Positions 1 to 64,000 of a stretch of DNA of 64,000 nucleotides are shown here, one piece after another (position 1 is the first letter of the stretch; every line of letters begins with the position of its first letter). The stretch comes from Phyto melanocephala (lineage: Eukaryota; Arthropoda; Insecta; Diptera; Rhinophoridae). Position numbers and translations under genes: made by a program. Below the pieces are notes generated by a model. It had not been told where the DNA came from. It made no database searches and saw only the letters and a program-made list of their open reading frames with translations. Where the stretch lies: contig OW799235.1 of NCBI GenBank assembly GCA_941918925.1, positions 46,193,701 through 46,257,700 on the forward strand. The letters are read 5' to 3'.

Positions 1-600
1 AAAAACATACATATAAAAAACATACCATTGTAAAATTATAAAGTGAGTTTACGTGTTTCTAAAAAAAATTACAAAAAAAATAAAAACAAAATATATTAAC
101 AATAAAAACAAAACAAAATTAAAAAAAATATTAAAAAAAAAATAATTAAAAATTTTAAAAAATTTAAAAAATATAAATAATATATAAAATAAAAAAAAAC
201 TTTTTTTGGCTCAGCTGGGATTTGATGCCACGTTTACTCTAACCAGCATATATGTATGTTGTTGTTGTAATTGTTAAAAAATTCGAGGTGGTCGTGGTTT
301 TTTGCTCATATCTCAGAAAGTTATAGGGCGATTGTGCTGAATTTCAATAGCGATTCATTCCCGGATATTTCCAAGAGATTGATGCCATATACAGATCTGA
401 GGAACATATAGTTGCTTCTAAAAGTTGATTTCAAATAACACACGGACAGACGAACAGACGGTGAGAGCTTAATCGACTCCTCTATTCATAAGCTTTCAGA
501 AAATTATACACTATGGGGTCTGAAATGAAAATTGTAGAAATTACAAACGGAATGACAAAGTTATATATAGCCTTGTGCACCACCCTTGTGAAGGGTATAA
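1..600 (+). repeat. Dispersed non-coding repeat, copy 1 (family B)
   Basis: An A-rich block is followed by a conserved 3' section (about 220-600) ending in GAAGGGTATAA. The same 3' section recurs at about 55,770-56,163 and 63,560-63,765, including the phrase GAAATTACAAACGGAATGAC. The better copy near 55.5 kb begins TATACCCTTCAC and ends GTGAAGGGTATA, so the family has short inverted ends. No coding capacity is visible. The left end is outside the window. A partial re-start of the internal A-rich part follows at 601-720. Confidence 0.7.
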
Positions 601-744
601 ATGTCCCATTGTAAAAGTATAAATTGAGTTTATATATGTATGTTAAAAAAAAATTAAAAAAATAATATATAAAAAAATAAAAAAAAAAATATAAATAATA
701 TATAAAATAAAAAATTTTTTTTTTTGGCGTGCTATAAAAGTATA

Positions 745-1010
745 CGAAATTGGTGGAGGATATCAAAAATTCAACACAACCGAAAAATATGTTCTGACTT
801 GTTTGTTTCAAGATATTTAAGGTTTTTCCCAAGGCATATTTATTCATCAGGTACTCTTGAATCGTCAGCTGATTATTTTTTTCAATACTAATTTTATATT
901 TCAGCTGCCAAAATGAATAAATAAAAAATTATTTTCTCTCTTTTCTAATTTATTTCAAATGTCAAACTTTATATGTAAAAAAATATAAACAAAAAAATTT
1001 GCCTTGGTTT
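745..1010. repeat. Relic of a dispersed repeat sharing sequence with the 2,223-3,247 element
   Basis: The stretch around 815-870 (CCCAAGGCATATTTAT, then AGGTACTC, then CAGCTGATTATTTTTT) matches the left arm of the inverted-repeat element at 2,435-2,490 and a third decayed copy at 42,598-42,650. It appears to be an old fragment of that family. Boundaries are approximate. Confidence 0.4.
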
Positions 1011-2000
1011 TGCCATTTAATAAATTAAAAATTATTCTTTATTGTGTAACATTTAAATTTGGAATTAGATTAATCTTAGTTAGGTTAGGTGCGATTTTGT
1101 ATGTATCTCAAACGATAATATTGCTTTTGTAGGTTTAATTGAATTATAACATTTTAACAATAACTTAATGACCAAACCAGAAATTAAACAATAGCATTAT
1201 GCAAAAACAAAAAATTTCCATAAAAACAACTACATATAGTTTTTCCATCCGCTATAGTCACCTAACTGCATAACTCATAATTATTTCAAATTCTATGGTA
1301 AGGTTTTTCTTTAATTTTTTTTTTAATTTAAGATTTGCTCCATTTAAGGGTTGCTCCATACATCTTGTCGTAACTTTGGAACAACGTACTCGATTTTGTT
1401 ATGCAATTCGTCTTGCCATTGCGCATACATAAAAAAATTAAAAATTTTAGCCCTATAATAATTTATAGACACTTTTGTTACTATTTGTAGATATAATATG
1501 CCTCTAGATATATTCGTAAAAACGTGTAACTAATCGGTATAGTTATGGGCAACAATTTTTTTTTTTAAGAAATTAAATTCCTACACGAAAATCGATTTTT
1601 TCAGCTTCTAGACAATCGATTGAGTCAATATGGGTATAAAATTAAAGGAATTGATTAATACACTATAAAAATTTTAAATCGATGATGACCGCCACAAAAA
1701 ATATCCGTCAAAAAATTTATATCTCTGTCAAATTTAATTCCTTCAACCCCTCAATATTGGTATAAAATAAAAGCAGTAGAACAGAAAAACACGGTTAACT
1801 ATGAAAAGTAAAAATCCAAGATGGCATCATAAATAAAATGGCTTCTTAATATTATAGGTGAATATAGTAATAATAATATTGGTATCAAATGAAATGGCTT
1901 GACATGTAGAATAAAGTAATTTTTTAATAAGTGTAATAACCATGGCGTTTTACAATATACTTTTATCCCAACATTTTATAATTTTACGTCTAGACGAGCC
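1011..2000. other. AT-rich sequence, no gene recognised
   Basis: I see no reading frame, terminal repeat or RNA gene I can support here. Several short ATCGATTTT-type motifs occur around 1,590-1,690, but nothing identifies an element. Confidence 0.5.
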
Positions 2001-2222
2001 ATCGATTTGTTAAGACTAGAACAAAACTTCGGCAAAGCAACTGTCAAAAGATTGTTCTTTAATATGGAGAAAACGTATAAAGTAATCTTAAGTAAACTAT
2101 TTAACCATTGTTTAAGCAATGGGTACTTCGCACTCGTTTTTTTATTGGCTAATGTAATTCCAATCCACAAATCTGGAAAGGATCCTAAATTACCCTCCAG
2201 CTATAGACCAATTAGTTTCTAA

Positions 2223-3247
2223 AGGCCATTATTACAACTTGCCGAAAAAGTTAATGTTAATAAAAGGTAACTTTTGTTAACGTGAGCAATAAACTGACCA
2301 TTAAGTATTTTTCGTTATTACAACCTGCCTGTAAAATAAATTGTATTTTTTTAAATATGGCAGCACCAAAACAAATGCTGAACAAATTAATTAGTTCTTT
2401 AAAAACAAAGTGGCAACGACAAGCAAATAGTAAACAATTCCCAAGGTATATTTATAGCAGGTAGTCTCGGAGAGGCAGCTGATTATTATTTTATTTGCTT
2501 ATTTTGTGATACGAATTATGTTTTTTTCAACACAAGTTAAATCCCTGGCTTAAAAGTAAACAAGTTTTTTTAATCAAAATGAAAAGTGATAAATTTAAAA
2601 AGAAAATCAAAGTGATTTATAATAAATAACAATTTTGGATAGACTTAAATACATAATTAGAAAAAAATACTAATTTAAAGGAAAAAAATGAGAAAGTGTA
2701 GTGTATGACAAAAAAAAAAAAAAAAAATATGGAAATGGAACTTTTTTTCTGTTCCACAAGGTGTTTTTATGTTTGATGTTCATATAAATATTAAATACAA
2801 AACATATTTTCTTACAAAATTAACACACAACACAAATTTTTATTACGAACTTTAAAAGTAAGTTCATTAAATGATACCAAACAAAATGAATCTATTTTCG
2901 TTTAATGGCGTTGTTTCTTGTTTGTTTTTCATTTGTCTTTTATCAACCCTTTGCTGTTTGACAGTTCTTATCACATAACAACAATAAAAAGGCCTGTTGT
3001 TTGTTTTACTGTACAATTGTTGTAATCTCGCGGTTACCTGCTATAAATGTACCTTGACAATTTCCTAATATGGTAGAAAATATGGTAACTTTTAATTATA
3101 AACCTCACGTTAAAAGTTCAAGGTAGAGTGATCTTCCCTTTAACTTGTCGGACACTTTTAGGTTAAAGTGAAGTTGTAATAACGAAAAACTAGTTATCTG
3201 TCCGATAACATCCTAACTTTAGTTATCGGTAAGTTATAATAATGTCC
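2223..3247. mobile_element. Foldback-like DNA element with long inverted arms
   Basis: The left end GGCCATTATTACAACTT and the right end, read inverted, GGACATTATTATAACTT match. The arms stay similar for roughly 240 bp (2,223-2,470 versus 3,000-3,247). The flanks are CTAA at 2,219-2,222 and CTAA at 3,248-3,251, a likely 4-bp target duplication. It interrupts the reverse transcriptase of the surrounding LINE. The centre is AT-rich with no transposase. A 220-bp relative with the same terminus lies at 56,616-56,835. Superfamily not assigned. Confidence 0.75.
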
Positions 3248-3990
3248 CTAAGCCTTGATCTATGATATTATTGCAAAAATATCATAATTCAAGAACAATT
3301 TGGCTTTCGAAAAGAGCACTTCACTGTACATCAATTTAAAAGAGTTGTAAACTTTATTGAATGCAATAAAAGTAATCCAAAATTACTGGAGTCGTTTTTC
3401 TTGATATCAAAAAAGCTTTTGACTCAATCTGGCGTGATGGACTACTGTAATAATTAAAGACGTTGCATTTTCCAAATTATTTACAAAAACTTATTAAAAG
3501 CTTTTAAGATAATCGTGCGTTTGTTGTATCTGTAAATAACAAATTTTCTATTGAAAGGCAAATACCTGCGGGCTTGCCGCAAGGATCAGTATTATCCCCT
3601 ACACTATACTCGATATATACATCTGATGTTACTCGAAGAAGAGACCATGATGCAGCTTTTTACGCGGATGACAGCGCCTTTATTTGTTGCGGTAAAGTGT
3701 CAAATACGATAATTAGGAGAATGGAATATAATCTTAAATTAATTCGTAAATATTATCACAAATGTACAATAAAAGTCAATGACGATAAAACTCAAGCAAT
3801 TATATTTTCATTCAAGAAATCGAGAAAACGCTCTTCTACTAGATATTTATCATCTAGGGGAACAATTATTTCATTGAGGGACGAAATTAAATATTTAAGA
3901 GTTATCCTTGACAAAAAGCTTTTTTTTAAACAGCACGTTAATTACATTTGTGAGAAGGCAATTAAGTGTAGCCGTGCCTTATACCCCTTA

Positions 3991-4308
3991 AGGCCATGAC
4001 TGACTATCAGATTTAGTCGTTCGATATGCCAAAAATTGTATGTGTGTTCAGAAAGTGTGATAGTCTGGACAAAAAATTCATATGTGCGACAGATTTTTTG
4101 ACAAGAGTGTCCGATTTGATAATCTTTTGGAAATTTTCATAAAATAGTAGTTTCTGTGCGATCAGTTTGCCTTTTTAGTTTTGCATCTTTTTTGTATGAC
4201 AGGCATCCAATCACACATTTTGTTGCGATTTTCTCATGTAGGACAGAATTCCATCAGATTTTTATTTGACATAATCGCTCGACTTTGTAGGATAGTCAGT
4301 CATGGCCT
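3991..4308. mobile_element. PIF/Harbinger-type MITE, copy 1
   Basis: An 18-bp perfect terminal inverted repeat (AGGCCATGACTGACTATC) bounds 318 bp of non-coding DNA. Both flanks are TTA (3,988-3,990 and 4,309-4,311). A 3-bp TWA duplication is the usual mark of PIF/Harbinger transposons. Removing the element and one TTA restores the reading frame of the interrupted LINE reverse transcriptase, which confirms the boundaries. A second copy is at 8,954-9,266. Confidence 0.9.
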
Positions 4309-4629
4309 TTAATTAGCCAAATATCTAAACTTAATATAAAGAACAATGTACTTATTTACAAAATGTGTATTCGACCGATTATGACCTATGGTTGTCAAAT
4401 CTTGTCCCAAAAGGCTGCTAAAACGCATACAAAAAAATTGCAAATCATACAAAATAAAAACTTGAAAATAGTACAAAATCTACCTTTTAGATATTCAACT
4501 TATCTTCTACATAGAAACTTTAACTTTAAAATGTTTATTTCATTGATAAGGGAGCTGACGCTGTCATTTAATGAAAAATGCAGAAGGTCAAATTTTGAAA
4601 TAATAAGAACTTTGCTGAATAACCACTGA

Positions 4630-4905
4630 GGGTCTTTTGTTTAAACTTAGTTTTCGCTGAGCTCTTGCGCAAGGGAAACACATCTCGCTCGTAAGTTGAC
4701 AATTTCTGAAGATATTGTTACAGATTTATTTTTAAATAGCTTAATTTACATTATAATTTATTTTAGTTGTAGTAGTTTAAGTTACTGTAGTTTATTTGTA
4801 TTAGTTTATTTAGCTGGTTGTTCGAACATGATGTTTGTTATTATGTGTAGCATACTTTTAGGCACTTCTATTATTTCTGCATATTACTTAACGTCTTAAT
4901 TTAAA
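4630..4905 (+). other. Probable 3' untranslated part of the Jockey-type LINE
   Basis: The stretch directly follows the RT stop codon and has no coding content. No poly-A or simple-repeat tail is obvious before the LTR-like segment starts at 4,906. Confidence 0.35.
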
Positions 4906-5238
4906 TGTAACGGTTTTCGAATGTACTAGAATGTACATACGAGAACTTTGTCGATTGTTACTGAACACCACTTTGTTACTATAAATAGCCGAACAACACA
5001 GCTAACATGATCAGTAATACAATAGAGCTTGTAAAGTGTGTATCAAAGTGAGTTTGATAATAAAAGTGTATAACCATAAGTGTAATAAGTAACGTGATAT
5101 AAAAACAATATCTGAGTGTATTTAAATAAAGTGCACTTAATTTTATAACTAATTTCAACTGTTTTTTATTGCAATAAAATAACTTAAGGGATATTTAAAG
5201 GAAGTAAACCAACGTTTATAAAAGGTATAAACGTAACA
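4906..5238 (+). repeat. Candidate solo LTR
   Basis: The 333-bp segment starts TGTAACGG and ends CGTAACA, the TG...CA form of LTRs. It contains a TATAAATAG motif at about 4,981-4,989 and an AATAAA near 5,127. No matching second LTR or internal region was found, and no clear target duplication is visible, so this is tentative. Confidence 0.4.
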
Positions 5239-5399
5239 ATATTAACAACCTGCTCGTCGTTTCGACGAGCGGTTAGTGTTTAAGTACATTTCATACAAAT
5301 TTTTTATACACTCTCTGTATATTTTCTTACAAATTTTTGCTTCTTCTGTACAGTTTTTGTCATTGGTGTCTTTTGTAATTATTGTTATGGCTTCGAGAT

Positions 5400-6640
5400 G
5401 ATTCTTGTCTGAGGAATCGATTCTGCTTGTTTTATTGGAAAAGGAAGATGTCAACGCGTTGGAGGATTTATCTGATAGCGATACAGAAACCAATGTGGAG
5501 TTTGATGTTGTAGAAACCGATAATCCAGATGAACTTTCCGATCGTGAAGACACGCATGTTCAGCTGGATAATGTGGAAATGCCATAAGCATCTCTTGTTC
5601 AATCGCAAGAAAGTTCAGTGATTAATACAGGTACTTTTGCATTCTCTAAAAGCAATATCCTTAGTAGCTCCACCCCACGTTTGGGCAACTAGCAAAGGCC
5701 ATACCTCAAATAGAACAGCTGCAAAAAATATTGTTTATCTTGAAGAGGACCCGTTCGTGCCATCAGGGATATCATAGATTCCCTAGTTTTATCTGAAAAT
5801 TTCTTTACTGATCAGATATTCGACGATCCTTTTACAGCAATAAGATACATTTGGAAATTGCTCATAGCTCAATGCTGCCAAAATTATATTTCTAGAACAA
5901 ATGTTACGATTGATGAGCAGTTATTGGCATTCTGAGGAAGATGTAAATTTCAGATGTATGTTCGAAATAAGCCAGCAAAATACGGCGTCAAGTTGGAAAT
6001 GATGTGCGACAGTGGCACAAGATATATGGTCGATTGTATATCATATCTTGGTAAAGGAACTAACACTAAAGGTTTACCTTTAGAAGAATATTTCGTCAAG
6101 AAGCTGACTCGCAGATTCACGGTTCTAACAGAAATGTTACAATGGATAACAGCCTTATAAATTGACGATTGTAGGACCATTGCGAGCGAATAAAAGGGAA
6201 ATCCCTGAGGAGGTGAGGAACAATCGGTCAAGAAATGTTAATACATCAATGTTCTGTTATGATGGTGCGCTTACGTTTCTTTCGTATAAACCTAAACCAT
6301 CAAAAATGGTTTACCTGTTATCGTCTTGTGATGAAGAGGGTTCAGTCAATCTCGAAACAAAGAAGCCGCATATGATCGAGTTCTATAATAGTACATAAGG
6401 TGGTGTAGACAAGTTTTACCAAATGTGCTCAACAATGTCATGCAGCAGAAAAACTAATCGATGGCCAATGTGTGTTTTTTTTGCGGCATGGTAAATATAT
6501 CATGTATCAACAGCTACATAATATATTGTCACATTGCTTTTATACTGGGCCAAAATTTAATGATGCGGCGAGATTCATGAATAAGCTACATTCGTGTGGC
6601 AACGCCAAATGAAGAAAGAAACAGACATATGTTTTTGAAA
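5400..6640 (+). pseudogene. piggyBac-type transposase, decayed
   Basis: Fragments in shifting frames match piggyBac-like transposases. These include an acidic N-terminus (5,405-5,587, rich in D/E), a central block with YVRNKPAKYGVK, MMCDSGTRYM and YLGKGTNTKGLPLEEYFVK (5,954-6,125), and a later block with RANKREIPEE, TSMFCYDGALT, YKPKPSKMVYLLSSC and MIEFYNST (6,180-6,398), then GGVDK and the conserved SRKTNRWPMCVF (to about 6,480). The join near 6,150-6,165 lacks the part with the catalytic DNW motif, so tens of residues are deleted. Many stops and shifts make it inactive. The enzyme family cuts and pastes at TTAA sites; a TTAA lies at 5,242-5,245, but I found no matching right terminus. Confidence 0.85.
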
Positions 6641-6659
6641 AGCCAAATATTTACATAGG

Positions 6660-7480
6660 TATTTGTTTATTTTTTTTTTTTTTTGATTTGGCAAAGATAT
6701 TAGAAAAAATAAAAATTAATAGGTAAGATGGAGAGGTTGGAAGCTGATGGCGCGAACTGGAAGAGAATTGGGGGAGACTTACAAAAAGGTAGCCATTGCT
6801 GGATTATTGCTGGGTTGGTCTTGAAAAGAAGGAGTTGTGATAAAAGTTTTGATTGTGTAAAAAGAAAATTTTTATTTAGAAACAAAAAAAAGACAATAAG
6901 TTCAACGAGAACATAAATAGAGATATTTGCAAAATTAAATAAGAAAACGTTTAAATAATAATATAAAAAAATACATATAAAAACCTACATACATAAATAT
7001 ATAAAATTGAAGTAAACAATTTAATAATTTGATTTAAATAAACATAAAGCCAAATTAAAAGTACAACGCATAAAATATTAAAGATATATTAAAGAAAAAG
7101 CAAAAAGAGAATTAAAAAAAATAAAATAATACAGCAAAGGCAATCAACATCATCTACTGTTCACTGGGGAATATCCGTCATCAACATATCCACGGTCCTC
7201 ATTAGTTTAGTCAGCCGTTTCCAACCATCACAAGTCTTGAGCCAGAAGTCTTCTCCAAGCTGTATCAAATTTGGGTCCATTATTGGTTTTCCACCATCGC
7301 TACATCACCAGAGGTTCTCTATCGGCCAACGTGACTGGTACAGGTATTTTGACTTGGAAAAGAAACGGACGAGACAAGAACAGAATTTATGGATATATAT
7401 ATTTATATAGTTTGTTTTATGAAATAAATATTAGGGAAAACTTACGTTTTTTATTGTCAATCCCTTCTGCAAGTTTTTAA
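6660..7480. other. Unrecognised sequence
   Basis: A purine-rich stretch (6,725-6,915) and a more GC-balanced block (7,140-7,380) are present. Neither gives a reading frame I recognise. The second block could be an LTR-retrotransposon remnant continuing into the primer-site region at 8,008. Confidence 0.3.
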
Positions 7481-7489
7481 AGAGGGTGC

Positions 7490-8600
7490 GCGTAGTTTTT
7501 ATTTAATATGGTTCTATAAATAAAAGGTAAGCATAATGGGACGATGATGAAATCTTGACGAAGGAGAAGTCAGGGATCCCCAAACTTTTGAACACAGGGG
7601 ATCATGGTGAAGTCCACATGGATTTCGGAGGGTGGGTAAAATGAGTTGCCATAACATCAGCCAACCCCCAGAAGGTGTGTAGAAGAATGCCGCAGTAAAT
7701 AGACGGTGTACGCGGTGGTGCAGTCAATCTCCATAGTTTTTGATTTTTTTTTGTTCAGTTCATTTTCGGGTCCTTTTCCTTTTTCTTCTTCTACTTTAAA
7801 TTTTTGTTTTTACTCAATCATAGCTGGTATGAATTTTATTTTTGTCAGCATGTGTCATTGCCAGAACGCCGGCAAGAACCACCCCAAGACGGCGAGGCCT
7901 AGCCGGAGCAAAATGCCAGCGTGCCAGCACCGCCGCAAATCTGGCCAAACTATTCATATGGGTTTACCTCGGCAACCAAACCGCACACTTGCACAGTACA
8001 ATAAAAATGGCGCACAACGTGGGGCACGAAATGGAGAGTTTTAACGTTTTGTTTTTTTTCTGCCAGTTGCTTTATCTACAGCTAGTGTAAGTCCCGGTGA
8101 GTTTGTCTAAGAGTCCTCAACGCGTAGCGACATTAGTCTGTGGTACTCAATCTGAAAAGAAACATTTTTTTTTAGTTTTGATTTCAATTACAATAGTTCA
8201 GTTCACGGCATATGCATCTTATCTTATTTTGTAAGTCCCGGAAGTTAGGGCGTTGTAGTCTCTTTCGCGTTGCGACATTTTAAGGTGGGGTTGTATATGT
8301 CGATGAACTCGTTAAGTTTTCGCAAAATGTTTTTCTGGTAGTCTGACTAGTTTGATCAGCAGGACTGTAGTTTCAGCGCTACACAGTTTAAACTTTTTGT
8401 TTTTAAATTGTATATCCATTCTAAATCCATAGTTTTTGTTGTGCTTTGAGCATTTTTTGGTCAGTAACTTGTCCTGAACTTGAATTGGCTTCAGCGTCAG
8501 AGGTTTAGTTGCGTTACAGTCAAAAGTTGCGTATAGTCAACAATAAAAAAAACCAATTGCTATTAAAACCACACACCCTGCTGCACCATCTATTTGTGAA
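7490..8600 (+). mobile_element. Remnant of an LTR retrotransposon (LTR end plus leader)
   Basis: A primer-binding-site match at 8,008-8,025 places an LTR end just upstream (CAGTACA at about 7,994-8,000) and an untranslated leader downstream. The leader carries two similar copies of a segment beginning TAAGTCCCGG (about 8,090-8,130 and 8,230-8,282). The GC-rich part 7,855-8,030 differs in composition from its surroundings. No gag or pol follows, so the element is truncated. Family unknown; tRNA-Lys priming is known for Ulysses/Osvaldo- and gypsy-type elements. Confidence 0.45.
8008..8025 (+). promoter_or_regulatory. Primer binding site, tRNA-Lys type
   Basis: TGGCGCACAACGTGGGGC differs at one base from the retroviral tRNA-Lys1,2 primer site as I remember it (C to A at position 7). 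It marks where reverse transcription of the retroelement would start. Confidence 0.6.
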
Positions 8601-8681
8601 ATCTGTAAATAGAGAAAGAATAAGTATTAGGTTTTTTTCTACACATTTTGGTTATCTGTAGGCATATAAGGTGGAGTTACA

Positions 8682-8699
8682 TACATACATACATACATC
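8682..8699. repeat. Tetranucleotide run (ATAC)n
   Basis: A short CATACATACATACATAC microsatellite lies inside the left arm of the outer element. It is absent from the right arm, so it expanded after insertion. Confidence 0.7.
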
Positions 8700-8953
8700 C
8701 GTTCATGCGTTGTTGGGTTTGATACTTTTTCACCTTTTAATACGTTTCTAAACTCAAGTTACATACAATGCGTTTTTTGCATAAACTCTTATGTTTAAAT
8801 CAGCTGTTGTGTTTATATTTTTATTAACTAAAAACAATTTTGCCAAAATGGAAAGTAAAATTGACAGTTTAAGGGAATTTATGGAATTCATTTAGTTTAT
8901 GTACATGATATTTTGTACTACAAAAATTTCAAAAATAACACAAGCATCAATAA

Positions 8954-9266
8954 AGGCTATGACTGACAATCAGATTTAGTCGTTCGATATGTCAAAAATT
9001 GTATGTGTGTTAAGAAAGTGTGATAATGTGGACACAAAGTGCACATGTGTGACAGATTTTTTAACAAGTGTGTCCGATTTGATAATCTTTTGAAAATTTT
9101 CATAAAATAATAGTTTCTGTGCGATCAGAGTTGCTTTTTCTAAGCAAGTATGACAGTGTGGCATCCAATAACACATTTTGTTGCGATTTTTTCATGTAGG
9201 GCAGAAAACTATCAGATTTTTATTTGACATAATCGCACGACTTTGTAGGATAGTCAGTCATGGCCT
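8954..9266. mobile_element. PIF/Harbinger-type MITE, copy 2
   Basis: This 313-bp copy is closely similar to 3,991-4,308 throughout, with termini AGGCTATGACTGAC and, inverted, AGGCCATGACTGAC. TAA flanks at 8,951-8,953 and 9,267-9,269 give the TWA 3-bp duplication. Its last T and the TAA duplication together made the TTAA into which a piggyBac later inserted. Confidence 0.88.
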
Positions 9267-9269
9267 TAA

Positions 9270-11171
9270 CCCTCTACTGCATGAGCATCGATTTTTTAAT
9301 GAAAAAAATTTTTAGACCACAAATTAGTGTTTATTTAGGATGTATTTATATATTTTAGAAAGAAAAAATGTTTATAATTGGATATTTTACGAGAAAAAAA
9401 AATAAGCCATATATGGCTTTGTATGCATTCAATGCTATTTTCTAATTGCCATATATGGCTTTCTATCAGTGTGAAAAAGTTTCTCTTATCATTGTAGCAC
9501 AAAAATTCTTCACATTTCTCACAATAAGTATAGGAACGGACGGACAATTATTTTGACAAAGTTGTCTCGTTTTCATCCATTTGAGAAAATGACCTATACC
9601 GTCAGCTCTAACGGAATTCAATGGAAAGTCTTGCATCTTCCTTTTTTGCTGCTGCTGGGAGTACAGTATTTGCTTGTCGTTGGTGTTGAAGGGTTAGATG
9701 GTGTGGTCGTTGGCCGTCCACGTTTTTTGGCCTTCCCAGCCTTGCAAAAATGCTCATGTATTCATTCATGCGGCATGTATTCTCCTGACTTTTTACGCCA
9801 CAAAATCTAGGAATTTACAACGCACATATCAACCATATGGAAAAAAAAAATTTTATACCATTTCTTCGTACGTAGTTGAATCCTATAAAGACCAAGTAAC
9901 GAATCGAGTAAATCGACTCCACCCATGTAGTTATTATAGATGCCAACAGCCTTTGGTGATTCAATTTGAATATACTTTTTCGCCTTCTTACTAAAACGAG
10001 TCATTGTCGAAACAGGTTGACTTCCAACATAAGTTGAAAGTAAATTAACCACTTTATTGTCAAACCAAGAGACAATGCTAAGACTGACTCCTTCAATTTC
10101 AGTCACTTTTTCTACAATACTACCGCGACCCAGTTTTTTCATTTCCTTTTCAGATGGGAGCTTGCAGTTAGGGATTCGATTAATTCTTACTGTGCCCAAA
10201 GACAATAAACCAATCTTCATTAGATGGACTTGAAGTTTAGGGCTGTTGAACCAATTGTCAAAAAATATTTTATAATTTTGGCCCTTTGGTACTGTTGCTG
10301 CAAGTCGTGTAACAACATTTTCGCTTACTCCCATATTAGGTGCTCCCTCCAGATATGTGTCTTTTTGGGCACCAGCAAATATATAGAAGTCGTAACTGAA
10401 TCCTGAAACTCCACTCAAAACAAGATCAAATCGTCATTGAAAAAAAAATTAAAGAACTCTGCTGGTGTGTCCAGTTCCTCAATAATATCTGGGAGATTCA
10501 AAATGACAAATGACAAATGGCAAATGACTTTCTTTCCAAATTGGGGCTCTTGGTTTTTCAGGTTGTTTTTTCTTTGAAGTAGTAGGTTTCTCACAATGGT
10601 CTTCAAATCGCTCTCATCAGTTTCAGGTACAAAAATGTTGTCCTGATCCGAAAGTGGGACTCTTACTTCTTCTTCATCGGTATCGGATATATTTTCATCA
10701 TCGCTTTGAAGTCCATCAGCTATTTCATTAGTATATTTCAAATTACCATAAAATGATTGTACATTAATTTTTAGGATAACTGCATGGAAGGCCATATATG
10801 GCTTCGTCAATTTTAGCAAAAAAAAGTATTTATAATGCTTACTTTTCATCAATATTATTGTTTTATTTATAAATGTAATGAACTTTTTACATAAAAAAAA
10901 ATTTTTTCGAAAGAAATACCTTTCTTTTATATTAAAAATTGATGGCAAACTTCTGTAAAACTCACTTCTATTAGAACAACTGAGATGCTCGCACAAAAAT
11001 TTAAAAAACAAGAAGCAAATATTGTTTTTAAATAACTACACTTTGAATTTCAGAAGAAAGCAACATAGAAAGAATGATAGATAGGACAAACATTTGCAAA
11101 AGTACCGTTACCGTATAGAGAATTCACAATAAAAGTAAAAAGCCATATTTGGCGTTGTATGCGGTATAGGG
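9270..11171 (-). mobile_element. piggyBac element, internally deleted, with intact ends
   Basis: The left end CCCTCTACTGCATGA and inverted right end CCCTATACCGCATAC face TTAA on both sides (9,266-9,269 and 11,172-11,175), the piggyBac signature. The 1,902-bp element carries a broken transposase on the minus strand. Four copies of a palindrome GCCATATATGGC (one varied) sit at 9,406, 9,448, 10,791 and 11,142, three of them near the ends, as candidate subterminal protein-binding sites. Confidence 0.9.
9807..11011 (-). pseudogene. piggyBac transposase with a central deletion
   Basis: The upstream frame (11,011-10,415) has the acidic N-terminus, with SDTDEEE and PETDESD. The downstream frame (10,418-9,807) begins in the middle of the catalytic domain (SGFSYDFYIF) and carries the family's DNWFNSPKL, then YNNYMGGVDLLDSLLGLY and KKWY..FFH. 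Between them the segment with the first catalytic aspartate is missing, with the two frames overlapping by 4 bases at the join (about 10,415). The C-terminal cysteine-rich region is not recognisable. The enzyme would be inactive, but the ends could in principle be mobilised by a full-length relative. Confidence 0.85.
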
Positions 11172-11663
11172 TTAAGCATCTCCTACATTGCACTTCTTTT
11201 CTTTTAATAATAAACAAACAGAGATGACACTCAGCACATAATAGTTATCGATTAGTAAAATAAAAATTTTGGTAATGAAAATATTGTGTTTAAAATTAGT
11301 TTTTATGTATGTTTTTCTTAAAAGTAATTGTAAACTTTATTTCGAATGCTTTTTCTTTTATTAAAAACATTTTTTAATACAAAAAAATGGAAAAAATGAA
11401 TCCACCACACAATCAAATTTATCGATAACATCGACAAAAAAATATTATTTGTCATCCATGGCTACCAACAACAGCTGACATTTTTTCACCTTTTCTGCGA
11501 TGGATACAAAAGTAGAAAGTAAACCTACTTTGCTGCGTTGATACGTTTATGCATTCTTTGCGTTTTGCCGTGTAACTTGTGACATACAATTACACTGATT
11601 CTACTTTTTGACAGATGCATAAAACGGAACAACGGACAGAACGCATGGTGTGTAACTCCAGCT

Positions 11664-12185
11664 ATACTTACCAATGCTTACAGTTGTTCGTTCTACTTCG
11701 TTAAGTTTCGTCATCTGAAAATCCCATTATCATTCCTTATGAATATAATTGGTTTTCTGAACAAGTTTAGTTCTGTTTTTGTTATGTTTTATTTTGAAAT
11801 AATTGTATTTCAATTTGATTTTTTTTATTATTTTAAAATTTATTTTATTATTTAAAATTTTTTTTTGTTATATGCACACTTATTTTATCATTCAAAATTT
11901 TATTTTATTATTTTAAATTTTTATATCTTTTTTTATTTTTTTTTTTTGCTTTCGGTTTTCTTATAAATATATTAACTTCGAAACTGATAATATAGATTTG
12001 TATGAAAAGTATTTGTCGGTGAAATTTTTTTTATATTTTGCCATTTATTTTTTTTTTTCTTTCTCAATTTAATTGTTTTTACTTGTTTCTTTACATAAAT
12101 ATCAACATTTTGCTTTGTTAGATGTAATTTTGAATTTTTACTATCTCGTATAGACGTTAGGAATGGTTTTAACTAGATCTGTGCG
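11664..12185. other. AT-rich sequence, no gene recognised
   Basis: The stretch is dominated by TTTTATTATTTTAAA-like runs at 11,820-11,960. I see no element ends or reading frame. Confidence 0.5.
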
Positions 12186-12195
12186 AAGCTAGCTT

Positions 12196-12620
12196 ATGTC
12201 AGAAGGTATAGACGTTAATACGATTTTTAATATGCAAAATATACCGCGTACCACTGTGGAAACAGTCGTTTCGACTTCTGCTCCCGTTGTGACAATTTCT
12301 AGTGTGCCGACCATTACAACAACTGTGTCAGCCGCAATGCCTGCCGTACAACAGTTTATGTCGCTTGCACAAGATCGCCATAGTTTTTCAAACGAGTCGC
12401 AGTTTTCTAACAGCACTATTGTCTCGCCTGAATACAGTAGTATAACGGCAAGAAGTTTGTAACAGGCGTTTCATGAGAACTTACCGGCAACTTAGGCATC
12501 TATATCGTCCAGAAATGCAAGAACAGGGAGATACATGATAGGAGCTTTGCGTGGAGAATTCTCCCAACAAATGCAACAGTTGCAAATAACCATGCAACAA
12601 ATGCGCTTAAAAAAATTAGG
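12196..12620 (+). pseudogene. Orphan reading frame, possibly gag-like
   Basis: An 88-codon frame (12,196-12,462) rich in T, S and V is followed, after frame changes, by a glutamine/methionine-rich stretch (QQMQQLQITMQQMR, about 12,560-12,608). The Q-rich helix-like part resembles retrotransposon gag regions, but I do not recognise a family. It ends where the BEL/Pao element begins. It could equally be non-coding. Confidence 0.25.
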
Positions 12621-12647
12621 TCTATGTATTTTTTTTAACAACAATAG

Positions 12648-13082
12648 TGTTAGTGTATAGCGTTATTAATCCCAAACACATAAATTTGGAATTACACTAT
12701 TTTTTTACCAACTTAATGTTTATTCAAGCACTTGAACTTGAACAAACTCGGAGGTAAAAAATACATAAAATGTTGTAGGCTAACAAAGAAATGCTAGTGT
12801 CGTTAACTTTATTTTTCTTCTCTTTATATACTAACTTACAATTAAATTACACTAATAACAAAATGCACAAGAAGTATAAATAAGTTGCTTAATATTATAA
12901 ATTGCATACGTTTCATATTACAATTTTGTTTTATGATTCAGTCATTTAGCGGCTAATGACATGTTTATTACTGACCTATATTTTATGCAGCGTAAGTAAA
13001 TAAAATTTAAATAAAATAACTATGTAAATAAAATTATATGAAGTCAATAACTTTTTGAATTAACCCTTTGCGGGACTGAAAA
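12648..13082 (-). repeat. 3' LTR of the BEL/Pao element
   Basis: This 435-bp LTR starts TGTTAGTG (plus strand) and aligns over its length with 20,547-20,839 plus 23,217-23,356. Its right end reads GACTGAAAA where the other LTR reads GACTGAACA, so the terminal CA has mutated. Confidence 0.93.
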
Positions 13083-13094
13083 CTCTCCCGCGCG
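13083..13094 (-). promoter_or_regulatory. Polypurine tract of the BEL/Pao element
   Basis: On the minus strand CGCGCGGGAGAG directly abuts the 3' LTR, the position of the plus-strand primer. Confidence 0.65.
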
Positions 13095-13249
13095 TTGAAC
13101 ACCGTTCATATGGTGGGGTTATGGACAGCTCAGATTGAACTGATTAGAATTGAATTAAAACTAAATTGTTATTTGAACGTTGAATATTTTTTTATATGTA
13201 TCACTAATTTGTTCACGTGCTGGGAACGAGTTAACCTTTTGATGATTAG

Positions 13250-14938
13250 TCAAGTATCTGTTATCTCGATTTCTAGGGCCCTTGGCTGAGGAATTGGCTT
13301 CACCGTTTCTTGTTCAACCTTCATGTTGTGGCATCGCGATGATAATTTCACGATTGCTAGGGCAATGATTAGCATCATTGAGAGAACGAGTGCGGTGTAA
13401 CTAACTACGTGATGGTGTTGGCTATTTGAGTTGATAATTCCTGGTGTTTGGAGGAATGCTGACTCATTTATTTGTTTTTGGATTTCCTTCAAGTGGTTCT
13501 GCATAGCCGTGATTTCTCTGAGTTCTGGTGCATACTGGTTAGAGATTGATAAGGATCGGTTCATTACGTTGAATTGGGTTTTTGTAAACTGTTGAGTTGA
13601 CAAGTCCGACACATTTCCGAGGCTGGTGTAGGAAGAGATTAACGTGGTAGATACTGCTTGTTGACCGAACATATGTATGAATTCATGTTTGAGAATGCAG
13701 TTTGGTTTAGTGGTTAATAGCCCAGAGCCGTCTAAATTTAAAGGTATAATTTCCTTCTCACATACTGCTGTTGCATGCGTAGCCGATGATGTCGCATATA
13801 TCCATTGATTTTTGTGGGAGAGAGGTATCCAGGTAGCATTTGTTGAAAGCGTTTTGAAAAGGCAGTTTGGCATAGTTACGTTGTTGAATAAGTTGATTTC
13901 GCAAGAACAGATTTCTGCACCAAAATTGTGTTCTAGCTGAACATTATAACATATGAATGAGTTCTGATTCATGACATCACAAAAGTCCAGATGCATTGAT
14001 GAAACTAAAAAATAGTGTTCACGTTTTGGGTTTATGGCTAGCATAGGACTACATGGTTCTATTACTACCATTGTGTGATTTATGAAGTTGGGAACTGGTA
14101 TTAAATTATACAGCTTAAATTTCTCATGGCTTATTAGTGGCAGTGTTATGTTAAATACCACATGATCCTGAGTAAGTCCACCTTTTATTTTCATCAATTT
14201 GTACAATTCTAACAAGTCATTTTCAGATACCGGTATTTCCAAAGACTAAGACATATGGATCTTAATTTGCCTTATTTCAGCTTCCAGCTGCCTTGGTGTT
14301 AGTAACAGTGGATTTATTTTTCCATGGTGAATGTCAGTTAGCACGTCCAAAATGCATGTTTGCATTTTGCGCAATTGGCTTGCAACGAGTGACAGCTGTA
14401 CTATGCCTGAATTGAAGAGCTGATTTAACTTGATCTGATATAATTCTTCGTTTCGCGCCTGTTCGTTCTTATTTATTTCGTTTATTTTTATGAGAATATT
14501 ATTAAAATTGAGTTTAGTGGATGCTTGATCTTGTTTAATGATGTTCATCGTGGAATTGACTACCGAAGTTTGATCCCTTAGAAGTGTCAGAATAAATGAA
14601 TCGTTTTCTTGTAATTTGGTTATAGTCGCTGACATTTGTTTCGCATATTCGGAGTCGAGCACCCCAAATAATGAATTCGCGACATTTCCAACGAAGTCAA
14701 CGGCTCCTCTTTTACTCCGTGATTTTTGTAGAAGCCTGTTCTCGAACGTTAAGTCGGTTATCATATCTTGGAGGTGGTCTACCATGGTTAAACATGCTGT
14801 GTTTGGATCTATTTTCTTACAGAGCTGGCATAGTGAGGAACTCCCGTTAAGCAAAAGTGCTGTGTTAGTCCAATACGTCGAGAGATCATAATATACGAAC
14901 AAATTCCACTGGCTGGTAGCAACAGCAGTTGTGCCTAT
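13250..14938 (-). pseudogene. env-like gene of the BEL/Pao element (baculovirus-F type fusion protein)
   Basis: The frame runs from about 14,938 to 13,250 with one in-frame TAG at 14,246-14,248; the two halves are in the same frame. The first half has a basic furin-type site RSKR followed at once by a hydrophobic, glycine-containing segment ([15 protein letters not shown]) at about 14,680-14,725. That is the arrangement of the fusion peptide in baculovirus F proteins and errantivirus Env. The second half has a cysteine-containing ectodomain, several N-x-S/T sites, and near the C-terminus a single membrane span (residues with [15 protein letters not shown], about 13,345-13,390) before a short basic tail. 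A hydrophobic signal-like stretch lies in an overlapping upstream frame near 15,000-15,040. Known Env of this class mediates membrane fusion at low pH. The stop and frame changes make this copy defective. Confidence 0.85.
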
Positions 14939-14955
14939 TTATTCGAAGTGAATTC

Positions 14956-15381
14956 CTACCTTAGTTGTAAATTTTTCAATTTTGATTGGTGTTGCAAGTG
15001 CTGCGGTAACATGAGCATCACCGCTAGCATTGTAATAAAAGCTGAATTGTGTGTGAGGCGTACTCGGTTGGCTACAGGTTTTTTTGTTTGATTTTCGTCA
15101 GATACAGTGGTTGCTTCATCAGTTCTGTTTCTTTTTAGTTCTTGTTCTATGTGCTGGTCATTCTCGATAGGAAGAAGAGCAAGACGATGTACTGCCCGTT
15201 TGAATGTACCAGTTGCAGTCTTAACATCGGCTACACGGATTGCTCCATCGATGCCATGGTAGACATGTGTTATTCGTCCCAGTGACCACTTCATTAGCGG
15301 AGTGTTATCTTCTTTTATGATGACCATATCTCCTGGTTTGATATTGGGGGACGACGTTTTCCATTTGTGTTTTTGTTGCAA
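14956..15381 (-). pseudogene. Integrase C-terminal region of BEL/Pao polyprotein
   Basis: The frame has KPGDMVIIKEDNTPLMKWSLGRI, the conserved segment that follows the integrase core in BEL/Pao Pol (a DUF5641-like domain), then RAVHRLALLPIE. It is out of frame with the integrase core upstream. The end of the frame overlaps the presumed env signal sequence. Confidence 0.8.
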
Positions 15382-15507
15382 TTCGTGTAGGTATTCACTG
15401 GTCCACTGCTTCTACAATTGGTGTTTGATTTGGGACACCAGTAGCCATCGGAAAAGGAGTGACATTTCCTTGTCGCTACTCTCACAGTCAACTTCTGTGG
15501 TAAGACC

Positions 15508-16491
15508 TTATCCAATCAATAAGTGTCCTGGAGTCAATGCGGTGAAGTCGGCCGGGTCGCTAGACAGAGGTGATAGAGGTCGAGAATTTAGTATTGCTTC
15601 TATTTCCACAATTACTGTCTCTAATTCCTCGTATGTCAGAGAAGCTGAGGCAACGCTCCGAAGCAAATGATATTTTTCTGATTTTACTGCGGCCTCCCAT
15701 AATCCTCCGAAGTGGGGGGCTCTAGGTGGAATAAAATTAAACTTTATTCCTTTTGTGCTGCATGTTGATACAATGGTTTCTTGAGCATTTTTGGAGTGAA
15801 CTGAGTTAACAAGTTCTGACAATTTGTTGTTAGCACCAACAAAATTTGTTGCATTGTCGCAGTATATGTTCTGGCAACGCCCTCTCCTTCCGATAAATCT
15901 TTTGAGCGCTCCAATGAATGCGTCAGTAGATAAGTCACTTAATAGCTCAAGATGAATAGGCTTTGTTGCAAAGCAACAAAATACGGCAAGGTATGCCTTC
16001 GTTGGTTTTTTTCCTCTCACCTTATAATGGATCCAGAGCGGGCCACAATAATCAACGCCTGTATTGATGAACGGCGTGATTCTTGCCTTCGGAAGATTTC
16101 CCATAATCTGTTCGCAAAGTTGGGGACGAGCCTTGTTGCATCGTATGCATTTTTGGACAATAGATCATGCGGTTATTTTACCCTTTACTGGCCAGAACCT
16201 TTGTCGCATGATTGTTAATAACGTTTGTGGGCCGCAATGTTTGTTCTCTTCGCGGACAGACCTGAATAGCATTTTGACCAGGGTGTCATTGTATGGAAGC
16301 AATATTGGATGTTTGGTATCGTATGGTAGTGATGATTCTTGTAACCGTCCTCCCACGCGAAGCGTATCCTTTGCATCCAGGAATGGTGAGAGACTGCTGA
16401 GTAAACTGGATTTTGTAACTTCATTGCCCTTTTCGAGTTGTTTTATTTCTGATTGAAAATCGACCTTTTGTATTGCTCTACTAATAATCAC
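15508..16491 (-). pseudogene. BEL/Pao integrase
   Basis: The first frame (16,491-16,165) carries the zinc-binding region ending RQRFWPVKGK. The second (16,104-15,508) carries the catalytic core: [10 protein letters not shown] with the first aspartate, [12 protein letters not shown] with the second, and [17 protein letters not shown] with the glutamate. So the DDE triad is present by eye. A gap of about 60 bp with a frame change separates the two parts. Integrase inserts the reverse-transcribed DNA; BEL/Pao elements duplicate 5 bp, matching AATAG here. Confidence 0.88.
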
Positions 16492-17236
16492 AAGTGAGTC
16501 GTCGCATTGCCTTTTGCGTTCTTGAATTGTTTATAAATCTGACCACATAGGCCAGGATTCTTTGCAAAGTCCTAAATGAGTTTTTGTGTGGTAGTTTGTA
16601 GATCATATCACTGTCGGTATCTGCTATTGCTGTTAATGCTACCTTCTTCATTTCACTGTTGCTCATAGTGGAGGGTCGCAGCTGAAATTTCGGTGGCCAC
16701 ACTTCTTTCTTTCCATGAAGGAAGATTGGCCCGTGAAACCATAATCGACATGTGGGTAAGTTGAATGGTTGAAGTCCTCGTGATAATATGTCAGCCGGAT
16801 TGTCTTTCGATTTAACGTGACGCCATTGTTCTGCGAATGTTAATGATTGAATGGTTGAGACCCTGTTGGCGACAAATGTTTTGTATGATGACGACTGAGA
16901 GTGTATCCATGATAACACTATTTCAGAGTCGGTCCATAAGAGAATAGGATCGTCTTCCACCCTTAAATCAACCTTCACTCTATGCGCAAGTTTAGCTGCT
17001 ATGACTGCAGCACATAATTCTAACCGGGGTAGTGTTTGATTTTTTAGGGGAGCCACTCTTGATTTTGCACACAGTAGCCGCACGACTACTCGTCCGTCTT
17101 TTAAAACTGCACGAATGTAAGCTACTGCACCAAAGTCCTTCTCCGACGCGTCTGCAAATACATGTATCTGTATGTTCACGGGCTTTTCACCATTGTATAT
17201 ATGTCGTGATATTTTGAAGTTGTTCAAGCTCTCCAA
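16481..17236 (-). pseudogene. BEL/Pao RNase H domain
   Basis: The frame has IHVFADASEKDFGAVAYI, LPRLELCAAVIAAKLAH and LLWTDSEIVLSWI, the RNase H motifs typical of BEL/Pao Pol, followed by NPADILSRG. It degrades the RNA strand during reverse transcription. The frame is intact over 251 codons. Confidence 0.88.
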
Positions 17237-17295
17237 CTTATCTCTAAAAGATCTCCACGTGATACGTAGCTTCTCTGGTAGTGGTTCATCCTATT

Positions 17296-18199
17296 CTAAT
17301 TATGTTGCCATAATTGCTGAATAAATAGTTTTGCCTTAACAACGATAGGAGCGAGGAGACCAAGAGGGTCAAACAGTTTTGCAAGGTCAGAAGTTGCCGT
17401 ACGTTTTGAGATCACTTTATGCTGACTAGGGTTCACCTTGACGCAAAAGTGGTCGGTTTTGGGAATCAATGATAAGCCCAACGTTTTTACTGTTTTGGCG
17501 TTGTCATCTTTGAAATCTAAGTTGACATCTATGTCACCCTGTGGTATATCCTTTAGTAATCTTGGATTATTTGAGCACAATTTCCTCAAATTAAAACCAT
17601 GTTTTCTCAAAATAGATATTAGTTCCTGTTGTGTTTTTAATGCTATGTTGAGACTGTCTGAGCCTTTTCTTTTCTGAGAAGTTTTCTTTTAACATTTGTG
17701 CGCCCAGTGGGTAACACGCTGAATTTTCTTCTGCTACTCGTCGTAAGCATTTCGTAGCAAGATATGGAGCTGCTCGTGTCACTGTGTTCAGCCATATTTT
17801 GTAAAGACATATTTTGGCATACGGAAAGGAAGGAGGATAGAAAATAGTTCGCTTTGAACTGTTGGTCCGGTGTACATTAAGTACACAGTAAGAGGTTTTT
17901 GCCGATGCATCAAACACCACTCTGAGTTTTGTCGTGGTACTGTCAGGTTTTAAAACACAATGGTGTGGAATAAAATATTTCGGATTTGGCATGAAGTCAA
18001 TGTTTACCTTTTCCATGTGCCCTAATAGTTGATATTCTCTCATGAATTGGACATATTTTCTTTGAGTGTCTTCATTCTTTTGAAGTCGTTGTTCTAGGCT
18101 GATGAACCTGTTGTATGCCATTTGGCGAGATTTGCCTAGGTTCTCTCGGAATGGAAGGCTGACTATAAACCGATCATTTAAGTTTTTCTGTACATTCAA
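17296..18199 (-). pseudogene. BEL/Pao reverse transcriptase, centrally deleted
   Basis: The N-terminal part has VLKPDSTTTKLRVVFDASAK (about 17,900-17,960), a BEL/Pao RT landmark. The middle jumps to APYLATKCLRRVAEE, and the expected catalytic YVDD block is absent: the frame passes from MLKENF into unrelated residues, then resumes at LRKLCSNNP. DPLGLLAPIVVKAKLF near 17,300-17,400 is the connection to RNase H. At least two deletions are needed to explain this. Confidence 0.82.
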
Positions 18200-18308
18200 A
18201 TTTAAGTGTGCTTCACATAATTAGTCCGACGGGGACATGGCTTCTTCTGTTGTTTGTACGTCGTCGAGCTTCCATAATTTCTCAATTGCATGTTCTAGTG
18301 ACGTTTCA

Positions 18309-18860
18309 CTATCGACGATGGCACACGTCATTGATAATGATGTAAATATCAATGTTGTGATTTGGTTGCACTGGAATGATGGTGGGGAGAACAAATGCAT
18401 CAAAATTTGTTGAAAACCCATTATTTATGGACAGCATTTCCATATTTACCCACTGTGATGCTCTTTTTCGAGATGAGCCCACCCCGTCAATGCACAATGA
18501 GGAATTTGTTGTTGAGAGCTTTAATTTTCTGATCAGCCGTTCAGTCACAATATTTACTTGCGAGCCTGAATCAAGTACAGCCCTGACCTCTTCTGATGAT
18601 CCATTTGCAGCCTTGACGATGACCCTTGCCGTGGCTAAGAGTGCGTAGTTATGATGTTTCGCTAAACAGTGTGTCGAGGTTGATGCTGAAACAACTGTGA
18701 CAGCTTTAGCAGGCGCTGCCTCGGGTGTTGTATTTTGAACTGGATTAGATAAGCTTAACGTCTTCTGTGCACTTATTTGTCCACTTGGCAGATGTAATAA
18801 AGTGTGATGTTTTTTTTTCGCATTTCCTGCAACAGCCATGAGTACAAGTTTTAGCCACAT
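18309..18860 (-). pseudogene. BEL/Pao aspartic protease region
   Basis: VRAVLDSGSQVNIVTERL contains the DSG active-site triad of retropepsins (about 18,570-18,600). A cysteine-rich stretch (upstream, 18,830-18,895) with NCF..NHVAK suggests the end of Gag. The protease would cleave the polyprotein. Confidence 0.82.
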
Positions 18861-18894
18861 GGTTGGCCTTGAAACAATTCACGCATCGCTTCTG

Positions 18895-20284
18895 TTATTG
18901 AGTCCACCTTAATCTTTCGGATTCTGCCATTGCCAAAAACCGCTTACATTGGAAAATTAAGTGTTTACCATTGTTGCATAGATTACAATTATTGCGGTTA
19001 CCTTCCATGGATGCTACCGACGAAACCGCTCTGCTTGTGTGTTGATGGCTACCTGGTTTTACCTTGTGTCCGATCGACTCCAAGGCTTCAAATTGCGTTT
19101 CTAAGAAAGACAGTAATTCTTTAACTGTAGACACTTCCTTTGGTTTTATTAATGATTGTATAAAACGAATGTATAAAATGTGATCTAGTTTTTTCATTAG
19201 TATTTGGATAAGCATGGCATCCCACGACGAGGTGTCGATATCCAAGTTGTTTAATGCTAATAGGCATTCTCTTGTAGTGTCATGAAGGGCCTTGATGGAG
19301 CTAGTGGCACTTGTCCCTTTTGGTTGATTTATAATTTTTTCCACTAATGTGGCTACTAAAACTCGTTTATTATTAAAACGGTCGTGGAGAAGCGTCCACG
19401 CTGTCTTATAGTTTTCTTCTGTTAAAGCTAAATGGCTAATGAGTTTCCCAGCTTCCCCCGACACATTGTTTTTTAGGTACCACATCTTCTGGACATTTGG
19501 AAGCGGTTGTTTATCCACCATCTCTAGGAATAATTCATAGAATTGTCGCCAATTCAAATAGTCTGCATCAAATTTGGGTAATGTTACTTTTGGTAACGGT
19601 AACGAGTTATGTGTTGCAGAGTTGCTTCCGATTTGATTTGATACTGTAAGTTGTATTATTTGATGTTGGACAGCATCCTCTAGATTATTATATTGTTCTT
19701 GTTCTAGACCTAACTGTGATGGATCTTCCGTTTTTTTCCATAACTCATCGTACAAGTCTTGAATTTGATTCCAGTGGCATTTTATTGTTTCCTCATTAAT
19801 TTTGTAGAATTGTTGGGGAAGGTTTTCCCCGGGTAACGACAAACCTTGCAGGAGTCGAGTTAGTGCCATCATCCGGGCAGTTATTCTTCTTACCAGTCCT
19901 TGGATTACTTCACCTCCTTGGCTGCAACGGTTGGTTGGATCTATCTAATACCTTTTCTCTACTGGCTGGTGTTGGCTTAGTACCCACCTTCAGTTTTCTT
20001 ATATTTTCTTCAATATATTCTGCAGCAGCACTGTAGTCTTCACCGATAGATTTGTATAAATTGCCCACTATGCAGGGGTCGTCCTTGCTCACCGTGGAAT
20101 CCCTTCGAATAATGTTCTCGGTTTTTTCAAATTCTCGCCATAATATTGATAGCTCCTTGTATTTGGTTGTATAGAATTCTTCATTTCTTCTGTCGAGAGG
20201 AGCCTTTTTAATACTACTTATGAGCTTCGTAATTTCGCTAGCCTTCTCTTTTTGAAGGCTTTTAAGATTTTTTATATTCGTCAT
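18895..20284 (-). pseudogene. BEL/Pao gag
   Basis: Two frames (20,284-19,910 and 19,872-18,895) form the Gag N- and C-parts. The second has LPKVTLPKFDADYLNWRQFY and WYLKNNVSGEAGKLISHL, characteristic of BEL/Pao Gag, and ends in CNLCNNGKHLIFQC, a zinc-knuckle-like motif. The start at 20,284 is chosen because the ATG follows the LTR and leader. A frame change lies at about 19,890. Confidence 0.88.
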
Positions 20285-20532
20285 GGTGCGTCTTTTTTTT
20301 TGTAGTTGAATCGACGCTATTGACTATGGACTGATTTTTTTGTAGGATATGCTTTGAATTATTAAAATTCCTTGCCACTGGGGGGAATTTGAAATATATA
20401 TTTTGATGAATTAAGGGCGCTGTGTCTCTTTGCGTACAGAATACATCTGATGTTGCGCGTTCTTTGCACCAATAAGTTACTCAAGATCCTTACCGTTGTT
20501 GGGGGAATCTTGAACTTAATAGTTTTTTTTTA

Positions 20533-20546
20533 TTGGGGTCACCAAA
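20533..20546 (-). promoter_or_regulatory. Primer binding site of the BEL/Pao element
   Basis: On the minus strand TTTGGTGACCCCAA directly follows the 5' LTR, where the tRNA primer anneals. I cannot assign the tRNA. Confidence 0.6.
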
Positions 20547-23356
20547 TGTTAGTGTACAGCGTTATTAATCCCAAACACATAAATTTGGAATTACACTATT
20601 TTTTTCTTTTAACTTAATGTTTATTCAAGCACTTGAACTTGAACAAACTCGGAGGTAAAAAATACACAAAATGTTGTAGGCTAACAAAGAAATGCTAGTG
20701 TCTTTGACTTTATTTTTCTTCTCTTTATATACTAACTTACAATTAAATTACACTAATAACAAAATGCACCAGAAGTATAAATAAGTTGCTTAATATTATA
20801 AATTGCATACGTTTCATATTACAATTTTGTTTTATGATTATAACGCGTGACATAAAGAATACATAAGAATGGATGATGTTGAACAGGTATTGTGATGTAG
20901 CGGGCACACACTTAAAACCGGCGTTATTACTCGTCGAAAATGGGGGGGTTCAGAACCTCTATACCTGGTTACCACACTGTCACGGTATAAACTAAATTTT
21001 ATTATCTGGTGTGCCATCATATGTCTAAATTAAAATTCAAATAGTTCTAGTTTTCTTTCATGTTGCTATATATTATTGCAACAAATCACCCACCCAACCA
21101 TGATAATATTAACTCAAAACTTAAATTAAGTAATATCCCATTTAACAAGCAGAAATACCTAAATTAAATCATCAAACGGATGTAACACACTCTCTTAAGC
21201 AAGCATATTAATTATAAAATTATTAATATAAAAAAAATTATACAAAAACAAATGTATTTTCAATAAAGGGTAATTATTTACATGCATAAAATAATATGGT
21301 AAAAAAACTTTCCGAAAAAAAATGTGTATATGAATTTAATTAAAAAGGAAAGCAAATAAACAATAATAACTAATGTTTGAAGACAAAAAAAATAATATAT
21401 AATAATACAAAACAGGGTACCAGCAAAAATAAATTAACCAAATTTTCATGCAATATTAAAAATAAAAAAAATAACAATTACAAGAACTGATAAAAATAAA
21501 AATATTTTGACTGGTCACCTCAAACAAAAGCAATAAATAATAATAAAAAAAAACTTACTCATCATACAACTTAACTCCACCATCAAAAGATCTTTAGATG
21601 CTGCTGGTTCGATATTGATGTTGTTAATATTTAAGATTCTCTTAAAAGAACAATTGTTGCAGGAAAAATGTTTAGAAACAAAAAAAAATTTTATCCGAAA
21701 TTAAAACAATAAATAACAAAATATGTACACAAATATGCAACAACAATAAAAATAACAGTTATGATTTTTTTTTACTTTACATTATCATTTTGCATGAAGA
21801 AAAAAAAAAATTAAAACTTACACAATAGAAAACGGTAAAATAAATTATTTCTTTTTCTTTCTTAATAACTACACAATATTATAACAATTTTTCGCATTTA
21901 AATGAATTTTTCTTAATTTTTATAATTCTATATATTATTCTTTAGATTTTTTCACTTTCACTTCTTTTATATACATGCATAAGTAGCTCAAAATTTCTTC
22001 TTATCGTTGATAGCTACATTTAATTTTTTTACTATAATTTTAACAATTTTAACATATTCATGTATAATTGTCTAAGAATAATCTTTCGTTCATCACTACA
22101 CAATCATTAGTTTCATTAGATAACAAAAAACTAAGTCATTTACTATTGAATTTTTTCCTTTTTCTTTTTTTACTTGCACAAACACTGGCTTTAAAACAAC
22201 TGAAGTTTCAATATGCAAGAGAATGTAACCATAGGCAATTAAGTTGTCAATTAAGTCAATTTCGAGATTTTAAGAGAAAATTGAAATGATGTATATAAAA
22301 AGGTGCCAAACCTGTATTAATGTGAACAAAATAATCAGATTTTATATCATAATCATAATAAATAATAGCAATTAAATTACCCTATAAGAGATGGCACCAC
22401 AGGCCTTAAGTAAAAAAAATATGGTCCAAGTACCATAGATGAAATATTGAGAATATTTCACAAACCCGAAAATGTTATTTAATATTTTGACAACAAAATG
22501 ATGATAAAAAATAAACAATTATGTACCTGATAAACTCAAGCCAAACTTTAAAAGAAAGATAATTTATATATATATTTTTCTTCTAGTTATTTAACGTTTG
22601 CCCAATATCTCGCAAATAATTAATTCTAAAAAAAAATCAAAATAATTTAAACGAACCATATCTCCATACTGAGTTTTACTTACAGGTCTTTATTTCTATC
22701 GAAGGTACTTCTTAATAAAGAAAAAAAAATTAAATTTAAATGTTTTCCCAACTGATGTAAAACAACTATTTCTCCACTAATACTTTAAACTTTATTAGAG
22801 CAACTACGTTTCCCAAATGGCGCAAATCTTAGTATTTTGTTACCAAGACAGGTCGTACAGTCTTATTATTTGGCACAAATTTAATTTCTTTCCAATAAAA
22901 ACAAAAATAAACAATAAGATAAATGTCAATCGCACAACTAATATACTAAAGTGGTTAAAGCAGCTTAAAATGCAGATGGCATTAACAAAATGAGAATTCA
23001 AAAATAAAACAAAAAACTATAAAAAACTTTTTCAAAAACCCAACCAACAATTTTTTTAATTTTGAATTTATTTTATTTTTCTAATCCCTTGAAATGCATA
23101 TAAGCCAGCTTAAACCCAACAACCAAATAAATATAACTGAAAAATTATGGGAGCATATCCAAAAAATTTGGTAAATTGTTTTAAACTAAATTCGATCCTA
23201 AGCACGTTACATGATTCAGTCATTTAGCGGCTAATGACACGTTTATTACTGACCTATATTTTATGCAGCGTAAGTAAATAAAATTTAAATAAAAGAACTA
23301 AATTAAATTATATGAAGTCAATAACTTTTTGAATTAACCCTTTGCGGGACTGAACA
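20547..23356 (-). repeat. 5' LTR of the BEL/Pao element, interrupted
   Basis: LTR sequence occupies 20,547-20,839 and 23,217-23,356; the intervening 2.4 kb is foreign. The LTR ends ...GACTGAACA at 23,356. Confidence 0.9.
20840..23210. mobile_element. 2.4-kb non-coding insertion in the 5' LTR
   Basis: ATGATT occurs at 20,834-20,839 and 23,211-23,216 but only once in the intact LTR, so a 6-bp duplication marks the insertion. The ends are ATAACGCGTGAC and, inverted, GTAACGTGCTTA, a very short inverted similarity (TAACG). The content is AT-rich with no reading frame I trust. Superfamily not assigned; lack of a poly-A tail argues against a LINE. Confidence 0.7.
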
Positions 23357-23361
23357 AATAG

Positions 23362-24259
23362 TGTTATATTTATGTTTTGCCAAAGAAAAAGAGGGTTTTT
23401 TGTTTGTTTTTAAATAAATTTTATATGTTTACGATCTCTCTATTATCTCAAAATAATAGTGCTTTTTTAAAAACTGTATTACAATAAATATATTTACAAT
23501 AATATAAAAATACGTTGTTTATGTAATAGCAAACTACAGGCTAAAAGTAAATATGTATTAAAAATGTAAATTATATATATTTACACTCGATTTTATACAC
23601 CCCAAAAAGTGTTCGTCGTAACGACGGCTAGTTATTTTTAAAGAGGTAGACTTGAAGGTTATGTGTGTGGGGTTAAAAGACACATTTCAGTGATTGCTTA
23701 AAAATCTCTTATAATTTCTAAGTTGATACAAGGTTTTAAACTGTGATATTAGTAGTTTCATTATTATATTATTCAGATTTTAATTGTTGTAATACTATAT
23801 GTAAATTCTCTTAACTCTGTTAACGATATTGATAAAATTAATAAGTTTTAATAAAGAAATAATTAATAAAAAAAATTTTAAAGTGTATTTGTCGCTTTTT
23901 TATGTGTCGTCTGTTTCTTTCATATTCGAAATATATTTTAATATCAGACATTGTTGTTCAAACAAATGTTCTGACAACGCTGTTTAAACAAGAACAAAAC
24001 ATCGACCATAGCGTTTTACACCAGGCATATTCATTAATGCACCAAAGATTGTTCGTTGTTCGAACAATTCGATGGCTGGTGTAGACTGTATATAATAGAA
24101 TTAGGAGGGTTCGCTAATACTTTATTTTACAACTATGATAAAAGAAAAAAACTAAAATTTTCTTCTTCGAATCACAATGTTTGTTTTTTGCTTGTGCGTC
24201 ATCAACACTGCTTTCTATATAGATACGTGTCAGTAAATTTTAAATTTATTAAATAAAGT
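23362..24259. other. Upstream region of the Spase22-23 gene
   Basis: The sequence is unique-looking and AT-rich. It should include the promoter and 5' untranslated region. I see no certain TATA box or initiator, so no site is claimed. Confidence 0.4.
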
Positions 24260-24402
24260 ATGCATACGGTTTTAACGAGAGGAAATGCAATTATTGCCTA
24301 TACATTATCCGTTTTAGCTTGTTTAACGTTTTGCTGTTTTATATCTACGGTATTCTTAGACTACAGAGTTAAGTCTAACATAAACACCGCTAAAATCTTG
24401 GT
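24260..24402 (+). CDS. Spase22-23: Spase22-23 exon 1
   Basis: Coding exon 1 (143 bp) holds the start codon and the membrane span. The donor is GT|GTAAGT at 24,403. Intron 1 is only 50 bp (24,403-24,452), ending TTATTTTAG. Confidence 0.95.
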
Positions 24403-27400
24403 GTAAGTTTTTAACAATTGTAAAATTAGACCCTCTTTAATAATTATTTTAGTAAAAATGTTCCAGATTATGGTGCCTTAAGAGAAAAACATGACTTGGG
24501 CTTTATAACTTTTGATTTGGAGACTAACTTAACAAGTTTGTTCAACTGGAATGTTAAGCAGTTATTCATTTTTTTGACTGCAGAATACAACACAGCAAAT
24601 AACGTGTTAAATCAAGTTGTCTTATGGGACAAAATAATACGCAGAGGTGAAAATGCTATACTTGATTTCAAAAATATGAACACAAAATATTATTTTTGGG
24701 ATGATGGAAATGGTTTAAGGTAAATATATTACACAATGGCGTTATGCAAACTGACTAAACTGAAATTAGATGTGCAATAACAATACAAAGCAGATGCTTG
24801 TACAAAACTTGGCCATCAATGTATTCAATTTAAGGTGACTGTCGCCATAACCATAGAAGCCAATTGAATTTTGGTTTCTTATGGCTAAAAGTATAAGGTG
24901 ATAGCAATTCGGACATAATTTTCCAAAAATATTTTTTTATATAAATTTTGACCATTGTTAATTGAAGAATTTAGAGAATGTATAAAATGGTGACATGGAA
25001 AGTAGCAGCTGATGAATTGAGTTTGATATACCATTGGCATATTGAGGGAGCTGTTTTTAATGCTTTTTACAATCTTTGTTAGTGTTCTTTGCAAATTTTA
25101 AATTTTTAGTACAGTTCTATTGTTAATTCTTAGTAAGCAGTTGTTTCTTGTATTGAGCTTGAGATCACTTTCTTTTATAAAAAATAGTTATAATTTTAGT
25201 TTCCGATTTTTCGCTACCACATTGGGTAGATATTAGAATTGTTCAAAAAACAAATTTGTTTTTTATAAAAAAGGCGGGAAAATAAAATTATAACTTTTAT
25301 AAAAGAAAGTGATCTCAAGCTCAATACAAGAAACAACTGCTTATATAAATTAAAAAGATCGAAAATATTCATTTGTTAATTCTTAGTTGTTATTTTTTCA
25401 ATGATAACTAAGGATTTTCCCTTTTACAGAATGTTTACACCATGTATAACAGTATACATACTGATAAAATATGGTTTTATTCTCATTTGCAAAAAAAAAT
25501 ATGGCTATATCTCTCATTTGGAAAAATTTTATATATGACCTTAACTCTCAATGATTGAGCAATAAGACCATTGTGGCTTTATCTCCCATTCAATTGAGCA
25601 ATAATGCCATCATGGCCTTATCTCACAAAGTATTAAAGCACCCGCCAAATTATGTTGTCCCGAGAACTAAATATGTTAGCAAAGTTTTAAGTTTGATCGA
25701 TGTACTGAATATATAAAAATTACAGTGGAATACTTGGCGTACTTTTCAGTTTGTATGGAAAAAGGTAAAAATAATAAAAAAAATAATATGCCAAAACGAT
25801 TTATTTAATATTTGGCACTCAAAATAAATTTTTGCAAAGATAGCAGTATTTATTATGAATGGTCGAATGGTCAGGTTGAGCACGTCAACCAAAATATTTT
25901 AAATTATCTCCGTACTGCCAACGAGGAGCCGACAGACTGGGATAGAAGTATACATAGCCTTCAATGGTCGATAAACTCGCAAGAGAATTCGACAACAGGT
26001 TTTTGTCCAAAAGAATAATTTATTAATTTTAACCCAATTAACGTTAAGCAGAATCAGTTTCTGACTGCTATACAAGATGACGTGGCTGCGGAAAATCCAA
26101 TAAACATCGACAGATAGCACGATTTGGATGTTCGAAACATTTAACAGGCATTGATAGCAAACATACTCAGCCTACAATATTCATATAGCGAGCAAATTAG
26201 AGCCTTGGCATAGTGGTCCGTATATGATTACCAAGGTACTCGGAAGAGACATATCTAAGTGAAGACATTTCCGGTCTCCAGATAACTAGTCGTATGTTTT
26301 TTCAATTTACAGTTTCGTTAAAATGAAAAGATGGTGCAGTGGCTAGCCTAAAATTGATAGCGATGGCGAAAAGGAAGTCGAGGACGACTTAAATACAGGA
26401 ATAACTGAGCTGTCAAGTTAAGAAAATACTGCCTTCGTATTTGATAAAACTCTGTTTTATTAAAACTGTGTAATTTTTAAATCTAACCAAAGAAAGAGAT
26501 AGTACCTTTGACGACACCATCGTGATAGGAATGATATGATTTTGAAGTGACGTTTCAGCCATTTGTAATGTGTCATGATCTGTCTTTTTTTTTCATTGTA
26601 TTCAGTAGTGCTTACAATTTTATTATGGAGATATATACACAAGAACAACGTTTGCAAATTATTCAGTATAATCGTCAAGTGTGCTCGCTATTCGTTGAAT
26701 TATTGAAAATTTTGAGCTTACATTTCTTTACATAATGTTAAAGTGCCAATAAGACACCTTAAAGCTGGATTCACCCATAAAATGTTAGTTCAGAACAAAT
26801 TTTTTTATATTGAGTTTGATGTTTTACTTTTGAGAGAGAGAGAGAGAGATTATTTTGTTCAGAAAGATTTTTCTTGAATTGGTTTAATTTTAATTCTTGT
26901 TCAGAAGTAACTGAATTGGGATGCCACTTTTTTGCAATATTTTGCATACACAAATATTTTATTTTCGATTTTTTTTTATAAATTTCTTTTGCAAACAAAT
27001 TGACTATGCACATCAATTAAAAATAATAATTTTAGTTTTCTCCTATCCGACATTTTCTTCACATATATTTTAATGAAATAATTTACGTTTGTATTTATTT
27101 ACATAGTTTGCTAGCGGTGCTGTCACTTTGTACAACTGTTTGCATTTTTATATTATATGGCAGCTTTATTTTTTCGGACAATTTTTCTTAAATGGGTGAA
27201 CCGCTCTGCAAAAACTTTCAGTAAAAAATGTTATTATCCGGAAAAAATTTTGTTCAGAACAAATGGGTGAGGTGAATTCACCTTAATTGACATTTTGGTG
27301 TGGTTTTTGGTCAGGTGGAATCATCAGTCCGTACTTCTTCCGAAACGAAGCTGGTAACATCGTTACTGTCAATGGAGAGCGGTACAAATCGATGACAATA

Positions 27401-30400
27401 AAATTGTTATGGCCGAAATTGAAAGAAGTTGATCTCTATAACATTTGGTTACAAAAAGAAGTTGCTACGTGCCACACATCAAAAGCGACAATTAAATTAG
27501 TGCGAGAACAGTTTTGAGATTCGATTATTTGAAGAAATTGTGATATTGAATGGCTTCCAAGAAGTTGTGATTTAACACCATTAGACTTTTTCTTGTGGGG
27601 TTATTTTAATTCATTGGTCTTTTGAAATAAAATACTCTCAAACATACAGCTTGATTTGGTGAAAAAAGTGCTCATTAAGTTGTAACATAAATAGTAGTTT
27701 AAAAATTACATATGAGTACACCGATAAAGAGTGCTGATGATAAAATCGTATCTGGTTTCGAAGATGCATTCCACTAATATCGTAATTGTTTTTCAATGAT
27801 CTTTAATGATTACATTTATTAAATTAAATAATGTTTTACGAAGTTTAATAATAGAAAAATTTACTTAAGCCAGAATAAATATTATCTTTATATATAAAAA
27901 TGAATACCTTTTTCCCTTGGTCACGGCATCACGCGTGAATGGCTGGACCGATTTCACTAATTCTTTTTTTGTTGTGTTTGTTATTATTAGGAGAACGTTC
28001 TTATGTAAGACAAGTAAGAACACTTTATTCGGCTGTGCCGAATCTTTTATACCCACCACCAATTTTGTGTACATTTAAAGGACAATATTTATTATTTTGT
28101 TAATCGCTATGGAACAATCTCTTTATAATAAAATATGTATCATTTTCTTTGTAGAGGGTGGTTAAATTTTAAGGGCCCATGTTGAAGGTGAACTACACCT
28201 AGTCTTAAAATTTGTTTTCAGCATTTCACTTGACATTTCTCAATCTCAAACTTACTCAATTTGATCCGTGGAAAGATACGCAAATGAGCAACGCTTTAAA
28301 GTTATTCAGGTTTCTTATAAAAATGGGCGTTCAAATCAAAATGCATTTTGTGCTCTTTGTAATTCTTTTGATCAACATAATCGTTCAAATTCGTCCACAA
28401 TCGGGAGAATTGTAACAAATATTTAAATTTCTGCAAAACAGGTCTGTATAAAATGTTAGAAAATCTGTGAATGCCTTCTTAGTGCGTTGAATGGGAACCA
28501 TTGCTGGTTTTTGTGATAGTGTGGCAAAAGAGCAGTCAACCTCGACTCATCATCATGCCCAACAATTGATCATCAATATTGTCATTAAAAATTTGGACCA
28601 TCAGATAGTGGAGTGGTGCCAAGGATGGGGGGGGGGGGTCATTTGGCCGATATTTTGTTAAATACATAATTGAACCATACAAATACTATAATTACAAAAA
28701 GAAATAATAATATCCTAAATAATTTGTGTTTTATTTAACTTCAATATCGGTCCTTAAAATTTAACCACCCTTTATAACTTCGATATGCTACTAAAATGCT
28801 TTTGTAAATGTAGTCTTTCAATGAAAGTGGGCGTGTCAATAAAGTTTCTGCTAATAAATACAACTTAGATATTTCAATATAGTCCTTTATTTTCCCAAAA
28901 ACTTTGTCAATAGAGAAATTACATGAATTTAAGATAAACCGTTATATGAGAGGTAGGCGTTAAAGTGGGCGTGTCACCTAAACTTTTTGGCACAACAATT
29001 ACATTGATTAGAAGGATATACGTAGCAAATTTCATCATTATACCTCTAATTTTGGCGGTTTTATGAGCTTTTAAATTTTATTAACGGTAGATAACGTGAA
29101 AAGTGGGCGTTATAGTAGGCATGTCAAAGTTATTTTTACGAATGAGTACAACTTAGGTGTGCCCTTTATCATTCCAAAATCTTTATTAATAGAGAAATTA
29201 TATGAATTTCAGTTAAAACGTTATATGGGAGGTGGGCGTGGCACCTTAATTTTCTGGCACAGTAATGATATTGCCTAGGGGGATATACGTAGAAAATTTT
29301 ATCATCATATCTCTAATTTTGGCGGTTTTATGAGCTTTTAAATTTCATTAACGGTAGATAACGTGAAAAGTGGGCGTTATAGTAGGCGTGTCAAAGTTAT
29401 TTTTGCGAATGAGTACAACTTAGGTGTTTCAATATAGCTTTTTATTATTCTAAAATCTTTATTAATAGAGAAATTATATGAATTTTAGTTAAAACGTTAT
29501 ATGGGAGGTGGGCGTAAAAGTGGGCGTGGCACCTTAATTTTCTGGCACAGTAATGATATTGCCTAGGGGGATATACGTAGCAAATTTTATCATCATACCT
29601 ATAATTTTGGCGGTTTTATGAGCTTTAAAATTTCATTAACGGTATATAACGTGAAAAGTGGGCGTTATAGTAGGCGTGTCAAAGTTGTTTTTGCGAATGA
29701 GTACAACTTAGGTGTTTCAATATAGCCCTTTATTATTCAAAAATCTTTATTTATAGAGAAATTATATGAATTTTAGGTAAAACGTTATATGGGAGGTGGG
29801 CGTAAAAGTGGGCGTGGCACATTGATTTTCCGTCACAAAAAAGCGTCTCACCAAAATAAAGTGTGCAAAATTTCAGAGTCGTACATTCAATTTTGTTGCT
29901 TTTATGACGTTTTTGTTTTTAAATATACCGAAAAATACACTGTGCGGTATAAATTTTCGTACATTTTGATCGATAACTCTTTTCCTAATTCATAGATTTA
30001 AGCGATTTTCGGGGACAACTATTCTTTTGACTCGATAAATATATATTCGGAGTTTCATGACTCTACGTTTATGCGTCTGGACACAATTCCATTTTATTCG
30101 ATGTGCGAAGGACACAGTTTTTTTGACCTACTCTTGCTTTACGAGCTATAACTCTTCCTAATATTCCGATATAGCCCATTTTCAATACTAAACAAACCTT
30201 GTCTATAAGAAAGATTCTGGCAAAATTTGAGCCCCCTAGCTTTTTCGGTGCGACCTCTATCGTGCTTTCAACAGACGGACGGACATAGCTAGGTCGTCAT
30301 CAAATCAAACCCTGATTCAGAATATATATACTTTATGGGGTCTAAAATGGATATTTCGATGTGTTATAAACGGAATGACAAAATGAATATACCCCCACCA

Positions 30401-33400
30401 TTTTTTTGGTGGCGGGTATAAAAATAATAATAATGTGTCACTGGCAGTAATATTCACGTAGTTGACATTAAAACAAAGAAACGTATTTTACATGCTTATT
30501 GCAAATATATCGGTCGGAGTTGGTCTTTGGTCGGAGTTATAATAACAAAACACCTACATAATTCATTTACCATTTCTTAGTGTACTTTCCAATGCACAAA
30601 AAAATTAATTTAAATGTAAACAGAATTTGACTTTAAAATAAAACGAGCCAAAAACAGTTTGCTTCGTAACATCACCTTATGTAAATTCGCCTTATTCAAA
30701 ACGATTATTAAAATCGATCATCAATTTGTCAGTTCATGAGAACTTTATTTATTTATTTTTTTTATTTAAAGCTTGGTAACCTAGCCTCTAGGCCATAATC
30801 GGCTACAAACTTCTACAAAAAAAATTACAATGATTTTTACTTAAACTACAAAAATAAAATTCAATAATTTTAAATATAAATACAAAGGAATTAAAAATAT
30901 AATGACAAGAAAATTGCACAGAAAATAAAGGGTGTTTTTTTAAGCCCGTAGAACTTGAAATTGTAAAAAAATAACACAAAAAATTAAATTGTAATCAAAA
31001 TTTTTTTTTTATTCGAAAGATCAATACGTGACATTAACATTTGAAAATGATTTCGGGCATATGGGCACCGCGGCTGTTCTTGACGAAGCGCATTCTGGAC
31101 GTCCAATTTTGGGCCACTTTTTCGAGCACTGCTGGCCGTATGTCACGAATAACACGAACAATGCTGGCCTCCAAGGCGTCAATTGTTGCTGGTTTATCAG
31201 CATAAACCAGTGACTTCACGTAACCCCACAAGAAATAATCGAGAGGTGTCAAGGCGCACGACCTTGGAGGCCAACTGACAGGTCCATTTCTCGAAATCAA
31301 CTTATCGCCAAATTTTGATTTCAATAAGTCGATGGTTGCGGTCGCCGTATGGCACGTAGCGCCATCCTGTTGAAACCACATCTCCTCCGGATCAATGTCA
31401 TCCATATTTTCAAACAAAAAATCATTGATCATGGTGCGGTAACGATCTCCATTGACCGTAACGCGAGCTCCGGCCTCATTTTTGAAGAAATAAGGTCCGA
31501 TGATGCCACCAGCGTGAAAACCGCACCAAACGGTGCATTTTTCTGGATGTAATGGAGTCTGTAGGGTCTCTTGTGGATTGGTCTCGCTCCATATGCGGCA
31601 ATTTTGCTTATTAACAAATCCGTTAAGCCAAAAATGTGCCTCATCGCTGAACACAATTTTGCGATAAAACAACGGACGTCCAGAATGCGCTTCGTCAAGA
31701 ACAGCCGCGGTGCCCATATGCCCGAAATCATTTTCAAATGTTAATGTCACGTATTGATCTTTCGAATAAAAAAAAAATTTTGATTACAATTTAATTTTTT
31801 GTGTTATTTTTTACAATTTCAAGTTCTATCGGGCTTAAAAAAACACCCTTTATAAACCAAAATTAAGGCAAAGATTGAAATATGTACATGGATAGAGAAT
31901 GGTCATTCAACATAAAGCAAGTCAAGTCAATGCAAAAAGAATAATTTAGTTGAAGCAAAAAAATATAAAGTATGTTAATAAAGATTCAGAATTAAGAACT
32001 ATTTTCAGACAGCTCGCGAAAAAGTTTTTTTCTAAAGGAATCAATATTAACATCGAACGTCCTTAAAGTGTCCGATAACCTATTATAAGTTCGTGCCACT
32101 CTCACACAAAAAGATCGTTTCAAAATTAAGGTCAATCTTGGTATGATCAACTGTCTTTTTCTATTGGATCTAAAAAACTTAACTAAAGTAGGTAGGTAGG
32201 TAGGAAAGGATTCCAACTCATCGTGTAATCGTTTACCTAACCACTTTAGCCTGTGATTCTGTAGCCTTGGGCAGTGACAGAAAATGTGTTCCACAGTTTC
32301 CAGCTCCTCATCTTCACACATCCTGCAATAATCCGGAGTGTCGCGATCCAATTTACTAATCCTAGCCCTCACAGGACAGTGCCCTGTTAAAACCCCAATA
32401 GTGGCCCTCAGACATACCCTACCCAGGCCCAGAAGAACCGTAGAGTGACTTGACTGTTGTCGTGTAGCGAACTACCACGATAACCAAGAACCGTAGAGCC
32501 CGCTGAGTTCAACCTGGGCCATAAAGCCCTTGACACCCTGCAGTCTCTTCTGTCCCTCCACGCCATATTGGTCCTGTCAGATACCCACGCCCTGATACGG
32601 CCAAAATAGTATACTAACGGAGGCCTCACCATGTCCTCTTCGCTCGTCGAAACCAATGCCGATCCGACGCGCGCAAGTTCGTCAGCAATTTCATTGCCGA
32701 CGATTCCATTGTGCCCTGGTACCCAACACAGTCTGACATCAAAGAGGTTCATGATCCTATTGAGTCCCCTCCTACACTTCTCAACCAACCTAGACTTGAC
32801 ATAATGTCCCTTCAAGGCCTTAAGCGCCTCCTGACTGTCAACGTATAGAGTAACCTTCCTACCCCTTGGAACATGTTCCAATCTAAGATCCGTCGCTTTA
32901 TAGATAGCCAGTATCTCCGCTTGGAACGCACTACAGTTATCAGAAAGTTTGTAAGACCTCCTGATGTTCTCTCCCATAATATAGACAACTACCCCTGTGC
33001 CTATATTTATCTTCTGTAAAGACTACACACCCCTCAAACAGTCTGTCGGATCCTACCCAATAATCCCTATCCGGAATTATCAGCGGGGGTGTCCTAACAA
33101 AACTGTGACCTTGTAGTCTGTCAAATTACCCTGACATCGCACACAGTCCTGGAGAACAGTTTCCCATAAAATTCTAGTGTGGCCTATGTTAATATCCTGC
33201 CCAACCCTGACTCACCTAGCCAAAACAAGCTCCTTGCCGCCATTCCCTTCACCCGAAACTCTATAGGCATAGTGCCGAGAATGATGTCCAAAGACCCCTG
33301 AGGTGTGCTTCTCATAGCACCAGTAATGCCAAGTGAAGCACACTTTGTGAAGAGCTTCCTATAACAACCCTTCTCTAATACCTCCCACCATACAGTACAT

Positions 33401-36400
33401 CCATATGTTAGAATGGGTCTTACCACCGTCGTGTAAATCCAATTCACCACCCTTGGTTGTAGGCCCCAACTCTTGCCTATGGAGTTCCTGCAGGTGTAGT
33501 AGGCATTAAGGCCCCCTTTCACCCTCTCCCGAGTGTTCTGACCCCATGACAGCTTACTATCAAGGACTACACCGAGATATTTCGCCCCGCTCGCTAACTC
33601 TAACTCTACCCCATCAAGCATCGGTCGCCTAAACGCCTCGACCTTGTATCTCCTGGTAAAGAGAACTAGCTCAGTCTTCCCCGGGTTCACACCCAGTCCA
33701 TTCTCCGAAGCCCAAGAAGATAATGTACCTAGTGCCGATTGAAGTACCTCGCTAATCGTCTGAAGAAATCTTCCCCTGGCCAGCATGACTACATCATCCG
33801 CATATGCCACAATCTTCATGCCCTCACACTCAAATTTCCTCAAAATAACATTGACCGTTAGTAACCACAACAGGGGCGATAAAACGCCCCCCTGTGGTGT
33901 CCCCCTGGTCACTGTCCTTCTGATGCTGAAATCTCCTAAGTTAGAATTTATAACCCTACTCTCCAACATCGAGGTTATCCAACTAACTAGAAAATCCCTG
34001 ACCCCCAGCCTATACAGAGCCGCTCTAATTGCCTCTATGCTAACATTGTTAAAGGCACCCTCCACATCTAAAAACGCCGCTAGCGTAAATTCCCTATCCT
34101 GCAAGCTGCGTTCTATAAAACCTACCACATCATGCAGCGCACTCAACAGATCTACCCTTCAGATAAGCATGTTGAGCCCCACTGATCATGTGGGAATCAA
34201 TAAAACCCCTCAAATGTAAATCTACCAGTCTCTCTAACGTCTTAAGCAAAAAAGACGAGAGGCTGATAGGTCTAAAATCTTTCGGCTTCCAGTGTCCTGG
34301 CCTACCAGCCTTGGGTATAAAAATAACCCTGACCTCTCTCCACCTCCTAGGTATGTATCTCCTCAGGAGACACGCTCTAAACACCCTCGTCAACAGTAAA
34401 AGAAAATGATCCGAGACGTTTTGCAGCATGGCAGGGATAATTCCATCCGGACCCGGGGATTTATAGGCCTCGAACGTATTAACCGCCCATGCTACTTTAT
34501 CCGTCGTTATCATCTCAACTATCTCCCGTTCCCTATCGATCGATCCCTGGTCGACCTCTGTAGAATGAGCGTCCCTCACATTCACACAGCCGGAAAAGTG
34601 TGTCTCCATAAGTAGATCTAGGGTCTCCGAGCAAGACTCTGTCCACGAGCCATCCGCTCTCTGAATATAACCAGGTACCATAGGGTCTTTGGATAATATT
34701 TTCCTGAACCTTGATAGCTCATTTACAGACTCTATGGACTCGCAAAACCTCGTCCACGATGCCCTTTTAGCCCTCTTGAGTTCTCCTTTATACCTATTGA
34801 AACACTTTATAGCTCTCCCAATCGTCGGCCTTCCTACTGGCCTTCGCCCTATTAAATTTCCTTCTAACCATAGACCTTTGAACACCCAGTTCCCTGGTCC
34901 ACCATTTCGGCTGTTCCCTTTTCCCTGGAAAGACTAATGGACATGCCGCCCCGTAACTCCTCATTAGAGTGTCAGTTAGTCTCCCCACCACCGAATCTAT
35001 ATCAGAGAGCTTACACTCCCCCATTGATATATCCCCTAAACCATACATAGTAGTCTCCCTAAAAGACGCCCAATTCGTTCTGCGCGGGTTCCTATAGGGT
35101 TCCCTACTAGATCTGGTATAGTTCAATTCAAAATTGATTCTGCTGTGGTCTGAAAACGAGTATTCACTCGCAACCTTCCATCCCCTTACAAAATCATTCC
35201 CCTAGTTCTGAATGTCGGCATACTGCCCTTATTACAAATATAGAGATTGTTAGTAGTTATTAAATCAAAAGTTTTCTCACCTCTTTCATTTATGTCACTA
35301 CTTCCCCACTGGCTGTGATGTGCGTTGGCGTCACATCCTAGTACGACATCAGACTTTCTCCTCCTCGCGTACTCGACTAGCCTTCGAACGTCCATGCCTG
35401 GTGGATCTGCAGTCTCATAAGGCATATATACTGAGGCCAGTGTCAAAGCTGGTTGACCTTTGGCCTCTCTCCCAACGACAGTTATGTCACCTGTGCTAAA
35501 AGAGGAAATTAAAACAAAGTTCAAATTTTTCTTAGCAAGTTTGCATGTTCTAACCTTATCATCCGTGGACGCGACGAACAGCATGTAGTCCTTTATCCCT
35601 AATCCGCGAACCTTATTTTTGTTGATCCAAGGCTCTTGGATTAGGGCCACATCCTCTTGGAATATGGCAAGGTGAGTTATCAGTTCTGCCGAAGCTGCTT
35701 CACTTGCAGCTTCTTTGGACTTGTCAGATCTAGGGAACCTAAACCTTACAGTTCCAAGACCATATCTGATAACCACCTTTGCCGCTTCCAAATTACCAAG
35801 GGATTCTCTATCCACTTCGAATCTGAGATCCCTTCCAGTATTCTCCTTACAGACCAGCGAAGTCACCAGCTTCCATTGGTCTGTTTTGAGATCCTCATTT
35901 TGATTGTCCAACACTGACAGTATAGTTTCCACCGACCTAACGGGTGGTGGAATCCACACTGTCACTATTGGCCTTAGTGGAAGCTCAGAAGCCCGTATTA
36001 CTTCAAGACTAGCCCCTGGACAAAGGTCGCTACAGCCTTCAACTGAGGTTTTTAGAAACTCGAATGATTTCGTGTTGCCGCAGTTGACGACCTTAACGCC
36101 CTTTGACCAGTCCGCTCCATTGAAGCAAACGTCCTCAGGCTTGCCCCGAAAGGCTGCTATCCGGTCAATGAGCCTGCCTTTTATCAGCTGCCATCTATCC
36201 ATGCTGATCCTGCCATCAGGGTCAGCCCGGTCAATGACTACTGCCAGAATGCCTTCCTGGCTCAAAGACCTTTTAGGTTTTTCCGAAGAGGAGGGCTGAT
36301 CATCTCCAGACCGTGCACTCTTGGTTATATCCTTTTTGGGGAGGTTCCCAAGTGATCCGGATGGTACATCTCTTCTTTAATACAGACAATGGCTTGCCAG

Positions 36401-39400
36401 TGTTAACAGCTCGTTCCAAAGGCTTGAGCGTTTTTACCGGCAAGCTAATGCCTGGGGCTTTTTAATTTCCCTCAGTGACCACCACAGCCGTCTCTGCACT
36501 CTTACCAGAGTCGTCAGATTCGGCTGGGATGTTCACCGCTGGAACCGTGGAGAGGGAGATGCCGAGGATAGCACTGGTAGGCCCGTAAGTTCTTTCGAAC
36601 TTCGCGACGCTCTGCCTATGCTTCCTCACCAAATGCCTCTCTCTGGCAGTAAACAGTTTTGGGTCCCTCTTGGCCATTTTATTAAAAAAGGCCAAGGAAG
36701 ACCTCGTACCATTCCTGGCCTTCCCTCCTTCGTTCGGCTTTTACCGTCCCGTGGTAACTCTACGGATGTTACCACTGCGTCCTGCCGAACTATGTTGGCC
36801 ACTCGATCTCATGATCCTGGGGGATAATCCTTTGAGTCAGCCCTCTCAGATTTTGGAGGATCCACCACTGAGCTCGAGGTAGGATCAGATATCATAGTGA
36901 TATCTAAATCCTCTTCCGAACTCAATGTTAAATCACCCAATTTCTAGGTGTTGCTAACCTCAAAGGATCTCCTGATAGTCCCAGGAGATCGTCCAATTGG
37001 ATCTGTGTCCGTATCTGCCCTTCCTGGTCCATAATAACCTTATGGATGTCCGTAAGGGCAGCGTCAAGACCCTGATCCGATTCAATACTTCGTAAATTTT
37101 TTGTTTTATCTAAATCCTCAATTTTGTTCCCACGAGTAGGCACGTAAAGGGTCGACCATCGCGCGCAGTGACGGCATACGCGGACTAGGCAACTATCAAT
37201 ACAACCGGCCCGTGCCCTAGCGCCGGGGGGAGCTGTTAGCGACTAGTTTCTTTAGCCACTAACTAGCCATACAGGTCCTCGGCACTCCTACCAACCACCT
37301 TGACCTTAAAAGTGCCCCCAGTTTATTTGGTCCACGAGAACCCAGAGGATTCTAGGGCTAGGTATATTGTACGGGATCGGAGCGATCCAGTTCTGGGGCC
37401 CTCACCTTAGTGCCTGGCACCGTCTGACCCGCTCAGACCCCCCACCCTATACTAAGTCCCCCCTATCCGCCACCTGGGGGCGCGTCCGATGGGAGTAAAC
37501 TGAGAAAAGACTCCACACGGATAACTGAAACTAGGCATAAGAGTTTTACGACAATGGAAAGTTTTTCTATTTCACATGGGGTTTTATGCTTCAAGCTTCT
37601 GGAGTTTGACAAAGACAAGAGGTGCAACAATCGCACGTTGGCTTTAACGAAACTAGAGCATGTGAAATTTTGGATACAATATATTATAGTATGTTTGACT
37701 AGTCGTTGTTACCATACCTTCTGTATGAAACACGAGCTTCACACTATGTTGAAGCTAAAAAGTCCATATTAGCCAATCCCGTCGCTGAGAATATGCGAGT
37801 CAGCATATTCCCAGCGATTACTTAATTCATTTAATGTTTACGTTGCATTTTAATATGCATTAGTATTAGTGTGTTTTAAGTTCATAGTTTTAAGAATTTC
37901 ATATTGTAAAATAATTAATAAAGAACCTTCATACAAAACAGTCGCATAAGCGGCTGTTATAATAAATAAATGTTGTTTTTATATTACAATATAAAGGCTT
38001 TTACTCTAACTTCAAACAAAGATGGCAGGATTCTAATCGTGCGAAGTTGTGATTTGAAAAGAAGAATGCAAGTTGGCTTGAACGCACATTTACAATTAAG
38101 TTTACTGAGGCTGAATGTTCTACCAGCTCTAAAATTGGTCGGCCACGTAAATTGTTTGAGGAGTGCTGTGATCACGCCAAACGATACAAAATGGATGAAG
38201 TACGTGCTATGTTTCCATACAAAGAACTCACAAAATAAAAAAACTAATAGTTATCTGCCCTTTCCTGTCTAGTCCTCTAGCTGGCATTATCACCCTCGGC
38301 AGGCGCCCAAATTCGACTCCAGTACCTAGATAATCCTTAGAGCCAGTCAAGCCCAGGCAATAACCGCCAGCGCTAATTTCGTCCAAGATCCGTGAATGAC
38401 TCTGCGTGAAATTTCCTAACAATCCTATGCTCCTGCCTGCCATTCCCCCTACATACTGCTCAATAGACAGAAGATGAAAAATAATACCCAGGGCTGCCTG
38501 AGGAGTACTTCTCGTGGCTCTCGTCATGCCGATTGAAACGCACCTCTGAGCCTTAGATAGAAGGTTCCTATGACTATCCAGCATCAATCCTTCTCACCAA
38601 ACACAGCATCAATGCCTCTCAGCAAACACAGCATCCATACGTAAAAATTGGTCGGACTACCGAAGTATACAGCCATCTCACCACTGACGACCGGAGTCTC
38701 CAGCTCTTACCATACAGTGTACCGAATTTCAAAACTCTGGGACCACCGTGTAAATTTTAGACATTTGAACCCTTTGAACAACAAATTAACTTAATACAAA
38801 AAACATGTTTTGTTTTCGCATACATATATCCGCGAATTCGCCTGATTATTCTAGGTTGTTGTCTATCTGAAAGCCAAATTTCATTTAGTTCTGTTCATTC
38901 GTTTTTGCGTGATTGAGTAACAAACATTAAAACATTCACATTAGTAGGATTAAATTATGAAAAATCATGAAAAGAGATAGAACTGTTTTTATTGCGAGAT
39001 ATATGTTAATTATATGTTATATTACAAAATGCATTTTTTTTTAACTTATGTTTATGTCCATCGTTGGATCATAGGATAATCCTTACCAATTTCATTCTGA
39101 AAATGCATAAATTTATACAATTATTTGTTTTAATTTTTAATGCTAATAACTTTTCGTTTCATGCTCTATTTCCGATCCTTACAAGTGTCCTCAAAATTCC
39201 ATTACATAGAGGTTATAATTCTGAAAATGATATGCTAAGAAGTTTTAAACTTTATTATCATATCACATTTTTTATTCTGATTTTGTATGTATAAAGTTTT
39301 ATTTGCACTAACAGAGAGCTTTAGGCGCTAGAATTCCCGCTAATAGTTAAACGTACTGGCAAGAATGCAGTTACGGTATTTAGATATAGTCGAAGGACCT

Positions 39401-42400
39401 TGGGCTAATCTGGTCGTATGGCATGGCAACTTCAATTATCACCTGCACAAAATGATTGTGAAGAATAATGTTGAAGAATGTGCCTTGAGGTGTGCGAGTT
39501 TCCGACAATAACTGGCAATAGACTTAATGCCACCGGCAAGCACACTTTGGTTGTGAGTGCTATGGGGGAAATTATTTTGGGGAAGATGCTGGCGATTACG
39601 AAGGACGCTGTGATGAGGATTGTGTATAATAATAAGTCTACAATTTGAAGTCATAATAGTATAGAGCAAACTCCTGTGGCTAGACGGAACTCGGTGAGGA
39701 CAGTGATACTTCTTCGGTATCCTTGTAATCACTGAGGAACGAAGGGCGTTGGAAAGGGACCTGTTAATATAAGAGGTCTGCTTTGGATTTCCCGTATATT
39801 TATATATAAATAGCAGCCCCGGCCCGCTTTGCTGGACCTATCACCCATTAAACAATTCGGCTATCTACTATTATATAAAAAAGTAAGTTTTTTTTGAATA
39901 TTTTGTTTCCATATGATATGAGTATTACATCTTCCATACAAAGCAAATCCAGATTTTTGTTATACCTATAATTGATATAGCATAAAAATTTTGTATGACT
40001 TGTTACAGTAGTATGTATGGGAGATGACAAACTCACTTTAAATTTAATGAAAAACTGTCCATAAGAACCATGTTTGAGCTTAAAGGTTTTTTTAAAGAAA
40101 AATTTACCAATTCGGTCTCGCCGTTATTTAGATATGCCCCAACAACTGTTGGGCTTCTATATTAGGTGCCATGCCCAATCTAAATTTTAAGAAAAACGGT
40201 ATGTTAGAATCTTACATGAGCTTGAAGAATTATTATAAGAAAAAATTAAACAAACCGGTTTGACCGATATCTGGATATGCCGAAAAATCTGTTGGTTTTG
40301 TATGGGAGGTGCCACGCCCACTTTAAGTTTAAGGAACATCTGTCCGTAAGAACCTTATTGAGCTTAAAGGATTATTATTAGAAAAAAAATAGCAAAATCG
40401 GTCTAGCCGTTCTCTAGTAAATGTTTTACGAGATTTTGTTTCTTGTAAAAGCTTTTTCATTTGATACCAATGTTGTTGGTGTTGAATGAGGTATATTTTT
40501 AAACACTAGATTTGACCTTAATATATCTAAATTAATTGTACGCCATTTTGGATTTTATGTTTTTTATAGTGTTCTCGGTTCTCTAAAAAAATATATTTTG
40601 TGTGCAAAATTTAAAGAAAAACACCGAAGCAGCAGTATTTTGGTGCTTTGTTTGTTGCGGGAGTAGTAGGTTGGGGGTAGTATAGTCTAACATATACTTC
40701 TGTTTACCCAGTTATACGTATTATGTGCAAGAACGCGCAGAGAAGCCGGCAGAGGCGTCGCAGCGAACGAAAGAGAAATTTTGCGTGAGGTTAACTTGAA
40801 CAACCATCAGGAGTAATTAATTGCCGACTGCCTCAGTTATTAGTGCCGATGACATGCGATAGAGTGATTAGCTCCTGCCCGAGTCCCAGTCTTGTTTTTT
40901 GTTTACTTTATTGAACCTGTAAGAAAAGAAGGTAAATAAGTAAATTGCTGAAAATAGTGGCACTATGCACTGTTGTCCAGAACACATAAAAATTACTAAA
41001 ATCAAATGTATACTAGCTGACCCGGTCCGTGTTGCTGGCCCTAAGCAAACATTAGTGTTGTATTTCCACACGATTTAACGAAATTTTCGTACATTAAATA
41101 AAAATCCATGGAATACCTTTCATAAAGTTTTTTTACATTAATTTATTTATTACTTCATCTTGAGGCCAGCGGATAGACAATGTTTTTTGTTTTTTTATTT
41201 GGTGTAAAAACGTATAAATTTTTTGACGTGCCAACTCGGGAGCAAGCCACATACAACTGGGCGTGTGAAAAACATAATTTTCCAAAATTAAGCCAGCAAT
41301 AGTCTTTGTGCTTTGTAGATGGTAATAGCAAATGCAAGACGCAAAGGGAATTGGAGCCGCTTAAATTGAAATGGTATATCGTTGGAAATTATCGGAATTC
41401 GTGGAATAAGTACGTCTTCGCCTTTGAATCTGCCACCGATGATTGTTGTCTCGATTAAAATTGGTGAACAGTTTTTGATGGTCAATCTGGTTCCGTTGCA
41501 TAACTTCGATGCGTTTAAGTTGAGAATAAGAATTACTGGTGATCCAACCTTTAATGTTAGTACATGCGGTGGCATTCCAGGTGGTTCCAATGAACTTAAA
41601 AATTCAGTGGGATAATTGACGGCTTGTTCTTCATCCATTTCTGTGTCGATCGATTTGTGTTTGATTAATTTGCCGGGCAGTTTCAATTAAATTTGCTCAT
41701 TGAGCTGTAAATAAACCGAAAACTCGGATTTTTGAATGCAACATTTCAAAGGTTTTAAAATTTTGATATTGAATCATTATTAACATAGGTTTTTTGTAAA
41801 TATCTTTAAAACTGCATAACCGATTTAAGATTTTGGAATCTCGTTTTGAAAAACATGACAACGGCTTTCAAAAAAAATAAAAAAAGCAAACAAAATAAAT
41901 AAATGTATATGCCATTGGTGGTGCAATATGAAAATTGGATTTTGCCACGCCCCTCCGCCCGCAGACCGAGAATCAAAAATCAGACTTCACAATGTCACCC
42001 GCCTAAATATTTTAAAGATTCCCTGAAAATTTCATCAAAATCGGGCCAGCCGTTTTGAAGTCCATACGTTACATACATACATACATCCTGTTTTATATAT
42101 ATAGATGTCATTGGTGGTGCAATATGAAAATGATTTTGCCACGCTCCTCCGCCCGCAGGTCGAAAATAAAAAATCAGACTTCACAGTGTCACCCGCCTAA
42201 ATATTCTGAAGATTCCCTAAAAATTTTATCAAAATCGGTCCAGCCGTTTTGGATACCATACGTTACATACATACATCCTGTTTAATATATATAGATTTGC
42301 CAAATGTATATATGTAAATGTATTTATTGCTTACATTTTTTTTATATGGAGTTTTGGAATTTTGGAGAAGTAGAGCACAGAGAGCCTCTCAGACCACCTT

Positions 42401-45400
42401 GTAAATCAATTTACTGTTTTGACAACGAAATCTTGCAAAATGTGAAAAAATAGTGGTATAAACCATATAGATTTTAATAAAGATTTTAAATCAAATCTAC
42501 TAGATTTCGCTTAGGTGCAAATGTAGTATAAAATGTATTAAACATATTTGTTATTGGTAAAGCGAAAATTGTACGTATAATGTGGTTGTAAAACTATTCC
42601 AAGGCATATCCATAAGGTACTCGTATCTGCTGACTGTTTTTTTTATAACAATTTATAAGCGTTTCCAACTTTTTTTAAAAGTCTGTCTGCATTTGTCAAA
42701 CTTAATTTTTTAAATTTTATTATACACAAGAAAGATGGTAAATCAACAGCATACACATTGTTATGAAGTATTGCCATGTAGGTATTCTGTTTCAACACTC
42801 CTCCTCAATGTGGATGTTGTTTAACAGAGCATTTGTCCAAGTTTCATCATACTAACAAAATTACAATGTTTTATTCTGGGTAAATTATTCGTCATGATGT
42901 CAGCGATCATATTTGATGTGGGACAATACACCAACTTCACCTCTTGCTTTTAAACCAATTCCCGTATGTGATGAAACCTTACATCAATGTGCTTGCTACG
43001 TTTATGATAAACTGGATTTTTCGCCAACTTTTGTGCACCTTGATTATCTATATTTAAAATTACGGGATTATCTTTCCAAGCGTTAACTTCGGCCAAAAGT
43101 CGTTTCATATATATTGCCTCTTTTGACGCATCTGAAGCTGCCATATACTCGGCCTCGGTGGTGCTGAGGGCAACTGATTCCTGGATTCCCATGAAACGGG
43201 ACAACCACCAAAGAAGAACGTGAAACCGGTATATGATTTTCTGTCTAGGGCGTTTCCTGCCCAGTCCGCATCTACAAATCCTTCGAGAATGCCACCACCA
43301 GGTTTATAAATCAGCTTCAAATCTCTTGTACCCGAAATATATATCAGTATATGCTTAAGTTTAGTCATATGTTGAACGTGTGGGTTTCGTTGAGCCATTT
43401 TGGATACTGAGTGTAAGATGTCTGGTCTGGTAGAGATACATAAGTGTGCCTACAAGTGATTGGTACTCTTGTTGATAAATTTTTTCACAATCAGCATCGC
43501 AGTTAACTTGATAACCAGCCTCTAAAGGTACTGCCATAGGTTTGCATTTATCCATATCATACTGTTTCAATACATCACGTATGTATTGACATTGGCTTAG
43601 TTTAATCATACCTGTTTCACTTTCACGTTCTATCTCTATTCCCAAGAAATGGTTTAGTACACCTTTGTCGTTTACCTCAAATTCATTTGAAAGTTGTTTC
43701 TTGATGTCTATAACTAAAGCCTTATTGCAGCATCCAATAATCAAATCGTCCACATATACTGCAATTAAAATTAGACAATTATCCTTCATTGCCTTATATA
43801 AACATGGCTCATTTTTACACGGAATGAAATCCATCTTACGCAGAACGCCATCCAGTCTATTATACCACTCCTTTCCACTTTGCTTCAAACCGTAAATAGC
43901 CTTATGTAAACGCAGAACTTTATTTGGTGAACTACTGTCAATAAAATGCGAAGGCTGTTGCATATAGATTTCATCCTGCAGACTACTATTCAAATAAGCT
44001 GTGCTTATGTCTATTTGGTGTAGATGCATTTTGTTTTCAACTGCTTATGCTAATAACAATCGATATGTTGCATAACGGACAACTGGAGAGAATGTTTCTT
44101 TGAAGTCAATACCGAATCTTTGGTCCTTTGACCACTAACCGTGCCTTATAGCGTTCAATTTCTCCGTTTACCTTCCTTTTTAGAGCATAAACCCATTTGC
44201 ATGGAATAGCTTTATGACCACTGGGTAAATCTGTCAAAGACCATGTTTTGTTCCTCTTTAAAGCTAGGAATTCGTCCATCATAGCCTTTTCCCAAAATCG
44301 TTTGTCTTTACACGACAGTGCTTCTACTATTGTTTGTGGTATGTTCTCCTTAATTGCAGCACACAATTTATTTTCCTTTATTTTTTCACTATAAATTTTC
44401 CTTGGTCTGCCAGGTTTTCCGCTACGAATCATTCTAGGTCTTCCTGGTCCGACAGTATTCTGTTCTCATTAAAACCCTTAAAACCGCTCATCACTATCAT
44501 CAGAGGTGGTGAAGCCCTCATCCTCTACTTAAACAGAAGGTTGGCAATCTTTGTCAACATCAACTGCACCTTTACGATTAGGTTCATTAACAATACTCGT
44601 AACATGACTGTCGCTTTGTTTTATATGTTGTTGTTTGTTTTTATCCAAACATATGGTTAAATACTCATCTGGCTCATGACTCCACGATTGATATCAGTTT
44701 GACTATCAAAACAATTTTCGTCAAAAAATACATCGCGCTGTTCAACAATTTTCAGTGTATCCTTATTAAATAGACGATAAGCTTTCGATGTTGTAGAATA
44801 GCCGACCATAATGTACTGCGTGCCTTTGGCTTCAAACTTAGATTGACTTGACGACTTTTTCAGTCCTACAGCGCACGAACCAAATGTTTTGAAATGTTGT
44901 ACATTGGGTTTTCTTCCATTCCACACTTCATATGGGGTTTTTTCTACTAGTTGTTTTGTAGGGCATCGATTTCGAGTATATACGGCAGTATTAACAGCTT
45001 CTGCCCACAAATACTGCTTAACACCTGCATGCACCATCATAGATCTTGCCATTTCAATAAGAGTGCGGTTAGCTCTTTCAGCAACAATATTTTGCTGCGG
45101 CGTATAGGGTACTGTCAACTGTCTGCTAATACCTTCTGATGTTAAGAAATCATTAAATTCGGAGTTAAAAAATTCACCGCCGCACAGTGGCGCCTTTTGA
45201 CTTTTTTCGTTGCAAAAATCATAGGGTAATTTTTCCAGTTAAATGTTAACATGTTTTTTTAAATATAAGTTTTTTAAATGTATCGCAAATACACATTTTT
45301 ATATACTTTTAATATTTAAATCTAAGTAAATTTATATTAAGTAACTAGTTTAACCCGGTGCGCTTTGCAATGCACATTGTTCAAATCCGAAAGTTTAGAA

Positions 45401-48400
45401 AAAAAAAAACTAATATAACATGTTAAACCGATATTAAATTTTTTTATTTCTATTACAGAAACACATTTTTAAATTATTTTTAATATTAATATATTTATGC
45501 TATAGATATAATGTTATTTATCTATATTATGTATATAAAAATCTATGTGTGTTTGTGCTTTAAAGACGGTTAAACGGCTGGACCGATTTCCTTGAAATTT
45601 TCAAAGAATCTTTCTGTATGTCTGGAAGGAACTATGGGCTATACTTTTGTTTGAAATTTTAAGTGGGCGGGGTGCCACGCCCTATTAAAGAATAAGTATT
45701 AAATATTATATATCACGAAAGTTAATGCAGCTAGAGTCTTCAAAATAGGTACGGTAAACTTTGACATCCACACGAACATTTGAGTAAAAAATGGGCGGAC
45801 TTGCAATAGTAGGCGTGGCCACATGAATTAAATACTAAAATTCGTATATTTGGAAAACGATATCGATTAGAGTGGTAAAATTTTGCAAGAGCAACTTTGA
45901 CACCCAAATGAACATTTAGGCAAGAAATGGGTGCATTATCAATAGTGGGCGTGGCACCTACCATATGAATTAAATACTAAAATTCGTATATTTAGAAAAC
46001 GATATCTATTAGAGTAGTAAAATTTTGCAAAAGCAACTTTGATATTTAAATAAACATTTATAGAAAAAATTAGTGCATAAACAATAGTGGGCGTGGCACC
46101 TACCATATGAATTAAATACTAAAATTTGGGGTAGCGAAGCACACTGGGTATTAGCTTGTTTAGTATATATTTTATTTAGCTAGAAAATTTGGTTTTTATT
46201 AGTTATTTCTCTTTGAAATAGTCATCAAGATTGGGAGCGTTATCTAATAGATTTAACATATCGGGGCTATAATTATATTCTTATGTCTTCGTGATGAAAT
46301 AAGTGGGTCTGAAGAGGCCGCCAACATATTGAAAAGGTCCGCATTCTGTCTAATCCGTTTGTTTTTGCATTCTTTGGCTTCTTCTGACAACTTTCCAATC
46401 GGTAGGCATTGATTTTCAATTAAACTTTTACCATGAGCCAAAATCTTATGAACCGTAGGAGTAAGTTTCTTCTCAGGGTACATTTGAGCTAAAAGTTGCG
46501 CAGTTTTTGATGCATAATCATCAAACTTTGGGCCATTTACCATTTCTCTAGAGTTTATAATATTTAGGATAACTCCCAACCCGTTTATAATATTATTGTC
46601 GACCCCAGTAATTCGGGCTGTTACGCGGACCGGATGATCCATAACATTCCAGTTTTACCTCTACCGATACTTAAGTAACCTTTACATTAGGTGACACTGC
46701 TTCTTTTTTGGCATATGTAATCTTTTTGTATCCAGGAAGAATACTCCCTTTGATTCTCTGCAGTCGATCTGTGCTTGCAAGTACCACAGCTTTTGTAATG
46801 TCGGACCTTGATTCATCTTTATCTTTTACAAACTTAAGACATAATGCTTCTGAAAGATGCGATTTAGATATATCTTTTGTGGCATTTTTAAGTCTACGTT
46901 TTCTTGTGTACTCAGAACACTCGTTTATAGTTTTTGCTGGTCTTCCTCTTTTGCTGTCAGAGGATCTATGTGGTTCTTCGATGTTTCTAAAAGTTGTAAC
47001 TCCATTTAGCCAGTCTGGGTTGTTTTTCATACATGCTTTTTTCGTACGGTGTGAGGTAAGCCATTTTTGTAATTGCTAGGAAAACGAAGTGAATTTTGCT
47101 ATGAACATCCATTTCGTGGTATCATGGTAGATCGTGTAGTTTTTTCACAATATTCAATTTAAATGCATTTTCATTATCTGAGTTTGTGAATAACTCCAAC
47201 AATTCTAAATTGGTAAATGACATTATCGCACTTTAAAATAAAATTGTACAAGTTCTGTTACTGATCACTAGTTTTAGAAAGTAAAAACTTAACTGGCTGC
47301 ATTATACAATTGCGGTTAATTTTGTACCCAAAGATTAAAAAAAAGGGTTTCAACTACCTAATTTGAGCAAAATAAAAATTAACTCGAATAAATGTATACC
47401 TGCAGTTTATATTTTATTCAGTATAAAAAAATGTTAAAACTACCTGCCTACTTTTATAACAGGTATTTTTAAATTGAAATAAATAAAAAATTGAAATAGT
47501 TATGCCTACCTGATTGGCAGAGCAAAATATTGCTTACTATTTAAGGAGAAGCAATAAAAATATGCAACAAGTAACTTTGGAAACCCTTTTTTATTTATTT
47601 TCACATTTTGCACACATATTTGTTACATTCTTTAAAAATTAGAAAAAAAATTTCTCGTTTTCGCTATGAGGTTGTAACAGTTTTCTTCTTATTTTACCTA
47701 CAGCGGCAACCTACGGCAGCTAAACTAAGTTAAATTATTTAAAGTATCATGTAGCAAATATGCTTAGAAAATATGGGCGAGAACATTTTTGACCATTTTT
47801 AGATATGCTCTATTTTATTTGTAAAAATGACCTAAATATAGGGTGTCTGAAAAGCGGCGACTGCCGAAAAAGTAGGGCATCTGCTAAACATTTTACTACT
47901 TCTTTTAATAAAAAACAAACATACCTTTAAAAAAATACCAAAAAAGTAGTAATCAAACGGCAATGTTTCTGACACTTTAATTCTAAAATGCATCTTTTTT
48001 TCAAGATCACCCTTTTTTGCTTTTTAAAAAATTGTCGATTTTGAGCAGCTCCACAAACTATAATTTTTATAAGATGTTTTTATTCATTTCACAAAATTTT
48101 GTCATGAAATTTTGTATTTTTGCCACGGGTTTTAGGAAAAGGCGCCACTGTGCGCCGTTGTCTGTTCTTAGTATTTTGATCTTATTGCCAGTTTGCCTTT
48201 CAACTTGTGCCTTGTATATTTTGAATTTTTCAAACACATCGCTCTTGCTTCTAATAAAATAAACAAAACACATCGCTCTTGCTTCTAATAAAATAAACAA
48301 AAATTATTCTTGACATGTCGTCAATACACGTAACAAAGTATATGGCACCACCAAGAGATTTTACTCTAAAAGGGCCGCAAACATCAGCGTGTAAAACTTT

Positions 48401-51400
48401 CAATAGTTTATTTGTTCTTGTATTAGACTCCTTGGGAAATGATAATACGTGTATTTTACTTAACATACAAGTTGTTGACCAGGTGGATCGTCATGCCTGG
48501 TGCTATTGTTTTCCCTCCCGCAATTGCTCCTATGACAGACCAAGTACCTAAAATTTTATGTCTGTCACAATTTTGTTACGGATTTTTTTTATTCATTTTT
48601 TCCTCTTGAAAAGCTTCTATGCCATTCAAAATTACATTTATTTAAAACAATATTTTTTGTTAAAATTATATTAAGCCACAAATAAGAATTTTTTTTTTAA
48701 ATAAATGTAATTTTGATGGCATAGAAGATTTTTAAGAGGAAAAAATGAATAAAAAAAATCCGTAACAAAGTCTTACATTTTGCTTGATCAACAACGTTGT
48801 TTTTAACATCTATACCCTTTACTATACTCTTGTCTGACAAATCATACAGGCTTTTGTAGTTTAGATGGCCGTACCTGTTATGTCACACAGCATTCATGTT
48901 TCCATTACTAGCAGTACAAACCGTCTGTGACAAAATTGTATTATCTGCAACGAACATATTGTCTCTTCGTTCAGCTTTCATTACAACAGTACCATTTTTT
49001 CTTTTTATAACTGCACGGTTAGCATCCAAATGAACAGACAAACCACAATCAACGGCTTTGTTTACAAAAATAAAGTTTGCCTGCAAATCGGAGGAGAACA
49101 AAACGTTTTAAAGTAACATTTCATAATTATTATTATAAATTACTACATCACCTTTTCCGACAGCATTTATATATTTATTGCCGGCTAGTGCAATAACTTC
49201 GTTATGTTCATGCAAACGTATAAACAACACAACTTATTACACATGTGTGACGTCGCGCCGCTGTCGATGTACCAATTTTTAAAATTTAACGATTTTGATT
49301 CTGCCGCTGCTAACATTGTCATTGCCTGAGTCTTGTTGTTGTCTTTGATTCTTTTCTCACACTTGCTAGCAAAATGACCCGTTACACCACACAAAACACA
49401 TTTGCCACTAAACCTTTTGTTGTTATTGGTAAACTTTTTGTATTTCTTTGTGTTTGAAGTTTTTGCAATAAATGCATGTTGTTGTGATCTAGACGATGCA
49501 TGCTCGTTTTCTTCTTTTTCTCTCCTTCTTTTTCCTTCAAGAAGTTTCTGTTTAAGCAAAGTGAAGTTTGGCGACTCGTCTCGAGTTTCCATAGCCACCA
49601 CAAAATTATCATATTCCTTTGGTAGACTAGACAGAAGCATGATCACTAAAAGCACCTCCTGAATCATGATACCACTTTCAGCTAATTTTTTTGACACTTC
49701 TGCAAACTCATTCAGGTGTTGCACCACATTACCTCCATCAGTCATTGAGAGATTCACTAATCTCTTATACAATAACACCTTTTGTAATGGTCCTCTTGGC
49801 ATATGCACCTGCTGTAATTTTGTTCACGCTTCATAAGATGTTCTGCAATTTCTTATGTATCCCAACTGTGTTGGCTTTACACCCAAGCAAATCGAAGCAA
49901 GTGCCCTCTTATCGTTTGACTCCCAGTCTAAAATTTTATTATTACCTACAGCTGGTTTCACTATTAGACCACTAACAATTTTCCAGAAACCAGCATGGAT
50001 CAGCACGCTTTTCATCTGGATAGACCAACTGTCATCCAGCTTTTCTATTTGAATCACCGGCGCACTCATTTCTTTTCCAGATTTTCTCTTCTTTCTTTTA
50101 AAAGTTTCAAATTTTTTTTTTTTTTTAGAACTAACACAATTAAGGCATCTGGGCCCATAACCTGATAAATAAAACTGTTTTTCTTTAGTTCTAAAAATAT
50201 AAGTTTGTTTCGGTTTATTGTATTTAATTAAAGTCTTTATAGTTCAACGGTTTAACAGAGAGTAGGTTAGGTTAGGTAGAACAGGCAGCTGCTGTGCAGC
50301 TCACTTGGGTCCATTATATTGATCCCCTTGTGATACCTGAATAGAAAGAACGCAGACAAGTCCAGAGTCTCCGGCGGGAATCGAACCCGCAACCCCCAAA
50401 CTAGCAGAACAGCACACTGCTGACTAGTCCATCGGGGCACCCCAACAACAGAGAGTAAGTAATTAGGAAAAAGAAAGATGGTAAATCAACAGCATACACA
50501 TTGTTATGCAGTGTTGCCATGTAGGTATTCTGTTTCAACATAAAAATAGGCTTATTTAGCGGAAACGAAACACTTTATATTTTGCGGATTTTCTGATAAT
50601 ATTATGTAATTACTCCTTATTTATATAAAAAGTAATTTTATCGGTATTCTTGCTGGTGTTTTCATCAAAATCGGACTAATCATTCTGAAGTCACTAAATG
50701 TATCAGCACAACCGCCGTGTTTTAGGCGATATATTAGGCATGCTCTTTTAAAAATATGAGCCCGATAGAAAAAAAAAATGAAAACGGATTTAAATTAAGC
50801 GTATAAAAATATCTATAGTCTACAATTTTTTTGTTTAAAGCGGTGAAATTTTTTTTACTTTATACCATATATAATTTAGAGTATACTTGTCAAATTTCCC
50901 ATTGCAAAATGCATATGTATATGATGTGTAAAATCTATCAACTTGCATTTGCAGTTTAAAAACTTTTAATTGGAGTGTGTTCGTTATGTTATGAACTCAC
51001 AAAGCACCTGATATCAGTTGTGTTGCAAGTTAATTGTTTGTGGCTAAAAAAACTAAATGAAACGAAACATCACTTTTGACTTGACCACAGAAGCTTGTCT
51101 GTATACAAAGATAGTTATGTACTTATGGAGTTATGCATCAAAACAAACTGAGTGCCAATTAACGAGCTGCCATCTTTCCTTTATATAAAATTTTCCGAAA
51201 AAAAAAACTAGCAGCTCGTTAGTTAGCAAACGGTTTTTTATTATGCATACCGCCGCTAATCTCTGATAAACCAGGTTTGTAGTTTTCTTATTCGCAAAAA
51301 TTCCGTTCGGATAAACTACATTGTTGCATTATAACATGAAACCACTTTACTATAAAGTGTTTGACGTCTTATTTAGTGGTATTATCGAAACCTCATTCAA

Positions 51401-51644
51401 ATTAGCACTAAATTTATTCACTTTCTTTAATTAATAAACATTTACAAATTAAATTATTTGAAACTACTTAATTTGTTATAGAAAAATAATTTTTTAAATC
51501 TCTTTTTATTCTAGGGGCAACAAAAACGTTACACTATATTTATCATGGAATATAATACCAAATGCTGGACTTTTACCTACAGTGATGTCATTAGATTCAC
51601 ATCAGTTCAAATTTTCTTCTGAATATGCATCTGCTTTAATATAA
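24260..51644 (+). CDS. Spase22-23: Signal peptidase complex 22/23-kDa subunit (SPCS3), three exons
   Basis: Joining 24,260-24,402, 24,453-24,719 and 51,515-51,644 gives an intact 179-residue frame plus stop. All junctions have GT...AG and phases match (codon split 2+1 at both introns). The product begins MHTVLTRGN, has one N-terminal membrane span at about residues 12-34, and carries the family's DLGFITFDLETNL, FNWNVKQLF, LNQVVLWDKII, MNTKYYFWDDGNGL, an N-V-T glycosylation site and SWNIIPNAGLLP. This accessory subunit of the ER signal peptidase has its domain in the lumen and supports cleavage of signal peptides, with a catalytic subunit encoded elsewhere. Length equals the fly protein as I recall it. 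The frame is undamaged although intron 2 is 26.8 kb of transposons. This is the only confidently functional gene in the window. Confidence 0.97.
24453..24719 (+). CDS. Spase22-23: Spase22-23 exon 2
   Basis: Coding exon 2 (267 bp) carries most of the lumenal domain. The donor is AAG|GTAAAT at 24,720. Confidence 0.95.
25134..25343. mobile_element. Hairpin-forming MITE
   Basis: TAAGCAGTTGTTTCTTGTAT at the left is the exact inverse of the right end, and the arms pair for about 50 bp or more with a short loop. A 14-bp direct repeat TTGTTAATTCTTAG lies just left of the hairpin (about 25,120) and again about 30 bp to its right (about 25,374). No coding content. The transcript of this intron segment would fold into a long stem. 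Confidence 0.75.
25440..25640. repeat. Short degenerate tandem-like repeats
   Basis: The phrase ATGGC(C)TTATCTC(C/A)CA with ATTGAGCAATAA recurs about four times at roughly 45-55 bp spacing. Decayed; origin unknown. Confidence 0.4.
25806..26430 (+). pseudogene. Ty3/gypsy integrase C-terminal fragment
   Basis: The frame 25,812-26,018 has EWSNGQVEHVNQ and WDRSIHSLQWSINSQENSTTGFCP, the end of the integrase catalytic core in gypsy-type elements. After frame changes, residues resembling LAHGPYMITKVLGRD follow at about 26,200-26,250. No LTR or RT accompanies it. Confidence 0.7.
26624..27640 (+). pseudogene. mariner transposase remnant, interrupted by a MITE
   Basis: The N-terminal piece (26,624 on) begins MEIYTQEQRLQIIQYNRQ, like the helix-turn-helix start of mariner transposases. 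The C-terminal piece (27,287-27,610) has FWCGFWSGGIISPYFFRNEAG, VTVNGERYKSM, ATCHTSKATI and LPRSCDLTPLDFFLWGY. The part between is missing, and a 520-bp MITE occupies the junction. Related to the DD41D copy at 31,034-31,750. Confidence 0.75.
26763..27282. mobile_element. TTAA-flanked MITE
   Basis: The ends AGCTGGATTCACCCAT and, inverted, GGTGAATTCACCTCACCCAT match imperfectly, followed by a shared GTTCAGAAC. TTAA lies on both sides (26,759-26,762 and 27,283-27,286), as for piggyBac-mobilised MITEs. A (GA)n run occurs at about 26,832-26,848. Confidence 0.75.
27886..28010 (+). repeat. Helitron-like 5' fragment
   Basis: TATATATAAAAATGAAT followed by GGCTGGACCGATTTC is the recurring leader of Helitron-like repeats in this window (compare 45,522-45,600 and, inverted, 42,220-42,295). 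Truncated on the right by the next repeat. Confidence 0.5.
28154..28772 (+). mobile_element. mariner deletion derivative
   Basis: Terminal repeats GAGGGTGGTTAAATTTTAAG and, inverted, AAGGGTGGTTAAATTTTAAG are flanked by TA at 28,152-28,153 and 28,773-28,774. Inside, a frame near 28,285-28,420 reads VSYKNGRSNQNAF and SSTIGRIV, the N-terminal DNA-binding part of a mariner transposase. The catalytic domain is missing. A run of 12 G lies at 28,627-28,638. Confidence 0.88.
28815..29830 (+). repeat. Tandem array, unit about 270-290 bp, about 3.5 copies
   Basis: Unit landmarks AAGTGGGCGT recur at about 28,825, 29,100, 29,368 and 29,656, each followed by GTACAACTTAG and TTTTGGCGGTTTTATGAGCTT in order. 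The later copies are nearly identical to each other and the first is more diverged. Confidence 0.88.
30422..30740. other. Unrecognised sequence in intron 2
   Basis: No element end, reading frame or RNA gene that I can support. Confidence 0.4.
30928..31850 (-). mobile_element. mariner (DD41D type) with 177-bp inverted ends
   Basis: TA at 30,926-30,927 and 31,851-31,852 flanks a 923-bp element starting AAGGGTGTTTTTTTAAGCCC at both ends. The inverted match runs on for 177 bp (30,928-31,104 against 31,674-31,850), much longer than normal mariner termini and including coding sequence. It lies in the 3' untranslated region of the LOA LINE. Confidence 0.92.
31034..31750 (-). pseudogene. mariner transposase, N-terminus replaced
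   Basis: The open frame of 238 codons has the catalytic landmarks SDEAHFWLNGFVNK, WFQQDGATCHTATATI and WPPRSCALTPLDYFLWGY. The last two aspartates are 41 residues apart, giving the DD41D subgroup. The DNA-binding N-terminal third is missing. Instead the frame starts inside an inverted copy of the element's own 3' end, so its first 26 or so residues are translated from the opposite strand of C-terminal coding sequence. Such a protein would be unlikely to bind the ends. The frame is unusually free of stops for this window, suggesting a recent origin. Confidence 0.9.
31992..32372 (-). pseudogene. LOA LINE C-terminal cysteine motif
   Basis: YCRMCEDEELETVEHIFCHC is the CCHC-like motif found at the end of ORF2 in RNase H-bearing LINEs. 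The frame ends at a stop at 31,992 and is not continuous with RNase H upstream. Confidence 0.8.
32408..32977 (-). pseudogene. LOA LINE RNase H
   Basis: AFQAEILAIYKATDL, VTLYVDSQEALKAL and WVPGHNGIVGNEIADELARVG are the RNase H catalytic blocks. The domain removes template RNA during target-primed synthesis. The frame is open but separated from RT by a shifted stretch at 32,978-33,183. Confidence 0.88.
33184..34885 (-). pseudogene. LOA LINE reverse transcriptase
   Basis: Frame 34,885-34,130 has YKSPGPDGIIPAMLQ, IFIPKAGRPGHWKPKDFRPI and QHAYLKGRS. Frame 34,146-33,184 continues with AAFLDVEGAFNNV, GTPQGGVLSPLLW and the catalytic VAYADDVVML. The thumb follows with PILTYGCTVWWE. The frames overlap by 17 bases at 34,130-34,146, so a single frameshift breaks an otherwise complete RT. 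Confidence 0.92.
34794..35126 (-). pseudogene. LOA LINE endonuclease end and linker
   Basis: This frame follows the EN domain after a frame change. The SDHSRINFEL motif, the last catalytic block of apurinic-like endonucleases, lies across about 35,125-35,155. The linker to RT follows (PKWWTRELGVQR). Confidence 0.75.
35186..36265 (-). pseudogene. LOA LINE ORF1 C-terminus fused to endonuclease
   Basis: The first half reads as ORF1, with SMDRWQLIKGRLID, VCFNGADWSKGVKVV and VVIRYGLGTVRFRFP (a DUF4780-like RNA-binding region). It passes directly, near 35,680, into ELITHLAIFQEDVALIQEPW, the start of the endonuclease, then VYMPYE and LGCDANAHHSQWGSSDINERGE. In normal elements these are two separate reading frames, so a deletion seems to have fused them. 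The fused frame is 359 codons without a stop. Confidence 0.82.
36462..37143 (-). pseudogene. LOA LINE ORF1 N-terminal part
   Basis: Short frames (37,143-36,928 and 36,695-36,462) lie in the position of the ORF1 N-terminus. The second is basic (AKRDPKLFTARERHLVRKHR). Several stops lie between them. ORF1 proteins coat the LINE RNA. Confidence 0.6.
37747..38018 (+). repeat. Candidate solo LTR (copia-like)
   Basis: The segment begins TGTTGAAGC and ends CTTCAAACA, near-inverse ends in the copia style. It contains a hairpin (CTGAGAATATGC ... GCATATTCCCAG at 37,785-37,815) and AATAAA at about 37,917. The flanking bases do not form a clear duplication. Confidence 0.3.
38040..38238 (+). pseudogene. 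Fragment resembling the Transib N-terminal region
   Basis: The frame reads ASWLERTFTIKF, then SSKIGRPRKLFEECCDHAKR and ends ELTK-stop at 38,236-38,238. The order WL...SS-K-GRP-K...EC...R parallels the N-terminal frame of the Transib at 46,671-47,030, so the two are probably related, though diverged. Other transposons share this domain, so the family is tentative. Confidence 0.4.
38240..38765 (-). pseudogene. LOA-type LINE fragment (second family), RT thumb
   Basis: On the minus strand VVRPIFTYGC is followed by LLSKAQRCVSIGMTRATRSTPQ and MAGRSIGLLGNF. The same sequence recurs on the plus strand at 57,630-57,970. A tandem duplication of about 28 bp (TGCTGTGTTTG-TGAGAGGCATTGA type) lies at 38,585-38,640. 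Confidence 0.75.
38770..39785. other. Unrecognised sequence in intron 2
   Basis: The sequence is AT-rich to 39,300, then more balanced (39,300-39,780) with no frame I recognise. Confidence 0.4.
39790..40435 (-). repeat. Helitron-like non-coding repeat with about 140-bp units
   Basis: The left end CCCGGCCCGCTTTGCTGG matches the inverted Helitron 3' end at 41,020-41,045. Three diverged units carrying GTAAGAACC..(A)TTGAGCTTAAAGG and TCGGTCT-GCCGTT recur at about 40,060, 40,200 and 40,340. GGTGCCACGCCCA is a typical phrase of such elements. Confidence 0.5.
41013..42295 (-). mobile_element. Helitron with recognisable ends
   Basis: On the minus strand it starts TCTATATATATTAAACAGG (42,295) and ends ...CAGCTAG (41,013), with A before the start and T after the end, the Helitron rule of insertion between A and T. 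A helicase C-terminal relic lies inside. The 5' part is present twice in tandem (about 41,915-42,106 and 42,107-42,295). Helitrons move by rolling-circle replication. Confidence 0.82.
41155..41690 (-). pseudogene. Helitron helicase C-terminal fragment (PIF1-like)
   Basis: Two frames (41,686-41,288 and 41,337-41,155) have VGSPVILILNLN, LCNGTRLTI, IPFQFKRLQFPLRLAFAITIYKAQ and then QLYVACSRVGTSKNLYVFTP, KTKNIVYP. These are the last motifs of the PIF1-like helicase in Helitron Rep/Hel proteins. The Rep nuclease and most of the helicase are missing. Confidence 0.88.
42595..42725. repeat. Decayed dispersed repeat, third relic copy
   Basis: TTCCAAGGCATATCCATAAGGTACTC followed by CTGCTGACTGTTTTTT resembles 818-870 and 2,435-2,490. 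Its right edge meets the truncated copia LTR. Confidence 0.4.
42729..42797 (-). repeat. Truncated 3' LTR of copia
   Basis: 69 bp match the outer end of the 5' LTR (50,470-50,540) almost exactly. The remainder of the LTR is missing, replaced by older repeat sequence. Confidence 0.85.
42798..42808 (-). promoter_or_regulatory. copia polypurine tract
   Basis: TTGAGGAGGAG on the minus strand directly precedes the LTR start TGTTGAAACAG. Confidence 0.75.
42950..43398 (-). pseudogene. copia RNase H
   Basis: GFVDADWAGNALDRKSYTG lies in one frame and VALSTTEAEYMAAS, NIDNQGAQKLAKNP and KHIDVRFHHIRE in another; the frames overlap at 43,105-43,204, so a frameshift splits the domain. These are the diagnostic motifs of copia RNase H. 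Confidence 0.88.
43361..44432 (-). pseudogene. copia reverse transcriptase
   Basis: Frame 44,432-44,106 has [20 protein letters not shown]. Frame 44,029-43,361 has HQIDISTAYLNSSLQDEIYM, LRLHKAIYGLKQSGKEWY and the catalytic VYVDDLIIG. A shift and stop between 44,106 and 44,029 remove continuity. The catalytic motif is intact. Confidence 0.9.
44657..45177 (-). pseudogene. copia integrase, second half
   Basis: TVPYTPQQNIVAERANRTL carries the catalytic glutamate region, then YTRNRCPTKQL and KPNVQHFKTFGSCA. The first half lies beyond the Transib insertion at 48,157-48,470; the Transib target duplication falls inside this gene. Confidence 0.88.
45183..45220 (+). promoter_or_regulatory. Transib left terminus: heptamer, 22-bp spacer, nonamer-like motif
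   Basis: Heptamer CACAGTG (45,183-45,189), spacer 45,190-45,211, then GCAAAAATC (45,212-45,220), which agrees with the V(D)J nonamer ACAAAAACC at 7 of 9 positions. These would be the transposase binding and cutting signals. Confidence 0.75.
45345..45521 (-). repeat. Helitron-like 3' end fragment
   Basis: On the minus strand it ends GCGCACCGGGTTAAACTAG at 45,345, followed by T. It is truncated where the oppositely oriented copy starts. Confidence 0.5.
45522..46153 (+). repeat. Helitron-like non-coding element with three tandem units
   Basis: It starts TCTATATTATGTATATAAAAATC and GGCTGGACCGATTTCC, holds about three units of roughly 135-147 bp (landmarks ATTAAATACTAAAATT(C)G and TAGTGGGCGTGGC at about 45,800, 45,945 and 46,085), and ends AGCGAAGCACACTGGGTATTAG. 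Nested in the Transib. Confidence 0.7.
46253..46642 (-). pseudogene. Transib transposase C-terminal domain (RAG1-like)
   Basis: The 129-codon frame has TPTVHKILAHGKSLIEN and LPIGKLSEEAKECKNKRIRQ, then LAASSDPLISSRR. The block HK-LAH---II/LIE...G--SE-----NK lines up with the C-terminal catalytic region of RAG1, where the third acidic residue lies in a SEGNESGNK motif. So the catalytic glutamate region is retained. The first two catalytic aspartates would be in the deleted middle. Confidence 0.85.
46671..47225 (-). pseudogene. Transib transposase N-terminal region
   Basis: A start near 47,222 gives SFTNLELLELFTNSDNENAF; after a stop and shift the frame 47,030-46,671 reads NPDWLNGVTTFRN, SKRGRPAKTINECSEYTRKRR, LSEALCLKFVKD and ending VSPNVKVT. 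This precedes the catalytic core in Transib proteins. The frame stops just before the C-terminal piece, with the core missing. Confidence 0.65.
48115..48152 (-). promoter_or_regulatory. Transib right terminus: heptamer, 22-bp spacer, nonamer-like motif
   Basis: Read on the minus strand: CACAGTG (48,152-48,146), spacer 48,145-48,124, GCAAAAATA (48,123-48,115), agreeing with the nonamer at 6 of 9 positions. Spacing is identical to the left end; the spacers match at 9 initial bases and then diverge. Confidence 0.75.
48160..48470 (-). pseudogene. copia integrase, first half
   Basis: KLLKVLHADVCGPFRVKSLGGAIYF holds the first catalytic aspartate region, and KIKILRTDNGAQW the second. A 34-bp tandem duplication (48,235-48,268 and 48,269-48,302) breaks the frame between them, repeating the FVYFIRSKSDVF part. 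Confidence 0.88.
48572..48769. mobile_element. Hairpin MITE in copia
   Basis: TTTGTTACGGATTTTTTTTA at the left is the inverse of the right end, and the arms pair over about 75 bp with few mismatches (AAGCTTCTATGCCAT against ATGGCATAGAAGATTT). No clear target duplication. It interrupts the region between copia protease and integrase. Confidence 0.78.
48883..50069 (-). pseudogene. copia gag and protease
   Basis: Gag frames 50,069-49,824 and 49,808-49,185 have LDDSWSIQMKSVLIHAGFW and LSSLPKEYDNFVVAMETRD. The zinc knuckle is CVLCGVTGHFASKC (about 49,370-49,410), and WYIDSGATSHMCN is the protease active site (about 49,255-49,290). A further frame (49,101-48,883) continues the polyprotein. The first frame change is at about 49,820. 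Confidence 0.9.
50144..50162 (-). promoter_or_regulatory. copia primer binding site
   Basis: On the minus strand GGTTATGGGCCCAG follows the LTR end TTATCA. It matches the internal initiator-tRNA-Met segment used by copia. Confidence 0.8.
50163..50540 (-). repeat. 5' LTR of copia, with a SINE inside
   Basis: The LTR starts TGTTGAAACAG at 50,540 and ends TTTTATTTATCA at 50,163 on the minus strand. Without the SINE and its duplication it is about 185 bp. Confidence 0.82.
50265..50446 (-). mobile_element. tRNA-derived SINE
   Basis: The 182-bp unit is flanked by AACAGAGAGTA on both sides (50,254-50,264 and 50,447-50,457). On the minus strand the head has an A-box-like TGGACTAGTCAGC (about 50,420-50,432) and a B box GGGTTCGATTCCC (50,376-50,388), the internal RNA polymerase III promoter of tRNA genes. 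The 3' part contains AGCTCACTTGGG and ends in CCTAACCTAACC. That tail resembles the 3' end of the LINE at 52,018. Confidence 0.88.
51132..51249. mobile_element. Small inverted-repeat MITE
   Basis: TATGCATCAAAAC...TTAACGAGCTGC at the left pairs with GCAGCTCGTTAGTT...ATGCATA at the right. About 118 bp, near the end of intron 2. Confidence 0.5.
51515..51644 (+). CDS. Spase22-23: Spase22-23 exon 3
   Basis: The last coding exon (130 bp) encodes the end of the lumenal domain from the N-V-T site to the stop TAA at 51,642-51,644. It completes the codon split by intron 2. Confidence 0.95.
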
Positions 51645-51668
51645 ATTTGGATTAAAAAAATGAAGTCA

Positions 51669-51674
51669 ATAAAT
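51669..51674 (+). terminator. Polyadenylation signal of Spase22-23
   Basis: AATAAA lies 25 bases past the stop codon, followed by a T/G-rich stretch (TCTTGTCTTTCG). This gives a very short 3' untranslated region. Confidence 0.6.
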
Positions 51675-52015
51675 CTTGTCTTTCGAAATCGTAAATTTGT
51701 TTATCACTACAATTAAACGTAATTATAAAGGGGATTTCATCTTAAGTGACACAACATTTAAAACCGAAATCATCCGATTGGAATGGTTAGACCTATTGGA
51801 TAGTATCTTAAGACACAGTTTTTAAACAAATCGCCCTAGAACCATCTGGGACAAACCGGTGTTTTTTTCTTATCTATTATTGAAGAAATTTTTTTTCAAA
51901 ATGAGCCTTTTAAAGCTTCATGGTAGCCTAGTAGAATGTGAGTGGGATATTATAACTCAGTCATACGTTTTTAAATTTTTAGCGTATGCTCTATTTTGAA
52001 TTTTTTTCTACTTGT
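51675..52015. other. Spacer after Spase22-23
   Basis: No feature recognised. Confidence 0.4.
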
Positions 52016-52017
52016 GT

Positions 52018-52610
52018 GGGTTAGATTCGGCAGCCGCCCAAAGGCATAGCTCACTTGGGTACTCCGAGGATCCCGTTGTGAAACCGTAGGCACCAACGCC
52101 CGTTCGTCTATGCCCTTTGGCCGTCGTTCCTTAGCCATCCTGTCCTGTTTATAAAAGTGTGGATCTTTCCCAGATCAACTGCGGAAACACAAGTTTTACT
52201 TTTAAGTATTCGCTGACCTAGAATCTTGTGTCTCAGGTCCCCGAATGCAGGACAATTACAGAGAAGATGTTCAGTTGCCTCTTCCTCGTTATCGCAACTT
52301 CTGCAGAAGTCGTTGTAAGGGATGTTCAGCCTTTTCGCATGTGTACTTATAGGCCAGTGTCCAGTAATGACCGCTATAAGGTTCCTAAGGTGGATTCGGG
52401 GCATATTCACCGCATATTGCGTTCTATGCCCATCCATGTCAGGCCAGATCTTTCTGGTTTCCAAGCAAGTCGGTTCTCTCACCCATCTTTCCTTGGCAAA
52501 TAGAATCGATGCGAGATCAACTGCTTACCCTTCGGTAAGGGAATACCCAAAACACAACTGGATTCAACCGAATCAGGTGTGTGTTTCTAGAATCTAAAAA
52601 TAAAACTTGT
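52018..52610 (-). pseudogene. LINE 3' fragment with cysteine motif (RNase H-type LINE)
   Basis: Frame 52,482-52,108 has NLIAVITGHWPISTHAKRLN and FCRSCDNEEEATEHLLCNC, the end of ORF2 in RNase H-bearing LINEs. The 3' untranslated tail at 52,018-52,107 includes AGCTCACTTGGGTACTCCGA and GGGTTAGATTCGGCAG, parallel to the SINE tail at 50,265-50,345. 5'-truncated. Confidence 0.8.
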
Positions 52611-53210
52611 ACGGATAAGCTTAAAAAATAATCTTTCTGACGGTATGTAACATTCTTTAGTAAAATTTCATACCCTCTATACTCTAATACCAACAATATG
52701 TTATGCCATGTTCACACGGAAATATGAATCTCGTGGTTCGCTCTCTGAATCTCGAATGCGAACCCTACCGTTCAGACGATAGTTCTTCTTTCACTTTGAC
52801 TTTTTTATTTTATTTTTTTTTTCAATTATTTAACGCGGCTTTTTCTTTTTTCTGAGGTTTATTGAAATACAGTATTTGATTGAAGTCATTCTTCTACACT
52901 TTAAAATATGTTTCACTATTTCTCTTTTTTCCACTTTAATTTAAATACATATGTTTACACATATATTTTTTATTTCCAACATGATTTTTTTTAATTCTTT
53001 AAACACAATATTTTTTTTAATTCTTTAAACACAATATTTTTTTTGTTTTCCTGTGTTTATGTTTTGTTTTTGCCAGCCAGTACAGATAAATTAGCGATTT
53101 TTTGTTATCAAAATTGGAGATGATAGTAAATTCTTCGAGATTCGCAACAAGATTCAAAATGAACCATGAAGATTCGCTCTCAAAATTTTGTATGGCGAAT
53201 CTTGCAGACA

Positions 53211-54291
53211 AGCTGCCAGATAAAATAGGGGTAAAATCGTCTAATTTGGGGAAAAAAATCGTCAAATGGTTTACGCAAATCGTCTTAAAAACGTCAAAAT
53301 AAAGAAACGTATTTTTCAAAACAAAACATTTTTTATTTAATGCATAATAAAACAAACTTTTTAAATCTAGAGAGACCAGTGGTTTTATTGGACCCTTTTA
53401 AGTTAAGAACATGACAATAAAAATAATACAATTTAGAATTAATTTCGAAAAATAAATATTAATATATATGTATATAAATACAAAAAATAATTAATAATAA
53501 TAATAATAATTTGGCTGCATCTTTTTGGACTATTTGACAAATAATTATAATCATTTCTTGCTAAAGTTTCTACCGATTAAGATAGCTTTAGACAAGCGTA
53601 AGACGAGCACAATGCCAAAATAAACTACATTGTATCGCTTTTTAGCCCATAAACTTATTTCTGGATCTGCAAACCAGTCTTCCTTAATTTTCCTCTTCTT
53701 GTTGGTTTCCTGTGAAAAACCCCATTAAAATTTCATTTTAGCTTCTACAAAGTTTTGATAAAAAATGGTTGAAATTTCTACTTACAGAGGAAGAGCTGCT
53801 ACAATTTTCATCATCTTGATTTTCTATTGAAAATATAATGTTTGATTTTTAAGGATTTTAATTAAAAAGAACTTACTTACTTACTTATTTAGCATATTAA
53901 TTTGTCACTTGTTTTTAAATAAATTTACTTAAAAAATTAAAATTGTTTTAAAGGCGTTTCCAAATTTATATTTGTTCGTCTTGTAGGTATCAGTTGATAA
54001 AATGTGGCATATACTATGTTAAAAATGTAGAAAGTGGAAAAGTTATCCACACAAACACATTAAATAATGATAGAAATTTTCTCTTTCACTCTGTTCTATT
54101 ATTAATAACATAAAAAACCGTTACAAATTATTTTTATTTAGTTTAAGGTTGATATAAAAGTAATGAAAAAAGTTGCAAGCTTGAATTATTGAAAATCGTC
54201 AAAAACATTACATAAATCGTCAAATCGTCAACATGTAATTTTTAGCACCTAAAATCGTCAAAATGACGATAAATCGTCAAATCTGGCAGCT
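53211..54291. mobile_element. Inverted-repeat element, inner, enclosing a candidate gene
   Basis: AGCTGCCAGAT at 53,211-53,221 is exactly inverted at 54,281-54,291. Both ends are followed inward by repeats of the phrase AATCGTC. No transposase is visible; instead it encloses the small spliced-looking frame at 53,551-53,823. Confidence 0.6.
53551..53823 (-). CDS. Candidate small membrane protein, at least two exons
   Basis: On the minus strand an exon at 53,823-53,786 (…DDENCSSSS) is followed by GTAAGT, a 76-bp intron ending TTTTTCACAG, and an exon at 53,709-53,551 of 52 codons plus stop. The last exon is basic (NKKRKIKEDWF), then DPEISLWAKKRYN, then a hydrophobic span YNVVYFGIVLVLRLSKAILI and a short basic tail. 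A further upstream exon is needed for the start codon, which I could not settle; an ATG at 53,895 with a GTAAGT donor has the wrong phase. I do not recognise the protein. It lies inside an inverted-repeat element, so it may be a host gene with repeats on either side or a captured gene fragment. Confidence 0.4.
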
Positions 54292-54547
54292 ATACTTGTA
54301 GATTTAATCAAGATTCGGTCGCGAACCTTGAATGAGAGAGCGAACCTTGAATTTTGCTATCCGTGTGAACATGCTATTAGCTTCAGTAATAAAATCAATT
54401 TTAAAGCAGTTCATCATTATTTTTTTATTTTATCTTAAATTTAATTTTTAATTTTATTATTTGAATTTAACATTTAACTTCCACTTTTGAATTAACTGAT
54501 TTTATGATATGCATGTATTTAGTAACACAACTTTTATACAATTTATA

Positions 54548-55090
54548 GCCTTTTTACACTTACTCACATCTTAGCGGAATGCGTGGAAGATGTTGAAAAT
54601 GAAAAAAACTTGTTTACATTTGCAACATCTTTCATCCTTCATCTTTCATCTGTCATAATATTTATTGTAAATGTTTGCGCAAATAAAAATTTAAAAAATG
54701 AATTTAAAAATTCTGTATTACTTGTATTAATTATTGCCCTTGGAGAGCAATTATTATTACAATATGCAGATTTTGTTAGAGAATGAAGATATTAAGATAT
54801 TTTATTTTATACGACATATTTCAAGTCCACTCGTTGTATGTATTTTTTTTGTTTTTGGCATTTATAATTTTTTTCTAGTGATGCCATGTAAATTTTTGCA
54901 ACAATATTTGTTTTTTCTAGTGAAGACACTAAAATAATCGAAAGATGTTGAGTGGAACAAAATGATTTAGGAACATCTTTAAAAGATGTTGAGATATGTT
55001 GACACACAAACACGTACAATTCATATGGGAAGATGTTAACATCTTGTTGATTTGATGAAAGATGAAAGATGTGAGCAAGTGTAAAAAGGC
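54548..55090. mobile_element. TA-flanked MITE
   Basis: GCCTTTTTACACTTACTCAC at the left is matched inverted at the right (GCCTTTTTACACTTGCTCAC), followed by ATCTT. TA flanks both sides (54,546-54,547 and 55,091-55,092). ATGTTG-AAGATG phrases recur inside. Likely a Tc1/mariner-mobilised MITE. Confidence 0.8.
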
Positions 55091-55460
55091 TATTAACGTT
55101 TTTCAATAAGAGTGATATGATTTCTTAAAAAAAAACACACTTATTGTTAACGAAATTCAAAAGTTTTTTATTTATTGTGAAGTTAGGGTTGCCATATTTG
55201 AAAAGTGAAAAAAAAGTACATTAAGAGGGAAAAAACAGTACTTTTCAAAAAAAAAAAACTACATTTATTTATTTATTTATACCATAACTTTTACTTCAAT
55301 ACATCACATTTTTATTTAAAAAAAGTTAATAAGAAACATAAAAACATGTAAAAACTATGAGAACATAACGGTGACTTAACTTTTAATTCAATACATCACA
55401 TATGTTTTAAAAATAAGTAAAAAATAACATAAAACACATATACAAAACAATGAGAACGTA

Positions 55461-56164
55461 ACAAACAAGTAACAGTGCTATATTCGGCCGTGCCGATTCT
55501 TATATACCCTTCACAACGTGTAGTAAATGCAATAACAATTGTTTGTATCACCATTCATCTCATATAAAAAACGTACATACATGTAAAAAACATACCAAAA
55601 GAAAAAAAATTACAAAAAAAATATATTAAAATAAAAAAAAATTACAAAAAAAAAATTAAAAATAAAATATTAAAAAAAAAAATTTAGAAAATTTTTTAAA
55701 AAAATTAAAAAAAATATAAAAAAAAATAATAAAATACAAATAATATATTTAATAAAATAAAATTTTTTTAGCTCAGCTGGAATTCGATGCCACGTTGACT
55801 TTAACCAGTATGTATGTAGGTTGTTGTTGTAATTGTGAAAAAACGAGGTGGTCGTGGTTTTTTGCTCATATCTCAGAAAGTTATGGGGCGATTGTGCTGA
55901 ATTTCAATAGCGATTCATTCCTGGATATTTCCAAGAGATTGATACCATATACAGATCTGACGAACATATAGTTGCTTCTAAAAGTTGATTTCAACCAACA
56001 CACGGACAGACGGATAGACGGACAGACGGTCAGGGCTTAATCGACTCCTCTATTCATAAGCTTTCAGAAAATATATATGGGGTCGGAAATGAAAATTGTA
56101 GAAATTACAAACGGAATGACAAAGCTATATATACCCTTGTGCACCACAGGTGAAGGGTATAAAA
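55461..56164 (+). repeat. Dispersed non-coding repeat, copy 2 (family B)
   Basis: It begins near the palindrome TATTCGGCCGTGCCGATTCTTA, has TATACCCTTCACAACG, an A-rich middle, and ends CAGGTGAAGGGTATAAAA. This is the most complete copy in the window. Nested in the hAT element. Confidence 0.78.
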
Positions 56165-56615
56165 ATACTGCATTTGTTTCAAAACGCAATACATATATAG
56201 ATCGAGTCGAACTACAAATAGTATCTTAAGTTACTAACGTGGTCAAAAACACAAATTGAACGTCGTTTTTCGATATTAATATTGATATTAGTTTGAATAA
56301 ACGAATTACCAATGCTTTAACATTTTTGACTGTATTTCAGAACTGTGCACTATATTTTCAAACTTAATTTTGAAAATGATCTAATGTATTTCAAAAGTTA
56401 TTAATTAAATTTCAAAAATAGTAAATAGAATTTCGAAATTGGTAATTAAATTTCAGAAACTACGAGTTAAATTTTGAAATTATCTATAATATGTAAATTC
56501 AATTGATTTGTTTCTTCAAATTACAATAATATTCCATTAATACTTTTGGAATACTATTTATAACTTAAAAAATATCAATTTTAATTGACAAATTATCAAT
56601 TTTTAAGTAGACTTA

Positions 56616-56835
56616 GGGCCATTATTACAACTTGTCGTTAGCTAAAGGCAGGATTTTGTTTGGCAGATAAATAAATGGCTTTGCATTATAAACCCTTAAT
56701 TTATTATTTTTTTATTCATTAAATATTATTAAAATAAATAATAATAACAATAAAAAAATGAAAGTTGTAATAATGCAAAGCTATTTATCGAGCAAAAAAA
56801 ATCCTATTTAACTAACTGCAAGCTGTAATAATGGC
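56616..56835. mobile_element. MITE related to the 2,223-3,247 element
   Basis: GGCCATTATTACAACTTGTCG at the left matches, inverted, GCCATTATTACAGCTTGCAG at the right. ACTTA is on both sides (56,611-56,615 and 56,836-56,840). 220 bp, no coding content. Confidence 0.75.
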
Positions 56836-57609
56836 ACTTAATCTATAGAAATTATTATTGTACTTAAAATCAATATTTAAGAAAATAATATTTAGGCTCA
56901 TAAAAAGAAAGTCGACTACAATATTTTTTTAATAATTTTTTTGAAGTTTATTTTAAAGACAATAACAATTTTTATGAACAATAAAGTAAAGTCTACTTTG
57001 AAATTGATAATTTGTCAATTACAATTGATATTTTTGAAGTTATAAATAGTAATCCAAAAGTATTAATTAAATATTGTTTAAAAAAAATCAATTGAGTTTT
57101 TAAAATGAATACATTTGATAATTTTTAAAATTCAATAAATAATTATACAACACAAATAGAGGTGGTATAGTTATATAAACGAAAATAATTTATGCTTACA
57201 AAAAAAGTTAATTCAAAAATAAATTATAAATATTTATCCCTTTTTTGTACACATTTAACAATACAATTTTTTCCTGTTTCATTCTTCAAAAAATTACAAA
57301 ATTCAATACATGTATATCCAAAAACAGTAAAATATAAAATCAGTACTTTTTCGTACTGTTTTAGGTATTGTGCATATAACAGTACATATTACAAAAAACC
57401 GTACATGTACTGTTTAAAACAGTACGATTGGCAACCCTATGTGAAGTACAATCGATACAATTAAGTTCTAAATAAAACGTCATTCAAATGGCCTCCACGA
57501 CTTCTTCTGCAGGAAGATCTGCCACAGCGGCTCGGGCTGACTGTTGCCACAGCGACTCCGTCTGATTGTTTTGCCACAGCGGCAAAAAAAACATTCATGT
57601 ACTTTAATA

Positions 57610-58620
57610 AAAAGTTTTGTTTGGTGAGAGGCATTGAGGCTGGATAGTCGTAGGAACCTTCTATCTAAGGCTCAGAGGTGCGCTTCAATCGGCATGACGA
57701 GGGCCACGAGAAGTACTCCTCAGGCAGCCCTGGAAGTTATTCTTCATCTTCTGCCTATTGAGCAGTATGTAGGTAGATTGGCAGGCAGGAACATTCTTAG
57801 ACTGAGGAAGCTCGGATTATTAGAAAATTTCACGCAGGGTCATTCGCGGATCTTGGGTGAAATTAGCGCTGGCGGTTATTGCCTGGGCTTGCCCGGCTCC
57901 ACGAATTATCTAGGAACTGGAGTCGATTTTAGGCGTCTGCCGAGTGTAATAATGCCAGCTAGAGAGGGCTAGACAGGTAAGGGCAGATTGTTTAGTGGTT
58001 TTGCTGTATGTTGGTCAGGATGGCGGTAAGAATAAGATTGAACCTGTCAGATATGTGCAGGCTGTGCAAGGATCCGGAGGAGTTGGAGACAGTTGATTAC
58101 ATTCTGTGCCAATGTCTCAGACTGCAGAATAGCTAGGTAGCAGATTCCTAGGCGAATTAGGGGATATCTTGGGCTGAGGACTCGAGAATCTAATAGGATT
58201 GTAATGGGATTGACCTGGCTTCGTGACACGAAACTAAGAACTGGTTGATTGTCACTCCAACATAAGCGGCAATTAAATGGCTGATGAGTTGGCAAGACAG
58301 GGCTCGGAAATGGTGTGTCCGGATCGGGTGAGGCGGTTAAGCCTCCATTGGTTTTCTATTTCGTTATGATCAGGTAATGGGTTCTGAGCGAGACTAATCG
58401 GGTCTAGAGTAACCGAACGGACTGCAGAGTATCACGCACGCTGTGGCCGATGCTCAGTAAGTCTTATTCGGATTTGCTTCTTGACAGGGGTAGGGTCTGC
58501 GTGAGAACTATAATAGCGATTATTACGGACCACTGTATGTTGTGCAGGATGGCGCACAGTGAGACAACGCCGGCATTAAATACAAGAAGTAATTGCAGAG
58601 TTCTGAAATTTTGCACAGGT
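57610..58620 (+). pseudogene. LOA-type LINE fragment (second family), scrambled 3' part
   Basis: RT thumb (57,634-57,972: LLSKAQRCASIGMTRATRSTPQ, LPIEQYVGRLAGRN) is followed by the C-terminal cysteine motif (about 58,045-58,130, NLSDMCRLCKDPEE) and only then by RNase H residues (about 58,275-58,310, MADELARQGSEMV). In an intact element RNase H comes before the cysteine motif, so the copy has been rearranged. Confidence 0.75.
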
Positions 58621-58659
58621 TACTTTTGAGACAATTCCAGTTAAAAAAAAAAAAAATTA

Positions 58660-58985
58660 AGAAAATTCGCCCACTTTTACGCCCACCTCCCATACAATCG
58701 AAATTTGTAAAATGCCGTATTGTCCGTAATACTTAAGGGATAACTTTAAATTTTGGTATACTTGAATGTTATATTGTTACAAACATTATCGGAATAAAGT
58801 TTTGGACTTTGGCCCACTTTTACCCCCATACAACCTCAACATAAAAAGTGCCATATTTTCTAAAATATTTTAGGTACAATCTTCAAATTTGATATTATTA
58901 TTATTTATATAATTTAAAATGTTTCATGCAAAAATTACAATAACACGCCCACTCTTACACCCACTTCCCATTAAAATGCAATAAA
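58660..58985 (-). repeat. Diverged units of the family A type
   Basis: CGCCCACTTTTACGCCCACCTCCCAT and later variants recur at about 58,668, 58,810 and 58,950. This is the inverse of GTGGGCGTAAAAGTGGGCG in the 28-30 kb element. Confidence 0.5.
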
Positions 58986-59935
58986 AAAGAAAAATTTTTT
59001 TCATTCTATCAATAATTTTTTAATATCATCATGGTATTCTAATTTTTTCAATATCTTTATTGCTATCGATCCAAATATCAGAAATTGCACTATAAAAAAT
59101 TATTGAATTATCCATGACCTTGTAAACTTTTTTTAACACTTTATATAAACTTGTATAAACTTGCACTCTCAAATATGTAGATTGTGAATTAAACATATAC
59201 ATACATACATAATTGCAATTACCGTTTGTTGATCAATAATATTTAAAACAACAACAATGTAATATTTTTTTACAGTTTGTTTTTAAAAAGTTTGTGAGCA
59301 CAATATAAAATATCAAACAAACAATTAAAAAAAAAAAAAAATTAAAATTTGTAAACATGCTATTGCATGCTAACATATGTACATACTTACGTATAGCGAC
59401 AAAATGTGCACGTTGCGTATTTTTTGTAGTTTTTTGTATGTTTAAAGTACTTTTGCAAACTTTTGCTATATGTCCTCTACTTTAAATGAAAGCTGAGACT
59501 TCAATCTTTCATTTGATATAAGTCTGCACCTAGGGCGAGGGGCTGCTCTATATTTCCTAGTCCATTGAAAATGCAAAATGTTAAATTTTTACACCACAAT
59601 TCTGTTGTAAAGAAATTTTTTTTTGTGTTTCTTTTTTTAAATTTATTTTTTTATCTACTCATTCTACAACAACTAAATTAATTAAAAAAATACTTTAAGG
59701 TTATATTTATTATGTATTTTTTTTATTGATAAGCTTTTGAATATTACATATTGAACCAACATATTTCAAGCGCGTTAGCATACCTCAACTTTGACTTGCT
59801 CTAGACCAAAAAGTAATGAAGTTATGAATCTCAAATTTCAGGAAATTGTTACTCATATATCTGTTAATATACTGTGAAAATTTTATCCAAATTGGACGAC
59901 ACGCCAAAAACTATTTTTTGCCGCTGTTACTTTAG
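58986..59935. other. AT-rich sequence, no gene recognised
   Basis: Poly-A and poly-T runs only; nothing supported. Confidence 0.5.
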
Positions 59936-59939
59936 AGCT

Positions 59940-60180
59940 GTCTCACTGTGTGGCGGTAAGAATGGGACTGAACCTGTCGGATATGTGCAGGCTGTGCGAG
60001 GATCCGGAGGAGTTGAAGGCAGTTGAGAACATTCTGTGCCAATGTCCCAGACTGCAGGTTGAAATGGCTAGGTAATGTATTCCTACGCAAATTGGGGGAT
60101 GTCTCGAAAATCTGTGATAGAATTCGTAATGGAAATGACCTGGTTCGTGACGTGAGACTAAGAATGGGTCGATTGTAGGG
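59940..60180 (+). pseudogene. LOA-type LINE C-terminal fragment
   Basis: VRMGLNLSDMCRLCEDPEEL and ENILCQCPRLQ give the C-terminal cysteine motif, nearly identical to the stretch at 58,025-58,130. It is a second, separate copy. Confidence 0.75.
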
Positions 60181-60319
60181 TTTAGCTCTTTTTGGTATTG
60201 ATTTGGTGTCCACTACTTCATCACTTGTCTACCTTCCATTCTTTCTGCTATTCTTATTCTATTTTTCTTTTTATTTCTTTATTAAAGCGTCACAATGGAC
60301 CGTATTGGTCTCTAGGTGA

Positions 60320-60636
60320 GGGTAACTTTGCATCAGCCTTACTACCTACCTACCTAATGAGAAAAACAGACTTAAGACTAATATTGCTACTGCACCTAGG
60401 TTATATGGATTACGGGAAATTCACAAAGGTTTTCCACTTAGACCCATTTGTTCGTTTGTCAGTTCTCCATCTTACGAACTTTGCAAATATATTTCCACCA
60501 TTTTAAAGAAGGTGACTGAAAATTCAACATATAATGTTAAGAGTTCAATACAATTTATGGAAGGGATTAAGGACCAATGTATTAAGGATAAAGAAAAATT
60601 AATTTTATTAGATGTAGTTTCAATATTACCTAACTA
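60320..60636 (+). pseudogene. Penelope-like element RT, first part
   Basis: The frame reads ATAPRLYGLREIHKGFPLRP, then ICSFVSSPSYELCKYI, YNVKSSIQFMEGI and LILLDVVSILPN before a stop. The pattern APR-YGL--IHK---PLRPI and the FDVVSLFP-type motif are hallmarks of Penelope-like reverse transcriptases, which are related to telomerase. The frame resumes at 62,290 after a Jockey insertion. Confidence 0.82.
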
Positions 60637-60639
60637 ACT

Positions 60640-62247
60640 AACAACTAACTACCCTTATCCGATAATGCACAATCAATCAATATCATTTCCGCCTATACAC
60701 TATGATGATCTTGTAAAAAACTTAAAAAATCTGAAACCTACAAACCAAAGTGTACCTGACGGCATTCCTAGTTGTCTACTTTCAAATTGTGCTCATGCTT
60801 TGGCGACTCCATTAACAATTTATGTTTAATATATCACTTAAATACGGCTATTTCCCTAAAGCTTGGAAAGAGTCATATATTATTCCTTTATTTAAATCTG
60901 GAAATAAGTCTCGAGTTGTAAACTACAGAGGTATTGTTAAATTAAGTATAATTCCTAAACTTTTCGAAAAATGTATTACCGAATCTCTCTGTCATCAAGT
61001 TTCATCAATAATGGCGTCTTCTCAACATGGCTTCCGTAAAGGTTGCTCAATAACAACAAATCTTCTACAATTGACATTCTTAATTAATCGAGGATTTGCT
61101 AATGGTCAGTGTACTGACGTCATCTACACGGACTTTAGTAAAGCTTTTGATAAAGTCAACCATATTCTGTTAATCAAAAAGCTTAATTTGTTGGGATTTA
61201 CCAATAATAGTTTGGCTTGGGTTAATTCATATCTAACGGACAGAAACCAACGTGCTTGCTTCAATAATACTCTATCTAAACATACAACAGTTAAATCTGG
61301 AGTTCCACAAGGCAGCCATCTTGGACCAATTTTATTTACCCTGTTTATAAATGATCTTCCAAATGCTATTAAATTTTCTAATGTTCTTATGTTTTTCATA
61401 TCGGTAATAACTGTGGTAATTATAATCTGCTGCAACAAGACCTAGATAGTTTCTTTGTATGGTGTAATACTAACTTAATGGATTTGAATTTAAATAAATG
61501 TAAACACATGCACTTTTCCCGTAAAACAGAAGAAATAAGCTCATTCTTCTTGAATGGTTACAAACTGGAACTGGTTGATTCAATAGTTAATTTGGGTATT
61601 CTATTTGATGTTAAACTTAATTTTAATCAGCATATTACCCTAATATCTAATAAAGCTCGTGGGGTTCTTGCTTTCATAAAACGCTGGGCCAAGGAATTTT
61701 CAGACTCTTACAATATTAGAATTCGGATCAATTATCTGGAATCCTCAATATAATTTGTACTCTGATAAAACTGAGTCTGTACAGAAACAATTTCTGTTGT
61801 TTTGCTTACGTCACCTTTTTCGAAATAGTGTTTCAAATTTACCATCTTACAAATCAAGACTTGCACTAATTAAACTTCCTACTCTACAGAACCGTAGAAC
61901 AATGCTAAATGTAACGTTTGTTATCAAATTGATTAACGGAGATGTATGCTTTAGTTTTCTGCTAAGCAACTTATCCTTCAATATTCCACATCGTCCAACT
62001 AGAAATTTCAACCCATTGCACGTGCAATTTTTTCGTCGAAATTATGCTAATGATAATCCTTTTAGAATAATTTGTTGCGATTTTAATAATCTTTATCATT
62101 TAATTTACTTTTCTGTTAGTGTTAATATTATTAAGAGAAAAATCATAGTGTTTTTAAATTCGTAATTGTATTATATTTCTGTCACTTTATTTTAATAGTC
62201 TGTAAGGATTTATACCATAGACTAACTTAAATAAATAAATAAATACA
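60640..62247 (+). mobile_element. Jockey-type LINE, 5'-truncated, inserted in the Penelope element
   Basis: RT frames run 60,822-61,445, 61,478-61,753 and 61,755-62,165. Landmarks are IPLFKSGNKSRVVNYRGI, ASSQHGFRKGCSITTNL, VIYTDFSKAFDKVNH and SGVPQGSHLGPILFTLFIND. Where the catalytic YADD should follow, the sequence goes from VLMF straight into another frame, so the motif is lost. The 3' end is an (AAATA)n-like tail at 62,230-62,247, as in target-primed LINE insertions. Clade assignment is by motif style. Confidence 0.85.
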
Positions 62248-62289
62248 AAACAAATATATCTGTTGTCTTAGCAGTAGAGATAATAGGAG

Positions 62290-62565
62290 AAAAATGAAGT
62301 ATTATTGAAAAATACACGAAGACAAATAAGGATTTATTTAAACGTATTCTTAAATTTTTTATAGAGGACAATAGATATTTCTAATATTTATGATGGAAAT
62401 ATATTTATGCAATATAAAGCACTTTCTATGGTATCTCCTTCTTTACCAATTGTGGCAGATATAGTTATGGAAAAATTACTACATTATTTTATTCAAAAAA
62501 TTAATATGAAACCAAGTCTAATGCCTAAGTACGTAAATGATTCATTGTGTTTTATGTCCCGGAAG
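62290..62565 (+). pseudogene. Penelope-like element RT, second part
   Basis: SIIEKYTKTNKDLFKRILKF and IEDNRYF are followed, after a frameshift at about 62,380, by YDGNIFMQYKALSMVSPSLP, IVADIVMEKLLHYF and MPKYVNDSLC. The family has GLPMGSPLSP and YVDD here; this copy has SMVSPSLP and YVND, so the catalytic site is damaged. Confidence 0.82.
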
Positions 62566-62584
62566 TTTTACTTCTTCATTTAAA

Positions 62585-63415
62585 TTCACTATAGAAAGGG
62601 AATGTCAAATTTCTACCCTCTATATCTCAGAGACTTCTTGGCCGATCTTGTTTAAAAATTGCGTCTAAGCTACTATAGGACTAACTTTGGTGCAAATTTC
62701 ATCCCGATCGGAAGACATAGGTTTCAAAAGTTAGTACACTTGAAGCAAAATTACCCGTATACGTATATAAATGATTAAATAAATGAATAAATTCCCACGT
62801 TTAACATATCACCATTGCTGGCAATATTGTTCTCGTATATCGGTGACTTTGTCGGGACACACGTGACCGAAGAAAATCGGGCATATTTGGCAATTTGTTT
62901 GTTCGACGTTGCACACTGGGGATTTTTGTATGGATATGAGGAAAAAATATATTTGTAAAAAAATGTAGTGGTTTCATCACAAATTTAGTTTAATTTATAT
63001 AGTAATACACAAAAGTAATCAAAATAAAGAAAGTTAGAGAAATGTATATCGTTACCTACAATTTAAAAAGCCCTAACTACAAAAAAATTTAAATGATTTT
63101 TTTAATTTATTACTTATTTTAAATCTATTTTTAATTTATTATTCTAAAAGAGCATTAACTTCGACGCTAGTAACACTATGCTTTTTCTGCCTAATGAAGA
63201 AGTCAAATGTGAGATCATGGGATCTGATATTACCATCATTCGGTGCGTAATATCTACGTTTGTGGCAATTCGACAGGATTTTTAATTTTTTTAATATTAA
63301 AGTAATAAGGTATATATTTATGTATAAAGTTAAATATTTATAATAACAGCGTATACACGTACATTTTAAATGTATTATGATCATAAGAATTTTTGGTAAT
63401 GTCATGTCATATAAA
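62585..63415. other. No gene recognised
   Basis: A Helitron-like phrase (GGCCGATCTTG, TTTCATCCCGATCGG) occurs at 62,640-62,715; otherwise AT-rich sequence. Confidence 0.4.
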
Positions 63416-63419
63416 ATAC

Positions 63420-63765
63420 GTACATACATGTAAAAAACATACATATAAAAAACCATTGTAAAATTATAAATTGAGTTTACGTATGTATGTTTCTAAAAAA
63501 AATATATTAAAAAAACAACAAAAAAATTTTTTAAAAAAATTAAAAATAAATATTTAAAAACATACAGATCTGAGGAATATATAGTTGCTTCTAAAAGTTG
63601 ATTTCAACCAACACACGGGCAGACGGTCAGGGCTTAATCGACTCCTCTATTCATAAGCTTTCAGAAAATATATACTTTATGGGATCAGAAATGAAAATTG
63701 TAGAAATTACAAACGGAATGACAAAGCTATATATACCCTTGTGCACCACAGGTGAAGGGTATAAA
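63420..63765 (+). repeat. Dispersed non-coding repeat, copy 3 (family B)
   Basis: It matches the start and end of copies 1 and 2, with most of the middle missing. It ends CAGGTGAAGGGTATAAAA at about 63,765. Confidence 0.75.
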
Positions 63766-63799
63766 AAAACGCTTTTATGTTATGTAGAAGGTTTACAAA

Positions 63800-64000
63800 A
63801 TTAATGCTTTCCATAAGACGTTGGTGAATATGTAAGGAATGTAATATTTCCTCGCCATTCACTTTGTAAAAAACACCTTTAATTTTTTTAATGCTTTCAA
63901 GAAAACCCGGATATGGCTTTTTAAAATAAATTTTTGATACTTGATCTACCCACGTAAATGAACTTACATACATTACATTCGTATTCTTCAAGTTTCAGCT
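63800..64000 (-). pseudogene. Possible GIY-YIG endonuclease fragment (Penelope-like)
   Basis: On the minus strand, from the window edge, one frame reads LEEYECNVCKFIYVGRSS and the next SIKKIKGVFYKVNGEEIL. C--C---YVG resembles the start of the GIY-YIG endonuclease of Penelope-like elements. The piece is truncated by the window end, so the call is weak. Confidence 0.35.

Follow-up and report, generated by a model that had tools for sequence, protein, structure and literature searches.

A defective Transib element with CACAGTG ends and a nonamer-like block in the genome of the fly Phyto melanocephala

A transposable element in the fly Phyto melanocephala bears on the question of how vertebrates came by recombination signals whose spacers have two lengths. 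The window, the whole stretch of 64,000 nucleotides that was analysed (contig OW799235.1, positions 46,193,701 to 46,257,700 of the forward strand), holds a Transib element, E1, whose two ends look like such signals. Does the likeness reach past the heptamer to a distal block, and what kind of element carries it?

The element and its insertion site

E1 occupies window positions 45183-48152 (2,970 bp) between CGCCG repeats. Its parts are given below; residue numbers are those of P0001, a transposase relative used as the reference for the remnants.

45178..45182, no strand: left target-site duplication (TSD) CGCCG, which fits the Transib target CGNCG
45183..45189, plus strand: left heptamer CACAGTG
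45190..45211, plus strand: left 22-bp spacer, of which the first 9 bp, GCGCCTTTT, are common to both ends
45212..45219, plus strand: left nonamer-like block GCAAAAAT
45529..46155, no strand: 627-bp insert of tandem repeats of about 142 bp, also in the copies L045 and L039
46209..46280, minus strand: transposase remnant, residues 638-661 (tblastn)
46283..46624, minus strand: transposase remnant, residues 502-629 (C-terminal catalytic part) without 591-604
46647..47069, minus strand: transposase remnant, residues 53-237 without 163-206 (tblastn)
46938..46946, minus strand: GRP motif of the N-terminal NBD-like region, in E1's own frame, counted from the frame start at 47075
47065..47223, minus strand: transposase remnant, residues 1-53 (tblastn), with one stop and a frame change at residue 53
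48116..48123, minus strand: right nonamer-like block GCAAAAAT
48124..48145, minus strand: right 22-bp spacer
48146..48152, minus strand: right heptamer CACAGTG
48153..48157, no strand: right target-site duplication CGCCG

A preliminary description had read both ends as CACAGTG, 22 bp and GCAAAAAT plus one base, flanked by CGCCG. This reading is confirmed with zero mismatches at 45183-45219 on the plus strand and at 48152-48116 on the minus strand; the base after the block is C on the left and A on the right. The first 16 bp, CACAGTGGCGCCTTTT, are the same at both ends. At positions 17-25 the ends are unlike at 9/9 bases, and they then match again over GCAAAAAT. When the subterminal DNA was shuffled 20,000 times, an in-register run of at least 8 between positions 17 and 60 turned up in 59 of the shuffled sequences (P 0.003). 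The arrangement of heptamer, 22 bp and block is no rarity when up to 3 mismatches are allowed: the window has 6 occurrences against 3.55 expected. The pair pattern of a 5-bp TSD and CACNNTG facing CANNGTG and the same TSD, with the first 12 bases fully matching, appeared in 0/300 window shuffles; without the 12-base condition, at least two pairs appeared in 5/300. The real window has two pairs that include the 12-base match, E1 and a second element, E2. When the flanks of E1 (20-25 bp each) are joined, they read KILRTDNGGEFFNSE of a Copia integrase, the host sequence that E1 interrupts, and E1 is therefore a clean insertion.

The coding remnants match the Helicoverpa zea Transib transposase (PDB 6pqn, E 5.9e-23). 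The proposed match to the C-terminal catalytic region of RAG1 thus holds in substance, but the direct match is to Transib, and the Pfam RAG1 model reaches only E 0.074 and 11.6 bits, below its cut-off of 25. The Pfam scan, which covered five of the E1-window frames, gave no model above its cut-off for the two remnants of E1 or for 7 relatives. The C-terminal frame matches Transib and no other transposase family; the proteins match Transib and, more weakly, RAG1, and another superfamily is rejected. A search for Transib in viral and bacterial collections found none; one match, L001, was false and looks like a phage DNA polymerase. E1 is a known kind of element, correctly read from its sequence. 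The preliminary description was silent on the badly broken coding region and on the second element at 58555-59950.

Transib ends across the genome and the role of the distal block

The 739.75-Mb assembly contains 179 + 162 = 341 exact CACAGTGGCGCCTTTT ends, and the reversed pattern occurs 0 times; the E1 family probably numbers more than a hundred copies in this fly genome. Ends of the family were picked by their exact first 16 bases, and the 112 that were extracted, nearly all from contigs C1 and C2, comprise 97 distinct ends. Exact GCAAAAAT at 22 bp is kept in 44/58 left-type and 29/39 right-type ends (73/97 together), so the conservation in other copies on which the preliminary description had staked its reading is found. 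The flank is CGNCG in 71/97 distinct ends, and the TSD is identical in 13/21 end pairs.

Divergence from the consensus was profiled in a gapped alignment because indels inflate the distal positions of an ungapped one. At left ends it is 0.044 in the spacer (positions 17-29), 0.039 in the block, 0.070 at 38-60 and 0.123 at 61-90; the corresponding values at right ends are 0.075, 0.038, 0.088 and 0.111. The outer 37 bp are the better conserved part of these ends, but on the left the block is not distinct from the spacer, and within the family it is not clearly the more conserved of the two. The E1 family is too young for the block-versus-spacer test alone to decide, and the evidence for the block from comparing families is stronger than that from conservation within the family.

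In this genome an exact CACAGTG is nothing unusual: CGNCG-CACAGTG-(A/C/T) occurs 698 times, the reversed pattern 25 times. With these sites and the 341 E1-type ends, exact CACAGTG loses the distinction that the preliminary description had given it. About 100 CGNCG-CACAGTG places were listed, and 40 were examined, chosen by the next base and by pairing, with the nonamers unseen. A GCAAAAAT-like block with at most one mismatch is present at 22 bp in 10/10 right ends of family A and in 0/8 of its left ends. It is found in 4/4 T2 ends (at 21 bp), 2/6 C-type ends (one at 13 and one at 23 bp), 0/6 T1 ends, 0/1 T3 ends and 0/5 ends outside these types. The block lies within one mismatch at 21-23 bp in 3/6 non-E1 end types, with P about 2e-6, or about 2e-5 by our own arithmetic if the 5 unassigned ends are further types; both values assume independent end types and use a 21-23 bp range fixed once the data were known.

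Family A includes the second element in the window:

58006..58130, plus strand: paralogous empty site of E2, 111/125 identical across the junction
58555..59950, no strand: E2, second Transib-type element (family A), with TSD TGGCG, ends CACAGTGAGACA and no recognisable coding
59914..59921, minus strand: right-end block of E2, GCAAAAAA, at 22 bp; the left end is without a block

E2 shares 96-98% identity with L160 and L161 along its length. It has no match among 125 Transib proteins and is a putative Transib, assigned solely from its ends and TSD. Elsewhere in the window, a reading of CACAGTG at 29944 as a promoter match was dropped: an identical end borders CGCCG at a different place, in L105, so that the motif probably marks one more Transib end. 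The CACAATG motifs paired at 24732/25575 lack TSDs that match and were attributed to chance.

The family C end, CACAGTGCTCTGTCCC, occurs 44 times in the genome, and 20/44 ends, including 6 pairs, were examined. The TSDs are identical in 6/6 pairs (5 CGNCG, 1 AGTCG). In 5/6 pairs, one end reads CACAGTG-22 bp-GGCAAAACT and the other CACAGTG-12 bp-GGCAAAACT, with at most one mismatch; the sixth pair is 11/12, with one of its spacers shortened. Of the 20 ends, 12 have a spacing of 12 bp, 7 of 22 bp and 1 of 11 bp; with GCAAAACTA taken as the block, 12/22 becomes 13/23. Past the 10-mer, similarity drops to 12/35 in the one pair compared. The exact 12-bp form, CTCTGTCCCATAGGCAAAACTA, has 22 occurrences in the genome. 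A 5-kb element of this family, L159, carries a Transib transposase remnant matched by 112/125 proteins (best 46-51%), and L162 and L163 have no remnant matching the 125 Transib proteins. Three single ends have no convincing partner within 4-4.5 kb; the one candidate, for L136, ends in CACATTG and has a TSD that mismatches at one base. With the same 10-mer at a spacing shifted by 10 bp and similarity falling right behind it, family C shows the distal block as a unit separable from the spacer.

The nonamer of the vertebrate signal (RSS) is the contact of the RAG1 nonamer-binding domain. An AT-hook-like GRP and a basic segment, as in that domain, are present in E1 and its relatives. GRP stands in 25/25 rows of alignment A1, whose relatives were chosen before the motif was noticed, and in 96/114 transposases as well as in E1; the other rows of alignment A2, which includes E1, were picked mostly among GRP bearers. 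The nonamer-binding domain of RAG1 carries GGRPR (PMC6941560). In such a two-part Transib end, the heptamer would serve as the cleavage site, and the A-rich GC-AAAA block at 22 bp would contact the N-terminal, AT-hook-like GRP domain of the transposase. By analogy with RAG1, binding of the block can be inferred, and a contact with the GRP domain is most likely.

A nonamer-like role of the GCAAAAAT block is likely. It is improbable, though still worth weighing, that E1 is a Transib whose GCAAAAAT is an AT-rich accident kept by recent descent, the outer 16 bp being sufficient. The low contrast between block and spacer within the E1 family would fit such an accident, as would the blockless ends of family A (left), T1 and T3 and the slight nonamer similarity of H. 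zea Transib ends described in PMC8289069. It accounts poorly, however, for E1 ends that disagree at every one of positions 17-25 and then agree over the block (P 0.003). The recurrence of the block in 3/6 other end types (P about 2e-6, with independence assumed and a post hoc range) also argues against it, as does the family C 10-mer, found at both 12 and 22 bp, with similarity falling right after it (12/35, one pair).

Shared deletions and movement in trans

Relative to P0001, E1 lacks residues 163-206, 238-501 and 591-604 and has frame changes and stops. The Transib triad has been given as D126, D225 and E436 (PMC6941560); placed by this and by an alignment, the two Asp of the DDE triad would fall in the 238-501 gap of E1, and the Glu region appears to be kept. 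E1 is without a complete DDE triad and is a non-autonomous member.

The copy L045, which has flanks unrelated to those of E1 and its own CGCCG duplication, lacks residues 163-206 and 238-501 at the same residues and shares the 627-bp insert with E1. The insert is found in L039 too, where the match resumes at residue 502. The insert is absent from seven other copies compared, and the breakpoints are equal to within about 5 bp. Since the two main deletions and the insert of E1 are also found in L045 elsewhere, a defective subfamily has moved in trans, and we hold with high confidence that E1 is a defective Transib mobilised in this way.

That E1 went in as an autonomous element and then decayed in place, its deletions being later damage, is very improbable. 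Some damage is indeed specific to E1: residues 591-604, kept in L045, are lost, and about 125 bp are gone beside the left end relative to L045, the terminal 41 bp being intact. The breakpoints and insert shared with L045 between unrelated flanks, and the likeness of L039, nevertheless speak against decay in place. The main deletions of E1 predate its insertion, and the losses of residues 591-604 and of about 125 bp came later. The idea that E1, or some relative of it, has become a RAG1-like host gene by domestication has next to no probability: RAG1 itself came from a related element (PMC4411706), but E1 keeps its ends and TSDs, exists in many copies, has stops and frame breaks and lacks the catalytic core. 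Among 103 genome matches to P0001, moreover, the 21 best-scoring all contain at least one stop, the later stop-free ones being partial.

For the mobilised, defective E1, a transposase made by another Transib copy would bind both ends. The cut would fall beside the CAC in each heptamer, the chemistry being that of the H. zea Transib, for which a flank hairpin and a blunt transposon end are described (PMC6941560). By cut-and-paste, E1 would then enter a CGNCG target, here in the Copia integrase, duplicating 5 bp. This target is named for Transib in PMC4735498 and PMC5704228.

Spacer classes and comparison with known systems

One fly genome thus holds a series of Transib ends: 22/22 (E1), 12/22 (family C) and 22/none (family A). 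RSS-like Transib ends, consensus heptamers, spacer classes, GRP and the target have been published (PMC8355894, PMC8289069, PMC7204232, PMC4411706, PMC6941560, PMC9435367, PMC11844651, PMC4735498, PMC5704228), as have symmetric and asymmetric 12/23-like ends (PMC8355894, PMC9435367). No description of the Transib families of this genome was found among the literature matches, mostly the top-ranked ones. What is new is the genome-wide setting, with exact CACAGTG common and with ends of three kinds (22/22, 12/22 and one-sided) in the same genome.

Both spacer kinds are found together here, each with the exact vertebrate heptamer, in copies alike enough for base-by-base comparison. They offer matched natural substrates for asking whether a RAG2-less transposase favours unequal spacers, and they make a useful point of comparison for how antibody-gene shuffling arose. 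A tentative and rather doubtful extension is that the asymmetric ends are obligate partners, so that a RAG2-less transposase would obey helical-turn pairing via GRP and the 12/23 rule would predate RAG2. If true, this rule would be a transposon property older than RAG2.

The closest known system is Transib of the H. zea type (PDB 6pqn/6pqx), with a homologous transposase, CAC heptamer ends, a 5-bp TSD and the CGNCG target. Its ends are said to have little or no nonamer similarity (PMC8289069), whereas E1 has a clear A-rich block; E1 further differs in being internally deleted. Transib families, among which Drosophila Transib5 and Anopheles Transib2 and N1-N3 are named, have symmetric 20-22 bp spacers or, in a few cases, asymmetric 12/23 spacers (PMC8355894). 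E1 fits the symmetric type (22/22) and family C the asymmetric type (12/22). Compared with the Drosophila and Anopheles families by description, both kinds occur here in one genome with exact CACAGTG, and family C has an identical 10-mer at both spacings.

The vertebrate RSS (12-RSS/23-RSS) shares the heptamer CACAGTG and an A-rich block one or two helical turns away, and some Transib ends are identical to the RSS consensus (PMC6941560). Its nonamer is ACAAAAACC, whereas the E1 block is GCAAAAAT(C/A); the left GCAAAAATC agrees with the nonamer at 7/9 bases and the right GCAAAAATA at 6/9, the A-rich core being common. With spacers of 22/22, E1 has no 12- and 23-bp pair within it. The ends of E1 are transposon ends with TSDs, whereas the RSS forms gene-segment borders. 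ProtoRAG, a RAG-like transposon, resembles E1 in its RAG1-type transposase, CAC heptamer and 5-bp TSD; it differs in its CACTATG ends, 27/31-bp spacers and GCCATCTTG (PMC8289069).

Copies of the E1 family elsewhere in the genome

Several copies of the family of E1, the defective Transib element in the window, change frame near residue ~53 of P0001, a related transposase used for numbering. These are L032, L033, L038, L043, L045 and E1 itself, whereas other copies read through this position, which suggests that the six descend from a common defective lineage. Two further ends of the family, L025 and L026 (G000:C1:66886148 and 66890199), lie in opposite orientation ~4 kb apart and share an identical 10 bp of flank and an identical 60 bp of end; this arrangement suggests an inverted duplication.

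Transib fragments and a probable Transib end in the window

29908-29944, minus strand: CACAGTG, 21 bp and ACAAAAACG, flanked by TACCG
37915-38235, plus strand: N-terminal Transib fragment that carries a GRP motif; 66 of the 125 Transib proteins compared match it
63153-63281, minus strand: short C-terminal Transib fragment, matched by 3 of the 125 (E 3e-4 to 1e-3)

The first of these is probably one end of an additional Transib family, since a similar end, CACAGTGTATTTTTCGGTATATTT, occupies a CGCCG site in locus L105. No partner end was found for it, and a search for intact ends of the fragment at 37915-38235 found none.

Repeats and nested sequences

28826-29968: four copies of a ~288-bp tandem repeat rich in GTGGGCGTGG
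45529-46155: 627-bp insert in E1, with tandem repeats of ~142 bp
48232-48299: perfect 34-bp tandem duplication within the Copia element interrupted by E1

Short stretches of the E1 insert, which may be Helitron-like from its appearance, resemble window 41900-42250 in reverse orientation. A 30-bp piece of the ~288-bp repeat recurs in E2, the second Transib-type element of the window. L161, which belongs to family A like E2, contains a nested open frame of 265 aa, a candidate Tc1/mariner transposase by its appearance.
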